Assembly: GCA_027039975.1 (NCBI GenBank)
Contig: JALWFE010000128.1
Location: 1 to 64,000, forward strand
Reading direction: 5' to 3'
DNA: 64,000 nucleotides
Origin: Flavobacteriales bacterium
Lineage (GTDB): Bacteria > Bacteroidota > Bacteroidia > Flavobacteriales > Flavobacteriaceae
Shown: in pieces, positions 1 through 64,000 of the stretch
Layout of the letters: each line of letters starts with the position of its first letter
Position numbering within the stretch: position 1 is the stretch's first letter
Position numbers and translations under genes: made by a program
Notes under the pieces: model-generated
Databases searched by the model: none
Told to the model about the DNA's origin: nothing
Seen by the model: the letters and a program-made list of their open reading frames with translations, nothing else

Positions 1-1623
1 AGCAATCAAGCGGTTGTAACTTATACGGATTCTAATGGTAATACATTGACAAATGCTTCAGATGATCCGACAGATTCTACTGATAATGATAATTCTGATA
101 CAGAACCTAATGACGATCCGGATGATGAGACTGATATCGATTTGTCTATCTATTGGATTAAAACTTTGGAAGTTTTGAAAACGGTGGTCTTTGACGGTGA
201 TACCAATAATGACGGTATAGCCCAACCGGGAGAAACATTGACTTATAACATAACGATAACCAATACCGGTAATGTTGTGTTGAATAATGTTATCATAAAT
301 GATGCATTGGTTGGTGTTAATCAGCAAGTTGTTGGAACAGGAGTTTTAAATCCCGGTGATGTTGAAACATTAACTTATGTTTATACAATAACACAAGATG
401 ACTTGGATGTGAATTGCGGACATATATGTAACCAAGCCGAAGTATTGTATCAAGATCCGGCAGGTAATCAATATAATAATTATTCGGATGACCCGAACAA
501 TACGAATGATATTGATGATACAAATGATAATGATCCTTTGGATGATCCGGATGATCCGACTTGTATAGATTTACCGGTTCAATCTATAATCACATTATTG
601 AAATTGGATGATTTTGATAATTCGGATTGTACACAAGTAGGAAATGTCATTGTTTATACATTTGAAGTAAATAATCCGGGTAGCACCAGTTTGAATAATG
701 TCATTTTGGAAGATGATATTTTGACCAACTTAGGTGTCAGTATAGATTATGTATCGGGAGATAGTGACGGTGACCAAATTTTGGATCCGGGTGAAACTTG
801 GATTTATACGGCTGTTTACACACTTATTCAAGCGGATATAGATGCCGGACATTTTGATAATCAAGCCAGTGTTACGGCTTCGGATAATTGTGGTAATACG
901 GTATCCGATTTGTCTGATCCTGTTGATGTAACGGCTGATAATGTAACTGTAACGAATTTGGTTCAATGTCCTGAGTTGACTTTGGAAAAAACTGGAGAAT
1001 TTGATGATTTAAATGAAAATGGAGTTGCTGATGCCGGTGATACTATCACATATAGTTTTACGGTGACCAATACCGGTAATGTTACATTGTACAATATCAG
1101 TATTGACGACCCGATAGTAGCTGTTACAGGTGGTCCGATTGGTATGTTGCTTCCGGGAGAGAGTGATTCTCAAACCTTTACAGCTACTTATGTAATTACT
1201 CCGGAAGATTTGAAAAACGGTTCAGTAGTTAATCAGGCTATGGCAATAGGATATGATCCGCAAAATAATCAAATAAGCGATTTATCCGATGACCCGCAAA
1301 CGGTAGAAGAAAATGATCCGACTATTATCATTACTATCGGTATTGATATACCAGAAATATTTACACCTAACGGTGACGGTGTGAATGATACTTTTGTAAT
1401 TTCCGGCTTAGAGAATTTTGAAGATGCTTCACTAAAAGTCTTCAATCGTTGGGGAGCAAAAGTCTTTGAAGCAACGCCTTATCATAACGATTGGGATGGT
1501 AGATCGGATGGTCAATTCGTTTACGATAAAGTTTCCAAATTACCGGTAGGAACATACTATTACGTATTGAAATTAGGAGAAAACTTTAAACCTATCGTAG
1601 GTTGGGTTTACTTGGACAGATAA
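1..1623 (+). CDS. T9SS type B sorting (gliding motility-associated C-terminal, CHU_C) domain protein with DUF11-like repeats; 5' end truncated by window
   Basis: Frame is open from base 1; three repeats of the type 'GDTITYSFTVTNTGNVTLYNISIDDP'; C-terminus 'EIFTPNGDGVNDTFVISGL...VFNRWGAKVFEA...DWDGRSDG...LPVGTYYYVLKL'. Confidence 0.93.
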   Translation, partial: SNQAVVTYTDSNGNTLTNASDDPTDSTDNDNSDTEPNDDPDDETDIDLSIYWIKTLEVLKTVVFDGDTNNDGIAQPGETLTYNITITNTGNVVLNNVIINDALVGVNQQVVGTGVLNPGDVETLTYVYTITQDDLDVNCGHICNQAEVLYQDPAGNQYNNYSDDPNNTNDIDDTNDNDPLDDPDDPTCIDLPVQSIITLLKLDDFDNSDCTQVGNVIVYTFEVNNPGSTSLNNVILEDDILTNLGVSIDYVSGDSDGDQILDPGETWIYTAVYTLIQADIDAGHFDNQASVTASDNCGNTVSDLSDPVDVTADNVTVTNLVQCPELTLEKTGEFDDLNENGVADAGDTITYSFTVTNTGNVTLYNISIDDPIVAVTGGPIGMLLPGESDSQTFTATYVITPEDLKNGSVVNQAMAIGYDPQNNQISDLSDDPQTVEENDPTIIITIGIDIPEIFTPNGDGVNDTFVISGLENFEDASLKVFNRWGAKVFEATPYHNDWDGRSDGQFVYDKVSKLPVGTYYYVLKLGENFKPIVGWVYLDR

Positions 1624-1647
1624 TAGAAAGTTAGTTTATCAATGATA

Positions 1648-1693
1648 AAAAACGGTTTTTGAAGAGATTTCTTTGAAAACCGTTTTTTTTTGC
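1648..1693 (+). terminator. Rho-independent terminator-like hairpin after CHU_C gene
   Basis: aaaaacggtttt...gaaaaccgtttttttttg inverted repeat plus T-tract just downstream of the stop. Confidence 0.7.
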
Positions 1694-2011
1694 GGTATAG
1701 TACTTTGTTAGTCAGAAATATTATATTTTATAGTAGTGGCATTGTTTATTTCCGATGCCGGGAATACCAAATTATTTTTAGACTATTTTATATTTGGAAT
1801 TGTTATTATTTGGAATTTTTTTGATCAGCGTCAAGTCAAGTGTCGTGTATCTTTTGGGTATATTGCAGCCATCAGAAACAAATACCGGAAATGACTAGTG
1901 ATTAGATCTGTCATAGAACAGGTCATTCGGAAGGATTTTTATACGTAAATAGCCGTTTGCCTATTGTAATGCCTGGGTCTTTAAATCGTAAAGAAAAAAT
2001 GCTGGCTTTTT

Positions 2012-2593
2012 TTAAAATTTTAATTTGGCTTTAGTGCGGTAAACTTCTTTGTTGAAAAAATGTCCTGTTTTTTGATTGATAACTTCAAAAATCATATAAA
2101 TACTAAACCGCATTTTTTCTATGGGTATATTTTCTTTTTCATCTACGAGGTAAAAATTTTTGACCTTACGATATGCAATAACTTTTCCGTTTTTTTTAAT
2201 CAAACGGTCAAATTTATTCCAGTTGGCATCAGGATTATAACCGAAATATTGAAAAAACTCCGGGTTTACTTTCAATTCTTTTTTAGGATTAAATTTGTGT
2301 TCTGAGTAAACTTTTTGAGGTAAGTAATTCAAATCTTTAATGGTCTCTGATGGGTCCATTTTATAATAATCGCGTGTAAAAGACGTATTGACATAAACAC
2401 CATTGTATTTACCGGGTTGATTATAAACAATAATCAGCGTGAAAGGTTCCTTTTTTAGTTTGACGGTATTATTATTCAAACGGATACTGTCATTACCTTG
2501 TTTTAAATAGATTTCAACCGGCGGTTGTGTGTCCTGTGCCGGTAAGCTAAAACGGATTAAAACGGTTAAAATGAGTATATACAGTATGCGCAT
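2012..2593 (-). CDS. Hypothetical secreted protein
   Basis: 193 aa ORF with N-terminal signal peptide (MRILYILILTVLIRFSLPAQ). Confidence 0.65.
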   Translation of the reverse strand: MRILYILILTVLIRFSLPAQDTQPPVEIYLKQGNDSIRLNNNTVKLKKEPFTLIIVYNQPGKYNGVYVNTSFTRDYYKMDPSETIKDLNYLPQKVYSEHKFNPKKELKVNPEFFQYFGYNPDANWNKFDRLIKKNGKVIAYRKVKNFYLVDEKENIPIEKMRFSIYMIFEVINQKTGHFFNKEVYRTKAKLKF

Positions 2594-2873
2594 AAAATCG
2601 GATTACCAAGATGTAAAAATACAAAAAAAAATAAGAATGCTGAGTTTTATTGCGGTTTATCCTGAATTTTGCAAGAGACTCTGATAAAATTTTTATTTGA
2701 ATATTTATTTTGTTATGTATTTTATGAATTATTAAGAGTTTTAAATTGTTTTTTCTAATTATTTAAAGACGTTTTTACATAGCATAAATTCAATTTTTTT
2801 TTTATAAATAATGAAATAAAACCGGCATCAAATCCAAGGGTTTAATCAAATCAAGTATGCCGCCTGCCATAGG

Positions 2874-4853
2874 TTATTTGATTTTATAGTTTATTTCAAA
2901 AATAATCCAACGCCCCGGCATTTTAATGTATGATAAATCGTTGTAAGAAACGTCCAATATATTTTCAATATTTATACCCAAACGGATACGCTTAATTTGT
3001 TTTGACCATTTCAAGTTGGCAATCCAATAAGGTTTGTAATCATATAGCCGGTATTGTCCATCGGTATAGTCGAGGTATTGGCCGTTGCGGTCTTTATAAA
3101 CAACAGTCCAATGTAAATTGCTGTCAAAGAAAAAACGGTGTAAAACCGACAAGTTGGCTTTGTGTTTCAGGTAGTCCAATACATATTTAGAGATGAAATT
3201 TTGAGCAATGTCTTTGTTCATATTCAAATAGGCATAAGAAAAACGGATACTTTTAAAGATACCGGATTTGAAACGGTGTGAGGCACTGAATTCCACACCG
3301 AAAGTTTGTAAATCAGTTAAATTTTGCGGTTGCCATTTATCTGCCGGATTGGTTTTGACCCAGTCGATTGTATTTTTTGATTGCCGGATAAAGATATTGG
3401 CACTGATGTGAGTTTGTTTAATAAAAAATTTTGTTCCTGCTTCATAAGTTACGGCTGTTTCGGGTTTTAAATCCGGATTGCCAATATTTGAAGGACCTTC
3501 ATAATACAAGTCTGTAAAAGTAGGCAAGCGTGTGGAGGTACCGGCGTTGATATAATGTATCCAATGCGGATGCCGGTAGCTGATATATCCACTGCCGTTA
3601 ATCTGCCAATTGAAGTTTTTTTCATACATTAAATTTATACCGGCACCGGCTTCAAATCTCCCCCGGTTTTTGGATTGGTTGAGATGTGTTTCCAAATAGG
3701 TCCTTTGGTCGGTTTTGGTAAAGGCGTCCCTGTCGTTGATAGCAACCGGTGTGTCTAACGGTTTTCCGAGTTTATTGCTCAGGATATGTTCGTTGCGTAT
3801 TACGAGATTGAAATAGGTTTTTCCATATTTTGAAGTTGTCCGGGCTTGAAATTGTCCGCCGGCTTGACGGGTTTTATGAAAATTGTGTCCGGGGTAATAG
3901 ATACCGGGAGCATATTGAGCCGTATCTTGATTGTGGATATAGAAACCGTTTTGGTAATGGTAGATACTTTCTCTAAACAGTTGAAATTCATCAAAATGTA
4001 ATTTGTAAAACAAATTGACTTTCCACCGGATTTTTTTTCCGCTTCCGGTTGATAGGTTTGCAAAATAACCTTGAGTTTTTTCGTATTGCCAAGGATATTT
4101 AGAGGTGTAAAAACTATTGGCACCGAAATCTTTTTGGTGGTATCCGGCTTGAAAATCAACAGGGAATTTTGAATGATTATACCGGATTTGTATAAAATCT
4201 TTAATGTTGTAAAAATCGGTATTATTGATACTGTCTTTGGTTAAGTAACCGGTTGAACGTTGATAAGTAAAGCCGTTGTAAACACTTATTTTTCCAAATT
4301 GATGTGCCAAATCGAAATCCGTTTTGAGGTAACCGAATTGTCCTATTTTCAGTCCTGATTGCGCTTGTGTTTTTCCGGGGTTTTTGGTAACGATATTGAT
4401 AGCACCGCTGTAAGCATTGATACCGTAATTTTGTCCCGAAGCACCATATAAAATTTCAATGTGGTCAATCATACTGATGTCAACCGGTAAATCCAAATTG
4501 TGATGACCGGTTTGCGGGTCATTGACTTTGATACCATTGAGGAGGATAACGGCTTGGTCGAAGTTGCCGCCACGGATACTGATATCGGATTGCACACCTT
4601 GACTGCCTCGTGAACGGATATCGATACCGGACAATAAATTGAGAAAATCGTCGATGCTCTCAATTCCGGCAGTTTGTACCGGTGTCGATTTAATAATTTC
4701 AACAGCCAGCCCTTTTTTTAGTCCGGATGTTATTTTATTTTCAAAAGTTGCAATCGTAACCGTATCCAGTTTTTGCGTATTATCAGAATGGTTTTGAGCC
4801 AAAAAATGAAAAAAAGTGAAAAAGAAAATAAGGTTGAAAATATGTTTATTCAT
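2874..4853 (-). CDS. TonB-dependent outer membrane receptor (BtuB-like)
   Basis: Plug domain 'SGIDIRSRGSQGVQSDISIRGGNFDQAVILLNGIKVNDPQTGHHNLDLPV...IEILYGASGQNYG'; C-terminal 'GINIENILDVSYND'. Confidence 0.92.
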   Translation of the reverse strand: MNKHIFNLIFFFTFFHFLAQNHSDNTQKLDTVTIATFENKITSGLKKGLAVEIIKSTPVQTAGIESIDDFLNLLSGIDIRSRGSQGVQSDISIRGGNFDQAVILLNGIKVNDPQTGHHNLDLPVDISMIDHIEILYGASGQNYGINAYSGAINIVTKNPGKTQAQSGLKIGQFGYLKTDFDLAHQFGKISVYNGFTYQRSTGYLTKDSINNTDFYNIKDFIQIRYNHSKFPVDFQAGYHQKDFGANSFYTSKYPWQYEKTQGYFANLSTGSGKKIRWKVNLFYKLHFDEFQLFRESIYHYQNGFYIHNQDTAQYAPGIYYPGHNFHKTRQAGGQFQARTTSKYGKTYFNLVIRNEHILSNKLGKPLDTPVAINDRDAFTKTDQRTYLETHLNQSKNRGRFEAGAGINLMYEKNFNWQINGSGYISYRHPHWIHYINAGTSTRLPTFTDLYYEGPSNIGNPDLKPETAVTYEAGTKFFIKQTHISANIFIRQSKNTIDWVKTNPADKWQPQNLTDLQTFGVEFSASHRFKSGIFKSIRFSYAYLNMNKDIAQNFISKYVLDYLKHKANLSVLHRFFFDSNLHWTVVYKDRNGQYLDYTDGQYRLYDYKPYWIANLKWSKQIKRIRLGINIENILDVSYNDLSYIKMPGRWIIFEINYKIK

Positions 4854-4926
4854 TTCTAATTTTTCCCGGCAATATATAATTTTGGTATGTTTTAAAAAAG
4901 TATTTAATAAAAAAATAAAAAGCTTT

Positions 4927-5583
4927 TTAGGTGATATGTTTTTTTAATTTTATTAAGACAATAAAGGAGATGATTATTTGAGTAAGTACAATAAGTTTTT
5001 GAATGATGGTGTGAATTTTTAACAATAAAATTTTGTCATCACCGGTATGTTTGTACCAGTAAATAACAATAAGTCTTATAGAAAGTATGATAAAAAACGA
5101 TAACAAAAGATAATAAATTTGACGGTATTTTGTTTTGTTGATAAAAATAATAATAAGCAGAATAGCGATAATAAAATTAACAAGTCCGAACATACCTGAT
5201 TGAATATGTTGTTTGAAATAAAGGTCGGCGGGAAAAAAACTGATGAGAGAATAACCTATGCCGGCTAAACTTCCAAACAAAATAATGAGTTTTTTAATGA
5301 CTTTCCGAGTAATAATAATACTTAAAAAATAAAAATATAGAAAAATTCCGATTCCGATAATACCCAAAGAAATATTGTAAAATATCCAAAAAGGGTTAGG
5401 TGCTCCGTTAAAATAATGTGTCCGTCCTAAATCACTAAAAAAATTAAGATTCCAAACAAAACTTGTTTCAGCAGGATTTAACGGATTCCCTCCTTCATAT
5501 ATAGGTATTAGCACAAGAATAAAGATAACATATTGAAATAGAGTAAAAAAGGTAAAATCGAATAAATTCTTTTTAAATTGCAT
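4927..5583 (-). CDS. Polytopic membrane protein, DUF998-like (paralog 1)
   Basis: Multiple TM helices, 'FFSDLGRTHYFNG' motif; similar in layout to the neighbouring ORF 5772..6440. Confidence 0.7.
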   Translation of the reverse strand: MQFKKNLFDFTFFTLFQYVIFILVLIPIYEGGNPLNPAETSFVWNLNFFSDLGRTHYFNGAPNPFWIFYNISLGIIGIGIFLYFYFLSIIITRKVIKKLIILFGSLAGIGYSLISFFPADLYFKQHIQSGMFGLVNFIIAILLIIIFINKTKYRQIYYLLLSFFIILSIRLIVIYWYKHTGDDKILLLKIHTIIQKLIVLTQIIISFIVLIKLKKHIT

Positions 5584-5771
5584 TGCTCTTATCGTTATAT
5601 CTTAACAAAAGTAAAATTTTTTTTTTAAAATCATAAATTTTTCATTCTTTTTGCTTGGTTTTGTAAAAATATCGCATTTTTTTGATGAAAACCCAAGTAT
5701 TTACAAAATGAAAAAATGATCATTAAGAGGTGACATTTAGAATTTGTTGGGAGTAAAAAACAAAAGAAAGA

Positions 5772-6440
5772 TTAGATTAGAACAGGTGTTGTTCTTCTTA
5801 TGTATAACATTATTATTGTAGAAAAAATTATTTGTGGGAAAATGATTAATTTTAGAGAAATGGCTTTAATTCTAAATAAAGTATCAGGGTTAAAACCTGC
5901 ATTTTTTGCCCAATAAATTAAGAAAATTCTACTTATAAACAATAATATTAGGGTAAGCATTAGATGGAAAATCAGTTTGTATTGTTTTTTGTCAATAAAA
6001 ATAATTAAAAGTAATACAGAGAAGTAATAACAATAAAAAGATAATAAAGATGCTATTTTGTGAGTTTTTAAGAATAAATCGGAAGGAAACCAACCGATTG
6101 ACATAGTTCCGATTCCCGATAATGCACCTGTAATGATGATTATTTTATTAATTTTTTTGTTTTTCAAAACATCACTGATGATATAATACAAAATAAAAAT
6201 ACTAACACCTAAGAATGCCAAAGAGGAATTATAAAAAAAGCTAAACGGGTTCAGTTTTCCGTTAAAATAATAAGCTCTTCCCAAATCACTGAGAAGATTT
6301 TCATTCCAACAAAATGATGTTTGCAACGGTTTGACAGGATTACCTCCGTCATAAATGTAAGTCAAAACGAATGTTGAAATAATATATAATAAGAGAATAA
6401 AAATGGCAATGTCAATTAAATTTCTTTTAAGATTCCGCAT
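5772..6440 (-). CDS. Polytopic membrane protein, DUF998-like (paralog 2)
   Basis: 'YDGGNPVKPLQTSFCWNENLLSDLGRAYYFNGKLNPF' aligns with 'YEGGNPLNPAETSFVWNLNFFSDLGRTHYFNGAPNPF' of paralog 1. Confidence 0.7.
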   Translation of the reverse strand: MRNLKRNLIDIAIFILLLYIISTFVLTYIYDGGNPVKPLQTSFCWNENLLSDLGRAYYFNGKLNPFSFFYNSSLAFLGVSIFILYYIISDVLKNKKINKIIIITGALSGIGTMSIGWFPSDLFLKTHKIASLLSFYCYYFSVLLLIIFIDKKQYKLIFHLMLTLILLFISRIFLIYWAKNAGFNPDTLFRIKAISLKLIIFPQIIFSTIIMLYIRRTTPVLI

Positions 6441-6473
6441 TGATTAAAATTTGAAATTTTTAAAATATTGAAG

Positions 6474-7541
6474 CTAAGATAGTAATTTTTTTGCAGCTTC
6501 AAAGGCAGTTATCTCTTTTTTTTTCATTTGAATGAGGAGTTTTTTTAATTTTTTTTGAATTTCCGGTCTATTGTAAAAATTATTTTTAAGTGTCAGATTG
6601 ACAGTTTCAAATAGCCAGTACTTGTTTTGTTCCAATCGGTTTTGTTCAAAGAATCCGTTTTCTTTGGTTAATTTGATATACGCATCTATTTTAGCGGCTA
6701 TTTTGTCTATTCCTTTATTGTTTAAAGCACTGGCTAACAGTACTTCCGGTGTCCAACCGCTAGGTTTGGGGGGATAGAAATGCAGGGCTGTTTGAAAGGC
6801 TTTTTGGGCTAAACGAGCTTGGTTTATATTATCACCGTCTGCTTTATTGATAACGATTAAATCGGCCAGTTCGATAATGCCGCGTTTGATTCCTTGAAGT
6901 TCGTCACCGGCGCCGGCAAGTTTTAAAAGAAGAAAAAAATCGACCATGGAATGTGCCATAGTTTCCGATTGTCCTACGCCTACAGTTTCGACGATAATCC
7001 GGTCAAATCCTGCGGCTTCGCAAAGCAAGATAGTTTCACGGGTTTTACGGGCAACACCACCGGGATTGTCTCCTGAGGGACTGGGACGAATAAAAGCATT
7101 TTTGTCTCTGACCAATGTTTCCATACGGGTTTTATCACCTAATATACTTCCTTTTGACAGAGTGCTACTGGGGTCGATAGCCAATACGGCTACTTTATGA
7201 CCTTGTCCGGTGTATAATTTGCCGAGACTTTCAATAAATGTGCTTTTTCCTACGCCCGGCACACCGGTTATACCTATTCTGACAGCGTTTCCGGTATAAG
7301 GCAAACATTTTCTTATAATTTTTTGACCTGTCTCAAAATGTTTGGGACTGGCGCTTTCGATTAATGTTATAGCTTTGCTCAATGCAACCGGGTCACCGGA
7401 TAAAAGTTTGTCTGTCAATTCGTCAGGGTCGGCCAAAGGAAGTTTCTTCCGGAGTTGTGAAATAGCTTTCCGGTTCAATCGAGAGACACCGTTGATACCT
7501 TCTATTTCTTGTAAAGCCGTTTTTTTTGGTGGTTTTTTCAT
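6474..7541 (-). CDS. meaB: Methylmalonyl-CoA mutase-associated GTPase MeaB (ArgK family)
   Basis: 'GITGVPGVGKSTFIESLGKLY', 'AIDPSSTLSKGSILGDKTRM', 'IVETVGVGQSE', 'INKADGDN'. Confidence 0.93.
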   Translation of the reverse strand: MKKPPKKTALQEIEGINGVSRLNRKAISQLRKKLPLADPDELTDKLLSGDPVALSKAITLIESASPKHFETGQKIIRKCLPYTGNAVRIGITGVPGVGKSTFIESLGKLYTGQGHKVAVLAIDPSSTLSKGSILGDKTRMETLVRDKNAFIRPSPSGDNPGGVARKTRETILLCEAAGFDRIIVETVGVGQSETMAHSMVDFFLLLKLAGAGDELQGIKRGIIELADLIVINKADGDNINQARLAQKAFQTALHFYPPKPSGWTPEVLLASALNNKGIDKIAAKIDAYIKLTKENGFFEQNRLEQNKYWLFETVNLTLKNNFYNRPEIQKKLKKLLIQMKKKEITAFEAAKKLLS

Positions 7542-7694
7542 ACAAATGTTAAAATTACGATATTCCTTTTAAATAAACAAAAATTGTTTGACAGCACTTT
7601 GTATACATAAATTAGTACGGTTAAATAAAGGTTTGTCGTAATTTATTTTTTAAATTTGATTTTCCATAACCAAAAAATAAAATTGTCATCTTTA

Positions 7695-9920
7695 ATGAAT
7701 AAGAAAGTAAACTTAACGTTTATATTATTGTTTATTATTTTTTACGTTCCCGGTCAAATTATTGATACCTTGCAAAGACCTGAAATAGGTTTGGTATTGA
7801 GTGGCGGTGGCGCCAAAGGTTTGGCACATATCGGCGTGTTAAAAGCTATGGAACAATATCACATACGTCCCGATTATATAGGCGGGACGAGTATGGGCGC
7901 CATAGTTGGCAGTTTGTATGCCGCCGGTTACTCGGCTTCTCAAATTGATTCGATATTCCACCGTATTGATTTTGATAAAATAATGTATAACCGTTTGAGC
8001 CGTAAGTATTTGAACAATTTTAAAAAAGAAAGAGGAAAACGCTTTGTGTTTGAATTTCCGGTTTCAATGCACGACCGGGAAGTGCAACTGCCTATCGGAC
8101 TGTCGGATTCTCAACAATTGTTCAATTTATTGGCAAGTGTTTTATTGCCGGCACATCAGACAGATGATTTTTCGCAATTGAAAATACCTTTTATTTGTAT
8201 GTCCACGGATATTGTTACCGGAAAACAGGTATTGTATAACAAAGGATTTTTACCGGCTGCTGTTACGGCAAGTGCTTTGTTGCCAAGTATTTATAAACCG
8301 TTGGAAGAGGATCATAAATTGCTTTTGGATGGCGGTATTGTCAATAATTATCCCGTGCGGGAAGTGAAGGATTTAGGGGCGGATTTTATCATAGGCAGCG
8401 ACGTGCAGGGGAGGATTTTGCGAAAAAAAGATATCAAAGATATGGGGGATATCTTGAACCAGATTATCAGTTTCGGGATGTATAAAGAGATGCCGTTTAA
8501 AAAAACAATCACCGATTTGTATATCCGGCCTGATATCAGTGGTTTCGGAATTACTTCATTTGATAAAATTGATACAATAATAGCCCGTGGACAGCAAGTA
8601 GCATTGCAAAAATTAAAAGAAATAAAAAACTTGAAATATTTGCAGTCGGACAAACCGGTTAGGAAATTACATTATAAAATTCCTGACAGTTTATTATTTG
8701 ACCGGATTTTTTTAACAGGGCAACAGAATTTTAAGCGTGATTATATCTTGGGAAAAATTGCCGTCCGTCCGCATAAGAAAATCAGTTACATCGATTTTTT
8801 AGACGGGATTAACAATTTGATAGGTTCTGATAATTTTGAAAAAGTTTACTACCGTTTTAAAAATAAAAACGGCTTACATCATTTATATATTGACGTAAAA
8901 GAACGTCCGCACAAAGCTTTTTTTAAATTGGGATTTCATTATAATGAACTGAATCATATTAATGTGATTGTCAATTTTGAAAACAAAAGAATATTTACCA
9001 ATAATGATTTGTTGTCGATAGATGTTATCGGCGGTAATTATTTCCGTTACAATTTTGATTATATTATCGATAACGGTTTTAAGTTGAGCTGGGGATTTCA
9101 TAGCGGTTTGCACCGTTTTTCGCACAGGGTTGATGCCGGTTCTTTGTTTGTAGAGCAAAATTTTCAGGTTAACAAGTTGGATTTTAATTTTTTTCAATTA
9201 TCAAATGAGTTGTATTTTCAAGGCAATCTCAATCATTTTTTGTATTTGAAAATGGGGATGCAACATCAATATAAAGAACTTTTTACTTATGTTTTTTCAA
9301 GTGAATTTGATGATGAATATTATTTTGGCAAAAATCATTATTTCGGCAATTTTGCTTCGGTAAATTTTGACAGTCGTGATGATGCAGACTTGCCGGTTAA
9401 AGGTTTGTATTTCAAGTTAAAATGGTCTTATTTTTGGTATTCTCCGGATTATGATAGAACTTTCAAACCTTTTTCTTTATATACTGCAAAATTTGATTGG
9501 ACGCAACGTTTGTCCAAGTATATGTTGATACATCCCTTTGTATCAATGGGTTTGTATTACGGAAAAGAATATACTTATGAAAATATTTTTTACTTGGGCG
9601 GAATGAATTTACATCCCGCTTATGAACAAATCATAGATTTCAAACCTGCTGATGTTTTATCGGTAGCAGCGACAAAATATGCCGTCTTTTCTTTAAGTCC
9701 CGTTTTTCAATTTAATAAGAATCATTTTTTAGAATTCGGTGGGCATTTGATGTTTTATGATAAAAGTAATGATTTGATTTCTTATAATTCGACTATGTTG
9801 TATGGTTTTAATGTTGGTTATGCTTTCAAATCGTTTTTAGGTCCTTTACGGATAAATTTTGGACGGGCACCAAAGTTGCAACAAAACATTTTTAATATTG
9901 CTTTGGGATATAATTTTTAG
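7695..9920 (+). CDS. Patatin-like phospholipase fused to a BamA/surface-antigen-like beta-barrel
   Basis: 'RPEIGLVLSGGGAKGLAHIGVLKAM', 'GGTSMGAIVGSLYAAGY', 'LLDGGIVNNYPV'; barrel-like C-terminus ending 'GPLRINFGRAPKLQQNIFNIALGYNF'. ATG at 7695 preferred over 7656. Confidence 0.9.
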   Translation: MNKKVNLTFILLFIIFYVPGQIIDTLQRPEIGLVLSGGGAKGLAHIGVLKAMEQYHIRPDYIGGTSMGAIVGSLYAAGYSASQIDSIFHRIDFDKIMYNRLSRKYLNNFKKERGKRFVFEFPVSMHDREVQLPIGLSDSQQLFNLLASVLLPAHQTDDFSQLKIPFICMSTDIVTGKQVLYNKGFLPAAVTASALLPSIYKPLEEDHKLLLDGGIVNNYPVREVKDLGADFIIGSDVQGRILRKKDIKDMGDILNQIISFGMYKEMPFKKTITDLYIRPDISGFGITSFDKIDTIIARGQQVALQKLKEIKNLKYLQSDKPVRKLHYKIPDSLLFDRIFLTGQQNFKRDYILGKIAVRPHKKISYIDFLDGINNLIGSDNFEKVYYRFKNKNGLHHLYIDVKERPHKAFFKLGFHYNELNHINVIVNFENKRIFTNNDLLSIDVIGGNYFRYNFDYIIDNGFKLSWGFHSGLHRFSHRVDAGSLFVEQNFQVNKLDFNFFQLSNELYFQGNLNHFLYLKMGMQHQYKELFTYVFSSEFDDEYYFGKNHYFGNFASVNFDSRDDADLPVKGLYFKLKWSYFWYSPDYDRTFKPFSLYTAKFDWTQRLSKYMLIHPFVSMGLYYGKEYTYENIFYLGGMNLHPAYEQIIDFKPADVLSVAATKYAVFSLSPVFQFNKNHFLEFGGHLMFYDKSNDLISYNSTMLYGFNVGYAFKSFLGPLRINFGRAPKLQQNIFNIALGYNF

Positions 9921-9993
9921 TTTTACATTGAAAATCAATATTCTATATTTTGGAATAATGTTTGTTTCTGAACAATAAAAATAAGATAATTAT

Positions 9994-10758
9994 ATGAAAC
10001 GCTTGGCTATAATATTAATTTTTTCTTTTTTTTACCAATTTCTCAATGCACAAGATTTGGCTTATAAACCCGGTGAGCATTTTAAATTCAGAATTCATTA
10101 CGGTTTTTTTAATGCCGGATATGCAACTTTGGATTTAAAAACAGGTAATTTCCAAGGAAGAAAATTGTATCATGCTGTAGGTAAAGGTTGGACCACAGGT
10201 CTCTCACGGTGGTTTATGAAAGTAAAAGATTTGTATGAGAGTTATTTTGACGAAGAAGGTCATCCGTATCGTTTTATCAGAAAAATTGATGAAGGCGGAT
10301 ATACGATGGATAAAGAATTACATTTTAATCATAAAACCAGTAAAGTGCTGGTTATCAATAAGAAAAAAAATGAAAGCGAATATTATGATATTCCGGCACA
10401 AATTTTTGATATGGTTTCTGTGTTTTATTATTTGCGCAATCAAGATGTGTCGAACTTGAAACCGGGTGATGCCATAGCGGTGGATTTGTTTTTTGACGAA
10501 GAAGTTTATCCGTTTAAATTAAAATATCTCGGCAAGGATGTGGTAGATACCGATATAGGAGAAGTGCGGGCTTTAAAATTCCGGCCGTTGGTACAATCGG
10601 GACGTGTTTTTAAAGAAAATGAAAGTTTGACTGTTTGGGTTAGTGATGATAAGAATAAAATACCTTTACTTATCAAAGCCAAGCTTTTGGTTGGTTCGCT
10701 TAAAGCGACTTTGATGGAATACAGCAATTTGAAATATCCTTTGAATTTAGTAGAATAA
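9994..10758 (+). CDS. DUF3108 domain-containing protein
   Basis: Signal peptide then 'AYKPGEHFKFRIHYGFFNAGYATLDL'; family-typical layout. Confidence 0.82.
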   Translation: MKRLAIILIFSFFYQFLNAQDLAYKPGEHFKFRIHYGFFNAGYATLDLKTGNFQGRKLYHAVGKGWTTGLSRWFMKVKDLYESYFDEEGHPYRFIRKIDEGGYTMDKELHFNHKTSKVLVINKKKNESEYYDIPAQIFDMVSVFYYLRNQDVSNLKPGDAIAVDLFFDEEVYPFKLKYLGKDVVDTDIGEVRALKFRPLVQSGRVFKENESLTVWVSDDKNKIPLLIKAKLLVGSLKATLMEYSNLKYPLNLVE

Positions 10759-10789
10759 TGATAGATGCTTGTTTATTAGATGTACTCAT

Positions 10790-10899
10790 TCTTTCCACTA
10801 GGTACTTTCAACTTTCTCTTTCGCACTAGGCACTTTCCACTAGGCACTTTCAACTAAATTATCATTCATCCCTTATCCCTTATCCCTTATCCCTTATCC
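10790..10899. repeat. Drifting tandem words: CACTAGGCACTTTCC followed by perfect heptad CCCTTAT x4 (10870-10899)
   Basis: Direct reading of the sequence. Confidence 0.9.
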
Positions 10900-11015
10900 A
10901 ACATGCTACTTATTACTAATACGCACTTTCCACTTTCCGCTTTTCACTATAAAAAATTACAATTACTTCGTATGTTTTTTATATCTTTACAGTTATAATT
11001 AAATCAAACTTGAAA

Positions 11016-11462
11016 ATGCAAAAACTCAATTTTCCGGATTATGATTTTAAATTGAAGCAACAGACCGGAAAATGGTTTATTTTTGACCCGGTTCGTAAGA
11101 AATATTATGTTTTGACACCGGAAGAATGGGTAAGGCAACATGTATTGCAATATTTGATAATCGATAAGAAATATCCGTTGCAATGGATTGCGGTAGAAAA
11201 AGAATTGCATATCAATAGAACCAAAAGACGTTTTGATATCGTGGTTTTTAACCGTGAGCTTAAACCGGAAATTTTGGTTGAATGCAAAGCACCGCAAGTA
11301 GCTGTTACTCAAAAAACATTTGACCAAGCCAATCAGTATAATTGGTTGATAAAAGCACCTTATTTGTTTCTGACCAATGGCTTGAAACATTATATTTGCC
11401 GTATCGATTTTATGAACAATAAATATGAATTTTTAAAAGAATTACCTGAAAAAACCCGATGA
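11016..11462 (+). CDS. Type I restriction enzyme R protein N-terminal-like (HSDR_N_2) domain protein
   Basis: 'FDPVRKKYYVLTPEEWVRQHVLQYLI...RTKRRFDIVVFNRELKPEILVECKAPQV' nuclease-fold core. Confidence 0.82.
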   Translation: MQKLNFPDYDFKLKQQTGKWFIFDPVRKKYYVLTPEEWVRQHVLQYLIIDKKYPLQWIAVEKELHINRTKRRFDIVVFNRELKPEILVECKAPQVAVTQKTFDQANQYNWLIKAPYLFLTNGLKHYICRIDFMNNKYEFLKELPEKTR

Positions 11463-12412
11463 AAACAGCAGTTGTCATCTTAAATTGGAATGGAAAGAGT
11501 TTGTTAAAACAATTTTTACCTTCCGTGATAAAATATTCACAGAAAGCGGAAATTTACGTAATTGACAATGCTTCAACGGACGATTCCGTAGATTTTTTAA
11601 AAGAACATTTTCCGGAAGTTAAGTTGGTACAATTGGATAAAAATTACGGGTATGCAGGTGGGTATAACCGGGGTTTGAAACAAATAGATGCCGATATTTA
11701 TGCTTTGGTAAATTCGGATGTGGAAGTAACGCAAAATTGGTTATTACCGGTAGTGAAAAGGTTTGAAAATGAACCGGATACTGTGGTTATACAACCAAAA
11801 ATCAAGGATTACAAAAACAAAAAAATGTTTGAATATGCCGGAGCCGCAGGTGGTTTTTTGGACTTTTTCGGATATCCTTATTGTGACGGCAGGATTATGT
11901 TTGAAGTAGAAGAAGATCAGGGACAATATGAGATTTCAAAAGACATTTTTTGGGCTTCGGGGGCTTGTTTTTTTATAAGGAAAGATACTTTTGATAAACA
12001 TAAAGGTTTTGACGAGAGTTTTTTTGCTCACCAGGAGGAAATCGATTTGTGTTGGCGTATCAAACACACCGGTAAGCGAATTAAATATGAGCCGGCTTCG
12101 GTAGTGTATCATTTGGGTGGTGCCAGTTTAAATGCTCAAAATCCGTTTAAAACTTATTTAAATTTTAGAAATAATTTAATAACGTCACTTAAAAATTTGC
12201 CTTTTTTTTATATTTTTCCGGTGACTTTTAGCCGTTTGGTTTTAGACGGATTGGCAGGTATTGTTTTTTTATTGCAAGGGAAACCAAAACATACTTGGGC
12301 GGTGGTAAAAGCTCATTTCGGATTTTACAAGCGCATACCGGTTACTTGGCGGCAAAGACCTGATAAAATCATCAAAAAATATTATAATCGATTTAGTATT
12401 TTTATAAAATGA
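11459..12412 (+). CDS. Glycosyltransferase family 2 protein
   Basis: 'KTAVVILNWNGKSLLKQFLPSV...YVIDNASTDDSVDFLKEHFP...LVNSDVEV'. Confidence 0.93.
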   Translation: MKTAVVILNWNGKSLLKQFLPSVIKYSQKAEIYVIDNASTDDSVDFLKEHFPEVKLVQLDKNYGYAGGYNRGLKQIDADIYALVNSDVEVTQNWLLPVVKRFENEPDTVVIQPKIKDYKNKKMFEYAGAAGGFLDFFGYPYCDGRIMFEVEEDQGQYEISKDIFWASGACFFIRKDTFDKHKGFDESFFAHQEEIDLCWRIKHTGKRIKYEPASVVYHLGGASLNAQNPFKTYLNFRNNLITSLKNLPFFYIFPVTFSRLVLDGLAGIVFLLQGKPKHTWAVVKAHFGFYKRIPVTWRQRPDKIIKKYYNRFSIFIK

Positions 12413-13236
12413 GAGAAGAAAATTTTGAAAAAATAACCGAAAAGGATTCATTGTACGATCATCTGGAGAAAATGAGCGTGCACGAATTGTTGGTCAATAT
12501 CAACAACGAAGACAAAAAAGTGCCTTTTGCCGTAGAAAAAGCTATTCCTCAAATAGAAGTTTTGGTGGAACGGATTATCGAAAGATTGCAAAAAGGTGGC
12601 AGATTGTTTTATATAGGAGCGGGAACCAGTGGCAGACTGGGTATTTTGGATGCCAGTGAATGCCCGCCGACATTCGGAGTTGAAGAGGATTTGGTAGTAG
12701 GATTGATTGCCGGTGGGGATACGGCAATAAGAAAAGCCGTTGAAGAAGCTGAAGACAGTACAACACAAGGTTGGCAGGATTTGTTGGCCGAAAATTTTAC
12801 AAAAAGAGATGTTTTGATTGGTATTGCGGCATCGGGAACGACACCTTATGTGGTAAGTACCGTAAAGAAAGCCCGTGAAACGGGAGCAATCACCGGTTGT
12901 ATAACAATGAATCCGGGAAGCCCGCTCGAAAAAGCCGCCGAATACCCCGTGACGGTCGTTGTAGGACCGGAATTTGTAACCGGAAGTAGCCGGATGAAAG
13001 CCGGAACGGCTCAAAAATTGGTGTTAAATATGATTTCGACCAGTACTTTGATAAAGTTGGGAAGAGTTAAAGGTAACAAGATGGTAGATATGCAATTGAC
13101 CAATGCCAAACTGATAGACCGCGGTACCAGAATGATTATGAATGAAACGCAATTATCTTATGAAGATGCTCGCAATTTGTTACTCAAAAAAGGTAGTGTA
13201 AGGTTGGCATTAAAAGATTTTTTTCATAAAAAATAA
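12409..13236 (+). CDS. murQ: N-acetylmuramic acid 6-phosphate etherase
   Basis: 'GGRLFYIGAGTSGRLGILDASECPPTFG', 'GIAASGTTPYVV', 'TGSSRMKAGTAQKLVLNMISTS'. Confidence 0.95.
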   Translation: MREENFEKITEKDSLYDHLEKMSVHELLVNINNEDKKVPFAVEKAIPQIEVLVERIIERLQKGGRLFYIGAGTSGRLGILDASECPPTFGVEEDLVVGLIAGGDTAIRKAVEEAEDSTTQGWQDLLAENFTKRDVLIGIAASGTTPYVVSTVKKARETGAITGCITMNPGSPLEKAAEYPVTVVVGPEFVTGSSRMKAGTAQKLVLNMISTSTLIKLGRVKGNKMVDMQLTNAKLIDRGTRMIMNETQLSYEDARNLLLKKGSVRLALKDFFHKK

Positions 13237-13240
13237 AAAA

Positions 13241-13468
13241 TTACGATGCTTTAAAAATCTCTTGTTTTTTAATAACAGGAGAATTTTTTAAATATTCCTT
13301 TAATTGAGGGTTTTTCATTAAAAATTTTTGTAACCAGATTTTGAGTTCTCTTTTTTCGTGAGGTAGAAGGGCTTTATATGATTTTTCCAATTCTTTTTGA
13401 AATAGCTCGGGGTCAAAACTGACTTTATTGAGAATGGTAATTGTATAATTGTAAAATGCTCTCGCCAT
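13241..13468 (-). CDS. Conserved hypothetical small protein
   Basis: 'MARAFYNYTITILNKVSFDPELFQKELEKSYKALLPHEKRELKIWLQKFL'; ATG at 13468 preferred over 13498. Confidence 0.6.
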   Translation of the reverse strand: MARAFYNYTITILNKVSFDPELFQKELEKSYKALLPHEKRELKIWLQKFLMKNPQLKEYLKNSPVIKKQEIFKAS

Positions 13469-13638
13469 AAGAATTGGGTTTAAAGATGTTGATATCAATA
13501 TATATAATTATAATGAAAATTTTTCCGGTTTATTGTGTTTATTGATATAAAAAAATGTTAAAATTTAAAAGACATATTTTGATGAACCAAAATAATAAAA
13601 TCCTCATTTTTAAATTTTCTCACTACCTTAAAAAAAAT

Positions 13639-13646
13639 TAACTTTG
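13639..13646 (+). promoter_or_regulatory. Bacteroidota -7 box (TAnnTTTG) for the RNA methyltransferase gene
   Basis: TAACTTTG 22 bp before the ATG. Confidence 0.55.
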
Positions 13647-13667
13647 CACAGGATATCCGGGATAGTT

Positions 13668-14318
13668 ATGAACAATTATATTTCATATTTAGAACAATTT
13701 GTAACTGATAATAGAAAAGCGATTTTTAAAAAAGTTCTCTCACAACGTACACGGTATTTCACGACAGTTTTAGAAGATTTGTATCAGATGCACAATATCA
13801 GTGCGGTTGTTCGTAGTGCCGATATTTTCGGTTGGCAGGATTTACACATTGTTCAAAAGAAATATGATACTAAATTGTCTCATTCCATTGCCAAAGGTGC
13901 AGAAAAATGGTTGTATATACATCGATACAAACAAACCGGTGATGCTATCAAATATTTAAAACAAAAAGGTTACAGGATTGTTGCCACTACACCGCATACG
14001 GATGATATCAGTTTGCCGGATTTTGATATCAGCCGGCCGGCGGCTTTCTTTTTCGGTGTTGAGAAGGATGGCTTGTCGCAACAAGTTATGTCACAAGCCG
14101 ATGTTTTTCTGAAAATACCGATGTATGGTTTTACCGAAAGTTTTAATATCAGTGTAGCGGCGGCATTAATAATGTATAGTGTAACTCAAGCATTACATAA
14201 TTCCGCCATTGCTTGGCAATTGCCGGAGCAAGAGCAAGAAAAAATTTATATGCAATGGCTTGAAAAAAGTATCAAAAGTATTGATTTGATTAAAAAAGAT
14301 TTTTTTAGAAACAGTTAG
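13668..14318 (+). CDS. TrmH (SpoU) family RNA methyltransferase, tRNA Gm18-like
   Basis: 'RTRYFTTVLEDLYQMHNISAVVRSADIFGWQDLHIVQ', 'FFFGVEKDGLSQ', 'IPMYGFTESFNISVAAALIMY'; ATG at 13668, the 13644 start is TTG. Confidence 0.88.
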   Translation: MNNYISYLEQFVTDNRKAIFKKVLSQRTRYFTTVLEDLYQMHNISAVVRSADIFGWQDLHIVQKKYDTKLSHSIAKGAEKWLYIHRYKQTGDAIKYLKQKGYRIVATTPHTDDISLPDFDISRPAAFFFGVEKDGLSQQVMSQADVFLKIPMYGFTESFNISVAAALIMYSVTQALHNSAIAWQLPEQEQEKIYMQWLEKSIKSIDLIKKDFFRNS

Positions 14319-14342
14319 AGATGTTGCATGCAACGTCTCTAA
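14315..14342. repeat. 28-bp near-perfect palindrome TTAGAGATGTTGCATGCAACGTCTCTAA overlapping the stop codon
   Basis: Self-complementary except one T/G pair; centre GCATGC. Confidence 0.8.
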
Positions 14343-14364
14343 TATGAGAAATAACATTTACAAA

Positions 14365-16065
14365 TTATTCTTTCATTTTTTTATCAACCATAGCCAAAAT
14401 TTCTTTTTCTTTTGTTTGTGCATTTTTAAGGATTTGCGATGCTTTTTCCAATAATTCCTGTGCTTTACTTTTATCTTTTAATGATGCTGCATTGATTTTG
14501 ACGTTATAGTATGCGCCGTAAACCCCGGTTCGAGCAGCCAAAGCGCCAACCGCTACATCGGAGATAGATGCCGGTAATCCGCTTTGAGCCATTTCTTCCA
14601 TAATTGTCATAGAATCATGAGCCGTTTGCATAACTTTTAAAGGTATTTCGGTAGCATAAAGTGTTGCATCTTCGATGGCTTTTGCTCTGATTTTTTGTTC
14701 TTCTTCGGTTTTTTTCGGCAATTTGAAAGCATCCATAATTTTATTAAACGCATTGGTATCTTCATCAACCAAATGCATTAATGTATCTTTAAATTTTTGA
14801 CCTTTTTCCGCCCATTTTGAATAATATTCCCATTTATCATCCCAGCCGCGTTTGTGTGATGATAAGTTGGCTACCATTGTACCGAGTGCCACACCGAGTG
14901 CGGCACTGTAAGCGGCTATGGAACCGCCACCGGGCGCCGGTGCTTCGGAAGCGGTTAAATCGGCAAAGTCACTCAAACTTAAATCGATTAATTTTGATTG
15001 TGTATCGTCTTCCAACAGATATTCGATGATTTTTTCTTTCGGATTGAAAGGTTTCAAATCATCAAGTCCTAATGATTTGACAGCTATTAAGATTTTTTCT
15101 TTTTCTGAAATACCTAATGAACGCTGCTGTTTTGTCAGAAAATAATCGGCGGCATCCAGGATGACTTTTTTAGGTACGAGTCCGATAATTTCCGAACCGG
15201 TTACCCGTACACCGCGTTTATCGGCAGATTTTACGGTTTCATCAAAAACCAAATGAACCGGAGCGGCTTTGATATCGGTAATATTGTATGAAACTTGCGC
15301 AATACCATATTCTTCAATAAACCAACCGATGCCTTTTACGCCTTTGAATTTGCCGGGAATACGAACCGGTTTACCGTTTTCGTCCAATACTTTTTTACCG
15401 GTCAAGGGGTTGCCTTCACGTTTGATACGCCCGGCTTCACGGATATCAAAAGCTATGGCATTGGCACGCCGGGTGGAAGTGGTATTGAGATTGATATTGT
15501 AAGCGACCAAAAAATCGCGTGCCGAAATAGCGATAGCACCTGATTTTGCGACTTCATCATCAAAATTGACCGGACCGGCATCCGGTTGCCATTCCGGATT
15601 TTGCAATTTTTCGGATAAACCTTCATATTCGCCGGCTCTGACGTTGGCTAAATTCCGTCGTTTTTCTTCGGTTGCGGCATTTTCGTAAAAATAAACGGGA
15701 ATATGGAGTTCTTTGCCGACACGTTCGCCTAATTTTCTGGCGTATTCGGTGGTCTCTTCCATAGAAATATTGGCAACGGGAACCAACGGACAAACATCAG
15801 TTGCGCCGAAACGCGGATGTTCGCCTTTATGATATCGCATATCGATGAGTTCCTTGGCTTTTTTGATGAGTCTGAAAGCGGCTTCAACAACTTGTTCCGG
15901 CTCCCCGACAAAAGTAATAACCGTTCTGTTTGTAGCTTTGCCCGGGTCAACATCCAGCAATTTTACACCTTCAACGCTTTCTACTTGACGGGCTATTTCG
16001 TTGATTTTATTTATATCACGTCCTTCGCTGATATTAGGGACACATTCGATTAAGCGTTTTTCCAT
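14365..16065 (-). CDS. ftcD: Glutamate formimidoyltransferase / formimidoyltetrahydrofolate cyclodeaminase fusion
   Basis: 'LIECVPNISEGRD...DVDPGKATNRTVITFVG' plus C-terminal 'TASEAPAPGGGSIAAYSAALGVALGTMVANLS'. Confidence 0.93.
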   Translation of the reverse strand: MEKRLIECVPNISEGRDINKINEIARQVESVEGVKLLDVDPGKATNRTVITFVGEPEQVVEAAFRLIKKAKELIDMRYHKGEHPRFGATDVCPLVPVANISMEETTEYARKLGERVGKELHIPVYFYENAATEEKRRNLANVRAGEYEGLSEKLQNPEWQPDAGPVNFDDEVAKSGAIAISARDFLVAYNINLNTTSTRRANAIAFDIREAGRIKREGNPLTGKKVLDENGKPVRIPGKFKGVKGIGWFIEEYGIAQVSYNITDIKAAPVHLVFDETVKSADKRGVRVTGSEIIGLVPKKVILDAADYFLTKQQRSLGISEKEKILIAVKSLGLDDLKPFNPKEKIIEYLLEDDTQSKLIDLSLSDFADLTASEAPAPGGGSIAAYSAALGVALGTMVANLSSHKRGWDDKWEYYSKWAEKGQKFKDTLMHLVDEDTNAFNKIMDAFKLPKKTEEEQKIRAKAIEDATLYATEIPLKVMQTAHDSMTIMEEMAQSGLPASISDVAVGALAARTGVYGAYYNVKINAASLKDKSKAQELLEKASQILKNAQTKEKEILAMVDKKMKE

Positions 16066-16166
16066 AGCAAAATTTTTTGGTTAAAAATACATAAAAATTA
16101 TAGATTTTTTTGTAAATTTTAAGTAAAAAAAAAAATAATTTTCTTTTTGAGATAATTTAAAAGTTT

Positions 16167-16174
16167 TATATTTG
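16167..16174 (+). promoter_or_regulatory. -7 box TATATTTG upstream of tRNA
   Basis: TAnnTTTG motif 22 bp before the tRNA 5' end. Confidence 0.6.
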
Positions 16175-16195
16175 CACTTGCATTTTAGTGATGCA

Positions 16196-16270
16196 GGACC
16201 CATAGCTCAGTTGGTTAGTAGCACCTGACTCATAATCAGGGGGTCGCTGGTTCGAGTCCAGCTGGGTCCA
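16196..16270 (+). tRNA. tRNA with CAT anticodon (Met or Ile2/lysidine type)
   Basis: Acceptor GGACCCA/TGGGTCC, anticodon arm CCTGA-CTCATAA-TCAGG, T-arm GCTGG-TTCGAGT-CCAGC; no encoded CCA. Confidence 0.92.
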
Positions 16271-16330
16271 CTTTTAAATAAATTTTTTTAAAATTCTATT
16301 ATTTAATTTTATCATAATAAAAAAAAGTTT

Positions 16331-16338
16331 TATATTTG
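16331..16338 (+). promoter_or_regulatory. -7 box TATATTTG for small secreted protein gene
   Basis: AAAAAAGTTTTATATTTGCA, nearly identical to the tRNA promoter. Confidence 0.6.
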
Positions 16339-16364
16339 CATGTCATACGCGAAAAATTTACATT

Positions 16365-16562
16365 ATGAAAAAATTTTTTACAACAACTATGCTGTTTTTA
16401 ATTCCGGTATTAATTTTTGCTGGTGGAGCTCATCCTCCTAGACCGGTAAGAGTTCCTGGTCCACCCCCTGGATTGCCTATTGATCAATATATATATGTTC
16501 TGTTTGCAATTGGAATATTAATGATAATATCTTTGCCAAAGTTAAAAAAGTTGAAAAAATAA
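16365..16562 (+). CDS. Small PID-CTERM-like sorting-signal protein (signal peptide, Pro-rich, PGLPID, TM, Lys tail)
   Basis: MKKFFTTTMLFLIPVLIFAGGAHPPRPVRVPGPPPGLPIDQYIYVLFAIGILMIISLPKLKKLKK; own promoter and terminator. Confidence 0.72.
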   Translation: MKKFFTTTMLFLIPVLIFAGGAHPPRPVRVPGPPPGLPIDQYIYVLFAIGILMIISLPKLKKLKK

Positions 16563-16581
16563 AGTTTTTTATATAAAATTT

Positions 16582-16607
16582 AAGCCCTGAAAAATCAGGG
16601 CTTTTTT
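16582..16607. terminator. Intrinsic terminator between convergent genes
   Basis: AAGCCCTGA-AAAA-TCAGGGCTT followed by TTTTT. Confidence 0.85.
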
Positions 16608-18168
16608 ATGAAATAATACGATTGATTAGCGCTTTTGTGGACTTGTCATGTGAGCGGATTAGATTGTTGAAATCTTCCAAAATTTTTTTTGCTAATCGTT
16701 TGCCAAGCTCTACACCAAATTGGTCAAACGCATTAATTTGCCATAGCCAAGCTTCAGTAAAAGTTTTATGTTCAAAATAAGCCAATAAACTTCCCAAACT
16801 TTCAGGGGTAATTTCATCTAACAAAATAATGGTTGAAGGACGGTTGCCTTCAAAATTTTTATAAGCTACATCGTTATGTTCTCCTATCATCAAAGCTTCT
16901 GATTGTGCTATCATATTGGCTAACAATATATTGTGATTTTCTTTGAACTTTGTAAATCTGTTTTGTTTTTCGGCTATAAAATTAACTGGTATTATTCTTG
17001 TCCCTTGATGAAGCAATTGAAAAAACGAATGTTGTGCGTTTGTTCCAATGTTTCCCCAAACGATATTACCTGTTTGCCAACCGACGGTTTGACCGGATAA
17101 ATCAACCGATTTACCGTTGCTTTCCATTATCAATTGTTGTAAAAAATCCGGTAAATATTGCAATTTATCGGTGTAAGGAATATATGCTTCGGTTTCATAG
17201 CCGTATAAATTATTGTATAATAAAGTCAAAAAAGCGTCAATAACCGGTAAATTTTTGTCAAATTCTTCATTTCTGAAATGTTTGTCCATTGTATAAGCAC
17301 CGGTTTTCAGTTTTTGGTAATTTTCAAATCCTATTGCCAGCGGAATACTGATTCCTGCCGGACTCCAAAGTGAATAGCGGCCGCCGACCCAATCCCACAT
17401 AGGAAAAATATTTTCGGGATTTATACCGAATTCACGGGCTTTTTCTATATGAGTACTGACGGTTACAAAATGTTTGGCAATAGACGGCTTGCCGAATTTA
17501 TCAAGGTATATTTCCTGTATTTTTTTAGCATTGCTTAAAGTTTCTTGTGTTGAGAAAGATTTGGAAACAATAACAAACAGGGTCGTTTCCAAATTAATAC
17601 GGTTTAGCAGTTTGTCCAATTCGAACGGGTCGATATTGGATAAAAAATGCATGTTCAGGTGGTTGCTGTAATTTGAAAGGGCCTTTACAACCATTTTAGG
17701 TCCCAAATCGGAACCGCCTATACCGATATTGACTACATCGGTTATATTTTTGTCGCTTATACCTTTCCATTGACCGGAGATGACTTTACTGGTAAAGTTT
17801 TTTATTTGTACTTCAGTCTTTCTGATATCCGGAATCACATTTTTTTCTGCTACCAAAACAGGTTGGTCATCTTGTTGTCGCAAGGCTGTATGCAAAACGG
17901 CACGGTTTTCCGTCCTGTTGATTATTTGACCGGAAAACATATCTTCAATGGCTTGTCTTGTGTTCATTTCACGGGCAAATTCCGAAAAAAGTTTGAGCAT
18001 TTTTTTATCCCAACGATGTTTGGAAAAATCGAAATAGATATTCTCAAATTCAAATGTAAAATCATTTAAACGGTTGGGATCGTCAAAATAAGAAAGAATA
18101 CTTTTGTTTTTGAAGGTTTCAAACCGGTTTATTATTTTTTTCCAGGAAGTCATTTCAAATGGTTTCAT
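16606..18168 (-). CDS. pgi: Glucose-6-phosphate isomerase
   Basis: 'NIGIGGSDLGPKMVVKAL', 'FVIVSKSFSTQETLSNA', 'FPMWDWVGGRYSLWSPAGI'. Confidence 0.95.
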   Translation of the reverse strand: MKPFEMTSWKKIINRFETFKNKSILSYFDDPNRLNDFTFEFENIYFDFSKHRWDKKMLKLFSEFAREMNTRQAIEDMFSGQIINRTENRAVLHTALRQQDDQPVLVAEKNVIPDIRKTEVQIKNFTSKVISGQWKGISDKNITDVVNIGIGGSDLGPKMVVKALSNYSNHLNMHFLSNIDPFELDKLLNRINLETTLFVIVSKSFSTQETLSNAKKIQEIYLDKFGKPSIAKHFVTVSTHIEKAREFGINPENIFPMWDWVGGRYSLWSPAGISIPLAIGFENYQKLKTGAYTMDKHFRNEEFDKNLPVIDAFLTLLYNNLYGYETEAYIPYTDKLQYLPDFLQQLIMESNGKSVDLSGQTVGWQTGNIVWGNIGTNAQHSFFQLLHQGTRIIPVNFIAEKQNRFTKFKENHNILLANMIAQSEALMIGEHNDVAYKNFEGNRPSTIILLDEITPESLGSLLAYFEHKTFTEAWLWQINAFDQFGVELGKRLAKKILEDFNNLIRSHDKSTKALINRIIS

Positions 18169-18256
18169 AATTAAAATTTAATATAAATTTGTTGTTCCGG
18201 TTGGAGGAGTGTTATTAAAGAAAGTTTAGTAGCATTTAATATTTTCAATTGTAAAA

Positions 18257-19564
18257 TTAAATGACACGTTCAATTCTGGCTCCGAGATTATTAAGTTTTG
18301 TGTCTATGGCTTCATAGCCACGATCGATTTGTTCTATATTGTGAATAATGCTTTTTCCATCTGTCGATAAAGCGGCTAACAGCAACGAAACACCGGCTCT
18401 GATATCGGGTGAAGTCATGGTGGTCGCTTTTAACGGAGTTTTATGGTTCAGCCCGATAACCGTAGCGCGATGCGGGTCGTTTAGAATGATTTGAGCGCCC
18501 ATATCGATTAATTTGTCGACAAAGAACAACCGGCTTTCAAACATTTTTTGATGAATCAGCACAACACCTTCTGCTTGGACGGCTGTTACCAAAACGATAC
18601 TTAGCAGATCAGGGGTAAAGCCCGGCCAAGGGGCATCGGCAACAGTAAGAATGGAACCATCCATAAATGTTTGAATTGTGTAATGGTCTTGTGCGGGAAT
18701 ATAAATATCATCGTTGCGGTGTTCTAACCGGATACCTAATTTCTTAAATACCCGAGGAATTTGTCCGAGGTTTTTCCAACTGACATTTTTTATCGTAATT
18801 TCCGATTGTGTCAGGGCGGCCATACCTATCCACGAACCTATTTCAATCATATCGGGCAAAACGGTATGGGTTGTGCCGTGAAGTTTTTCTACACCTTCAA
18901 TAGTGAGGAGATTGGAACCTATACCGGAAATTTTAGCGCCCATCCGGTTGAGCATCTTGGTTAACTGTTGTATGTAGGGTTCACAAGCGGCATTGTAAAT
19001 GGTGGTGGTGCCTTCGGCAAGAACGGCGGCCAATATAATGTTGGCGGTTCCGGTTACGGAGGCCTCGTCGAGTAACATATAAGCGCCTTTTAATTGTTCG
19101 GCCGTAACACTGAAAAAATTTTTATCACGGTCTATATTTAAACGGGCACCGAGCTTTATAAAACCTTCAAAATGCGTATCCAAACGGCGTCTGCCGATTT
19201 TATCACCTCCGGGTTTGGTCATAAAAGCTTTGCCGAACCGGGCTAATAGTGGTCCCATAATCATAATGGAACCGCGTAAACCACCACCTTTGCTGATAAA
19301 TTCGTCGGATTGTAGGTAATCCAAATTTAAATCGTCCGCTTGAAAAACATAAGTGCCTTTGCGTTTTTTTCGGATTTTTACCCCGAGATTTCGTAAAATA
19401 TCAATCAATTTATTGACATCTATAATATCGGGAATGTTGGAAATTTCGATTTCTTCACCGGTTAATAAAACGGCGCTAATGACTTGTAAAGCTTCGTTTT
19501 TAGCACCCTGAGGTGTAATTTCACCTTTAAGCTGGTGACCGCCTTCGATAATAAAAGTGCCCAT
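18257..19564 (-). CDS. murA: UDP-N-acetylglucosamine 1-carboxyvinyltransferase
   Basis: 'GGHQLKGEITPQGAKNEALQVISAVLL', 'GGGLRGSIMIMGPLLARFGKA', 'TSPDIRAGVSLLLAAL'. Confidence 0.95.
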   Translation of the reverse strand: MGTFIIEGGHQLKGEITPQGAKNEALQVISAVLLTGEEIEISNIPDIIDVNKLIDILRNLGVKIRKKRKGTYVFQADDLNLDYLQSDEFISKGGGLRGSIMIMGPLLARFGKAFMTKPGGDKIGRRRLDTHFEGFIKLGARLNIDRDKNFFSVTAEQLKGAYMLLDEASVTGTANIILAAVLAEGTTTIYNAACEPYIQQLTKMLNRMGAKISGIGSNLLTIEGVEKLHGTTHTVLPDMIEIGSWIGMAALTQSEITIKNVSWKNLGQIPRVFKKLGIRLEHRNDDIYIPAQDHYTIQTFMDGSILTVADAPWPGFTPDLLSIVLVTAVQAEGVVLIHQKMFESRLFFVDKLIDMGAQIILNDPHRATVIGLNHKTPLKATTMTSPDIRAGVSLLLAALSTDGKSIIHNIEQIDRGYEAIDTKLNNLGARIERVI

Positions 19565-20190
19565 TAATTTCTTTTTTTACGATAATTTTTTTGTTTATGA
19601 TGTTCGTTTTTTTTACGTTTTTTAACTAATTGACCGGCATCGAGCAGTTCGTATTCATCAGGTTTTAAGTCTATTTTACCATTAGATAGAATACGTAAAT
19701 GTTCAAGAATGACTTCATCGCTAACCGTATCTTTATTCCAAGTCAAATAATTTTTTTTCATATGGTTGGCAATGGTGCGAATGAGTAAATTTTTAAGTTC
19801 ACTTTCTTCCCATTTAACGGCTTCATCTATCATTTTTTTGATGATTTGACCGTAATACCTGAATTGATAACCTGTTTTGGGATAGGGTAATTTTTCAGGG
19901 CGGGTTTTTAATTTTTCGGGACTTGGTTTGGGAAAGGGTGAATCGACATCCAAATCGAACCCGGACATCATAAAAAGATGATCCCAAAGCTTGTGTTGAA
20001 AATCTGGGACATCGCGTAAATGCGGATTTTGACGCCCTAGTAATTTGATAATAACCCGGGCATTTCTGTTACGTAATTCCCTGTCCTCAATGGTTTTAAG
20101 ATAAGCAACCATTTTGTGAATGTAGCGACCGTATTCCGGGAGGACTAACGGTTCCAAATCGGTATTATAAGTGAATTTTCTTTCTTGCAT
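19564..20190 (-). CDS. DUF4290 domain-containing protein
   Basis: 'TDLEPLVLPEYGRYIHKMVAYLKTIEDRELRNRNARVIIKLL'; adjacent to murA. Confidence 0.82.
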   Translation of the reverse strand: MQERKFTYNTDLEPLVLPEYGRYIHKMVAYLKTIEDRELRNRNARVIIKLLGRQNPHLRDVPDFQHKLWDHLFMMSGFDLDVDSPFPKPSPEKLKTRPEKLPYPKTGYQFRYYGQIIKKMIDEAVKWEESELKNLLIRTIANHMKKNYLTWNKDTVSDEVILEHLRILSNGKIDLKPDEYELLDAGQLVKKRKKNEHHKQKNYRKKRN

Positions 20191-20204
20191 TTTTGTTATT
20201 TGGT

Positions 20205-20394
20205 TAATCGGTTATCTGGTTATCTGGTTGTTCGGTTATTTGATGTCGGATGTCGGGTGTCGGATGATTTGTCGGATGTCCGAAGTCTGATGTCGGATGT
20301 CATTTCGAACGAGTGAGGCACGAACGAGGAGAAATCTCATTTTCAATTATCCCTTATCCCTTATCCCTTATCTTTTATCCCTTATCTCTTATCC
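20205..20394. repeat. Mosaic of drifting words: GGTTATTTG, GTCGGAT, GTCATTTCGAACGAG, CCCTTAT
   Basis: Direct reading; fills nearly the whole DUF4290/DUF493 intergenic gap. Confidence 0.88.
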
Positions 20395-20409
20395 AATCCT
20401 CACTTTCTA

Positions 20410-20736
20410 CTACAAAGCTACTAATCCTTTAATATCTTCCATCGCTTTATAACGATTGATAATATCACCTGCATTGTTTTCTTCGTTGATAATTGTGACA
20501 CTGACATATTTTCCGGTTTTGGAATAATTTTTTTTCAAATTGATATCCGGCTTACCAAAACGTTCTTTTATTTTATCCATGTTTTCATCTTTATTAGGCA
20601 TAATGAATTTATACATATATTTAACCGGCCATTCGGTATTTTTTTCTAATTCTTCTTTTAAACGGTCGTAAAAAGCGATTTTTTGTGCTTCGAGTTCCTC
20701 TGTTTCTTGTGATTTTTTAGGATTTTGTTCGGACAT
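20410..20736 (-). CDS. DUF493 family protein
   Basis: 'FYDRLKEELEKNTEWPVKYMYKFIMPN...YVSVTIINEENNAGDIINRYKAMEDIKGLVAL'. Confidence 0.82.
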   Translation of the reverse strand: MSEQNPKKSQETEELEAQKIAFYDRLKEELEKNTEWPVKYMYKFIMPNKDENMDKIKERFGKPDINLKKNYSKTGKYVSVTIINEENNAGDIINRYKAMEDIKGLVAL

Positions 20737-20830
20737 AACATTTTTATTTAAATACAAATATACGATTTTTGGTTAATATTTTTCTCAATAAAAAATGTTT
20801 TAACAAACAGGATAAATTTTTATATTCAAT

Positions 20831-21580
20831 TTATTGATAAAACCATAATTTAATAGCTAATAAAACCACTACGGAAGCAATAAAAATACGTAAATATTTT
20901 TCATTAGCGTGGACTGACCACCTGCTGGTCAACCAAGAACCGGTTGCTGTTCCAATGGCAACGGCAACACCGGCTTCCCAATCGACCAAGCCTTTTACGG
21001 CAAACATATATAATGTCGGAGTGGTTAAAACCAATACGATAAGTGCTTTGATACTGTTGGCTTCTGTCAAATTCAAATGATTGAGCAAACCACCTGCTAA
21101 AATAATCATAAATCCCATGCCGGCTTGTATAAAACCGCCATACATCCCTATTACAAAATAAACTGCAAAGCTAATCCATAACCATTTGCCGTTGATACGC
21201 TTGTGTATATAATTTTTTTTGAGTTTGGATTGAATAATAAGAAGTATGGCTATCAAAATCATAATGAAAGCCAAAATTTTGGTCAAATCTTTTCCGGGAA
21301 CTTGCAAACTGAGCCAAGCACCGGCAATTCCGCCTGTCATAGCCGCCAATGCAACATAAAGATTAAAAGGAAATAAAAAAACACCTTTACTTTTAAATCC
21401 GGCTACCGAAAAAATGCCTTGTGCCAAAAATCCGACACGGCTGGTCCCGATAGCCGTATGAACAGGCATCCCCATAAAAATCAAAATAGGGTAGAGGATA
21501 GACGAACCGCCGCCTGCCAAGGTATTAACAAAACCGATCAACATTCCGGTTGCTATCAATATTAAATCTTGAAGCCACAT
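20831..21580 (-). CDS. Sulfite exporter TauE/SafE family protein
   Basis: Polytopic; 'IGFVNTLAGGGSSILYPILIFMGMPVHTAIGTSRVGFLAQ'. Confidence 0.88.
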   Translation of the reverse strand: MWLQDLILIATGMLIGFVNTLAGGGSSILYPILIFMGMPVHTAIGTSRVGFLAQGIFSVAGFKSKGVFLFPFNLYVALAAMTGGIAGAWLSLQVPGKDLTKILAFIMILIAILLIIQSKLKKNYIHKRINGKWLWISFAVYFVIGMYGGFIQAGMGFMIILAGGLLNHLNLTEANSIKALIVLVLTTPTLYMFAVKGLVDWEAGVAVAIGTATGSWLTSRWSVHANEKYLRIFIASVVVLLAIKLWFYQ

Positions 21581-21586
21581 CCGTTT

Positions 21587-22897
21587 TTATTTTTTTCTAA
21601 AATAAATTTCGATAGGAACACCGGTAAAATCAAAATTTTCACGGATTTTATTTTCCAAAAATCTTTTATATGGTTCTTTGATATATTGCGGTAAGTTGGC
21701 AAAAAAAGCAAATTTCGGACTGTGTGTCGGTAACTGGGTTACATATTTGATTTTAATGTATTTCCTTTTGTAAGCCGGTGGCGGGTTTTGTTGAATATAA
21801 GGTAGTAATATTTCGTTTAGTTTGCTGGTTTTTATCTTGCGTTTACGGTTTTCAAATACTTTGATACCTTCTTCAATGGCTTTAAAAATCCGTTGTTTGT
21901 TTTTGGCTGATATAAAAAGGACAGGTACATCGGTAAAAGGAGCAATTTCTTCTTTGATATGTTCTTTAAAAGATTTGGCTGTATGGGTATCTTTTTTTAT
22001 TAAATCCCATTTATTGACCAAAATAACAATGCCTTTGTTGTTTTTCCGGGCTAAATCAAAAATTTTTTGATCTTGACTTTCAAAACCGCGGGTTGCATCC
22101 ACTATTAGAAAAACCACATCGGAATGTTCAATAGCCCTGATAGCCCGCATTACAGAGTAAAATTCGATATCTTCTTTTACCTTATTTTTCCTCCGGATAC
22201 CGGCAGTGTCAATTAAATCAAATTCCAGATTAAATTTGTTATAACGGGTTGCAATGCTGTCTCTTGTTGTACCGGCTATATCGGTTACGATATTTCTTTC
22301 TTCACCTAAAAGTGCGTTGATAAAAGTTGATTTACCGGCATTAGGCCTGCCGGCAATTGTGAATTTCGGAATATGATTTTCTTCTTCGTCAACAGGGTTT
22401 TCACCGGGTAAGACTTTTATTAATTCATCCAGCAAGTCACCGGTACCGCTGCCATTGATAGCCGAAACGGGATAAATATCACCTAATCCGAGATTGTAAA
22501 ATTCTAGCGCATCATTTTGACGTTTGGCATTGTCAACTTTGTTTACAACCAAAAATACCGGTTTTTCTGTCCGCCGTAACATATTGGCGATATCTTTGTC
22601 CAAACCTGTAATACCGGTTTCAACATCAACAACAAAAAGAATAGCGTCTGCTTCATCAATAGCCAATCTTACTTGTTTTCTGATTTCTTCTTCAAAAATA
22701 TCATCACCGCCTTTGACATAGCCTCCGGTATCAATCAAAGTAAATTTTTTGCCGTTCCATTCCACTTCGCCGTAATGACGGTCGCGTGTGACACCGCTTT
22801 CGTCATCGACAATAGCTTGTCTCTGACCGGTTAACCGGTTGAATAATTGCGACTTACCGACATTTGGACGGCCTACGATGGCGACTATATTGGACAT
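21587..22897 (-). CDS. der: Ribosome biogenesis GTPase Der (EngA)
   Basis: Two G domains: '[35 protein letters not shown]' and '[32 protein letters not shown]'. Confidence 0.97.
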
Positions 22898-23148
22898 AAA
22901 TTATTGTTTCTGCAAAAATAGGGATTTTTTAGTGGTTATCAGTTTTTTTGATAAATTGAATAAAACGACTTATCATTAAAATTGTTATAGTTGTTATGTT
23001 TTAGGAAAGCTTGATTTTGTAAATGTTTAGAAAAAATATTGAAATTTTATTAATAAAAACCAATATTTACACCCCTTTTGCCGTTAAAATCAGATATGAA
23101 ATTTATTTTACAAAAAAACACTAAATTTGTCTTTTTAAAAAGCTAGTT

Positions 23149-24168
23149 ATGCAACGATATATTTTTGTTTTTATTCTGTCTTTATTGTTTTATCCTTTAC
23201 AAGCGCAAGAGTTTAAAGCTGACGTGACGATTAACGCTGCATCGGTGCGTGGGTCAAACAAGCAGGTGTTTAAAACTTTGGAAAAAGCCATTGAAGAATT
23301 TATCAACAAACGCCGTTGGACGGACAAGCAATTTCAAAACCACGAAAAAATAAAACTTGATATCTTACTTAATATTAAAAGTTACGATATCAACAAAAAT
23401 GGTATTACCGCTGAATTGTATTTTAGAAGTTACCGGTCTGTTTTTAATTCCGATTATGAAACATTACTTTTGAATTTGGTTGATAAAGATTTTAAATTTA
23501 CTTACAGGGAGTTTGAAAAATTGGATTTTAATTTGGAACTTTACGATAACAATTTGGTCAGTACTCTGGCATTTTATCTTTACGTGGCATTGGGACACGA
23601 TTTTGACAGTTTTAAATTGGATGCAGGCAGACGTTTTTACGAAAAAGCCGAAATTATTCAAACCAACGCCGACCAAAACGGTGTTTCAGGTTGGGCAAAA
23701 GATAATAAACACAATTCGAAAGGTGATTTGATTGAACAATTACTCAGTGGCAATTCAAAATTTTATCACAAAGCAATCTATACTTATCACCGCTGGGGAT
23801 TGGATATGATGGCAGATAAATTATCATTGGGAAAAAACAACATTATTACAGCTATTAATTATTTACAAAAATTTAAAGATGAGAATCACAATGCCGGTTA
23901 TTTGCTCAAAATATTTTTTGATACCAAATCCGACGAAATTGTCCAAATCTTTACTGCCGGACCACCTGTAAATATCAGATTTGTAGTAAATAAACTGCGT
24001 AATCTTGCGCCTAATTACGATTATAAATGGGATGAAATCAGCAAAAAAGGTTCGCAAGCGCAAAATAACGGTATGGGAACGCCGCCGCGTAATACACCTA
24101 ACAATTTGAGGCTTAATAAAGAACGGGGAAGGATACAGCAAAAAGTGAAAAGTGAAAAACGATTTTAG
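23149..24168 (+). CDS. DUF4835 family protein (type IX secretion PorD-like)
   Basis: 'AQEFKADVTINAASVRGSNKQVFKTLEKAIEEFINKRRWTDKQF' and 'FYEKAEIIQTNADQNGVSGWAKDN'. Confidence 0.82.
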   Translation: MQRYIFVFILSLLFYPLQAQEFKADVTINAASVRGSNKQVFKTLEKAIEEFINKRRWTDKQFQNHEKIKLDILLNIKSYDINKNGITAELYFRSYRSVFNSDYETLLLNLVDKDFKFTYREFEKLDFNLELYDNNLVSTLAFYLYVALGHDFDSFKLDAGRRFYEKAEIIQTNADQNGVSGWAKDNKHNSKGDLIEQLLSGNSKFYHKAIYTYHRWGLDMMADKLSLGKNNIITAINYLQKFKDENHNAGYLLKIFFDTKSDEIVQIFTAGPPVNIRFVVNKLRNLAPNYDYKWDEISKKGSQAQNNGMGTPPRNTPNNLRLNKERGRIQQKVKSEKRF

Positions 24169-24363
24169 TAACTAGTTAGATGAGATATAATGAAAAAGTT
24201 AAGGGTAAAATTTTTTTCTCCAATCCGATTTTTGTCCAGAGGAAAGAAAAAAACTCAGGTATCCGTTGCTAAATTTTCATTCTTCCAATCATATATATGA
24301 ATCACAATAAATCATCAATTTATCATTTTCTCAATTAACCAAATAATCATATAACCAATAAAT

Positions 24364-25077
24364 ATGCACATCCTCATTTTCGGTGCCACATCGGGTATAG
24401 GCAGGGCATTAGCGGAATTATATGCATCACAAAGTCACAAGGTAGCGATTACAGGTCGCCGTGAAGAAAAATTGAATGAAATCAAAACACAACATTCCGG
24501 TTCATATTTGACAATACGGCACGATATCCGTCAAACAGAAACAACAACAGAGATAATCGAAAAGGTACACCGAACATTCGGTTCTATCGATTTGATTATT
24601 GTCAATGCGGGAATTGGTAAATTTAATCTCGAATTGAATTGGGAAATTTGCGAATCGGTGATTAAAACCAATGTAATTGGCGTTACCAAAGCCTTAATAG
24701 ACAGCTATAAATATTTTCGCTTGCAAAAGAAAGGACATTTGGTCAATGTATCGTCGGTAGCTTCGCTATTGGGCGGATCATCCAATCCGACTTACAATGC
24801 CAGTAAAGCCTATCAAGCTAATTTTATGGAGGCGCTTTGGATAAAAGCTCAAAAAAGCAAAAATTTCCGGATTGATGTAACGGATATCCGTCCCGGTTTT
24901 GTAGATACCAAGTTGGCACAAGGCGAAACTTTTTGGAAAGCAGATGTCCATACAGCTGCTAAACAGATTGCACAAGCTATTAAAAAGCGTAAAAAAGTGG
25001 CGTATATCACCAAACGTTGGGCATTGGTCGCATTCATTATTAAAAGAATGCCAAATTTCTTATTAAAGAAATTGTGA
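24364..25077 (+). CDS. SDR family NAD(P)-dependent oxidoreductase
   Basis: 'ILIFGATSGIGRALAELYA', 'IVNAGIGKFN', 'NVSSVASLLGGSSNPTYNASKAY'. Confidence 0.92.
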   Translation: MHILIFGATSGIGRALAELYASQSHKVAITGRREEKLNEIKTQHSGSYLTIRHDIRQTETTTEIIEKVHRTFGSIDLIIVNAGIGKFNLELNWEICESVIKTNVIGVTKALIDSYKYFRLQKKGHLVNVSSVASLLGGSSNPTYNASKAYQANFMEALWIKAQKSKNFRIDVTDIRPGFVDTKLAQGETFWKADVHTAAKQIAQAIKKRKKVAYITKRWALVAFIIKRMPNFLLKKL

Positions 25078-25157
25078 TTATTTATTTTTGTGGTTAATCT
25101 TTGGTAATAATTTTTGTACAAGAGATAATAAATTATCTTTACATAATTTTTTGTCAT

Positions 25158-25799
25158 ATGTTTCAATTAAACGTTGACGATATCAGTTTTCCTCCTGTCC
25201 AATTGGCCAATAAAGAAGGTTTGTTGGCTTTTGGCGGTGATTTATCTTTACCTCGATTGATTAAAGCATACCAAAACGGTATTTTTCCTTGGTATAACGA
25301 AGAATATGAAATATTGTGGTGGGCACCTGACCCGCGTATGGTTTTGTTTCCCGGTGAAGTTAAGATTTCAAAAAGTATGCGTTCATTTATACGTAAATCC
25401 AATTATACCATAACCGTTAATAAAGATTTTGAAGCCGTTATTGAAAATTGTGCAACGGTACCACGAAAAGAAGGAGAAGGAACTTGGTTGCACTATGAAA
25501 TGCGGCAAGCTTATATTCGATTGCATCAAGCAGGAAGAGCTTTTTCGGTTGAAGTTTGGAACGAACAAAACGAATTGGTCGGCGGTTTGTATGTCGTTAT
25601 TGCCAACCAACGGGTTTGGTCGGGAGAAAGTATGTTTCACAAAGAATCAAATACTTCGAAATTAGCCTTCTTTTATCTAGCCGAAATGGCTCAAAAAAAC
25701 AATATCGATATTATTGACTGTCAACAATATACGTCTCATTTGGCTAGCTTGGGCGCCCGTGCAATTCCCCGTAAAGAGTTTATGCAATTCTTTGAATAA
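25158..25799 (+). CDS. aat: Leucyl/phenylalanyl-tRNA--protein transferase
   Basis: 'GLLAFGGDLSLPRLIKAYQNGIFPWYNEEYEILWWAPDPRMVLFPGEVKISKSMRSFIRK', 'GGLYVVIANQRVWSGESMFH'. Confidence 0.95.
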   Translation: MFQLNVDDISFPPVQLANKEGLLAFGGDLSLPRLIKAYQNGIFPWYNEEYEILWWAPDPRMVLFPGEVKISKSMRSFIRKSNYTITVNKDFEAVIENCATVPRKEGEGTWLHYEMRQAYIRLHQAGRAFSVEVWNEQNELVGGLYVVIANQRVWSGESMFHKESNTSKLAFFYLAEMAQKNNIDIIDCQQYTSHLASLGARAIPRKEFMQFFE

Positions 25800-25805
25800 A
25801 AAAAA

Positions 25806-25826
25806 ACCGCTCAAAAAACGAGCGGT
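25806..25826 (-). terminator. Terminator for the DUF1573 gene, abutting aat stop
   Basis: ACCGCTC-AAAAAAC-GAGCGGT with a T-tract on the minus strand. Confidence 0.72.
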
Positions 25827-25850
25827 ATTAAAAATTATCAAAAGTTTTTT

Positions 25851-26279
25851 TTATCTATTCGATTTAATAACCGGGCTGTTATTTCTGCGTTGTAAATTTA
25901 CTGCATTAGGGTCCACGACTTTTCCTTTAATTTTTAAGATAACGACATTGTTTACAGCATTAGAATAAACAGTGATAGTTTTTCTAAACGGACCCGGACG
26001 GCGTGTGTTATATTTTACAACAATTTTATCCGACTGACCGGGCATAATCGGTTTGGTCGGTTTACTCGGAACGGTACAACCGCAAGAAGATTTTACCCTG
26101 TTGATAATCAAAGGGGCATCACCGGTATTGGTAAACTCAAATGTTCTGGTACCGTCCGAATTTTTGTTGATAGTTCCGTAATCAATTTCGGTTTGTTTAA
26201 ACGTAATCTTAGCTTTTTTCTCTTGTGAAAATAATTGAAAGCCAATAAAAATTAAAAGTAAAGCAATAATATTTTTCAT
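25851..26279 (-). CDS. DUF1573 domain-containing protein
   Basis: 'TEIDYGTINKNSDGTRTFEFTNTGDAPLIINRVKSSCGCTVPSKPTKPIMPGQSDKIVVKYNT'. Confidence 0.9.
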   Translation of the reverse strand: MKNIIALLLIFIGFQLFSQEKKAKITFKQTEIDYGTINKNSDGTRTFEFTNTGDAPLIINRVKSSCGCTVPSKPTKPIMPGQSDKIVVKYNTRRPGPFRKTITVYSNAVNNVVILKIKGKVVDPNAVNLQRRNNSPVIKSNR

Positions 26280-26472
26280 ATTTGAAATAATTTATTTTGA
26301 AATCAAATTTATAATAAAAAAATTTTTCAGCGGTCTATTATAGACATTTTTTTTGTTTCATTTATAAATTTAACAATTTTTGTGCCAAATATTTTTTTTA
26401 TTTAAATCCTTTTTAGAATTATAAAAATTATCTAAGAAATACGAACATTCAACATTTAACTACAATAATTTC

Positions 26473-26485
26473 ACCCCTTCGGGGT
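26473..26485. repeat. REP-like palindrome ACCCCTTCGGGGT
   Basis: Perfect stem; same family as 40193, 43204, 43413. Confidence 0.6.
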
Positions 26486-26564
26486 TTAATGTTTTTTATT
26501 GTTTATTCTGAGACGTATGGCAATTTGTCTCTACACTACGGAGTTTTTTGTTTTTTATGGTATC

Positions 26565-26612
26565 AGACGCACAGGGCGTACGTTTAATATAAGACGTACG
26601 ACCTGTGTGTCT
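26565..26612. repeat. Long imperfect inverted repeat (19-bp arms) upstream of valS
   Basis: AGACGCACAGGGCGTACGT ... ACGTACGACCTGTGTGTCT. Confidence 0.75.
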
Positions 26613-26620
26613 CTACAACG

Positions 26621-26690
26621 TTATGAACATTACGAACATTATAAACTTTATGAACTTTATGAACTTTATGAACTTTCAACTTTATGAACA
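26621..26690. repeat. Degenerate tandem repeat of 9-bp words (GAACTTTAT / GAACATTAC)
   Basis: atgaacattacgaacattataaactttatgaactttatgaactttatgaactttcaactttatgaac. Confidence 0.8.
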
Positions 26691-26746
26691 TTTAACTAAT
26701 TTCCATTAAAATCGTATTTTTGTCAATCGAAACTAAAAATAAAGAT

Positions 26747-29380
26747 ATGAGTATCCCGACTAAATACGACCCGAGCCAAGTAGAAGACAAATGGTATGAA
26801 TACTGGATGAAACACCGTTATTTTCATTCCGAACCCGACGACAGAGAACCTTATACAATTGTCATACCGCCGCCAAATGTGACAGGCGTTTTACATATGG
26901 GGCATATGCTCAATAATACTTTACAAGATGTTTTAATCCGCCGGGCGCGTATGTCGGGCAAAAACGCTTGCTGGGTACCGGGAACCGACCATGCTTCCAT
27001 AGCCACCGAAGCCAAAGTTGTAGCCAAACTTAAAGAACAAGGTATTGAAAAAGACGATATTACACGCGAAGAATTTCTCAAACACGCTTGGGAGTGGACA
27101 CACAAACACGGTGGTATCATCCTCGAACAACTCAAAAAACTCGGTGCTTCTTGCGATTGGGACCGCACCAAATTTACTTTGGATGACGATATGTATGAAA
27201 GCGTCATCAAAGTTTTTGTCGATTTATACAACAAAGGCAAAATTTATCGCGGCTTCCGTATGGTTAATTGGGATCCGGTAGCCAAAACCACCATATCCGA
27301 TGAAGAAGTCAATTATACCGACGAACAAGGACATTTGTATTATGTCAATTATCCGGTAGTTGGCGAAGAAAATGCTTATATCCAAATTGCCACTACCCGA
27401 CCGGAAACCATTTTGGGTGATACGGCTATTGCCGTCAGTCCAGAAAATGAAAAATACCGGAAATACATCGGTAAAAAAGCCATTGTTCCTATTGCCAACA
27501 GGGAAATTCCTATCATTGCAGACGATTATGTCGATCCGGAATTCGGAACGGGAGCTTTGAAAATCACACCGGCACACGACCCTAATGATAAAGAAATAGG
27601 TGAAAGGCATAACTTGGAAATCATCGATATTTTCAACGAAGATGCCACGCTTAACGAATACGGTTTACACTACGCCGGTAAGGACCGTGATACTGTCAAA
27701 AAAGAAATTGTTGAAGAGCTTAAAGAAAAAGGATTTTTGGTCAAAGTGGAAAAACACCTCCACCGTGTAGGCCGTAGTGAACGGACTAATGCCGTTATAG
27801 AACCGCGATTATCCCGTCAGTGGTTTTTAAAAATGAAAGAATTGGCACAACCGGCTATCGATGCGGTGAGAAAAGCTGAGGTAAAACTTATTCCTAAAAA
27901 ATTTGAAAATACGTATTTTCACTGGATGGAAAATGTCCGTGACTGGAATATTTCACGGCAATTGTGGTGGGGACACCGTATCCCCGCATATTATTTCGGT
28001 GAAGGCGAAGATGATTTTGTTGTAGCGGAAACCATTGAAGAAGCTTTGCAATTAGCCCGTAAAAAATCCGGCAACTCTCGATTGCAATTATCAGACTTAA
28101 AACAAGACGAAGATGCTTTGGATACGTGGTTTTCGTCTTGGCTTTGGCCGATTAGTGTATTTGACGGTATCCGTAATCCGGAGAACAAAGATTTTAAATA
28201 CTATTATCCGACCGACGATTTGGTAACAGCCCCCGAAATTTTATTCTTTTGGGTGGCAAGGATGATTATGGCCGGATACGAATTTGCCGGTGACAAACCT
28301 TTTGAAAATGTATATTTAACCGGTATTGTCCGTGACAAACTCGGACGTAAAATGTCCAAATCCCTAGGTAATTCTCCTGACCCGATTCAACTTATGGAAG
28401 AACACGGTGCCGATGCAGTTCGCGTTGGAATGCTTCTAACCTCTCCGGCCGGTAACGACCTGCCGTTTGATATAGAACTGGTCATACAAGGACGTAATTT
28501 TGCCAATAAAATATGGAACGGTTTCCGTTTGGTAAAATCTTGGGAAATTGACAACAAAAAACCGCAACCGGATTATGCCGCAACAGCCGTCCGTTGGTAT
28601 CAAAACCGTTTTCAACAAGTGCTTACGGAAATAGAAGACGATTTCTCAAAATACCGCATCTCCAATGCTCTGATGCGTATTTACAAATTGCTCTGGGACG
28701 ATTACAGCTCTTGGTTTTTGGAAATGATTAAACCACCTTACGGTGAAAAAATTGATAAAACAACTTATGAGCAAACTATCGGTATTTTGGAAAATAATAT
28801 GAAAATTCTTCACCCCTTTATGCCGTTCTTGACCGAAGAAATTTGGCAACATATTCAAACCCGGAAACCCGAAGATGCTTTAATTGTTGCAAACTATCCT
28901 GAGCAAACCGGTTTTGATGCGGATTTTCTCAAACAAATGACGCATGCACAGGAAGTCGTCTCAGGTATCAGAAAAATCAGAAAAGAAAAAAATATTCCGC
29001 AAAAAGAAGCGTTAACATTAAAGTATATTGAAAAACAAGAGATTAACAAAGAATTATTACCGGTTATTAAAAAATTGGCAAAAGTCGAGAAAATAGAAAA
29101 AGTATCACAAGCTCTTGATAATGCCGCATCATTCAGAGTCGGGTTCAACGAATATTTTATACCACTCGAAGGTTTGGTAAATCCCGAAGAAGAAAGAAAA
29201 AAACTCGAAAAAGAATTGGCTTACACTAAAGGGTTTTTACAAAGTGTACAAAAAAAATTGAGTAACGAACGGTTTGTCAATAACGCCCCCGAAAAAGTCG
29301 TAGCTATGGAACGCAAAAAAGAAGCCGATGCTTTGGAAAAAATTGCTATTCTCGAAGCACGGTTGAAAGCACTTAATTAG
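26747..29380 (+). CDS. valS: Valine--tRNA ligase
   Basis: 'IPPPNVTGVLHMGHMLNNTLQDVLIRRARMSGKNACWVPGTDHASIATE', 'KMSKSLGNSPDP'; ATG at 26747 (26720 is TTG). Confidence 0.97.
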   Translation: MSIPTKYDPSQVEDKWYEYWMKHRYFHSEPDDREPYTIVIPPPNVTGVLHMGHMLNNTLQDVLIRRARMSGKNACWVPGTDHASIATEAKVVAKLKEQGIEKDDITREEFLKHAWEWTHKHGGIILEQLKKLGASCDWDRTKFTLDDDMYESVIKVFVDLYNKGKIYRGFRMVNWDPVAKTTISDEEVNYTDEQGHLYYVNYPVVGEENAYIQIATTRPETILGDTAIAVSPENEKYRKYIGKKAIVPIANREIPIIADDYVDPEFGTGALKITPAHDPNDKEIGERHNLEIIDIFNEDATLNEYGLHYAGKDRDTVKKEIVEELKEKGFLVKVEKHLHRVGRSERTNAVIEPRLSRQWFLKMKELAQPAIDAVRKAEVKLIPKKFENTYFHWMENVRDWNISRQLWWGHRIPAYYFGEGEDDFVVAETIEEALQLARKKSGNSRLQLSDLKQDEDALDTWFSSWLWPISVFDGIRNPENKDFKYYYPTDDLVTAPEILFFWVARMIMAGYEFAGDKPFENVYLTGIVRDKLGRKMSKSLGNSPDPIQLMEEHGADAVRVGMLLTSPAGNDLPFDIELVIQGRNFANKIWNGFRLVKSWEIDNKKPQPDYAATAVRWYQNRFQQVLTEIEDDFSKYRISNALMRIYKLLWDDYSSWFLEMIKPPYGEKIDKTTYEQTIGILENNMKILHPFMPFLTEEIWQHIQTRKPEDALIVANYPEQTGFDADFLKQMTHAQEVVSGIRKIRKEKNIPQKEALTLKYIEKQEINKELLPVIKKLAKVEKIEKVSQALDNAASFRVGFNEYFIPLEGLVNPEEERKKLEKELAYTKGFLQSVQKKLSNERFVNNAPEKVVAMERKKEADALEKIAILEARLKALN

Positions 29381-29577
29381 TTAAAAATGTGATTTGTCAT
29401 TTTGAACGAGCGACGTTAGGAGTGAGGAGAAATCTTAATTTTTAATTTTCAATTCTCAATTAATATATATTTCTCCCGGAAGAAAGTCGGGACAAGCAAT
29501 AATTCCTCCTTCGAAATGACACATTAGATATCCAACATCAAATAACCAAATATCAGCTTCACCAAATAACCAAAAAA

Positions 29578-30222
29578 ATGAAACAATTAAGTATTCTTTT
29601 AGCAGCAATATTACTACTATACTCTTGTCAAAACGAAGCGAAAAAACCGGAACAAAACCGGAAAAAACCGTCAGAAACTTTACAAACCGAAAAATGGATT
29701 TTAAACGAAGATGCTTTGTCTATTCATTGGACGGGCTATAAAACAACCGGAAAAATTCCGGTCAAAGGTGTTTTTCAAAATTTTAATATTAAAGGCGTAA
29801 AACCTGCCGGTAATTTAAAAACAACTATTGAAAATGCAATAGCGGAAATCAATATTTATTCTATTTTTTCAGACAACGAATCCCGTGATAAAAAGTTGAT
29901 AACCAAGCTGTTTGAGAATATGACAGCCACAGAAAAAATATATGCCCGTATCGAACAAATCGATAAAGACGGTCAAACGGCTATGATGAGTATTAAAATG
30001 AACGGCCGTAAAAAAACTTTACCCGTAAAATTGCAAATTGATGAAGATAACGGCAAAGTAACGCTAAACGGCAAATTGGATTTACTTGAAGATTTTGATG
30101 CAAACAAAGCTTTCGAACAATTTCATCAAGTTTGTTACGACAAACACACCGGAAAAGACGGCGTCAGTAAAACTTGGACGGAAGTCGGTTTTAGAGCCGA
30201 ATTGGTCTTTGACAGAAAATAA
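29578..30222 (+). CDS. YceI family lipoprotein
   Basis: Lipobox 'LLLYSCQNE'; 'LSIHWTGYKTTGKIPVKGVFQNFNIKG'. Confidence 0.75.
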   Translation: MKQLSILLAAILLLYSCQNEAKKPEQNRKKPSETLQTEKWILNEDALSIHWTGYKTTGKIPVKGVFQNFNIKGVKPAGNLKTTIENAIAEINIYSIFSDNESRDKKLITKLFENMTATEKIYARIEQIDKDGQTAMMSIKMNGRKKTLPVKLQIDEDNGKVTLNGKLDLLEDFDANKAFEQFHQVCYDKHTGKDGVSKTWTEVGFRAELVFDRK

Positions 30223-30306
30223 GAACATAAAAGAAAAAAACTAATATGACCTTTTATGTCTTTTATGGTTAAAAAAAAATCTGAAATCTGAAATCGTAAA
30301 TCTGAA

Positions 30307-31098
30307 ATGAATTACAAAGTCCTCCTCAAACGTATGCCGACCGAATTGGCAAATCCCGTAAACTATTTTCTCGATGCCGGTGACGACTTCATTATTGTCA
30401 ACAACCTTCTCGAAAAGAAAATTAAAATAAGTTTTGACAGCCATGAATGTTTGAGTTGCGGACAAGATTTGCCAATCTTTGCACAAGGTATGTGTAAAAA
30501 ATGTTATTTCGAAAGTCCGCAAACAGGTGAATGGGTAATGAAACCGGAATTGAGCCGGGCACATTTGGGAATTGAAGATCGCGATTTGGGTTTTGAAGAA
30601 AGTATGCAATTGCAACCACATATCGTATATCTGGCCAGAACCAGTGATATCAAAGTAGGTGTAACCCGTAAATCGCAAATCCCTTACCGTTGGATAGACC
30701 AAGGTGCCGACCAAGCTTTGCCTGTAATGGAAACCCCAAACCGTTTTTTGGCCGGGCAAGCGGAAGTTTTGATAAAACAACATATACCCGATAAAACGGA
30801 TTGGCGTAAATTGCTCAAAGGTATTTCGACGGATAAAAATATTTTACAAGTCAAGGAGCAAATAAAACATCTTTTGACAGACGAACTTGAAAGTTACTGG
30901 TTGGACGAAACCTTGCCTGTCAAAATATCCTACCCCGTCTTAAAATATCCTGAAAAAGTCAAAAGTGTCAACCTCAATAAAATTCCGGAATTTGAAAGCA
31001 TACTTACCGGCATCAAAGGACAATACTTCATTTTTGAGGACGGCAGCGTATTCAACGTGCGTAATCATTCGGGATTTGTGGTGAATTTATCATTTTAG
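30307..31098 (+). CDS. DUF2797 domain-containing protein
   Basis: 'HECLSCGQDLPIFAQGMCKKCYFESPQTGEWVMKPELSRAHLGIEDRDLGFEESMQLQPHIVYLARTSDIKVGVTRKSQIPYRWIDQGA'. Confidence 0.87.
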   Translation: MNYKVLLKRMPTELANPVNYFLDAGDDFIIVNNLLEKKIKISFDSHECLSCGQDLPIFAQGMCKKCYFESPQTGEWVMKPELSRAHLGIEDRDLGFEESMQLQPHIVYLARTSDIKVGVTRKSQIPYRWIDQGADQALPVMETPNRFLAGQAEVLIKQHIPDKTDWRKLLKGISTDKNILQVKEQIKHLLTDELESYWLDETLPVKISYPVLKYPEKVKSVNLNKIPEFESILTGIKGQYFIFEDGSVFNVRNHSGFVVNLSF

Positions 31099-31257
31099 AT
31101 TTATTTTAGTGTAAAGTGCCAAGTACAGAGTGCCAATTGCGAATAAATTTAAGATTTAAAATTTTTTAGATCATAAAAAACCTAAAAGATAAAAAATAGA
31201 TATTAATAACCTATCATGATCTGCTACTTCTCACTTGCTACTTGTTACTAGTAACTA

Positions 31258-31905
31258 TTAACTACCCAAACGTTCAATTTTCCAAGAAAAATCGTCTTGA
31301 AGCGTGTATCGGAAGCGGTCGTGAAGCCGGTTGGGACGTCCTTGCCAAAACTCCATTTCAACAGGTTTGACCAAATAACCACCCCAAAACGACGGTCTGG
31401 GAACTTCTTGATTTTCAAATTTTTTTTCAAACTCTTTAAAACGATTTTCCAAAAATTCTTTACCCGGTATCACTTCACTTTGCGGTGATGACCAAGCCGC
31501 TATTTGACTGCCGCGCGGACGTGTCTCAAAATAGCCGTCCGACAAATTTTCAGCCAATTTGCCAGCTATACCTTTTATAATAATTTGCCGTTCCATCTTC
31601 GGCCAAAAAAATGCCAGTGACACTTTGGGATTTTTAGCAATGGCTTTGCCTTTGGCACTATTGTAATTGGTATAAAAAATAAAACCTTCCCAAGTAAATT
31701 TTTTGAGCAAAACCACCCGGATGCGGGGAAAACCATCCAAACCGGAAGTTGCCAAACTCATCGCATTGACTTCGATACAATCTTCATGTTTTTCGGCATC
31801 GTAAAACCAATTCCGAAAAAGTTCCATAGGATTTTCGGGAACGGACGATTCATCTAGTTTAGCACGTTGATATACTCGCCGGTAATTACTTAAATCTTTT
31901 TCCAT
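31258..31905 (-). CDS. pdxH: Pyridoxamine 5'-phosphate oxidase
   Basis: 'ANAMSLAT'-like 'VNAMSLATSGLDGFPRIRVVLLK', 'FYTNYNSAKGKAIAKNPKVSLAFFWPKMERQI', 'WQGRPNRLHDRFRY'. Confidence 0.95.
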   Translation of the reverse strand: MEKDLSNYRRVYQRAKLDESSVPENPMELFRNWFYDAEKHEDCIEVNAMSLATSGLDGFPRIRVVLLKKFTWEGFIFYTNYNSAKGKAIAKNPKVSLAFFWPKMERQIIIKGIAGKLAENLSDGYFETRPRGSQIAAWSSPQSEVIPGKEFLENRFKEFEKKFENQEVPRPSFWGGYLVKPVEMEFWQGRPNRLHDRFRYTLQDDFSWKIERLGS

Positions 31906-32004
31906 TTTTATAAAGTTTCACTACAAAGATACGTTTTAATCAGAAAATGTTTAAATTTGACAGTCATTAATAAAACCGTTTCCGGATATCTAAAAAGAAA
32001 ATCT

Positions 32005-32535
32005 ATGAAAAATATTGTAATTTTTTTGTTAACAGCATTATTTTTAACCGCTTGCGGCATTTCCGACAAACTTCATACCGAACAATACAAAGGTAAAGAT
32101 ATTTTGGTCGGTAAAGGTCATCGCAGTGATTTGGAAAAAAAATATTACAACGAATGGTTTGATGCCAATTACAGGGATTACAGACCTGATATGCAAATAG
32201 TCAACAAACTAAAGCGTGTTGTTAACGATTACAATATCGTAATTGTGATGGGTACTTGGTGTCCGGATAGTCGCGAGCAGGTGCCGGTTTTATTCAAAAT
32301 TTTGGACTTAGCCGGTTATCGTCAAAATCCGGATATTTATTTTGTACCGCGTCAATACAAATCGTATAAGCCGGCAAAAACATATCAAATCATCCGCGTA
32401 CCTACCGTTATCGTTTACCGAAACGGACAAGAAAAAGGGCGTATCATCGAGTATCCGATGAAAAGTGTGGAAGCGGATTTGCTCAAAATCTTGACAACAA
32501 ATCAATACCGGCACGAATTGCAAAATCCTCAATAG
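32005..32535 (+). CDS. Thioredoxin-family lipoprotein
   Basis: Lipobox 'LFLTACGIS'; 'IVIVMGTWCPDSREQVPVLFKILD' and 'VPTVIVYRNGQEKGRIIE'. Confidence 0.82.
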   Translation: MKNIVIFLLTALFLTACGISDKLHTEQYKGKDILVGKGHRSDLEKKYYNEWFDANYRDYRPDMQIVNKLKRVVNDYNIVIVMGTWCPDSREQVPVLFKILDLAGYRQNPDIYFVPRQYKSYKPAKTYQIIRVPTVIVYRNGQEKGRIIEYPMKSVEADLLKILTTNQYRHELQNPQ

Positions 32536-32548
32536 ATACTATTTGGTA

Positions 32549-33748
32549 TTATTTTAATTTAATCGCCAAGTCCAAAATATCCTTTGCCACTTCTTTTTTT
32601 GTTTTAAGAGGGTAGTCGATAACATCACCGTTTTTAGTCAAAATACTGACTTTATTAGTGTCGTGTTTAAAGCCGGCATTTTTTTCGCGTAGTGAATTGA
32701 CTACAATGAAGTCCAAATTTTTTTTACGAAGTTTTTTAAGAGCATTGTTTTTTTCGTTTTCGGTTTCCATAGCAAAACCGATTAAGATTTGATTGCCGGA
32801 TTTTTTCTGTCCCAAGGAAGCCAAAATATCTTTGGTCGGTTTGAGTTTAAGGCTCATCGAATCACCGTTTTTTTTTATTTTTTGTCCGGCTGTTTGTTCG
32901 GGTGTAAAATCCGCTACGGCTGCTGCCATAATTGTAATATCGGCATTATCAAATTCCCGGTGCACGGCATCATACATTTGTGCCGCATTTTGCACTTTGA
33001 CGGTACGGATATTAGGATGATTAGCTTGCAAATGTGTTGGTCCGAGAATCAAAACGACATCAGCGCCGCGCTCGGCGGCTGCTTCGGCAATGGCAATACC
33101 CATTTTACCGCTTGAATGATTTCCGATAAACCGGACAGGGTCGATAGCTTCATAAGTAGGACCGGCAGATGCCAAAACTTTTTTGCCGGAAAGATCTTTT
33201 TTACCGGCAAAATAATCATTGATACGCTTAAAAATCTTTTCCGGTTCTTCCATACGGCCGTAACCGGTTAAGCCGCTTGCCAGTTCCCCTTCGGTAGCCG
33301 GAATAATTTCATAACCGTAAGATTGTAGTTTCTGTAGATTGGCTTTGGTAGCCGGATGCGCATACATATCCAAATCCATAGCCGGCGCTATCATTACCGG
33401 ACATTTGGCGGACATATACACCGCCAGTAAAAAATTATCCGCTTGACCGGTTGCCATTTTTGCCAATGTATTGGCAGTCACCGGAGCAAACACCATTAAA
33501 TCCGCCCACAAGGCCAATGAAACGTGGTTGTTCCAACTACCTGTACTGTCCTTGATAAATTCACTCAAAACCGGACGTCCCGATAATGTTGATAATGTAA
33601 CCGGTGTCACAAAATCGTGTGCCGCCGGTGTCATCACAATTTGCACATTGGCACCTGCTTTTTTAAGAGATCTGACCAACAATGGTATTTTATAAGCGGC
33701 AATACCACCGCTGATGCCGATAATAATATTTTTGTCTTTGACAGACAC
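32549..33748 (-). CDS. coaBC: Phosphopantothenoylcysteine decarboxylase / phosphopantothenate--cysteine ligase
   Basis: 'IIIGISGGIAAYKIPLLVRSLKKAGANVQIVMTPAA', 'KVLASAGPTYEAIDPVRFIGNHSSGKMG'. Confidence 0.96.
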   Translation of the reverse strand: MSVKDKNIIIGISGGIAAYKIPLLVRSLKKAGANVQIVMTPAAHDFVTPVTLSTLSGRPVLSEFIKDSTGSWNNHVSLALWADLMVFAPVTANTLAKMATGQADNFLLAVYMSAKCPVMIAPAMDLDMYAHPATKANLQKLQSYGYEIIPATEGELASGLTGYGRMEEPEKIFKRINDYFAGKKDLSGKKVLASAGPTYEAIDPVRFIGNHSSGKMGIAIAEAAAERGADVVLILGPTHLQANHPNIRTVKVQNAAQMYDAVHREFDNADITIMAAAVADFTPEQTAGQKIKKNGDSMSLKLKPTKDILASLGQKKSGNQILIGFAMETENEKNNALKKLRKKNLDFIVVNSLREKNAGFKHDTNKVSILTKNGDVIDYPLKTKKEVAKDILDLAIKLK

Positions 33749-33753
33749 TTATT

Positions 33754-34095
33754 TTATTTGTATTCTTTCAAATCTTCGTTTGTCAAATCACGCCAAACAA
33801 TCTGTCCTTCTAACCATTCTTGCAAGGCAATAGCTGTTGGTTTAGGCAAGCGCTCATAGAAACGGGAAATATCTATTTGTTCTTTGTTTTCAAAAGTCTC
33901 TGCCAAAGGATCTTGTTCGGTCTTAAATTCGTCCAGTTTTTGGTCCAATTCTTTTTTCAATTCCTTATTGATTACTTCTGCCCGTTTGGCAATAATTTTT
34001 ATGGCTTTATAAATATTACCCGTCGGTTCTTTGATTTTTTTACGGTCGTAAGTGATAGTTGTAAGAGGTGCTTTGGTTTTTTTTAAATCAGACAT
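33754..34095 (-). CDS. DNA-directed RNA polymerase omega-like subunit (Bacteroidota type)
   Basis: 'TTITYDRKKIKEPTGNIYKAIKIIAKRAEVINKELKKEL'; located between coaBC and bamD. Confidence 0.78.
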   Translation of the reverse strand: MSDLKKTKAPLTTITYDRKKIKEPTGNIYKAIKIIAKRAEVINKELKKELDQKLDEFKTEQDPLAETFENKEQIDISRFYERLPKPTAIALQEWLEGQIVWRDLTNEDLKEYK

Positions 34096-34125
34096 AATAT
34101 ATATATTTATTTGATTTTCAAATTA

Positions 34126-34938
34126 TTAACTTGTTGTTGAGGGATTTTTTTGCATATCACTCAATGCTTTTTGCAACTTTTCAAAAGTTTTTTTGGCTTT
34201 GGTTTTCAAATTTTCGTCTTTGTTTTTTTCCATAAAATTCCGGTAATATCCGATAGCCGTATTTATACGGGCTTCTTTTTTAGATTCCACACTTTGTAAA
34301 GCCAAGTCTGCCGCCGCTTTAAAACGGTAATACAAAGCTTTTTCTTTTAAATAAGAGCCGGGATAATCCACCAAATAATTGTTAAATGCCCTGATTGCCG
34401 CTTTGTAACGGTCCAAATCATAATACATTTTGGCAATTTCAAAATATTTCCGTTCCAATTTCCGTTGCAATTTTTCGTTGATAGCATTGACTTGGTCTTT
34501 GTATTTTGAAAACGGATATTTTTTCAAAAAACTGTTGATTTCTTCGATAGCCCGCACGGTATAACCTTGGTCAAGCGAATAAGGAGGTGACAGCGCTTCA
34601 TAAGCTTTGACGATATAAAAATCTGATTCTTCGGCTTTTGAGCTTTCGGGATACAAACGGGTAAATTTTCTAAACTTTTCCCCTGCCGATTGATAATATT
34701 TCATGTGAAACAATGACATAGCATGCGCAAACAATAAACGTTGGTAAGCCGGTTTTTGTTTGTAAAATTTATCCACTTGCGTAAACAATTGGTCGGCTTT
34801 ACCGTATTTTCCGGCTTTATACATTTTCCACGCCATTTTGTATTTGGCTTCTATATCGTTGCCGTTATACACTTTTTGGTATTCACTGCAAGCTGCTAAC
34901 AACAAAAAGCCGATAATAATCAAAATTAATTTTTTCAT
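34126..34938 (-). CDS. bamD: Outer membrane protein assembly factor BamD
   Basis: Lipobox 'LLLAACSEYQKV'; TPR-like 'YKAGKYGKADQLFTQV...MSLFHMKYYQSAGEKFRKFTRLYPESSKAEESDFYIVKAYEALSPPYSLDQ'. Confidence 0.92.
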   Translation of the reverse strand: MKKLILIIIGFLLLAACSEYQKVYNGNDIEAKYKMAWKMYKAGKYGKADQLFTQVDKFYKQKPAYQRLLFAHAMSLFHMKYYQSAGEKFRKFTRLYPESSKAEESDFYIVKAYEALSPPYSLDQGYTVRAIEEINSFLKKYPFSKYKDQVNAINEKLQRKLERKYFEIAKMYYDLDRYKAAIRAFNNYLVDYPGSYLKEKALYYRFKAAADLALQSVESKKEARINTAIGYYRNFMEKNKDENLKTKAKKTFEKLQKALSDMQKNPSTTS

Positions 34939-34959
34939 TCACAACTGTTTAATTAAGTT

Positions 34960-35175
34960 TTATGGTGATGGCAAGTCCGTTTCCTGCAAATCCACCGCAT
35001 AAGCCGCACGGATCGGGCTATCCATTTTAGTGTCGTGCCGGCGGTCACACAAAAAATACAGCCGTTTGACGAGCTTCCTCCGGTCGCTATTCTCCGGCTT
35101 TTTTTGTAAGTGTCCGCCATCACGCCAGCTGTCATTCCTATCCCTCTTGCCCCGGAAAACAAACTTCCGGTTTGC
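34960..35175. other. GC-rich intergenic island, non-coding element or structured RNA candidate
   Basis: About 53% GC over 34981..35160 (hand count) inside an AT-rich background; no convincing CDS. Confidence 0.5.
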
Positions 35176-35506
35176 AAAAATAAGATTATTATATCACAAT
35201 TGAAAATTTATTATTGCCAAAAAATCGTTAAAATCGAGAGTATGTTGCTAGTTAGATAATGGATAAGTGATAAGTGATAAGGGATAAGGGAAAAAGGATA
35301 ATTTAGTGCTGTTTAGTAATTTGTTAATTATCAAGGACAAACTTTTTAAAATCTTATCCTACTATACTTTAAAAACAACGAGACCTACTAGGTTTCTAAA
35401 ACCTGACAGATATATAAATATTTGATTATCAACAATATAACTTAATCAAAGTCTAAATTGAAAATTATTTAGTAATTTTAACAAAATTTAACCAAACAAC
35501 AATGTT

Positions 35507-37246
35507 ATGGGGTCCATATTAATGATGTTATCCGTTTTTGCCGGTTATATTTTGATGTACAGGATTTACGGAAAATTTATCGCCAAAAGAATTTTCAAAT
35601 TGGATGACAACAATCCCGTTCCGTCTGTTGAATTGGAAGACGGTGTCGATTTTGTGCCGACCAAAAAAGAAGTGATTTTCGGGCATCATTTTGCATCCAT
35701 TGCCGGCACGGGGCCTATTGTCGGGCCGGCTATTGCCGTCATTTGGGGCTGGTTGCCGGCTTTGATTTGGGTCTTTGTCGGTTCTATTGTTATGGGGGCG
35801 GCACATGATTTCGGCAGTTTGATTATTTCAATGCGTAATAAAGGTAAATCCATTTCCGAAATAACCGGAAAATTTATCAATGCACGGACTAAATTTTTCC
35901 TGTTTTTTATTATTTTTCTCGAATTGTGGATTGTTGTTTCCATTTTCGGATTGGTCATTGCCATTTTATTTAAAATGTATCCTCAAGCGGTTTTACCCGT
36001 TTGGTTACAAATCCCGATAGCCATTTATTTGGGATATATTGTGTATAAAAAAGGCGGTAATCTGGCGGTTTGGTCTATTATCGCCGTATTGATAATGTAT
36101 TTGACAGTGGTTTGGGGTACTTATATGCCCCTAAAAATGCCGCAAGCTTTGGGGCTTTCTCCCGTTGCACTTTGGTCCATAATATTATTGATATACGCTT
36201 TTATTGCTTCTATTTTGCCTGTCACCACTTTATTACAACCGCGTGATTATATCAACACACACCAATTGGTCATTGCTATGGTTTTGTTGATTTTAGGTGT
36301 TTTATTTGCCGGATTTTCAGGCGATTTACATATCGTAGCACCGGCTGTCAGATCGCATCCGCAAGGGTCACCGTCATTGATACCGTTTTTGTTTATCACC
36401 ATTGCTTGCGGTGCCATTTCGGGCTTTCACGCTTTGGTTTCGTCGGGAACTTCATCCAAACAAGTAAGACGTGAATCCGATTCGTTATTTGTCGGTTACG
36501 GTGCTATGTTGATGGAAGGTTCTTTGGCGACTTTGGTTATCATCGCTACTGTTGCCGGTATCGGAATGGGGTATTTGACCGGTGACGGTCAGCTGTTGAC
36601 CGGTGTGGAGGCTTGGTCACAACATTATATTTCTTGGCAAGCGGCCGGCGGATTGAGTTCAAAGGTCGGAGCTTTTGTGGAAGGTGCCGCCAATATGATT
36701 CAATCCTTAGGTATCCCTAAAAACATTACACTGACAATTATGGGTGTTTTCGTCGCCTCTTTTGCCGGCACTACCTTGGATACCGCTACTCGTGTGCAAC
36801 GTTATTTAATCAGTGAAACCTTTCCTAAAACCTTTAAAAACAAATATTTTGCTACGGCATTTGTCATTCTGATTGCCTTGTTCTTAATTTTTTCTACCGG
36901 TGCCGACGGTAAAGGCGCTTTAACCTTATGGCCTATTTTCGGAGCTGTCAACCAAACTTTGGCCGCTCTGGTCTTGTTGGTCGTTACAATTTATCTCAAA
37001 GGACGCACCAAATGGGGCTGGCTCATCAGCTTTGTGCCGGCTATCTTTATGCTGGCCGTGTCGATGTGGGCGGTTATTCTCAACCAAATCAATTTTATCA
37101 ACAACCACAATGTTTTACTTACAATATTGAATGCCGTTATTTTATTGGCAATGATTTGGGTAGCCGTTGACGGAGGACGGAAACTTTTTGCCACACCTTT
37201 TAATCCCGAAAAAGATGAAAATAAACAAGTTATTGCAAAAAATTAA
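35507..37246 (+). CDS. Carbon starvation protein A (CstA) family transporter
   Basis: 'GHHFASIAGTGPIVGPAIAVIWGWLPALIWVFVGSIVMGAAHDFGSL', 'GFHALVSSGTSSKQVRRESD', 'TTLDTATRVQRY'. Confidence 0.95.
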   Translation: MGSILMMLSVFAGYILMYRIYGKFIAKRIFKLDDNNPVPSVELEDGVDFVPTKKEVIFGHHFASIAGTGPIVGPAIAVIWGWLPALIWVFVGSIVMGAAHDFGSLIISMRNKGKSISEITGKFINARTKFFLFFIIFLELWIVVSIFGLVIAILFKMYPQAVLPVWLQIPIAIYLGYIVYKKGGNLAVWSIIAVLIMYLTVVWGTYMPLKMPQALGLSPVALWSIILLIYAFIASILPVTTLLQPRDYINTHQLVIAMVLLILGVLFAGFSGDLHIVAPAVRSHPQGSPSLIPFLFITIACGAISGFHALVSSGTSSKQVRRESDSLFVGYGAMLMEGSLATLVIIATVAGIGMGYLTGDGQLLTGVEAWSQHYISWQAAGGLSSKVGAFVEGAANMIQSLGIPKNITLTIMGVFVASFAGTTLDTATRVQRYLISETFPKTFKNKYFATAFVILIALFLIFSTGADGKGALTLWPIFGAVNQTLAALVLLVVTIYLKGRTKWGWLISFVPAIFMLAVSMWAVILNQINFINNHNVLLTILNAVILLAMIWVAVDGGRKLFATPFNPEKDENKQVIAKN

Positions 37247-37511
37247 GAATTTTACCAAACAACTATGGCGTTTATACAATGAAACTGCCCGTGAAAAAGC
37301 CATTGACAGTATTGAAACGGAATTAGGTGAAATGGAAAATATTTTCGGATTGTTGGTATTAGGTTCATTAGTCGGGTTACCGGCACCACCGACGGCTATT
37401 ACTTTGGAATTGTTACCAGAAATGGAAGAACACCTTAAAATCATGTTAAATAAAACCGGTACGGCACACGATCCCTTATCGGATTTGTTATCGGTTTTTG
37501 ATGCCGGCTAA
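37215..37511 (+). CDS. Small uncharacterised protein, overlaps cstA 3' end
   Basis: MKINKLLQKIKNFTKQLWRLYNETAREKAIDSIETELGEMENIFGLLVLGSLVGLPAPPTAITLELLPEMEEHLKIM...; one hydrophobic segment. Confidence 0.75.
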   Translation: MKINKLLQKIKNFTKQLWRLYNETAREKAIDSIETELGEMENIFGLLVLGSLVGLPAPPTAITLELLPEMEEHLKIMLNKTGTAHDPLSDLLSVFDAG

Positions 37512-37640
37512 TGTTAGTTGAAAATTGAAGCTATGACTGTCGTCATTTCGAACGTAATGAGAAATTCCATAAATTACTGACAAAATTCTTTAAATAACAT
37601 TTCGACAAGCTCAGCGCTACAATTTGTGTAAAAATAAAAA

Positions 37641-38552
37641 ATGAATAAAAAAACAACCTATCCAAAAAATATCTTTTTCATCGGAAAAGGCGGTGCCGGA
37701 AAATCCACATCTTCGGCTTTGACCGCTTTACATTTATCCCTAAACAAACATAAAACTTTGCTGGTATCAATGGATCCGGCACACAATCAAAGCGATATTT
37801 TCGAACGGCGATTTTCGGAAAAACCTGTACCGGTAAATGATCATTTATCCGTCATTGAAATCGATACGGAAAAATGGATTGATAAATACTTGACAGATAT
37901 CCGCCACCAAGTCAGACGCAGCTATTCGTATTTGACGGCTTTCAATTTGGAAAAATATTTCGATGTTCTCAAATATTCGCCCGGAATAGAAGAATATGCC
38001 TTAATATCAGCGTTTCAAAATATCCTTAAAAATGCAGGAGATACGGCTTATCTAGTTTTTGATATGCCTCCGACGGCACTGACTTTAAAATTTTTGACAT
38101 TACCGGATTTGTCTCTGATTTGGCTAAACAATTTGTTGGATTTACGTCAAAAAATATTGGAAAAAAAAGAAATCATTTCACGGATAAAATTCGGACACAA
38201 AGAATTGGAAACCGATAAAATCAAAAATAATCTGCAGCAACAAATTGCGACTTACGAACAATTAAGAGCGCTTTTTAAAGATACACATCAAACTTCTTTA
38301 AATTTGGTTTTAAATACCGGCAAATTATCTTTTAACGAATCGTTGTTAATCGTCAAAAAACTCGAAAAATTTCAAATACCCGTCAGCCATATTTTTTTAA
38401 ACAAATATCATAAAGGTTTTGACATATCACACATCAAAAAAGCTTTTAAAACATCAAATATTCAAATTTTGCCACATTACGGCACGGAACTGACAGGCCT
38501 GAAAAATTTGACTGTTTACCTTGAAAAATTGGATAGGTTTATTGAATTTTAG
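37641..38552 (+). CDS. ArsA/Get3-type ATPase (anion-transporting ATPase family)
   Basis: Deviant Walker A 'GKGGAGKSTSSALTALHLSLNKHKTLLVSMDPAHNQSDIF'; 'FDMPPTALTLKFLTLPDLSLIWL'; single ATPase domain. Confidence 0.9.
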   Translation: MNKKTTYPKNIFFIGKGGAGKSTSSALTALHLSLNKHKTLLVSMDPAHNQSDIFERRFSEKPVPVNDHLSVIEIDTEKWIDKYLTDIRHQVRRSYSYLTAFNLEKYFDVLKYSPGIEEYALISAFQNILKNAGDTAYLVFDMPPTALTLKFLTLPDLSLIWLNNLLDLRQKILEKKEIISRIKFGHKELETDKIKNNLQQQIATYEQLRALFKDTHQTSLNLVLNTGKLSFNESLLIVKKLEKFQIPVSHIFLNKYHKGFDISHIKKAFKTSNIQILPHYGTELTGLKNLTVYLEKLDRFIEF

Positions 38553-39360
38553 AATATTCTTTTAATTTTAAATTTCCGTTTTGATATTCCAGATAAGTAA
38601 AATGGGTCAACCAGTCACCTGTATTAAAATAAATGCTGTTTTCACCTACCGGTATTTGCAAAGGTAAATGCCTGTGTCCGAACACAAAATATTTGATATC
38701 CGGTTGTTTTTTGAGAAAATCGCGGGCATACAAGTATAAGCGTTCTTTTTCTTTTCCTCTAAATCGGAAATTGTAATTACCACTTATCAGTTTATTCCTT
38801 TGTGATAAATATTTGGCAAGTTTCAAGCCTAAATCCGGGTGCAGCCAACGGTAAGACCATTGTGCCAGCGGATTACGGAACAGTTTTTTTAACCATTTGA
38901 AAGTTTTGTCACCGGGACCGAGACCGTCTCCGTGACCAATTAAGAATTTTTGATTATCGATAATAAAGATTTCCGGGTCGAAAAAAACAGGAATATCGAG
39001 TTCTTTTGTAAAATAATCACGCATCCACATATCGTGATTGCCAACAAAGAAATAAATTTGAATACCTTGACCGGTCAGTTCCACTAACTTGCCTAAAACT
39101 CTTACAAAACCTTTGGGAACGGCATGTTTGTATTCATACCAAAAATCGAACATATCGCCGAGAATAAAAAGTGCGTGAGCATCTTGACGTATCTTGTCAA
39201 GCCATTTGACAAAAAGTGCTTCCCGCTCGCGACTACTCAATTTTGCCGGTAAACCGAAATGGTGATCCGAAGTAAAATAAATTTTTTTACCTGCCGGCAC
39301 ATTGATATGTTTATGATTGGTCTCCGGCATACCATTCGGCATAAGAAGTACCTGTTTCAT
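38539..39360 (-). CDS. lpxH: UDP-2,3-diacylglucosamine diphosphatase (LpxH-type)
   Basis: 'YFTSDHHFGLP', 'FILGDMFDFWYEY', 'FVGNHDMWM', 'FVFGHRHLPL'; start could be 39330. Confidence 0.88.
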   Translation of the reverse strand: MKQVLLMPNGMPETNHKHINVPAGKKIYFTSDHHFGLPAKLSSREREALFVKWLDKIRQDAHALFILGDMFDFWYEYKHAVPKGFVRVLGKLVELTGQGIQIYFFVGNHDMWMRDYFTKELDIPVFFDPEIFIIDNQKFLIGHGDGLGPGDKTFKWLKKLFRNPLAQWSYRWLHPDLGLKLAKYLSQRNKLISGNYNFRFRGKEKERLYLYARDFLKKQPDIKYFVFGHRHLPLQIPVGENSIYFNTGDWLTHFTYLEYQNGNLKLKEYSKIQ

Positions 39361-39763
39361 ACAATTTTAATCTGAATAATGATACACCTTCCGGTAAATG
39401 CGGCATGATACGGTGTGCCATATCTTGTATCATCATTTCGCCTGTCGGTTGAAAATCAACCAATAAAATATGGTGTCCGCGTTCCACCAAAAAATCACCG
39501 ATTTCTTTATAAGCGGTTTTTCTGTTCAATACCAAAGCGTGGTCATAATCGTCAATAACATATTTGTTGACAATTTTTTTAAGATCGGCAAAGTCTATTA
39601 CCATACCGAATTTCGGATGGGAAGGGTCTTTTACAGGCTCTCCGATAACGGTTACTTCCAAACGGTAGCTGTGTCCGTGAACATGACGGCATTTTCCGTC
39701 ATACCCCGCCAATGCATGTCCGGTATCAAAATGAAATATTTTTGTTAATCTGATTTTTGCCAT
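39311..39763 (-). CDS. 6-carboxytetrahydropterin synthase / 6-pyruvoyl tetrahydropterin synthase family
   Basis: 'FHFDTGHALAGYDGKCRHVHGHSYRLEVTV', 'MVIDFADLKKIV', 'DYDHALVLN'; ATG at 39763. Confidence 0.9.
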   Translation of the reverse strand: MAKIRLTKIFHFDTGHALAGYDGKCRHVHGHSYRLEVTVIGEPVKDPSHPKFGMVIDFADLKKIVNKYVIDDYDHALVLNRKTAYKEIGDFLVERGHHILLVDFQPTGEMMIQDMAHRIMPHLPEGVSLFRLKLYETGTSYAEWYAGDQS

Positions 39764-39773
39764 AAAACGATTT

Positions 39774-39941
39774 TTAATTATCTTCTTTAAATTCATCGGA
39801 ATCATCCTGTCCTTTATAATTTTTGGTAAAATACCAAATCATCAACATTGTCAGCCCGAAACCTAATATTACCGGTAACAAAGCCGTAATCCAATAAGTT
39901 AAATGATAAAACCAATCTTTTTCGCCGGTCAAAACAATCAT
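39774..39941 (-). CDS. 55-aa single-TM small membrane protein (not in supplied ORF track)
   Basis: MIVLTGEKDWFYHLTYWITALLPVILGFGLTMLMIWYFTKNYKGQDDSDEFKEDN; hydrophobic core and charged acidic tail, fits the gap upstream of the QueD-like gene. Confidence 0.65.
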   Translation of the reverse strand: MIVLTGEKDWFYHLTYWITALLPVILGFGLTMLMIWYFTKNYKGQDDSDEFKEDN

Positions 39942-40091
39942 AATGTTATTTTTGACAAAGATAGTTATAAATAGTTGAAAGTTGAAAGTTAAAAGTTAAA
40001 AGTTTCAGGGCAGACGCACCATAATTATTTGAGAATTTTACAAAATGTTAGTTTAATCAAATTGTAATGACTTGCAAATTCCTTAATATCA

Positions 40092-40155
40092 GCTCCGTAG
40101 GAGCATATCGTTTGTAGCAAGACAAGTTAATGATAACAAATAGCTCCGTAGGAGC
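40092..40155. repeat. Two copies of the palindrome GCTCCGTAGGAGC (40092-40104, 40143-40155)
   Basis: Identical perfect inverted repeats 51 bp apart. Confidence 0.8.
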
Positions 40156-40192
40156 GACCTATAACTTGCGTTATTGATAATTTCATTAGGTC

Positions 40193-40261
40193 ACCCCGAT
40201 GGGGTTTTATTGTGTTGTGATGGCATTATATTCTACTACAAGCAGGATGCCCCTACGGGGC
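40193..40261. repeat. REP-like palindromes ACCCCGATGGGGT (40193-40205) and GCCCCTACGGGGC (40249-40261)
   Basis: Perfect or near-perfect stems in AT-rich intergenic DNA. Confidence 0.8.
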
Positions 40262-40443
40262 TAAAAGAATTATTTTAATTTTTTATAGTGCGTTTGTCCT
40301 TGTTAAAAGTTACGGTTCATATTATAATTGTGCTTTTGATTTGAGGAATGGGGAGTAAGGAAATCAGGAATTGTTTTGATTTTTGATTTTGTGACTGCTG
40401 TCATTTTTGAACGTTGGTATCTCTATTTACTACTTACATTTAA

Positions 40444-40530
40444 ACATTACAAACTTTATGAACATTACAAACTTTATGAACATTACAAACTTTATGAACA
40501 TTACAAACTTTATGAACATTACAAACTTTC
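40444..40530. repeat. 18-bp tandem repeat (ACATTACAAACTTTATGA), about 4.8 copies
   Basis: Four perfect units 40444-40515 plus a partial unit containing the GNAT gene stop codon. Confidence 0.95.
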
Positions 40531-40959
40531 AATGACTTTTAGCATCTTAAAATGCGGTATACCTACTTCAATAAACCGTTCGGATACTACATGATAACCG
40601 AGTTTTTGATAAAAACCAACCGCTGATTCGCGTGCGTGCAATTCAATACTTTTGATTTTTTGACTTTTAAGAATATTTTCAACTTCTCTGACCAATTTTG
40701 ATCCCAAATTTTGTCGCTGACGATTTGTGTCCACCGCCATTTGCCGTAATTTTACATGTGTTTCGGTTAAAGGTTTTATCTGTAAACAAGCAACCGGTTC
40801 GCCATTGTCTGTCAAAGCAAACAGCATTTCGTTTTTATCTACCGACAAATCACTTTCCGAAAATGTCAAACCCAAAGGCGCCCGCAAAATACGTTCGCGT
40901 AATTGCACAACCTTATCGTATAAAGGGGATTGATATGTAATTTGTTCGAATTTAAGCAT
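40519..40959 (-). CDS. GNAT family N-acetyltransferase
   Basis: 'VKLRQMAVDTNRQRQNLGSKLVREVENILKSQKIKSIELHARESAVGFYQKLGYHVVSERFIEVGIPHFKML'. Confidence 0.92.
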   Translation of the reverse strand: MLKFEQITYQSPLYDKVVQLRERILRAPLGLTFSESDLSVDKNEMLFALTDNGEPVACLQIKPLTETHVKLRQMAVDTNRQRQNLGSKLVREVENILKSQKIKSIELHARESAVGFYQKLGYHVVSERFIEVGIPHFKMLKVIESL

Positions 40960-41263
40960 TTGTATTATTGTTTATTCAAACTGTGCGATACGAAAAATTA
41001 TTTGCTTCTGTTACTTGTATATAAAAGGTGCGAATAAATTATACCAAATTATTTTTAGACAATTTTTATATCCAGAATTAGTATAATTTTCACATTAGAC
41101 CAAAAATAGCAAAAATTCCATGGTTTATTTTATTGTCACCTGAAATCTGTTAGGGACGCCAAAACCGGCCTTTTCTACGGTTTTCCGTTTGATATTAAAA
41201 ACTTTTAACTTTCCACTTTTAACTTTTCACTCAATAATGTATTTTTGACAACAAAATTTTTTT

Positions 41264-43186
41264 ATGCTCAATGTTTCCAATTTAACGATACGGCTTGGCG
41301 GCAATGATATTATCCGTAATGTCAGTTTTCAATTAAATCCGGGCGATAAAGCAGGATTGATTGGACGCAATGGAGTAGGCAAGACAACTTTACTCAAAGC
41401 CATAAACGGAGAAATTGAGCCGGCGGAAGGGCAAATCAATATCCTGAAAGGGCATAAAATAGGGTATTTACGCCAAGATATTGATTTTGAAAGCGGCAAA
41501 ACGGTTTTGGAAGAAACTTACAAAGCTTTTGATGAGATTAAACAAGTTGAAAAAAAACTGTCGGATTTAGAAAACGAACTTGCACACCGCACCGATTTTG
41601 AGAGTGATGCTTACATGCAATTGCTTGACGGGTATCACCGGTTACAAGAAAAATTTCAAGTCATTGGCGGGTATCAATACAAAGGCGAAGCCGAAAAAGT
41701 ATTGAAAGGTTTGGGGTTTACCGGGGCGGATTTTCAAAAACCGGTAGAAACCTTTTCGGGGGGCTGGCGTATGCGGATTGAATTGGCAAAAATTTTGTTG
41801 CAAAACAATGATATTCTTTTACTTGACGAACCGACGAATCATTTGGATATAGAAAGTATTTTGTGGTTTGAAAATTTTTTAAAGAATTATAAAGGTATCT
41901 TACTCTTGGTATCTCACGACCAAATGTTTCTCGATAATGTCACTAACAGGACCATCGAACTGACTAAAAATAAAATCTATAATTTTCCAAAACCTTATTC
42001 CGTTTTTATGAAAATAAAATCGGAATTGATTGAAAAACAACGTCAAGCGGCTAAAAACCAAGAAAAAGAAATCAAAGAAACCGAACGCTTGATTGAAAAA
42101 TTCCGTTACAAAGCCACCAAAGCCGCTTTTGCCCAGTCTTTAATCAAAAAACTGGAAAAAATGGAGCGGATAGAAGTCGACCAAATTGATGAAAAGGCGA
42201 TGAATATCCGGTTTCCCGTAGCACAGCCCTCCGGCAAAATTGTATTTGAAATTGAACATTTATATAAGAATTATGGTGATAAAGAAGTCTTAAAAGACCT
42301 TAATTTGATTATAGCCAAAGGTGAACGGCTGGCATTTGTAGGACAGAACGGGACGGGTAAAACCACCTTGGCCAAAATTATGGTCGGTGAATTGCCGGCT
42401 AGCAGTGGCAAAATCAAAACGGGACATAATGTAAAGATTGGTTATTTTGCTCAAAACCAATCAGAGTATTTAGACTCCGGTCTAACGGTTTTGGAAACAC
42501 TCGAAGCCGCTTCAGATGATACCAACCGTTCCAAAGTCCGGGATATTTTAGGTGCTTTTTTGTTTTCGGGAGATGATGTGCATAAAAAAGTCCGTGTTTT
42601 ATCCGGGGGTGAACGCAACCGGCTGGCATTGGCAGTTATGATGATGCAACCCTTCAACGTTTTAATTATGGACGAACCGACCAATCATCTGGACATACAC
42701 TCCAAAAATGTCTTACAACAAGCCCTTTTGACATTTGACGGCACTTTGATTGTCGTTTCCCACGACAGGCATTTTTTACAAGGTCTGTCAGACAAAACAA
42801 TAGAGTTTAAAAACAAAAACATCAAAATACATCCCGGTGATATCGATTATTTTTTACAAGAACGGCAAGCCGAAAGTTTTAGAGAAATAGAGCTGAAAAA
42901 AGAAAAGAAATCAAAGCCGGAGAAAAGCAAGAAAAATACGTCATACGAACAACGTAAAGCCGAGCGAAAGCGCCAAAGACAACTTAAAAACCGGCTTCAA
43001 AAGGTTGAAACGGAAATAGAACAACTGGAAAATATAATTGCGGAAATGGAACAAAAATTATCCTCAGCCGTTCCACCCACTGACCCTGATTTTTTTAATA
43101 CTTATACGGCTACTCAAAACCGTTTGGAAAACCTGATGACCGAATGGGAAACGTTGCAAACGGAATTGGACAATTTGAATGATTAA
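41264..43186 (+). CDS. ABC-F family ATP-binding cassette protein
   Basis: Two ABC domains ('GLIGRNGVGKTTLLKAI', 'AFVGQNGTGKTTLAKIM'), 'DEPTNHLDI' twice, C-terminal coiled coil. Confidence 0.95.
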   Translation: MLNVSNLTIRLGGNDIIRNVSFQLNPGDKAGLIGRNGVGKTTLLKAINGEIEPAEGQINILKGHKIGYLRQDIDFESGKTVLEETYKAFDEIKQVEKKLSDLENELAHRTDFESDAYMQLLDGYHRLQEKFQVIGGYQYKGEAEKVLKGLGFTGADFQKPVETFSGGWRMRIELAKILLQNNDILLLDEPTNHLDIESILWFENFLKNYKGILLLVSHDQMFLDNVTNRTIELTKNKIYNFPKPYSVFMKIKSELIEKQRQAAKNQEKEIKETERLIEKFRYKATKAAFAQSLIKKLEKMERIEVDQIDEKAMNIRFPVAQPSGKIVFEIEHLYKNYGDKEVLKDLNLIIAKGERLAFVGQNGTGKTTLAKIMVGELPASSGKIKTGHNVKIGYFAQNQSEYLDSGLTVLETLEAASDDTNRSKVRDILGAFLFSGDDVHKKVRVLSGGERNRLALAVMMMQPFNVLIMDEPTNHLDIHSKNVLQQALLTFDGTLIVVSHDRHFLQGLSDKTIEFKNKNIKIHPGDIDYFLQERQAESFREIELKKEKKSKPEKSKKNTSYEQRKAERKRQRQLKNRLQKVETEIEQLENIIAEMEQKLSSAVPPTDPDFFNTYTATQNRLENLMTEWETLQTELDNLND

Positions 43187-43203
43187 TTGAAGTCGTACAG
43201 ATC

Positions 43204-43216
43204 ACCCCTACGGGGT
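43204..43216. repeat. REP-like palindrome ACCCCTACGGGGT
   Basis: Perfect stem, repeated at 43413-43425. Confidence 0.8.
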
Positions 43217-43242
43217 TTTATTGTCCTGTACGATATTTTATG

Positions 43243-43345
43243 CTACTAACAGGACGCACCTACGGCGCTCAATGGTTTTTCTTTATTGTTTCACCTACTA
43301 ACAGGACGCACCTAAAGGCGCTCAATGGTGTTTTTTTATTGTTTG
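43243..43345. repeat. 52-bp-period direct repeat (CTACTAACAGGACGCACCTA..GGCGCTCAATGG..TTTATTG), two copies
   Basis: Copies begin at 43243 and 43295. Confidence 0.85.
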
Positions 43346-43355
43346 TCGTGATATC

Positions 43356-43376
43356 AGACGCACAGGTTGTGCGTCT
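43356..43376. repeat. Perfect hairpin AGACGCACA-GGT-TGTGCGTCT
   Basis: 9-bp perfect arms; related to 26565-26612. Confidence 0.8.
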
Positions 43377-43412
43377 CTACAAACATTATGAACATTTACC
43401 TATAATAATGTC

Positions 43413-43425
43413 ACCCCTACGGGGT
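43413..43425. repeat. REP-like palindrome ACCCCTACGGGGT
   Basis: Identical to 43204-43216. Confidence 0.8.
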
Positions 43426-43683
43426 TCTATATTTTTTATTGTCTTTTATGTCCTTTTATGTCTTTTATGGTTAATAAAAATCCTCATTTCCTCAAATTAT
43501 AAGTAGAAACAATGTATGAAGTAATAAGTAATCATCAATAAACGACATAATCTTTGAAGCACAACAAATCCTCAATTCCTCAATTTAAAAGCAGGATTAC
43601 CGTTTGAAGCAATAAACAATCATCAAAGCCCAAAATATTCTATGAAGCACAACTTTCAACTTTTAACTTTCAACTAATTAACG

Positions 43684-43691
43684 TATTTTTG
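43684..43691 (+). promoter_or_regulatory. -7 box TATTTTTG for the kinase gene
   Basis: TAnnTTTG 22 bp before ATG 43713. Confidence 0.55.
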
Positions 43692-43712
43692 CCAAAATAA
43701 AACATCTCAACT

Positions 43713-44552
43713 ATGATTTTAATTGCTGACGCCGGTTCGACCAAAACCGCTTGGATATTGGTAAACAATGAACGGATGATTATTGGCAAATTTGAATCCG
43801 GCGGCTTAAATCCTACGGTTTTTGATGAAGAAACAATGAGCAAAAACATTGCCCGCTGCAATGAAATTTTACAACATGCTCATTATATCAAAGAAATTCA
43901 TATGTATGCTTCCGGCGTTGATGATGATATGGCCCGTCAAAAATTGGAAAAAGTTTTATCCGGTATTTTTGACAAAGCCGATATCCATATCTATTCCGAT
44001 ATGTTAGCGGCAGCCAGGGCGACCGCCGGAAAAGAACCCGGCTTGGTTTCCATTCTCGGAACAGGTTCCAATTCTTGCTTTTATGACGGCAAAGATATTG
44101 TTTACAGCATTGGATATATGGGATATTTGTTAATGGATGATGCTTCGGGAAATTGGTTTGGCAAACAACTGCTCCGTGATTATTTCTTTAAAAGGATGCC
44201 CAAACAAATCAAACAACAATTTAAAACCGAATATAAAATTAATCCCGACAAAGTTTTAACAACTTTATATCAAAAACCGCAACCGAACACTTATTTGGCT
44301 TCTTTTGCCCCTTTTATGAAAAAACATTACAAAAGTAAATATATCAAAGACCTGTTATACCGCGGGTTTGAACAATTTGTTACCCAAGAATTGGCCGCTT
44401 ATGAGCAATACCGTGACTTACCTTTACACTTTAACGGTTCCATTGCTTATTATTTTCAAAAAGAATTATTGGAAATCATTGAAAAACACGGTTTAATACC
44501 CGGAAAAATCATTAAAAACCCGGTGCAAGAATTGATTGATTTTCATGTATAA
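43713..44552 (+). CDS. N-acetylglucosamine kinase-like (BadF/BadG/BcrA/BcrD ATPase) family protein
   Basis: 'LIADAGSTKTAWILV', 'VSILGTGSNSCFYDG', 'GYLLMDDASGNWFGKQLLRDYF'. Confidence 0.85.
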   Translation: MILIADAGSTKTAWILVNNERMIIGKFESGGLNPTVFDEETMSKNIARCNEILQHAHYIKEIHMYASGVDDDMARQKLEKVLSGIFDKADIHIYSDMLAAARATAGKEPGLVSILGTGSNSCFYDGKDIVYSIGYMGYLLMDDASGNWFGKQLLRDYFFKRMPKQIKQQFKTEYKINPDKVLTTLYQKPQPNTYLASFAPFMKKHYKSKYIKDLLYRGFEQFVTQELAAYEQYRDLPLHFNGSIAYYFQKELLEIIEKHGLIPGKIIKNPVQELIDFHV

Positions 44553-44599
44553 CTACAATAAAGTTTTAATAATTTTACATATAATTTATATTCAAAAAT

Positions 44600-45787
44600 A
44601 TGGAACCGAATTTATCCAACCGCATAAAAACCCTGTCCACATCCCAAACCATTGCTATGGCTGAAAGGGCAGGTGAATTAAAAGCATCAGGTATCGATAT
44701 TATCAGTTTGAGCTTGGGTGAGCCTGATTTTGATACACCGGATTATATTGTGTCGGCTGCCAAAAAAGCAATGGACGAGCATTTCTTTAAATATCCACCG
44801 ATAGTAGGCTACAAAGATGTCAGGGAAGCTATTTGCAGAAAACTCAAACGCGACAATAATCTGGAATACAGCCCCGAACAAATTGTCGTTTCAAACGGCT
44901 CCAAACAATCCATTTTTAATGCCGCTATGGTTTTGGTCAGTCCCGGTGACGAAGTTATTTTGCCCGCGCCGTTTTGGGTCAGTTATTTTGAAATTACCAA
45001 ATTGGTAGGTGGCATACCCGTGCCTATTAAAACAACTATTGAAAACGATTTTAAAATCACACCTGAACAGCTCGAATCGGCCATCACCCCTAATACCAAA
45101 TTAATGATTTTCAATACACCCAGTAATCCCAGTGGGTCGGTTTATACCAAAGATGAATTAGCGGCACTTGGAAAAGTGTTGGAACGTCATCCGCAAGTTT
45201 ATGTGATCTCCGATGAAATTTATGAATATATCAATTTTACAGGTGATTTTGCCAGTTTTGCCGAAATAGATACGATTAAAGATCGTATTGTAACCATTAA
45301 CGGTGTATCCAAAGCTTTTGCCATGACCGGCTGGCGGGTCGGATATATGGCAGCACATCCGACTATTGCCAAAGCGTGTGCCAAAATCCAAAGTCAAGTC
45401 ACTTCGGGAGCTAATTCCATTGCGCAAAAAGCTATTATTGCCGCTTTGGACGGTGGCAAAGAAAAAATCAAATATATGATAGATGCTTTTGATGAAAGAA
45501 GACGATTGGTTTATCAATTACTCAAAGAAATTCCGGGATTTAAAGTAAATATGCCTACCGGTGCTTTTTACTTTTTTCCCGATGTTTCCGAATTGTTCGG
45601 TAAAACTTTTAATGGTGTAACCGTAAACAATGCTACGGATTTATCTATGTATTTGCTCGAACAGGCCAAAGTTGCAACCGTAACAGGTGAAGCATTCGGC
45701 AACCCGGAATGTTTGCGTTTTTCGTATGCTACCGGAAAAGATGAACTCAAAGAAGCATTCAGACGGGTCAAAGAAGCTTTGAAGTAA
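44600..45787 (+). CDS. Class I PLP-dependent aminotransferase (aspartate aminotransferase-like)
   Basis: 'IISLSLGEPDFDTPDYI', 'NTPSNPSGSVYTKDEL', 'INGVSKAFAMTGWRVGYM'. Confidence 0.95.
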   Translation: MEPNLSNRIKTLSTSQTIAMAERAGELKASGIDIISLSLGEPDFDTPDYIVSAAKKAMDEHFFKYPPIVGYKDVREAICRKLKRDNNLEYSPEQIVVSNGSKQSIFNAAMVLVSPGDEVILPAPFWVSYFEITKLVGGIPVPIKTTIENDFKITPEQLESAITPNTKLMIFNTPSNPSGSVYTKDELAALGKVLERHPQVYVISDEIYEYINFTGDFASFAEIDTIKDRIVTINGVSKAFAMTGWRVGYMAAHPTIAKACAKIQSQVTSGANSIAQKAIIAALDGGKEKIKYMIDAFDERRRLVYQLLKEIPGFKVNMPTGAFYFFPDVSELFGKTFNGVTVNNATDLSMYLLEQAKVATVTGEAFGNPECLRFSYATGKDELKEAFRRVKEALK

Positions 45788-45945
45788 CAAGTATCAAGTA
45801 GCTAGTAACACAAGTAGCTAGGTCAACTTGATATTTGATACTATATTTGATACAAAAACTTTCAACTCAGGTTACTAAGCTTGTCGAAGTACGGTTACTG
45901 AGCTTGTCGAAGTATAACCTTCAACCTTCAACTTTCAACTAAACA

Positions 45946-46677
45946 ATGAATATAAACGTTAAACCATACAAAGATAGAGAGAGCAGCCGCAAACAACAAG
46001 TAACCGAAATGTTTGACAATATTTCGGAAAATTACGATTTTATGAACCGGTTGATGACTTTCGGGATTGATGTCAAATGGCGTAAAAAAGTCGTAAAAAT
46101 GGTTGCGGAAACCAACCCGGAACATATTCTGGACATTGCTACGGGAACCGGTGATTTTGCAATTATGCTGGCCGGAATAAAGCCCAAAAAAATTACCGGA
46201 TTGGATATTTCAAAGGGTATGCTCGAAATAGGCAAGAAAAAAATAAAAGAAAAAGGACTGGACAATTTGATAGAAATGGTTTTGGGTGATTCGGAAAATT
46301 TACCTTTTGAAGATAACAGTTTTGATGCTGTTACCGTAGGTTTCGGGGTTCGTAATTTTGAAGATTTGGATAAAGGTTTAAAAGAAATCCACCGTGTTTT
46401 GCGTCCCGGCGGTATTTTTGTTGTATTGGAAACCTCGCAACCGGAAAAATTTCCATTCAAACAAGGTTATAAATTTTATTCAAAATATATTATCCCTTTT
46501 TTAGGCCGTTTGTTCTCCAAAGACAAAAAAGCTTATGAATATTTACCCGAATCGGCTGGTGCTTTTCCTTATGGTGAAGCTTTTAACAATATTTTGAGAA
46601 AAAATCAGTTTATATCAGTGCGTAATTATCCCTTAATGTTCGGTGCCGCCAGCATTTATAAAGCTTTTAAAAAATAA
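45946..46677 (+). CDS. ubiE: Bifunctional demethylmenaquinone/ubiquinone methyltransferase
   Basis: '[29 protein letters not shown]', '[15 protein letters not shown]', '[29 protein letters not shown]'. Confidence 0.95.
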
Positions 46678-46716
46678 AATTCAATTAACAACACAGTAAT
46701 CATAAAACAACTTAAT

Positions 46717-47427
46717 TTGAAAATGAAGAAAAATGTTTCCCGGAAATTGCTAGTTTTGATAAGCTTTTTGACTTTTGCCGTTCTACAAGCTCAATATACC
46801 GACGACATTCCTAAAAACCGTCCTTTTTTTGATAAAAAAACCGTTTCTTGGGGATATTATTTCGGTATGAATTTTTACGATTTCAAAATCAGCTACGACC
46901 GGCCTTATGAACATATAATCCAAGAAACCAATCCCGGATTTCAAGTCGGTTTGGTTGGTAATTTGAATATCAATCCCTGGGTAAGCATCCGTTCGGAACC
47001 CGGAGTGTATTTTACAAACAGAAGGTTGATTTTCAGGAATTTACAAACAGTCAGGGATAGTGTTAGAGATATTACTTCCAATTATGTCCAGGTTCCGCTA
47101 TCGCTCAAACTCAACACTATCCGTTACGGCAATATTCGTCCTTATATTACCGGCGGACTTATATATGCTTACAATCTCAATTCTTGGGAAGATTCTACAA
47201 AAGACAATTCTGCCGGGAGATTTCGTATGCACAGTAATGTTTGGATGTATGAAATCGGTTTCGGTTTGGAAATGTATTTGTTTTATTTCAAATTTACCCC
47301 GAGTATCCGCGGTGTGTTTGCCTTACAAGACGAACTCGTCAGAGATAACGATCCCAACAGCCCTTGGACCAATCACATCGAATATGTCAAAACCCGTGGT
47401 GTCTATATCAGTTTGACATTTGAATAA
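46717..47427 (+). CDS. PorT-like outer membrane beta-barrel protein (type IX secretion)
   Basis: Signal peptide, 'NRPFFDKKTVSWGYYFGMNFYDFKISY...NPGFQVGLVGNLNINPWVSIRSEPGVYFTNRRL'; directly after ubiE. Confidence 0.85.
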   Translation: MKMKKNVSRKLLVLISFLTFAVLQAQYTDDIPKNRPFFDKKTVSWGYYFGMNFYDFKISYDRPYEHIIQETNPGFQVGLVGNLNINPWVSIRSEPGVYFTNRRLIFRNLQTVRDSVRDITSNYVQVPLSLKLNTIRYGNIRPYITGGLIYAYNLNSWEDSTKDNSAGRFRMHSNVWMYEIGFGLEMYLFYFKFTPSIRGVFALQDELVRDNDPNSPWTNHIEYVKTRGVYISLTFE

Positions 47428-47439
47428 GCCAAACCGGAA

Positions 47440-47952
47440 ATGAAAGAAATTCGCATAAAAGAACATTTAGACCACAAAGATTTTTTGGAAACCGCTTTTC
47501 CCGATGTGGTCAAACCCGTTTATAAAAAACGCTTGTTTATCATCAATATGGCTTTTGGTTTGCTATTTATTGGTGCAACCGCTTATTTATTTTACAAAAG
47601 TATCAAAAACGGTATCGAATTTACCTCAATGCACTATTTTTATCTTTTTTTTGCCTTACTTTTCCCTTTTTTGGCCTTTTATCTCGTGCGTAAAGAAAAA
47701 AAATATTATTACGGATTGGTCGATAAAATCAATGCCGTCCATACGGAATATGTTTTTACGGATAACGCCGTAATTGTCAAAAACGAACAAGCTGAACTAC
47801 GATACCCTTACAACGAAATCAAAGAAGTGGACGATTTGCCCAAATGGTTGATTTTTATTTTTGAAAACGATGAAAGAATTGCCATTTACAAACCGAATGT
47901 TGCACCGGAAGATTTGAAAATTTTGATTGAAAGATTTAAGAATATTGATTGA
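47440..47952 (+). CDS. YcxB-like hypothetical membrane protein
   Basis: Two TM helices then 'EYVFTDNAVIVKNEQAELRYPYNEIKEVDDLPKWLIFIF'. Confidence 0.65.
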   Translation: MKEIRIKEHLDHKDFLETAFPDVVKPVYKKRLFIINMAFGLLFIGATAYLFYKSIKNGIEFTSMHYFYLFFALLFPFLAFYLVRKEKKYYYGLVDKINAVHTEYVFTDNAVIVKNEQAELRYPYNEIKEVDDLPKWLIFIFENDERIAIYKPNVAPEDLKILIERFKNID

Positions 47953-48150
47953 TTTTAAAATACTTTTTCTCAGTTCACCAGAGTTTACTAAGCAATAAAC
48001 GGAATCCTGTTAAATAAAGGAATGTCAGATGTGAAGACAAGTGTAGCGGTTCTAATTTGATGAAATGATGATTGAAACCGTTTCACGGTATTTTTGTAGT
48101 TCATTGAACCTTTTCCTTGCTACTCATTCCCTCACTCCTCTAAAAATTTA

Positions 48151-49038
48151 CTACTTGTTACTCGCAAATTGATACTTATAAGCCTGCAAGGTATTTTTCA
48201 GTAGCATAGCGATGGTCATTGGTCCGACACCGCCGGGAACCGGTGTTATAAAAGATGCTTTTTTACTAACGTTTTCAAAATCGGTGTCCCCAACCAATCT
48301 GTAACCGCGTTTAGTGTCCGGTGCTTCTATGCTGTTAATTCCCGCATCGATGACTACTACACCTTCCTTGACCATACCGGCGGTCAGGAAGTGTGCTTTA
48401 CCCAGTGCCGTAACTATGATGTCGGCTTGCAATGTCAATTCTTTGATGTTTTTTGTCCGGCTGTGTGCAACGGTTACCGTAGCGTTACCACCTTCGCGTT
48501 TTTGACTCATCAATATACTCAACGGTCGTCCGACAATCAAACTGCGTCCAATAATCAACGCATTTTTACCGGAAGTTTCTATATTGTAACGTTTAATTAG
48601 TTCGATAATACCGTAAGGTGTTGCCGGAAGAAAGCCGGGTAGCTGTGCCACCATCTTTCCCAAATTGACCGGATGAAAACCGTCCACATCTTTGGCAGGG
48701 TCGATAGCCATAATGATTTTTTGTGAATCGATATGCAACGGCAAAGGCAGTTGAACGATATAGCCGTCCACCGTATCGTCTCGGTTGAGCTTATCGACGG
48801 TTTTGAGTAGTTCAGATTCGCTGATGTTTTTGTCAAAATGCAATAGAGTAGAGTGGAAGCCGGCTTTTTTTGACAAGCGTTCTTTACTGCTGACATATGT
48901 CATACTTGCCGGGTCGTTGCCTACTAAAACCGCCACCAGATGCGGCGGACGTTTGCCTTGTTTTACAAGTTCCGCCACTTCGTTTTTAATTTCCTCGCGA
49001 ATGTCAGACGCTGTTTGTTTGCCGTCGATTAATACCAT
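48151..49038 (-). CDS. folD: Methylenetetrahydrofolate dehydrogenase/cyclohydrolase
   Basis: 'LVGNDPASMTYVSSKER', 'GYIVQLPLPLHID', 'PVPGGVGPMTIAMLLKNT'. Confidence 0.97.
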   Translation of the reverse strand: MVLIDGKQTASDIREEIKNEVAELVKQGKRPPHLVAVLVGNDPASMTYVSSKERLSKKAGFHSTLLHFDKNISESELLKTVDKLNRDDTVDGYIVQLPLPLHIDSQKIIMAIDPAKDVDGFHPVNLGKMVAQLPGFLPATPYGIIELIKRYNIETSGKNALIIGRSLIVGRPLSILMSQKREGGNATVTVAHSRTKNIKELTLQADIIVTALGKAHFLTAGMVKEGVVVIDAGINSIEAPDTKRGYRLVGDTDFENVSKKASFITPVPGGVGPMTIAMLLKNTLQAYKYQFASNK

Positions 49039-49157
49039 AGCTTAATGTTTATAATGTTGAATAAAAAGATTGTAAATCAATATTTTTTTCTGGATGAAAG
49101 CCGGTGTTTTTTGAAAAAAAAAAAGAGATTATTCCGGCATATTGAAGCAAAATTATG

Positions 49158-49179
49158 GTCGAGGGCGGGGAACCTCGAC
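49158..49179. repeat. GC-rich hairpin GTCGAGG-GCGGGGAA-CCTCGAC
   Basis: 7-bp perfect arms in AT-rich intergenic DNA between folD and ffh. Confidence 0.7.
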
Positions 49180-49268
49180 GAAATGAGGGAAACATTTGAA
49201 ATAACAATCGCATTTTTCTCTACAAACTTCGGTTATTGAACTTGTCGAAGTATTCACTTCATACTAAT

Positions 49269-50597
49269 TTACCGCATTCCCTTAAACATATTCATCATTG
49301 CCTTAGCTTTACCGCCTTGCATCATCTTCATCATTTTTGCCATTTGATTGAATTGTTTGATTAGTTGATTGACTTCCGCAACACTTTTACCGGAGCCACG
49401 GGCAATCCGTTTTTTACGGCTACCGTTGATGATAGACGGATTACGGCGTTCGGCAGGAGTCATTGAATATATAATGGCTTCTATTTCTTTAAAAGCATCG
49501 TTGTCTATATCGATACCTTTCATCATCTTACTCATACCGGGTATCATTCCCATCAAATCCTTGATATTTCCCATTTTTTTGATTTGCTGAATCTGTTTGA
49601 GAAAATCATCAAAACCGAATTGATTTTTGGCAATTTTCTTTTGAAGTTTCCGGGCTTCTTCTTCGTCGTATTGTTCTTGCGCTCGTTCTACCAACGAAAC
49701 GATATCACCCATACCCAAAATCCGGTCGGCCATCCGGTCGGGGTGGAACATATCGATATCGGTCATTTTTTCGCCTGTTCCTATAAATTTAATAGGTTTG
49801 TTGACAACGGATTTGATGGAAAGTGCCGCCCCACCGCGGGCATCACCGTCAAGCTTGGTCAAAACAACACCTTCAAAATCGAGCCGGTCGTTAAAAGCTT
49901 TGGCGGTATTGACGGCATCTTGTCCGGTCATAGCATCGACTACAAATAATGTTTCTTGCGGATTGACGGCTTTATGAATGGCCGCAATTTCGTTCATCAT
50001 CTCTTCATCGACCGCCAAACGCCCGGCCGTATCGATGATAACAACGTTTTTACCGTTTTGTTTGGCATATTCAATGGCATTTTTGGCTATTTCAACCGGA
50101 TTTTTATTGTCCGGTTCGGCATAAACTTCCACACCTATTTGCTCGCCAACCACTTTTAATTGGTCGATAGCCGCAGGACGGTAAACATCGGCAGCGACCA
50201 ATAAAGGTTGTTTGGTTTTCTTGGTTTTGAGCCAATTGGCTAATTTACCCGAAAAAGTCGTTTTACCCGAACCTTGTAAACCGGCCATCAATATGACTGT
50301 CGGATTACCGGATAAATTCATCCCGGCCGCTTGACCGCCCATCAGATCGGTCAGCTCGTCCTTGACGATTTTGACCATCAACTGCCCGGGTTTTAAGGCG
50401 GTCAATACGTTTTGTCCCAAAGCTTTTTCTTTGACGCGGTTGGTAAATTCCTTGGCTATTTTATAGTTTACGTCTGCATCGAGCAATGCGCGACGGACTT
50501 CTTTTAAAGTTTCGGCAACGTTTACTTCCGTAATACGCCCGTGCCCTTTTAATACGTGAAGGGCTTTGTCCAGCTTTGAAGTTAAATTATCAAACAT
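49269..50597 (-). CDS. ffh: Signal recognition particle protein
   Basis: 'LMAGLQGSGKTTFSGKLANWL', 'VIIDTAGRLAVDEEMMNE', Met-rich M domain ending 'MMKMMQGGKAKAMMNMFKGMR'. Confidence 0.97.
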   Translation of the reverse strand: MFDNLTSKLDKALHVLKGHGRITEVNVAETLKEVRRALLDADVNYKIAKEFTNRVKEKALGQNVLTALKPGQLMVKIVKDELTDLMGGQAAGMNLSGNPTVILMAGLQGSGKTTFSGKLANWLKTKKTKQPLLVAADVYRPAAIDQLKVVGEQIGVEVYAEPDNKNPVEIAKNAIEYAKQNGKNVVIIDTAGRLAVDEEMMNEIAAIHKAVNPQETLFVVDAMTGQDAVNTAKAFNDRLDFEGVVLTKLDGDARGGAALSIKSVVNKPIKFIGTGEKMTDIDMFHPDRMADRILGMGDIVSLVERAQEQYDEEEARKLQKKIAKNQFGFDDFLKQIQQIKKMGNIKDLMGMIPGMSKMMKGIDIDNDAFKEIEAIIYSMTPAERRNPSIINGSRKKRIARGSGKSVAEVNQLIKQFNQMAKMMKMMQGGKAKAMMNMFKGMR

Positions 50598-50649
50598 AAT
50601 TTCCGGTTTTTTTATAACTTTTGCAAATATACGATTTTTACCGGGGAAT

Positions 50650-50717
50650 TGTTGGATTGATAACTGATGAATTGATGAGTTGATAAATTGATAAATTGAT
50701 GAGTGAGAGATTGATGG
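50650..50717. repeat. Drifting tandem words TTGATAAA/TTGATGAG
   Basis: ttggattgataactgatgaattgatgagttgataaattgataaattgatgagtgagagattgatgggg. Confidence 0.75.
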
Positions 50718-50909
50718 GGTAAAGACAAGAGGTGTAAATTATTGATTAGTCTCGGTGAAAAACCGAATTGTATCGAAGTAATCGGGTTTAAAACAGAGAT
50801 TTTTAGTTTTTATAGATTGTTTTGAGGATACTAAAAAATATTTTGGATTTTTGAGAAAAAAATACTAACTTTACTGCGTCATGTAATTTTGTTTAATAAA
50901 ATATAAAAT

Positions 50910-51782
50910 ATGAATTTAAAAGCGTATATAATTCTATTTTTGTTTTTGTTGTGGGGAAGTGGTAGCACGTATTGGTATGTTTGCAAAATAAAAGGTTTTT
51001 GTCAGCAACAAACATCGCAAACCAATCTAGTCAATAATTCCGTAGAAGAAAAACAAAAGAAAAAAGAAAGCTTTGTTCCGGTAAAGAAAATGGCACATGC
51101 CATCATTTATTTTTTACGTGATAAGGTTGAACCGGTAATAGATGATACACTTCAATGGCAGGCAGAAGTAAAATCTATCAAACAATTGCAAGCCGAAGGA
51201 AAAAAATTGCATATTGAAGCCCCTTTTTATGCCGGTGAAAATAATAAGAGTGCTTATGACAATTTGGGTATTGCCCGTGCCAATGCGCTTAAAAAACTTT
51301 TGTCGGAATCTATCGATACGGTATTGATAGTCCCGCAAGCCAAACAAGTAGGAGATACCACAGCGCTTGCCCCCGAATACATAGAATATGATAAAAGTTG
51401 GTTTAAATGGATGACAGACAATGATTTTGTGCAAGAAAAGGATGAAAAAACTTTGATACATTTTCCTTATAATTCTACAAAAGCCATCAAAAACGAAGCG
51501 ATTTTATCATATTTGGATGAAGTGGTTAAAAACATGAAAGAGCATCCCGGTTGGAAATTGCAGATAACCGGTCATACCGATGATAGCGGGAGTGCCTCTT
51601 TTAACAAAATTTTAGGAATGAAACGCGCCAAACGTCTTAAAGATTGGCTGGTGAAAAAGGGTGTTGATCCCGACAGGATTATTGTAAAATCGGAAGGTGA
51701 AGCAAAACCTATTGCCGGTAATGATACGGAAGAAGGACGTCAAAAAAATCGTAGAGTTGAAATCAGTTACATCAAAAAATAA
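50910..51782 (+). CDS. OmpA family protein with N-terminal membrane anchor
   Basis: 'WKLQITGHTDDSGSASFNKILGMKRAKRLKDWLVKKGVDPDRIIVKSEGEAKPIAGNDTEEGRQKNRRVEI'. Confidence 0.9.
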   Translation: MNLKAYIILFLFLLWGSGSTYWYVCKIKGFCQQQTSQTNLVNNSVEEKQKKKESFVPVKKMAHAIIYFLRDKVEPVIDDTLQWQAEVKSIKQLQAEGKKLHIEAPFYAGENNKSAYDNLGIARANALKKLLSESIDTVLIVPQAKQVGDTTALAPEYIEYDKSWFKWMTDNDFVQEKDEKTLIHFPYNSTKAIKNEAILSYLDEVVKNMKEHPGWKLQITGHTDDSGSASFNKILGMKRAKRLKDWLVKKGVDPDRIIVKSEGEAKPIAGNDTEEGRQKNRRVEISYIKK

Positions 51783-51788
51783 AAAGTT

Positions 51789-52352
51789 ATGCAAATATTA
51801 GTCAGCGGTTTATTCAGTACATCGGAATCTTACGGTAAGTCCGATGCTATTTTTGAAATTGTCTTAATGCTATTGGTTGCCTTTATTTTGGGCTATTTGT
51901 TACGTTATTTTATTGGGAAACCTAAAAGACAAGAACCGGATAATTGTGATGATTGGGCTCACAAATATGATTTATTGCTCAACCAGTTGGACATTAAAAA
52001 AACGGAACAAAAAAAATTACAAGATGAGCTAAATGCTTGCAAACAAAATAAAAAAGATTTGCAATTGGCTTTTACTTCTCAAGAAAAGGAATCAGTAAAA
52101 AAAGACGATTTAAAAATTATAGAAGGTATCGGTCCTAAAATAGAACAATTATTGTATGAGGCGGAAATTTATACTTGGGAGGATTTGGCCAATACCGAAG
52201 TCGGTTTTATTAAAACCATTCTGGAAAAAGCAGGACCTAACTACAAAGTCCACGACCCTGAGAGCTGGCCGTTTCAAGCAAAAATGGCCGTCGATAACAA
52301 GTGGGACGAGCTTAAAAAATGGCAGGACGAACATAAAGGCGGAAAATTTTAA
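51789..52352 (+). CDS. Membrane-anchored helix-hairpin-helix domain protein
   Basis: TM segment, coiled coil, then 'DDLKIIEGIGPKIEQLLYEAEIYTWEDLANTEVGFIKTILEKAG'. Confidence 0.75.
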   Translation: MQILVSGLFSTSESYGKSDAIFEIVLMLLVAFILGYLLRYFIGKPKRQEPDNCDDWAHKYDLLLNQLDIKKTEQKKLQDELNACKQNKKDLQLAFTSQEKESVKKDDLKIIEGIGPKIEQLLYEAEIYTWEDLANTEVGFIKTILEKAGPNYKVHDPESWPFQAKMAVDNKWDELKKWQDEHKGGKF

Positions 52353-52443
52353 TTAAGCGGTATTAAATAACATTTCAATAATTTTTTAAACAAGCTTCAT
52401 TTTGCAAAGCCGGAAATAAATGTAACTTTGTGGCATTTATCGG

Positions 52444-53811
52444 GTGAAGATGTTACGACAATACACCAAAGAATTCCGGCAAAATTTCAAAATAGCCGTG
52501 CCCGTGATGTTAGGTTATTTAGGGCATGTTTTTGTCGGTTTGATGGATAATGTTTTTGTCGGACAATTGGATCCGCTCAACTTGGCAGCGGTTTCTCTGG
52601 CTAATTCTTCCATTTTTTTTATTATGTCTTTCGGTATCGGATTTTCGTATGCCATAACACCTTTGGTATCCGAAGCTGTTGGTGGTGATAAACATTCACG
52701 GCTTAAAAAAGTTTTGTACAATGGGATTTTGTTGAATTTGATATTGGGAATTTTAATGGTGATATTGAGTTTCGGCATTCCTAAGGTTTTGTATATGGCG
52801 AACCAGCCGCCCGAAGTTATAGAATTGGCAATACCTTATATACGTATAGTCGGGATTTCGTTATTGTTTGTGATGATTTTTCAAGCTTTAAAACAATTTT
52901 CCGACGGTATGTCTTTGACAACCTATCCGATGATTGCCGGATTGATTGCCAATGTTCTCAATATTATTTTGAGTTATGCTATGGTTTTCGGTAAATTGGG
53001 ATTGCCGGCAATGGGTATTTATGGAGCCGCTTACGGCACTTTAATAGCCAGATTTTTAAGTTTTTTTGCGTTGTGGTATTTTTTAAAATACTTGTCCGCA
53101 ACAAAAGAATATTTGAGAAATTTAAATTGGCTGCTTAAATCAAAGCCTATTATCAATAAAATATTGTATTTGGGTATTCCTTCGGGATTTCAAGGGATTT
53201 TCGAGATGGGTATTTTTTCGGCAGGCGTTTGGCTTGCCGGCACTTTGGGAGCTATTCACCAGGCGGCTAACCAAATTGCTTTACAAACGGCGTCAATAAC
53301 ATATATGGTTTTTGTAGGATTTGGTATTGCCGCTACCGTAAGAGTTGGCAATCAGAAAGGACGTCATGATTTTAAAGAAATGAAACGCATTGCGACATCC
53401 GTATTTTTACAGACATTTTTGTTTGAATTGATTTTTACAATAGCAATAATTGTTTTCAAACACCAAATACCATACATTTATTTAAATAAGGAATATGCCT
53501 CCCCCGAAAAAATAGCCGAGGCACAATCCATATATGATTTGGCAGTCCGGTTGTTGATAATTGTCGGTATTTTTCAGATTTCCGATGGTTTTCAAGTGGT
53601 TTTTCAAGGTGCATTACGCGGTTTGCAAGACGTGATTTATCCATTTTTTATCACATTGTTTTCTTATTGGTTGGTAGGTTTTACGGTGAGTTTTTATTTG
53701 AGTAATATTTACGGTGTAACCGGTATTTGGTTAGGTCTGCTTACCGGTTTGACCACAGCCGCCGTTTTATTGTTTTTCCGGTTCAGATATTTGGCAAAGA
53801 AATTGGTTTGA
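52444..53811 (+). CDS. MATE family efflux transporter
   Basis: 12-TM layout; 'PVMLGYLGHVFVGLMDNVFVGQLDPLNLAAVSLANSSIFFIMSFGIGFSYAITPLVSEAVG'. Confidence 0.95.
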   Translation: MKMLRQYTKEFRQNFKIAVPVMLGYLGHVFVGLMDNVFVGQLDPLNLAAVSLANSSIFFIMSFGIGFSYAITPLVSEAVGGDKHSRLKKVLYNGILLNLILGILMVILSFGIPKVLYMANQPPEVIELAIPYIRIVGISLLFVMIFQALKQFSDGMSLTTYPMIAGLIANVLNIILSYAMVFGKLGLPAMGIYGAAYGTLIARFLSFFALWYFLKYLSATKEYLRNLNWLLKSKPIINKILYLGIPSGFQGIFEMGIFSAGVWLAGTLGAIHQAANQIALQTASITYMVFVGFGIAATVRVGNQKGRHDFKEMKRIATSVFLQTFLFELIFTIAIIVFKHQIPYIYLNKEYASPEKIAEAQSIYDLAVRLLIIVGIFQISDGFQVVFQGALRGLQDVIYPFFITLFSYWLVGFTVSFYLSNIYGVTGIWLGLLTGLTTAAVLLFFRFRYLAKKLV

Positions 53812-54140
53812 TTATTTAAATTTCATTTTTTACTAGATAGTTGCGTTTTAATGTTCTTTGGCATTTATTGTTTTATCTACCAAAATATCGCTATGGGGTT
53901 CAATCAAATCGAAAACGGAGCAAAGCGACGTCCCATTCCGGAAGGAGCAGGATAACAAATCAAAAATCTGTCCTTCGACTAGCTCAGAAACCTTACTTCG
54001 ACAAGCTCAGGGACCTTATCTGAAATAAAAAATTCCTTGTCCTGATTTTTGTTGATTTTTCAACCTATTTCAGGACACGTCAACCCGATTTTTTGTTTAT
54101 TTTTGTATTCAAAAAAAAATTAAACTAACAAAAGGCAATT

Positions 54141-54698
54141 ATGAAAAAAACAGCCCTGATATTCAGCTTTATTCTTTTGTTGACCGCTTGTAAAAACGAA
54201 AAAAAAGAATCTGCAAAAGAACCGGAAAAGCCTAAAAAGGAAAGTGTTGAACGTAAAGCGGACCACAGCAAAACCGAATTTATATTGTTTCAAAGCGATT
54301 ACGACCCGCAAATCACTTATCAAAAACTCAAAGGTTACCTCGAAGAACAAGGTATGTATTACCCGCGCCTTGTGGACCACGAGACAGCAGCCAAAAATGC
54401 AGGAATGGAATTGAATACCGTTTATTTGATGATATTCGGTAATCCGAAAATGACCACTATGCTAATGCAAGAAAATCCCGAAGTAGGGATTGAATTGCCT
54501 CACAAAGCATTAATTTATAAAGATGACGAAGGGCGCACATGGGTATTGTATAAAAAATTGGATTATCTCAAAGATTTGTATTTTATCAAAGACCCTAACG
54601 AGGTGATTGAAAAAATGAACAAACTGCAAGAAGGCTTTAAACAAGCTGTTATCAATCCTATAAAAACAACCCAAATTAAAGAAGAAACACTTAAATAA
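54141..54698 (+). CDS. DUF302 domain-containing lipoprotein
   Basis: Lipobox 'LLLTACKNE'; 'MELNTVYLMIFGNPKMTTMLMQENPEVGIELPHKALIYKDDEGRTWVLYKKLDYL'. Confidence 0.85.
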   Translation: MKKTALIFSFILLLTACKNEKKESAKEPEKPKKESVERKADHSKTEFILFQSDYDPQITYQKLKGYLEEQGMYYPRLVDHETAAKNAGMELNTVYLMIFGNPKMTTMLMQENPEVGIELPHKALIYKDDEGRTWVLYKKLDYLKDLYFIKDPNEVIEKMNKLQEGFKQAVINPIKTTQIKEETLK

Positions 54699-55129
54699 TG
54701 AAACTGAAAAAATTTTTAAAAAAACAAGGTTATTACACGATATTCTTAACGACATTACCATCCGGACACCATTTGTTGAGTGCCAAATTAAATGGTAAGC
54801 AGGGCAATTTTATCCTGGATACCGGTGCTTCAACCACTTGTATCGACCAAGCCAAGGTTACTTACTTTAAAATAAAATCCAAAGATACAGACCATAAAGC
54901 AACCGGTGCGGGGCGTAATGATATCGATATCAGATTTTCTAAAAAAAACAAATTAAAAATAGGCGATTGGAAAATAAAAAAAATACCGCTGGTGGTTATG
55001 GATTTGGGGCATATCAATGAAGTATTAACCGCATTTGATGTGAAAATAGACGGGATTATAGGAGCCGATGTATTACACAAAGGCAAAGGAATTATCCAAT
55101 ATGAAAAAGAATTGTTATTTTTGAAATGA
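54698..55129 (+). CDS. Retropepsin-like (clan AA) aspartic protease
   Basis: 'LPSGHHLLSAKLNGKQGNFILDTGASTTCIDQAKV' and 'FDVKIDGIIGADVLHKGKGIIQYEKELLFLK'. Confidence 0.88.
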   Translation: MKLKKFLKKQGYYTIFLTTLPSGHHLLSAKLNGKQGNFILDTGASTTCIDQAKVTYFKIKSKDTDHKATGAGRNDIDIRFSKKNKLKIGDWKIKKIPLVVMDLGHINEVLTAFDVKIDGIIGADVLHKGKGIIQYEKELLFLK

Positions 55130-55368
55130 TGATATGGTTAAAATGGTTATTTGGTTATTTGGTTATTTGATGATTTGGTTATTTGTTGTCGGATGTACGA
55201 TGACCGATGTCCGTTGTCCGATGTATTTTTCATTTCAGATTTCAGATTTTTTTTGGTTACCGAGTGATTTTGTGACGTTAGGAACAAAATTGTACCGAGG
55301 TACAGATTTTCAAACGTTGCGGTGCAATGTCTCTACAAACTTTCAACTTTTAACTTTTAACTATAACC

Positions 55369-56412
55369 ATGCTACAAGATAAAAATCCACATCGAACAGA
55401 CATCGGCAAATTGGGAGAATTCGGCTTAATCGAGACCCTCACCAAAGATATTGAAATAAAAAATCCAAGTACGATAAAAGGTGTTGGTGACGATGCCGCC
55501 GTATTGGAATTTAAAGATATGGAAACCTTGGTTTCTACCGATTTATTGGTTGAAGGCGTTCATTTTGATTTGGCTTATTTTCCGCTCAAACACTTAGGGT
55601 ACAAAGCCGCAATCGTCAACTTTTCCGACATCTATGCCATGAATGGCACACCGACACAACTCTTAGTGGCATTAGCCCTATCCAATCGTTTTCCTTTAGA
55701 AGCCATTGAAGAAATTTATGAAGGGATTAAACTCGCTTGCCGTATTTACAATGTCGATCTGGTTGGCGGTGATACCACGTCGTCCCGATCCGGTTTGATC
55801 CTGAACCCGACAATTGTAGGCGCGGTTGAGAAAGAAAAAATCACTTATCGTTCCGGAGCCGAACCAAACGATTTGATTGTTGTCACCGGTGATTTGGGCG
55901 CTGCTTACATGGGCTTGTTGGTCTTGCAACGCGAAAACGAAACCTTTAAAGCCAACCCGCAACATCAACCCGACCTTTCGCCTTATGCCTATGTTGTTGA
56001 ACGGCAACTTAAACCGGAAGCCCGCAAAGAAATTCCGCCTTTGTTAAAGGAATTGGATATTCAACCAACGGCTATGATCGATATTTCCGATGGTTTGTCA
56101 TCCGAAATTTTGCATATCACCAAACAATCCGGTGTAGGCGCCCGTATTTATGCCGAAAAAATTCCCATTGACCCGCAAACGGTTTTAACCGCCGATGAAT
56201 TTCATATCAGCGAATTGACAGCCGCCCTAAACGGTGGCGAAGATTACGAACTGTTGATGACCATCAGTCAAAAAGATTATGAAAAAATTCAACACCGGAA
56301 AGAATTTGCCGTCATTGGACATATCACGGAAGATAAAGGCGCTTATTTGATCACACAAGACAATCAAAAAATAGAACTGAAAGCACAAGGCTGGAATGCC
56401 CTCAAAAAGTAA
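55369..56412 (+). CDS. thiL: Thiamine-phosphate kinase
   Basis: 'TIKGVGDDAAVLEFKDMETLVSTDLLVEGVHFDL', 'LVGGDTTSSRSGLILNPTIVG', 'ISDGLSSEILHI'. Confidence 0.95.
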   Translation: MLQDKNPHRTDIGKLGEFGLIETLTKDIEIKNPSTIKGVGDDAAVLEFKDMETLVSTDLLVEGVHFDLAYFPLKHLGYKAAIVNFSDIYAMNGTPTQLLVALALSNRFPLEAIEEIYEGIKLACRIYNVDLVGGDTTSSRSGLILNPTIVGAVEKEKITYRSGAEPNDLIVVTGDLGAAYMGLLVLQRENETFKANPQHQPDLSPYAYVVERQLKPEARKEIPPLLKELDIQPTAMIDISDGLSSEILHITKQSGVGARIYAEKIPIDPQTVLTADEFHISELTAALNGGEDYELLMTISQKDYEKIQHRKEFAVIGHITEDKGAYLITQDNQKIELKAQGWNALKK

Positions 56413-56474
56413 TTTGTTATTTTGTTATCTTTGTTGCTTAATAGCCATATTCCGGTTTTCAATATAAAAATTAA

Positions 56475-57449
56475 ATGAAGATTGTCGAAAAAATAAAAGC
56501 TCCAATTGTCGAAGAGATGGAAATTTTTGAAAAAAAATTCCGTCAATCGATGAAAACACAAGTCGTTTTACTCAACCGGATTACGGCTTTTATCGTCTCG
56601 CGTAAAGGCAAACAAATGCGTCCCATGTTTATTTTTCTAACGGCTAAGATGCTCAACGGACAAGTAACCGACCGGACCTACCGCGGTGCCAGTGTCGTGG
56701 AATTGATACATACAGCCACTTTGGTTCATGACGACGTAGTGGATGAAAGTGATTACCGGCGCGGCTTTTTCTCTATCAATGCTTTATGGAAAAATAAAAT
56801 TGCCGTTTTAGTCGGTGATTTTCTCTTGTCACGAGGGTTGTTACTTTCCATTGACAATGGCGATTTCGATTTGTTGCGAATTATTTCGGTTGCCGTCAAA
56901 GAAATGAGTGAAGGCGAATTGTTACAGATAGAAAAAGCCCGTAAACTCGATATTACCGAAGCGGTTTATTACGAAATTATCCGTCAAAAAACCGCTACCT
57001 TGATCGCCGCTTGCACAGCCATGGGCGCCGCATCGGTAGGTAGTGACGAACAAACCGTTAAAGATTTACACCGCTTTGGCGAACTAACCGGTATGGCTTT
57101 CCAGATTAAAGATGATTTATTCGATTATACAGCCGGTGGTATCGGCAAACCGGTTGGTATCGACATCAAAGAACAAAAAATGACCTTACCTTTGATCTAC
57201 ACTCTCAATACCGTTGATGCCAAGACCAAAAAACGGCTCATCAACATTGTCAAAAAGCATCATAAAAATAAGAAAAAAGTCAAAGAATTGATTGCCTTTG
57301 TCAAATCACACGGCGGCTTGGAATATGCTGTCAATAAAATGAAAGAATTCCAACAGCAAGCCCTTCAAATTTTAGAAAAATATCCGGATAACGAAGCCAA
57401 AGAGAGTTTGAAATTGATGTTGAATTACGTTATTGAGCGGAAGAAATAA
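56475..57449 (+). CDS. Polyprenyl synthetase family protein
   Basis: 'GKQMRPMFIFLTAKM', 'VELIHTATLVHDDVVDES', 'AFQIKDDLFDYTA'. Confidence 0.95.
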   Translation: MKIVEKIKAPIVEEMEIFEKKFRQSMKTQVVLLNRITAFIVSRKGKQMRPMFIFLTAKMLNGQVTDRTYRGASVVELIHTATLVHDDVVDESDYRRGFFSINALWKNKIAVLVGDFLLSRGLLLSIDNGDFDLLRIISVAVKEMSEGELLQIEKARKLDITEAVYYEIIRQKTATLIAACTAMGAASVGSDEQTVKDLHRFGELTGMAFQIKDDLFDYTAGGIGKPVGIDIKEQKMTLPLIYTLNTVDAKTKKRLINIVKKHHKNKKKVKELIAFVKSHGGLEYAVNKMKEFQQQALQILEKYPDNEAKESLKLMLNYVIERKK

Positions 57450-57462
57450 AAATTTATCCTGT

Positions 57463-57655
57463 TAAAACGCTTCATTCCATTGAGGCAATTTGTCTGTATA
57501 AATCAAAAAAAATGTTGCATAAGAATAGCCTCTACAAAACCGGGCAAATCTTTATGGTCCTCATCATAGGTTACAAACCAATAAATATCAAGAGCATCAA
57601 TATTTTCTTCATCATTTTTTCCTGTTTTCGCCACTGGGACACCCAATATTAATTA
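57463..57655 (-). pseudogene. Decayed gene fragment with homopolymer frameshift
   Basis: Minus strand reads LILGVPVAKTGKNDEENIDALDIYWFVTYDEDHKDLPGFVEAILMQHFF, shifts at an 8-T run (57505-57512), then LIYTDKLPQWNEAF*; upstream in-frame stop. Confidence 0.55.
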
Positions 57656-58085
57656 GTTTTTTATCATTACTTTTTTGCATCGCCCAAAAAAGTAACAAAA
57701 AACGCTAGCCTTACGAAACTTTTCCTAATTTCTACGCTTTTCTCCCTAAACAATCTGAACTCGCAAAAGCCTATTGTTTTTAATCTTTTTTTCATTTGAT
57801 AGAATATTTAACTTTCATAAGAAACTTTCATTTTGCTCAAACAGCAGATTGTTTTTAACGTCCGAAAAACTTGAAATTTACGGAAAACCTTCGTATGGCA
57901 GGGGGTAATGACCGCATTTTCCATCTTTTTAAAAAAGTCTGTGATATAAGATTGGCAATAAATTTTTCTAATTTTCTCTAATATAAATATGCAGGACACC
58001 CAAAAGTTACAAAATAAATCTATAACACGCTTATTATCAATCATTTAATATTTTGCGAAATAAAAATGGCGAAAACAGGAAAAAA
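57615..58085. repeat. Segment bounded by a perfect 19-bp inverted repeat
   Basis: 57615-57633 TTTTTTCCTGTTTTCGCCA and 58067-58085 TGGCGAAAACAGGAAAAAA; also direct repeat GGACACCCAA at 57637-57646 and 57994-58003. Confidence 0.7.
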
Positions 58086-58162
58086 ATCCTGCCTTTTTTC
58101 ATTTTTTTGCTAATTATTTAACCGGCCCCTTAAATCTTGATTTTTAAAACTGCCGGTTAAAA

Positions 58163-58798
58163 TTACTTCTTGCTTTTTATATAATAAAATCCGTAACCCA
58201 AAGCACCTAGTAAAACGATTGCAACCCAAGGATGTGCCGTAAAAGCGTCTCTAAAATCCAATACTAATGTCATAAGCACGCCGGCAATAGCCCCACCGAA
58301 ATGTGCTTCGTGTCCTATTCGCGAATATGCGTCTTGTGTGCCTTTGGTGGTGTACCACAAATAAACCAAAGCAAACAGAATGGCCGGAACGGGAATTATG
58401 GCAAATAACCAGATAAATTCAAACGGCAACAAAGTTACAAAACTGAAAACCACTGCATTCACCCCTGCGGATGCACCGATAGCCGCATACCATAAATCGT
58501 TTTTGTGAAAATAATAAGACAAATAATTACCAATTAAAACACCGCCGAAATAAATCAATAGAAAGTAAGAAGAACCAAAGAACCTGACAACAAAATCACC
58601 GAAAAAATACAAAGTAAACATATTGACAAGAAAATGTGACCAATCGGCATGCAAAAAAGCGGAAGTTAAAAACCTGTGGTATTCTCCGGCTTTGATACCC
58701 GAAACCGAAAATTTAAAACGTTCAAAAAATTTATGGTCGTTAAACCCCATATAGGTTGTGATGCCCGTAATAATGATGATAATGGTTGATAATGACAT
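58163..58798 (-). CDS. Rhomboid family intramembrane serine protease
   Basis: 'AGEYHRFLTSAFLHADWSHFLVNMFTLYFFG', catalytic 'AIGASAGVNAVVFSF', 'HFGGAIAGVLM'. Confidence 0.92.
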   Translation of the reverse strand: MSLSTIIIIITGITTYMGFNDHKFFERFKFSVSGIKAGEYHRFLTSAFLHADWSHFLVNMFTLYFFGDFVVRFFGSSYFLLIYFGGVLIGNYLSYYFHKNDLWYAAIGASAGVNAVVFSFVTLLPFEFIWLFAIIPVPAILFALVYLWYTTKGTQDAYSRIGHEAHFGGAIAGVLMTLVLDFRDAFTAHPWVAIVLLGALGYGFYYIKSKK

Positions 58799-58804
58799 GC
58801 TGAG

Positions 58805-58864
58805 TTAGATTTTAGAAGTTAGATTTTAGAAATTAGATTTTAGAAATTAGATTTTAGATTTTTT
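58805..58864. repeat. 14-bp tandem repeat TTAGATTTTAGAAR, about 4 copies, next to rhomboid start codon
   Basis: Units at 58805, 58819, 58833, 58847. Confidence 0.93.
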
Positions 58865-58901
58865 ATTATATAAATACCTTTATGTTTCATTCCTCATTTC
58901 A

Positions 58902-60371
58902 TCAAAACTCAAACATCAACCTGACAATTCTTTTTAATTTTTGATGACTGTCAAAACTTTTATGTTCATATTCACCGTTGACAAATCTATAATCTTTTTG
59001 CCAATCCTGATGATTTTGTACCAATTCATTTACCGCCTGAATAATATAAGCCACTTCGGCGTCACTGGTTGTCGGGTGTATAGATAGGCGTATCCAACCG
59101 GGTTTATGCGACGAATCACCTTGTTCCAGTTCCTTGACAATTTGTTTTGATTTTTCTCTATCCACACCGAGAAGAATATGGCCGTATGTGCCGGCACAAC
59201 TGCACCCTCCTCGGGTTTGAATACCGAAACGGTCATTTAACAACTTAACACCGAGGTTATGATGTAGTCCCTCGATATTAAAAGAAATCACACCTAGTCT
59301 CTCCGTAAAATCACCAGCTAATATTCGTAAATTTTCAATAGATTTGAATGCCGGCAACAATTTATCTAAAATTTCATGTTCTCGTGCCAAGATGTTTTCT
59401 ACGCCCATTTCCTCTTTCAGTTTAATAGCCAATGCCGCTCTAATAGTCTGTAAGAAACCCGGCGTACCACCATCTTCACGCAACTCAATATCATCAAAAT
59501 ACCTGTGTTCTTTCCACGGATTAGTCCAAAGCACCGTCCCACCCCCGGGATGGTCGGGAATCTTGTTTTGATACAAAACTCTATTGAAAATCAAAATACC
59601 TGAAGTACCGGGACCGCCTAAAAATTTATGAGGCGAGAAAAAAACAGCATCCAAATGTTGTCCCGGAGTCTTTGGATGCATATCAATATTTTCATAAGGG
59701 GCCGAACAAGCAAAATCGACAAAACAATAACCGTCATATTGATGAATGAGATCGGCAATACGGTAATAATCAGGTTGCAAACCGGTTACATTGGAACAAG
59801 CCGTAACCGAGGCAATTTTTAACGGACGGTTGTCATATTTTTTTAACAGTTCTTCAAAAGCTTCAAAATCAATATTTTTAACATCCTTATAAGGCATGAT
59901 TTCCACATCGGCAATGGTTTCCAACCAAGAAGTCTGATTGGAATGGTGTTCCATGTGCGTTATAAACACAACAGGGCGTTCATTTTCAGCGAGATGTAAG
60001 CGGGATTTGAATTTTTCGTGAATTTTCAAGCCCAAAATCCGTTGCAATTTATTGACGGCCCCGGTCATCCCGTGTCCGGTCATAATCAAAATATCGTCAC
60101 CGGTGGCATTGACATGTTTTTTGATAATCTCACGAGCTTCTTCGTAAGCTGTCGTCATAAAATTACCACAATAACTGGTTTTGGTATGGGTATTAGCCGT
60201 AAATGGACCGAAATCATCTGAAATTTTTCGTTCAATAGAGGTAAACAATCTGCCACTTGCCGTCCAATCGGTATAAACTAACGGCATGGTACCGTAAGGC
60301 GTTTCTATCACCTCGTCAATACCAATAATATTCTCTCTAAATGTATTGAAATAGGAAGCTAAACCGGACAT
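58902..60371 (-). CDS. Aminotransferase class V-fold PLP-dependent enzyme (cysteine desulfurase-like)
   Basis: 'ITHMEHHSNQTSWLE', 'DAVFFSPHKFLGGPGTSGILIF', 'GIQTRGGCSCAGTYGH'. Confidence 0.92.
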   Translation of the reverse strand: MSGLASYFNTFRENIIGIDEVIETPYGTMPLVYTDWTASGRLFTSIERKISDDFGPFTANTHTKTSYCGNFMTTAYEEAREIIKKHVNATGDDILIMTGHGMTGAVNKLQRILGLKIHEKFKSRLHLAENERPVVFITHMEHHSNQTSWLETIADVEIMPYKDVKNIDFEAFEELLKKYDNRPLKIASVTACSNVTGLQPDYYRIADLIHQYDGYCFVDFACSAPYENIDMHPKTPGQHLDAVFFSPHKFLGGPGTSGILIFNRVLYQNKIPDHPGGGTVLWTNPWKEHRYFDDIELREDGGTPGFLQTIRAALAIKLKEEMGVENILAREHEILDKLLPAFKSIENLRILAGDFTERLGVISFNIEGLHHNLGVKLLNDRFGIQTRGGCSCAGTYGHILLGVDREKSKQIVKELEQGDSSHKPGWIRLSIHPTTSDAEVAYIIQAVNELVQNHQDWQKDYRFVNGEYEHKSFDSHQKLKRIVRLMFEF

Positions 60372-60372
60372 A

Positions 60373-61761
60373 CTATAAAAATTTTTTTTTGATTTCAGTT
60401 ATCATATCATACGCCAATTTTTCAGCTTGTTCTTGTGAACGTGCCTCCGAATAAATCCGGATTATCGGCTCTGTGTTCGATTTGCGGACTTGCACCCACG
60501 AATCGTTAAAATCTATACGTAAGCCGTCTTGTGTGTCAATTTCGGCATCCTTGTATTTTTCTGTAAAATAAGCAATGACTGACTCCAAATCAAAACCGCG
60601 TGTAACCGTCAATTTATTTTTACTCATAAAATATGACGGATATGTTTGCCGCAATGCCGACAAAGATTGAGCACTTTCTGCCAAATAAGACAGAATTAGA
60701 GCAATACCGAGCAAAGCATCTCTTCCGGCATGCAATTTGGGATAAATGACCCCTCCATTGCCTTCTCCGCCTATAACGGCATTGATTTCCCGCATTTTTT
60801 TCACCACATTGACTTCGCCGGTTTTGGCTTTATAATACTGAACCCCATAACGGTCTGACAAATCCTTTAAAGCTCTGGACGAAGACAAATTGGACACCGT
60901 ATTCCCCGGATTTTTTGACAAAATATAATCGGCAACTGCTACTAATGTATATTCTTCCCCGAACATTTGACCGTTTTCATCTATCAATGCCAAACGATCT
61001 ACGTCAGGGTCCACAACGATACCCAAGTCCGCTCTGGTTTCCGCAACCCGTTGCATAATATCTTGCAAGTTTTTTTCAAGCGGTTCGGGGTCGTGTTGAA
61101 AGTTGCCGGACACATCACAAAAAAGACAATCATAACTGACATTCAAAGCTTCTAACAATTTGGGAATAGCCAAACCGCCGGTCGAATTAATAGCATCAAC
61201 AACCACTTTAAATCCGGCTTTTTTTATGGCGTCCGTTTGCACTTCATCCATAGACAAAATGGCGGCAATATGCTCATCGATATAACCGTTTGATTTGGTT
61301 TCTATCCGGCCCAAATCATCTACTTCGGCATAATTAAAATCATTTTTTGCTATGATATCCAATAATTTTTGTCCATCGGTTGCCGATAAAAATTCCCCTC
61401 GGTCGTTGAGTAATTTTAAAGCATTCCACTGTTTCGGATTGTGACTGGCTGTTAAGATAATACCACCGTCTGCTTGCAAACCGGTTACGGCCATTTCCAC
61501 AGTCGGAGTTGTGGACAAACCCAAATCCACGACATCAATTCCCAAACCGGTCAGCGTATTTTGAACAATATTTTGAATCATAGGACCCGACAAACGGGCA
61601 TCTCTGCCAATAACAACTTTTAGATTTTTATTTGAAAATTTATCCTGCAACCAAGTTCCGTAAGCCGAAGCGAATTGAACGGCATCCAAAGGGGTTAAAT
61701 TATCGCCGGGACGACCTCCAATCGTGCCGCGGATTCCCGATATGCTTTTGATTAGACTCAT
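60373..61761 (-). CDS. glmM: Phosphoglucosamine mutase
   Basis: 'SISGIRGTIGGRPGDNLTPLDAVQFASAYG', 'GGIILTASHNPKQWNALKLL', 'DPDVDRLALIDENG', 'GGEGNGGVIYP'. Confidence 0.93.
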   Translation of the reverse strand: MSLIKSISGIRGTIGGRPGDNLTPLDAVQFASAYGTWLQDKFSNKNLKVVIGRDARLSGPMIQNIVQNTLTGLGIDVVDLGLSTTPTVEMAVTGLQADGGIILTASHNPKQWNALKLLNDRGEFLSATDGQKLLDIIAKNDFNYAEVDDLGRIETKSNGYIDEHIAAILSMDEVQTDAIKKAGFKVVVDAINSTGGLAIPKLLEALNVSYDCLFCDVSGNFQHDPEPLEKNLQDIMQRVAETRADLGIVVDPDVDRLALIDENGQMFGEEYTLVAVADYILSKNPGNTVSNLSSSRALKDLSDRYGVQYYKAKTGEVNVVKKMREINAVIGGEGNGGVIYPKLHAGRDALLGIALILSYLAESAQSLSALRQTYPSYFMSKNKLTVTRGFDLESVIAYFTEKYKDAEIDTQDGLRIDFNDSWVQVRKSNTEPIIRIYSEARSQEQAEKLAYDMITEIKKKFL

Positions 61762-61781
61762 TTTTAAGTTAGTTAAATGTT

Positions 61782-62085
61782 GAAAGTTGAAAGTTATTTT
61801 TATTGGTTATCTGGTTATTTGGTTATTTGATAGTCGGATGTCGGATGTATTATTCATTTTAAATTTTATTTTTTACCACAGAGTGATGCACTGAGCTTGT
61901 CGAAGTGCGGTCACTGAGCCTGTCGAAGTGTCCATTTTCAATTATCTCTCATCACTTATCCCTTGTCTCTGTATCTCTTATCCAACTCGCACTTTCTTCC
62001 ACATTACCGCTTCAATTACTGAACTTGTCGAAGTATCCACTAGGCACTAGGTACTTTCCATTAGACACTTTCCACTTCCCTTTCC
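61782..62085. repeat. Mosaic of six drifting-word families upstream of glmM
   Basis: TTGAAAGTTGAAAGTT, GGTTATTTGG, GTCGGATGTCGGATG, CTGAGCTTGTCGAAGT, CTTATCCC, CACTAGGCACTAGG. Confidence 0.88.
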
Positions 62086-62099
62086 TTGCTTCAAAAATA

Positions 62100-63272
62100 C
62101 TAAAATTCATTAAATACCAACATTTTTTCCAAAGCCGTTTTCAAATTGCTTTGAGGCGTGGCAATATTCAAGCGGAAATAATTTTCACCGTTTTGTCCGA
62201 AAGATTTACCGTCGTTGAGGGCTAATTTGGCTTGATTTATCAAAATATCTTTAACTTTATCATGTGGTAAATTCAATCCTGAAAAATCCAACCACATTAA
62301 AAAAGTACCTTCGGGCTTTACAGGTTTGATTTCAGGTATATGTTCAGCCAGATAACCGGTCACAAAATCGATATTAGTTTGTAAATATTTTAACAATTCC
62401 TCGAGCCATGCTTCACCTTTTTTATAAGCCGTTTCAAAAGCGATATTCCCGAAAATATTGCCGAGAAAAAGATGCATATCTTTAATTTTATTCCGGTATT
62501 TTTGTCTTAAATTTTCATTGGGAATAACAACAATCGACGTAGATAATCCGGCAATATTAAAAGTTTTACTTGGAGATGTAACAGTTACTGTTTGTTGTGC
62601 CACTGCTTCATCGATACTTGCCAAAGGTGTGTATTGATTAGGTTTGTAAATAAAATCCGCATGAATATCGTCAGAAAGAATAATAAGATTGTGTTTGACG
62701 GCAATTTCAGCCAATTCTTCCAACTCGTCCCTGCGCCATACCCGCCCGACGGGATTATGCGGATTGGCAATAATAATCATCTTGGTTTGCGGATCAATGA
62801 TGCTTCGCATGTGGTCAAAATCCATACGATAATTACCTTCTGCATCCCTTTGTAATGGATTTTCAATCAATTGACGAGCGTTTCCTTTAACCACATCAAA
62901 AAACGGATGATATACCGGCGGCTGTATGATGATTTTGTCTCCTTCGCCGGTCATACTCAAAACCGACAAAGCCAAGCCACCTACAACTCCCGGACTGAAA
63001 TCGAGCCACTGACGTGACACTTTCCAACGGTAACGCTTTCTTGCCCAACGCATATAACTTTCAAAAAAACCTTCTTGACGCATCGTATATCCCAAAACGG
63101 GATGTTCCAAACGTTTTTTGATAGCATCCAAAATAAAATCCGGTGTGGCAAAATCCATATCGGCGACCCAAAGTGGTTGTAAGTCATCACGACCAAAGAA
63201 AAAAGACATCTTATCGTATTTGATACTACCGGAACCCTTGCGATCAATCAGCCGGTCGAAATTGTAATTCAT
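62100..63272 (-). CDS. MalY/PatB family pyridoxal-phosphate aminotransferase (C-S lyase-like)
   Basis: 'MNYNFDRLIDRKGSGSIKYDKM', 'LQPLWVADMDFATPDFI', 'IANPHNPVGRVWRRDELEELAEI', 'SPSKTFNIAGL'; ATG at 63272. Confidence 0.92.
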   Translation of the reverse strand: MNYNFDRLIDRKGSGSIKYDKMSFFFGRDDLQPLWVADMDFATPDFILDAIKKRLEHPVLGYTMRQEGFFESYMRWARKRYRWKVSRQWLDFSPGVVGGLALSVLSMTGEGDKIIIQPPVYHPFFDVVKGNARQLIENPLQRDAEGNYRMDFDHMRSIIDPQTKMIIIANPHNPVGRVWRRDELEELAEIAVKHNLIILSDDIHADFIYKPNQYTPLASIDEAVAQQTVTVTSPSKTFNIAGLSTSIVVIPNENLRQKYRNKIKDMHLFLGNIFGNIAFETAYKKGEAWLEELLKYLQTNIDFVTGYLAEHIPEIKPVKPEGTFLMWLDFSGLNLPHDKVKDILINQAKLALNDGKSFGQNGENYFRLNIATPQSNLKTALEKMLVFNEF

Positions 63273-63422
63273 AAGAAATATTTTGAGTTCAAATGTAAGG
63301 AATATTGACGTAAGTCGAAACAAAAAAAATTATTTAAGTACGATATTTATGGCATTAAATTTGTTTTTTCATAATAGATTTTCAAACAAAATTTTTTAAT
63401 TTTACCTGAAAAAGAAAATATT

Positions 63423-63890
63423 ATGCTTTCGAATGCTTCAAAATATGCTATCAGGTCGGTTTTGTTTTTAGCGGAAAACAGTTCCGAAAAATGTAAATTC
63501 GGGGCTAAAGATATTGCTATGGAATTGGAAATACCCCTGTCTTTTATTGCCAAAATTTTACAAAAACTGGCAAAAGAACAGGTTATTTCATCTACCAAAG
63601 GACCGGGAGGCGGTTTTTATACATCAAAGAAAAATTTAAAAAATAACATCTGTACTATTTTGAATGTCATTGAAAATGAAAATATTTTTGAAGGTTGTTT
63701 CCTCGGACTACCCCGTTGCAGCGATGAAAATCCTTGCCCTATACATTTTATTGTAGCCCCTTTTAAAGATGCATTGTTAAATAAATTTGAAAATCAAACC
63801 ATTGAAGATTTTGCAAAAGAAATTAAACGGAACGGTTCGTTCTTATCATTAAAAGGAATCGATTTGAAAAGTAAAGATTTGTTAAAATAA
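63423..63890 (+). CDS. Rrf2 family transcriptional regulator
   Basis: 'LSNASKYAIRSVLFLAENSSEKCKFGAKDIAMELEIPLSFIAKILQKLAKEQVISSTKGPGGGFY' with C-terminal cysteines. Confidence 0.92.
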   Translation: MLSNASKYAIRSVLFLAENSSEKCKFGAKDIAMELEIPLSFIAKILQKLAKEQVISSTKGPGGGFYTSKKNLKNNICTILNVIENENIFEGCFLGLPRCSDENPCPIHFIVAPFKDALLNKFENQTIEDFAKEIKRNGSFLSLKGIDLKSKDLLK

Positions 63891-64000
63891 CCTATTCATT
63901 AAGGCACATAACACACTATGAAACGGAATAAATCTTCACTTCTCATTTCTCTAAAATAAAATAGCATTTAAAGTCTAATCAGTAAAGCCTCAACAGGTAT

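Follow-up and report, generated by a model that had tools for sequence, protein, structure and literature searches.

An ordered, polar mosaic of short tandem words, of a type dispersed among intergenic gaps, between glmM-like and aminotransferase genes of a Flavobacteriales bacterium

Short repeats between bacterial genes have usually been put down to slippage noise or taken for binding sites. Cyanobacterial STRR sequences are degenerate 7-bp units of intergenic location and lineage-specific vocabulary; to our knowledge, an ordered composite is not part of their definition, nor do we know of tandem words as a part of REPINs. In Xanthomonas and Nostoc, the G-rich intergenic heptamers GGGAATC and GGGGA(C/T)T, respectively, lie within 0-50 bp of genes of any direction, on the non-coding strand upstream and on the coding strand downstream, and about 70 convergent pairs of GGGAATC were reported in Xanthomonas (Rehm et al., 2015; PMC4692102). 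Direct repeats of TAACTGA were described in Beggiatoaceae, Cyanobacteria, and some Bacteroidetes, with 147 of 170 sets directed toward a start, other heptamers mixed in by a few Bacteroidetes, and shorter, repeat-free gaps in relatives (MacGregor, 2015; PMC4679880). In Porphyromonas gingivalis, the MITE BrickBuilt contains a 23-nt minisatellite with the unit AGAYCATARTATCCTCTCRTRTG together with a leader, a tail, and terminal inverted repeats (PMC4596501). Heptamer arrays near starts (PMC4679880) and the gene-edge strand bias of a G-rich word (PMC4692102) are already published. Meanwhile, a multi-word ordered composite with fixed facing to transcription and insertion into near-touching junctions was not found in the open-licence literature, where earlier descriptions may exist, and the statement of the first-pass annotation that no named mechanism accounts for the whole pattern proved right.

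The stretch of DNA analyzed here (the window, 64 kb) is a portion of a 72.6-kb contig in an assembly of 2.16 Mb and 140 contigs. The gap at 61762-62099 lies between two minus-strand genes, namely, a glmM-like phosphoglucosamine/phosphomannomutase gene (60373..61761), whose ORF carries all four PGM_PMM Pfam domains and whose start codon forms one edge of the gap, and a malY/patB-like class I/II aminotransferase gene (62100..63272), whose stop codon forms the other. Most of the gap is occupied by a mosaic of words, and every word quoted in the first-pass annotation was located, a few bases at most from the interval 61782-62085 that it had given. A plus-strand gaaagtt array in the G orientation (TTGAAAGTTGAAAGTT, 61780..61795), reading AACTTTCAACTTTCAA in the glmM sense, lies just 5' of the start. 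It is followed on the same strand by an 8-mer array of ggttatt (GGTTATCTGGTTATTTGGTTATTTG, 61805..61829; in sense CAAATAACCAAATAACCAGATAACC) and a 7-mer array of gtcggat (GTCGGATGTCGGATG, 61833..61847; in sense CATCCGACATCCGAC), which form the outer and inner words, respectively, of the A end. The center is held by the plus-strand pair CTGAGCYTGTCGAAGT (61891..61929; in sense ACTTCGACARGCTCAG), whose members CTGAGCTTGTCGAAGT (61891-61906) and CTGAGCCTGTCGAAGT (61914-61929) are spaced by 23 bp. On the minus strand, the B end consists of an inner gggataa/gagataa region (61943..61983; in sense GGATAAGAGATACAGAGACAAGGGATAAGTGATGAGAGATAA) with CATCACTTATCCCTTG from 61950 and CTCTTATCC at 61975-61983, and of outer cctagtg/ggaaagt words (62038..62079; in sense GGAAGTGGAAAGTGTCTAATGGAAAGTACCTAGTGCCTAGTG), where CACTAGGCACTAGGTACTTTCC at 62038-62059 precedes CACTTTCCACTTCC; a third, diverged copy of the central word, CTGAACTTGTCGAAGT, is found on the plus strand at 62019..62034. 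At the far edge, the minus-strand TATTTTTG (62092..62099) matches the motif TAnnTTTG, the -7 promoter consensus of Bacteroidota, and marks a putative promoter.

The same 338 bp were found letter for letter in another species (G004), which makes an assembly error unlikely. They lie there inside a segment of 10.8 kb at 99.4% identity (58140-68899 in window numbering; G004:C66, L054), and the two species are otherwise ~75-85% identical. A second block shared with G004 spans 6.7 kb at 95% (C125:24582-31238 of the own genome). Blocks so far above the genome-wide identity point to recent exchange of DNA between the species.

Like the Xanthomonas and Nostoc heptamers, the words here form intergenic heptamer arrays with the same gene-edge strand bias. 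Those systems, however, each use a single quadruplex-capable G-tract word, whereas at least ten words, mostly without G-tracts, are arranged here in a fixed order with a central repeat pair. GAAAGTT, GGTTATTT, and GTCGGAT lack a run of three G, and only GGGATAA has one; with words mostly of this kind, the bias must have a general cause other than quadruplex formation. The mosaic also resembles the TAACTGA repeats in being composed of heptamer arrays mostly aimed at start codons; the TAACTGA study, in contrast, concerned one word and described no ordered composite, left/right rule, or measured insertion into operon-like junctions. With cyanobacterial STRR the mosaic shares degenerate 7-bp intergenic units, although the word sequences differ. 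BrickBuilt is likewise a Bacteroidota intergenic composite with tandem repeats, and the central (CTGAGC) pair is also spaced 23 bp, but the 23-bp-spaced unit here is CACTGAGCYTGTCGAAGTGCGGT instead of AGAYCATARTATCCTCTCRTRTG, and neither BrickBuilt's unit nor its leader, tail, or terminal inverted repeats were seen.

The gap content was compared with that of relatives. At the glmM junction, G008, G005, G011, G012, G009, and G001, among about seven relatives compared, have a gap of ~13-60 bp devoid of words, and the TAnnTTTG motif is kept at the end of the neighboring gene in G008 (TATTTTTG), G005 (TATTTTTG), G011 (TATATTTG), and G012 (TATCTTTG). Here, the mosaic sits between the promoter-like motif and the glmM start, which are separated by ~310 bp. 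The short gaps and the motif retained in four relatives thus suggested that ~310 bp had been inserted between the two. Since several relatives share the short state at glmM, insertion in this genome, rather than deletion in the relatives, is the probable direction, judged from shared states and not from a dated tree. In G002 and G007 another gene is the neighbor, and yet ggttatt adjoins the glmM start and C-form words lie at the far side. When 98 orthologous gaps were compared with G001, the word gaps (n = 22) had a median of 308 bp against 90 bp in G001, 10 of the 22 being 1-24 bp there, while the word-free gaps (n = 63) measured 108 and 102 bp, respectively (word versus word-free, p = 3.5e-7). 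From these alignments, the mosaics are net insertions, often into what appear to be operon-like junctions of 1-24 bp. One divergent gap, C125:11666, opens with ~130 bp that can be recognized as the beginning of the G001 gap, after which the composite follows. No insertion with precise junctions was found, as even the best relatives have diverged so far within the gap that a target duplication would not be visible. Gene order was conserved with G001 at 17 of 22 word gaps and at 32 of 50 others (77% versus 64%, p = 0.41); this adjacency, not lower at word gaps, ruled out mosaics as rearrangement breakpoints, and gene-rearranging crossing-over was not seen.

The words are not a product of chance. 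The central word CTGARCYTGTCGAAGT occurs in 80 copies in the 2.16 Mb and GGTTATYTGGTTATYTG in 117 copies, with no copy of the reversed control in either case. Gap statistics were drawn from ~750 kb of the genome, sampled in stretches, with genes called by a simple hexamer-based caller. Several word 8-mers are 10-70 times commoner in gaps than predicted by a Markov model and are rare in coding DNA, and ~7-bp tandem units are enriched in gaps over coding DNA; a de novo search for tandem arrays of periods 5-9 returned periods 7 and 8 almost exclusively. The first-pass annotation had held that the families share the same small set of gaps and had named chance after control for gap length as its refutation. 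With the presence of each family modeled on gap length, 34, 20, and 13 of 416 gaps contained at least four, five, and six families, respectively, against 12.5, 3.2, and 0.6 expected. The excess survives the length control, so that gap length does not explain it, and the claim stands. The families fall into a type I vocabulary (ggttatt, gtcggat, ggaaagt, cctagtg, ccaagtg, gggataa, and the CTGAGC word) and a type II vocabulary (gaggaat, gaatgag, and ttgatga), which are nearly exclusive of each other (e.g., gtcggat and gaggaat together, 0 observed and 3.7 expected); gaaagtt occurs with both. Many word gaps are devoid of the CTGAGC pair. Type II mosaics consist of long arrays of TGAGGAAT/TGAGGAAG/GAAATGAG units, as in C39:16839-17458, C96:46566-46917, and others of the own genome. 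Within one genus (G000-G012), copies of the GGTTATYTG dimer range from 0 (four species) to 117, and in 395 other genomes sampled from the phylum there is at most one per genome. Word arrays were often located at contig ends (G010:C22:8-56, G000:C2:8-24, and others), which suggests that mosaics probably break short-read assemblies and that the counts are lower bounds.

Unlike single-word arrays without higher order, the type I words form an ordered composite, with ggttatt (outer) and gtcggat (inner) making up its A end and ggaaagt, cctagtg, and gggataa its B end. In sense, the order runs from the stop of the upstream gene through ggaaagt/cctagtg, ggataag, the paired CTGAGCTTGTCGAAGT, atccgac, and aaccaaat to the start of the downstream gene, and composites printed in sense accordingly read stop - GTTGAAAGTGGAAAGTGCCTAGTGG - GTTGGATAAGGGATAAGAGATAAGGGATAATT - GACACTTCGACAAGCTCAGTGACC (or another central element) - CATCCGACATCCGACACCCGACATC - CAAATAACCAGATAACC - start. 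The glmM gap fits this scheme, with extra gaaagtt words adjoining the start. An A end stands opposite a B end in 19 gaps of the own genome, and no A|A or B|B gap was encountered. The A end adjoins the start of the downstream gene in all 16 codirectional composites of the own genome and in 8 of 8 in G004; ggttatt arrays are aimed at the start codon in 49 of 51 cases at a median distance of 18 bp, and of 47 codirectional occurrences of the central word, 40 share one orientation in sense. The central modules are exchangeable among the CTGAGC pair, a GTTCGAAATGA element, and a 'CTCTGTGG...AATAATA' element. In the second type I composite of the window (minus strand, 20191..20409), for example, with A words on the left and B words on the right, an AT-rich-flanked GTTCGAAATGA replaces the pair; the orthologous junction in G001 is 16 bp. 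The type I-like A|gaaagtt gap at 55130..55368 (plus strand) is the sole codirectional gap in which A words adjoin the stop of the upstream gene. One contrary entry in a relaxed listing, the gap C41:26727, is 1731 bp long and shows two stray matches to words and no composite. Order and facing as strict as these speak for a common copying process rather than for repeats piled up at random. Stop codons in every frame were considered as a reason for the facing, and the words as read, AACTTTC and ATCCGAC, contain none, so that this is not a general reason. An inverted-repeat or hairpin origin was ruled out as well: the left and right halves of gaps paired no better than halves taken from different gaps (permutation p 0.99), and the sense RNA of the mosaic folded no better than shuffled sequences (z = +0.97). 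No Rfam family matched the mosaic.

A further regularity was independent of transcription. On the top strand, the G-rich form of a word lies near the left gene and the C-rich form near the right gene, regardless of the strands of the genes, and G-words lie to the left of C-words in 74 of 75 gaps with both orientations in the own genome, G004, and G001. This polarity was first noticed in the window, so that a held-out sample and other species constitute the fair test. Both-orientation gaps conformed in 20/20 cases in the discovery sample, 21/22 in the held-out sample, 24/24 in G004, and 9/9 in G001, the last two sharing ancestry with the own genome and hence being only partly independent. Gaps with a single orientation mostly conform (38:9, 31:9, 37:12, and 10:3 in the same order), as in the B-word-only gap at 10759..11015 (plus strand; ACTTTCC/ACTAGGC/ATCCCTT), where the C orientation prevails throughout. 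The rule also holds in de novo arrays of periods 5-9 without chosen words (p = 2e-7 and 9e-10 in two samples of the own genome), at starts and at stops alike, with 76 of 97 arrays in agreement at stop-codon edges. Gaps without words show no skew resembling that of the G- and C-words, and this ruled out a general base skew of gaps as the cause. As in the bias reported by Rehm et al. (2015), the G-rich strand points from the adjoining gene into the gap, whether the gene begins or ends there. Type II mosaics (gaggaat, ttgatga) obey the polarity and have no sense preference, from which it follows that copying alone fails to explain a polarity common to all families; the occurrence of the same bias in Xanthomonas and Nostoc (PMC4692102) suggests that its cause reaches beyond a single composite family.

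Segments of the mosaics recur in different gaps. In 270 pairs of gaps, at least 45 bp are shared at 88% identity or more, the longest segment being 216 bp at 97.7% between unrelated gaps. Among codirectional pairs, 75 of 82 agree in the sense of their type I segments; type II segments have no preference (14 versus 14 of 28 pairs). The ends of type I segments fall at words in 87% of cases against 56% expected, which lends weak support to crossover at words since differences in array copy number also break alignments there. The gap at 55130-55368 differs wholly in content from its counterpart in G004 except for a 30-bp word array common to both at the right edge, while the flanking genes are 97-100% identical; such a difference between near-identical flanks indicates that mosaics are exchanged or turned over quickly. 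A ~300-bp element with inverted ends (CAGGGCAGACGCACCATA ... TATGGTGCGTCTGCCCTA) was also observed at 39942-40518 of the window, C125:43754-44209, and C22:4901-5323, its copies being 89-95% identical. The copy at C125:43754 interrupts a GTTGAAAG array, and the orthologous G004 locus lacks this copy; judging from these copies, the element is likely a MITE with word arrays as its target. In the window gap at 43187-43712, a 53-bp unit is repeated (43243-43344), 88 bp are imperfectly duplicated (43478-43653), and CCCCTACGGGG palindromes occur.

Several mechanisms involving an enzyme were assessed. The first-pass annotation had proposed a search for reverse transcriptase or RAYT-like genes correlating with the words, and no correlation emerged across 13 species of the genus: the richest genomes, G000 and G003, carry neither in intact form, and some word-free or word-poor species carry RVT_1/Y1_Tnp genes. 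Either enzyme as the driver was rejected on these draft assemblies. No RVT_1 match was found in the own genome or in the word-rich G003, and no intact Y1_Tnp gene in G000 or G003, the two genomes richest in the GGTTATYTG word; as these are draft assemblies, such absence is not absolute. The own genome (assembly 97% complete) holds a single Y1_Tnp fragment of 59 codons (23 bits) with an internal stop. The pairing of a reverse transcriptase with an adjacent template RNA that defines DRT10 thus finds no counterpart in the own genome or G003. REPs, BIMEs, and REPINs resemble the central pair as high-copy intergenic repeats sometimes paired at a fixed spacing; their copies, however, alternate in orientation, and REPINs pair inverted palindromes, whereas the CTGAGC pair is a direct repeat in a genome without an intact RAYT gene. 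As to MITEs, which are marked by terminal inverted repeats and a target-site duplication, neither constant ends nor inverted halves were detected among the composites, the exact junctions being blurred by diverged relatives.

Taken together, net insertion, order, polarity, and dispersal of the type I mosaic are observed features, and copying at shared words with slippage best fits the order, sense, and dispersal. We therefore favor, at a probability of about 0.55, the reading that the glmM gap holds one copy of a dispersed, ordered, polar composite (type I mosaic) spread by phrase copying and slippage. A composite of 7-8 bp tandem words round the central CTGAGCTTGTCGAAGT pair would have entered the space between promoter and start codon of glmM and so lengthened a short leader to a predicted ~330 nt. 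Homologous recombination or template switching at shared words would likely transfer copies of whole phrases between gaps, 7-8 bp slippage would afterwards alter the copy number of words, and crossovers at matching words in matching orientation would hold order and facing constant. Between codirectional genes, only copies with the A end beside the start codon would persist; most simply, the opposite facing may be selected against, or incoming copies may be matched to sequence already beside starts and stops. Nothing indicates a coding content of the mosaic itself, and we think it mostly a tolerated spacer that may influence the leader of the gene downstream.

The first-pass annotation had regarded such gaps as hotspots that independently accept many repeat modules. 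The strong clustering of families beyond gap length and the exchangeable central modules agree with that view, but independent gain predicts random order and facing as well as A|A or B|B gaps, of which there were 0 of 19, and the two vocabularies avoid each other; with fixed order and polarity and phrases of up to 216 bp shared at 97.7%, a dispersed composite replaces it, and we consider hotspots quite unlikely. Functional leader and trailer signals, in which upstream C-words and downstream G-words are kept for UTR roles (sites for the ribosome or RNA-binding proteins, or insulation of translation) as proposed for the Beggiatoaceae TAACTGA, would be in keeping with the aim and short distance of ggttatt arrays at starts, with the one-way facing of type I composites relative to transcription, and with the repeats reported just upstream of starts (MacGregor, 2015; PMC4679880). 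Start-site signaling does not, however, predict the polarity at stop-codon edges, the RNA showed neither better folding nor an Rfam match, word-free sister species have the same genes without the words, and whole sets of words have come or gone between flanks that are nearly identical, all of which renders this explanation unlikely as well, if somewhat less so.

Elements of the REP/REPIN or MITE type moved by a RAYT or other transposase, with the words as by-products, would account for the 80 copies of the central word and for the MITE-like elements with inverted ends in the same gaps. Given the broken Y1_Tnp fragment, the failure of Y1_Tnp to track the words within the genus, gap halves that are not inverted repeats, the many word gaps without the CTGAGC pair, and the lack of constant ends, we regard them as very improbable. 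Still less credence is given to strand-specific addition of G-rich units, telomerase-fashion, to 3' ends at an intergenic break with subsequent joining of the ends, even though two extended 3' ends would produce exactly this polarity independently of gene direction, insertion at the junctions is net, and telomerase-like repeat synthesis is known in bacteria (DRT10, PMC12632851); both word-rich genomes searched lack RVT_1, the fixed order of different words and the long shared phrases point to copying of existing sequence, and healing of breaks does not predict one-way facing relative to transcription. It is also conceivable, albeit doubtful, that a general unnamed process in several phyla builds or copies gene-edge repeats such that, at either side of a gap, the G-rich strand leaves the gene in the 5' to 3' direction; intergenic DNA ends could, for example, be repaired or extended in a strand-specific manner.

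The left/right rule, the fixed word order, and the preferred facing are constraints on any explanation of these repeats; as full accounts, random accumulation, quadruplex formation, and simple start-site signaling all fail them. Since word-rich and word-free species occur in one genus, and near-touching junctions face mosaics of 200-570 bp, the origin of the repeats is directly testable by comparison of strains. If the general process were true, a single origin would underlie the heptamers of Bacteroidota, Xanthomonas, and Nostoc, with the composite described here as the most elaborate product of that process.
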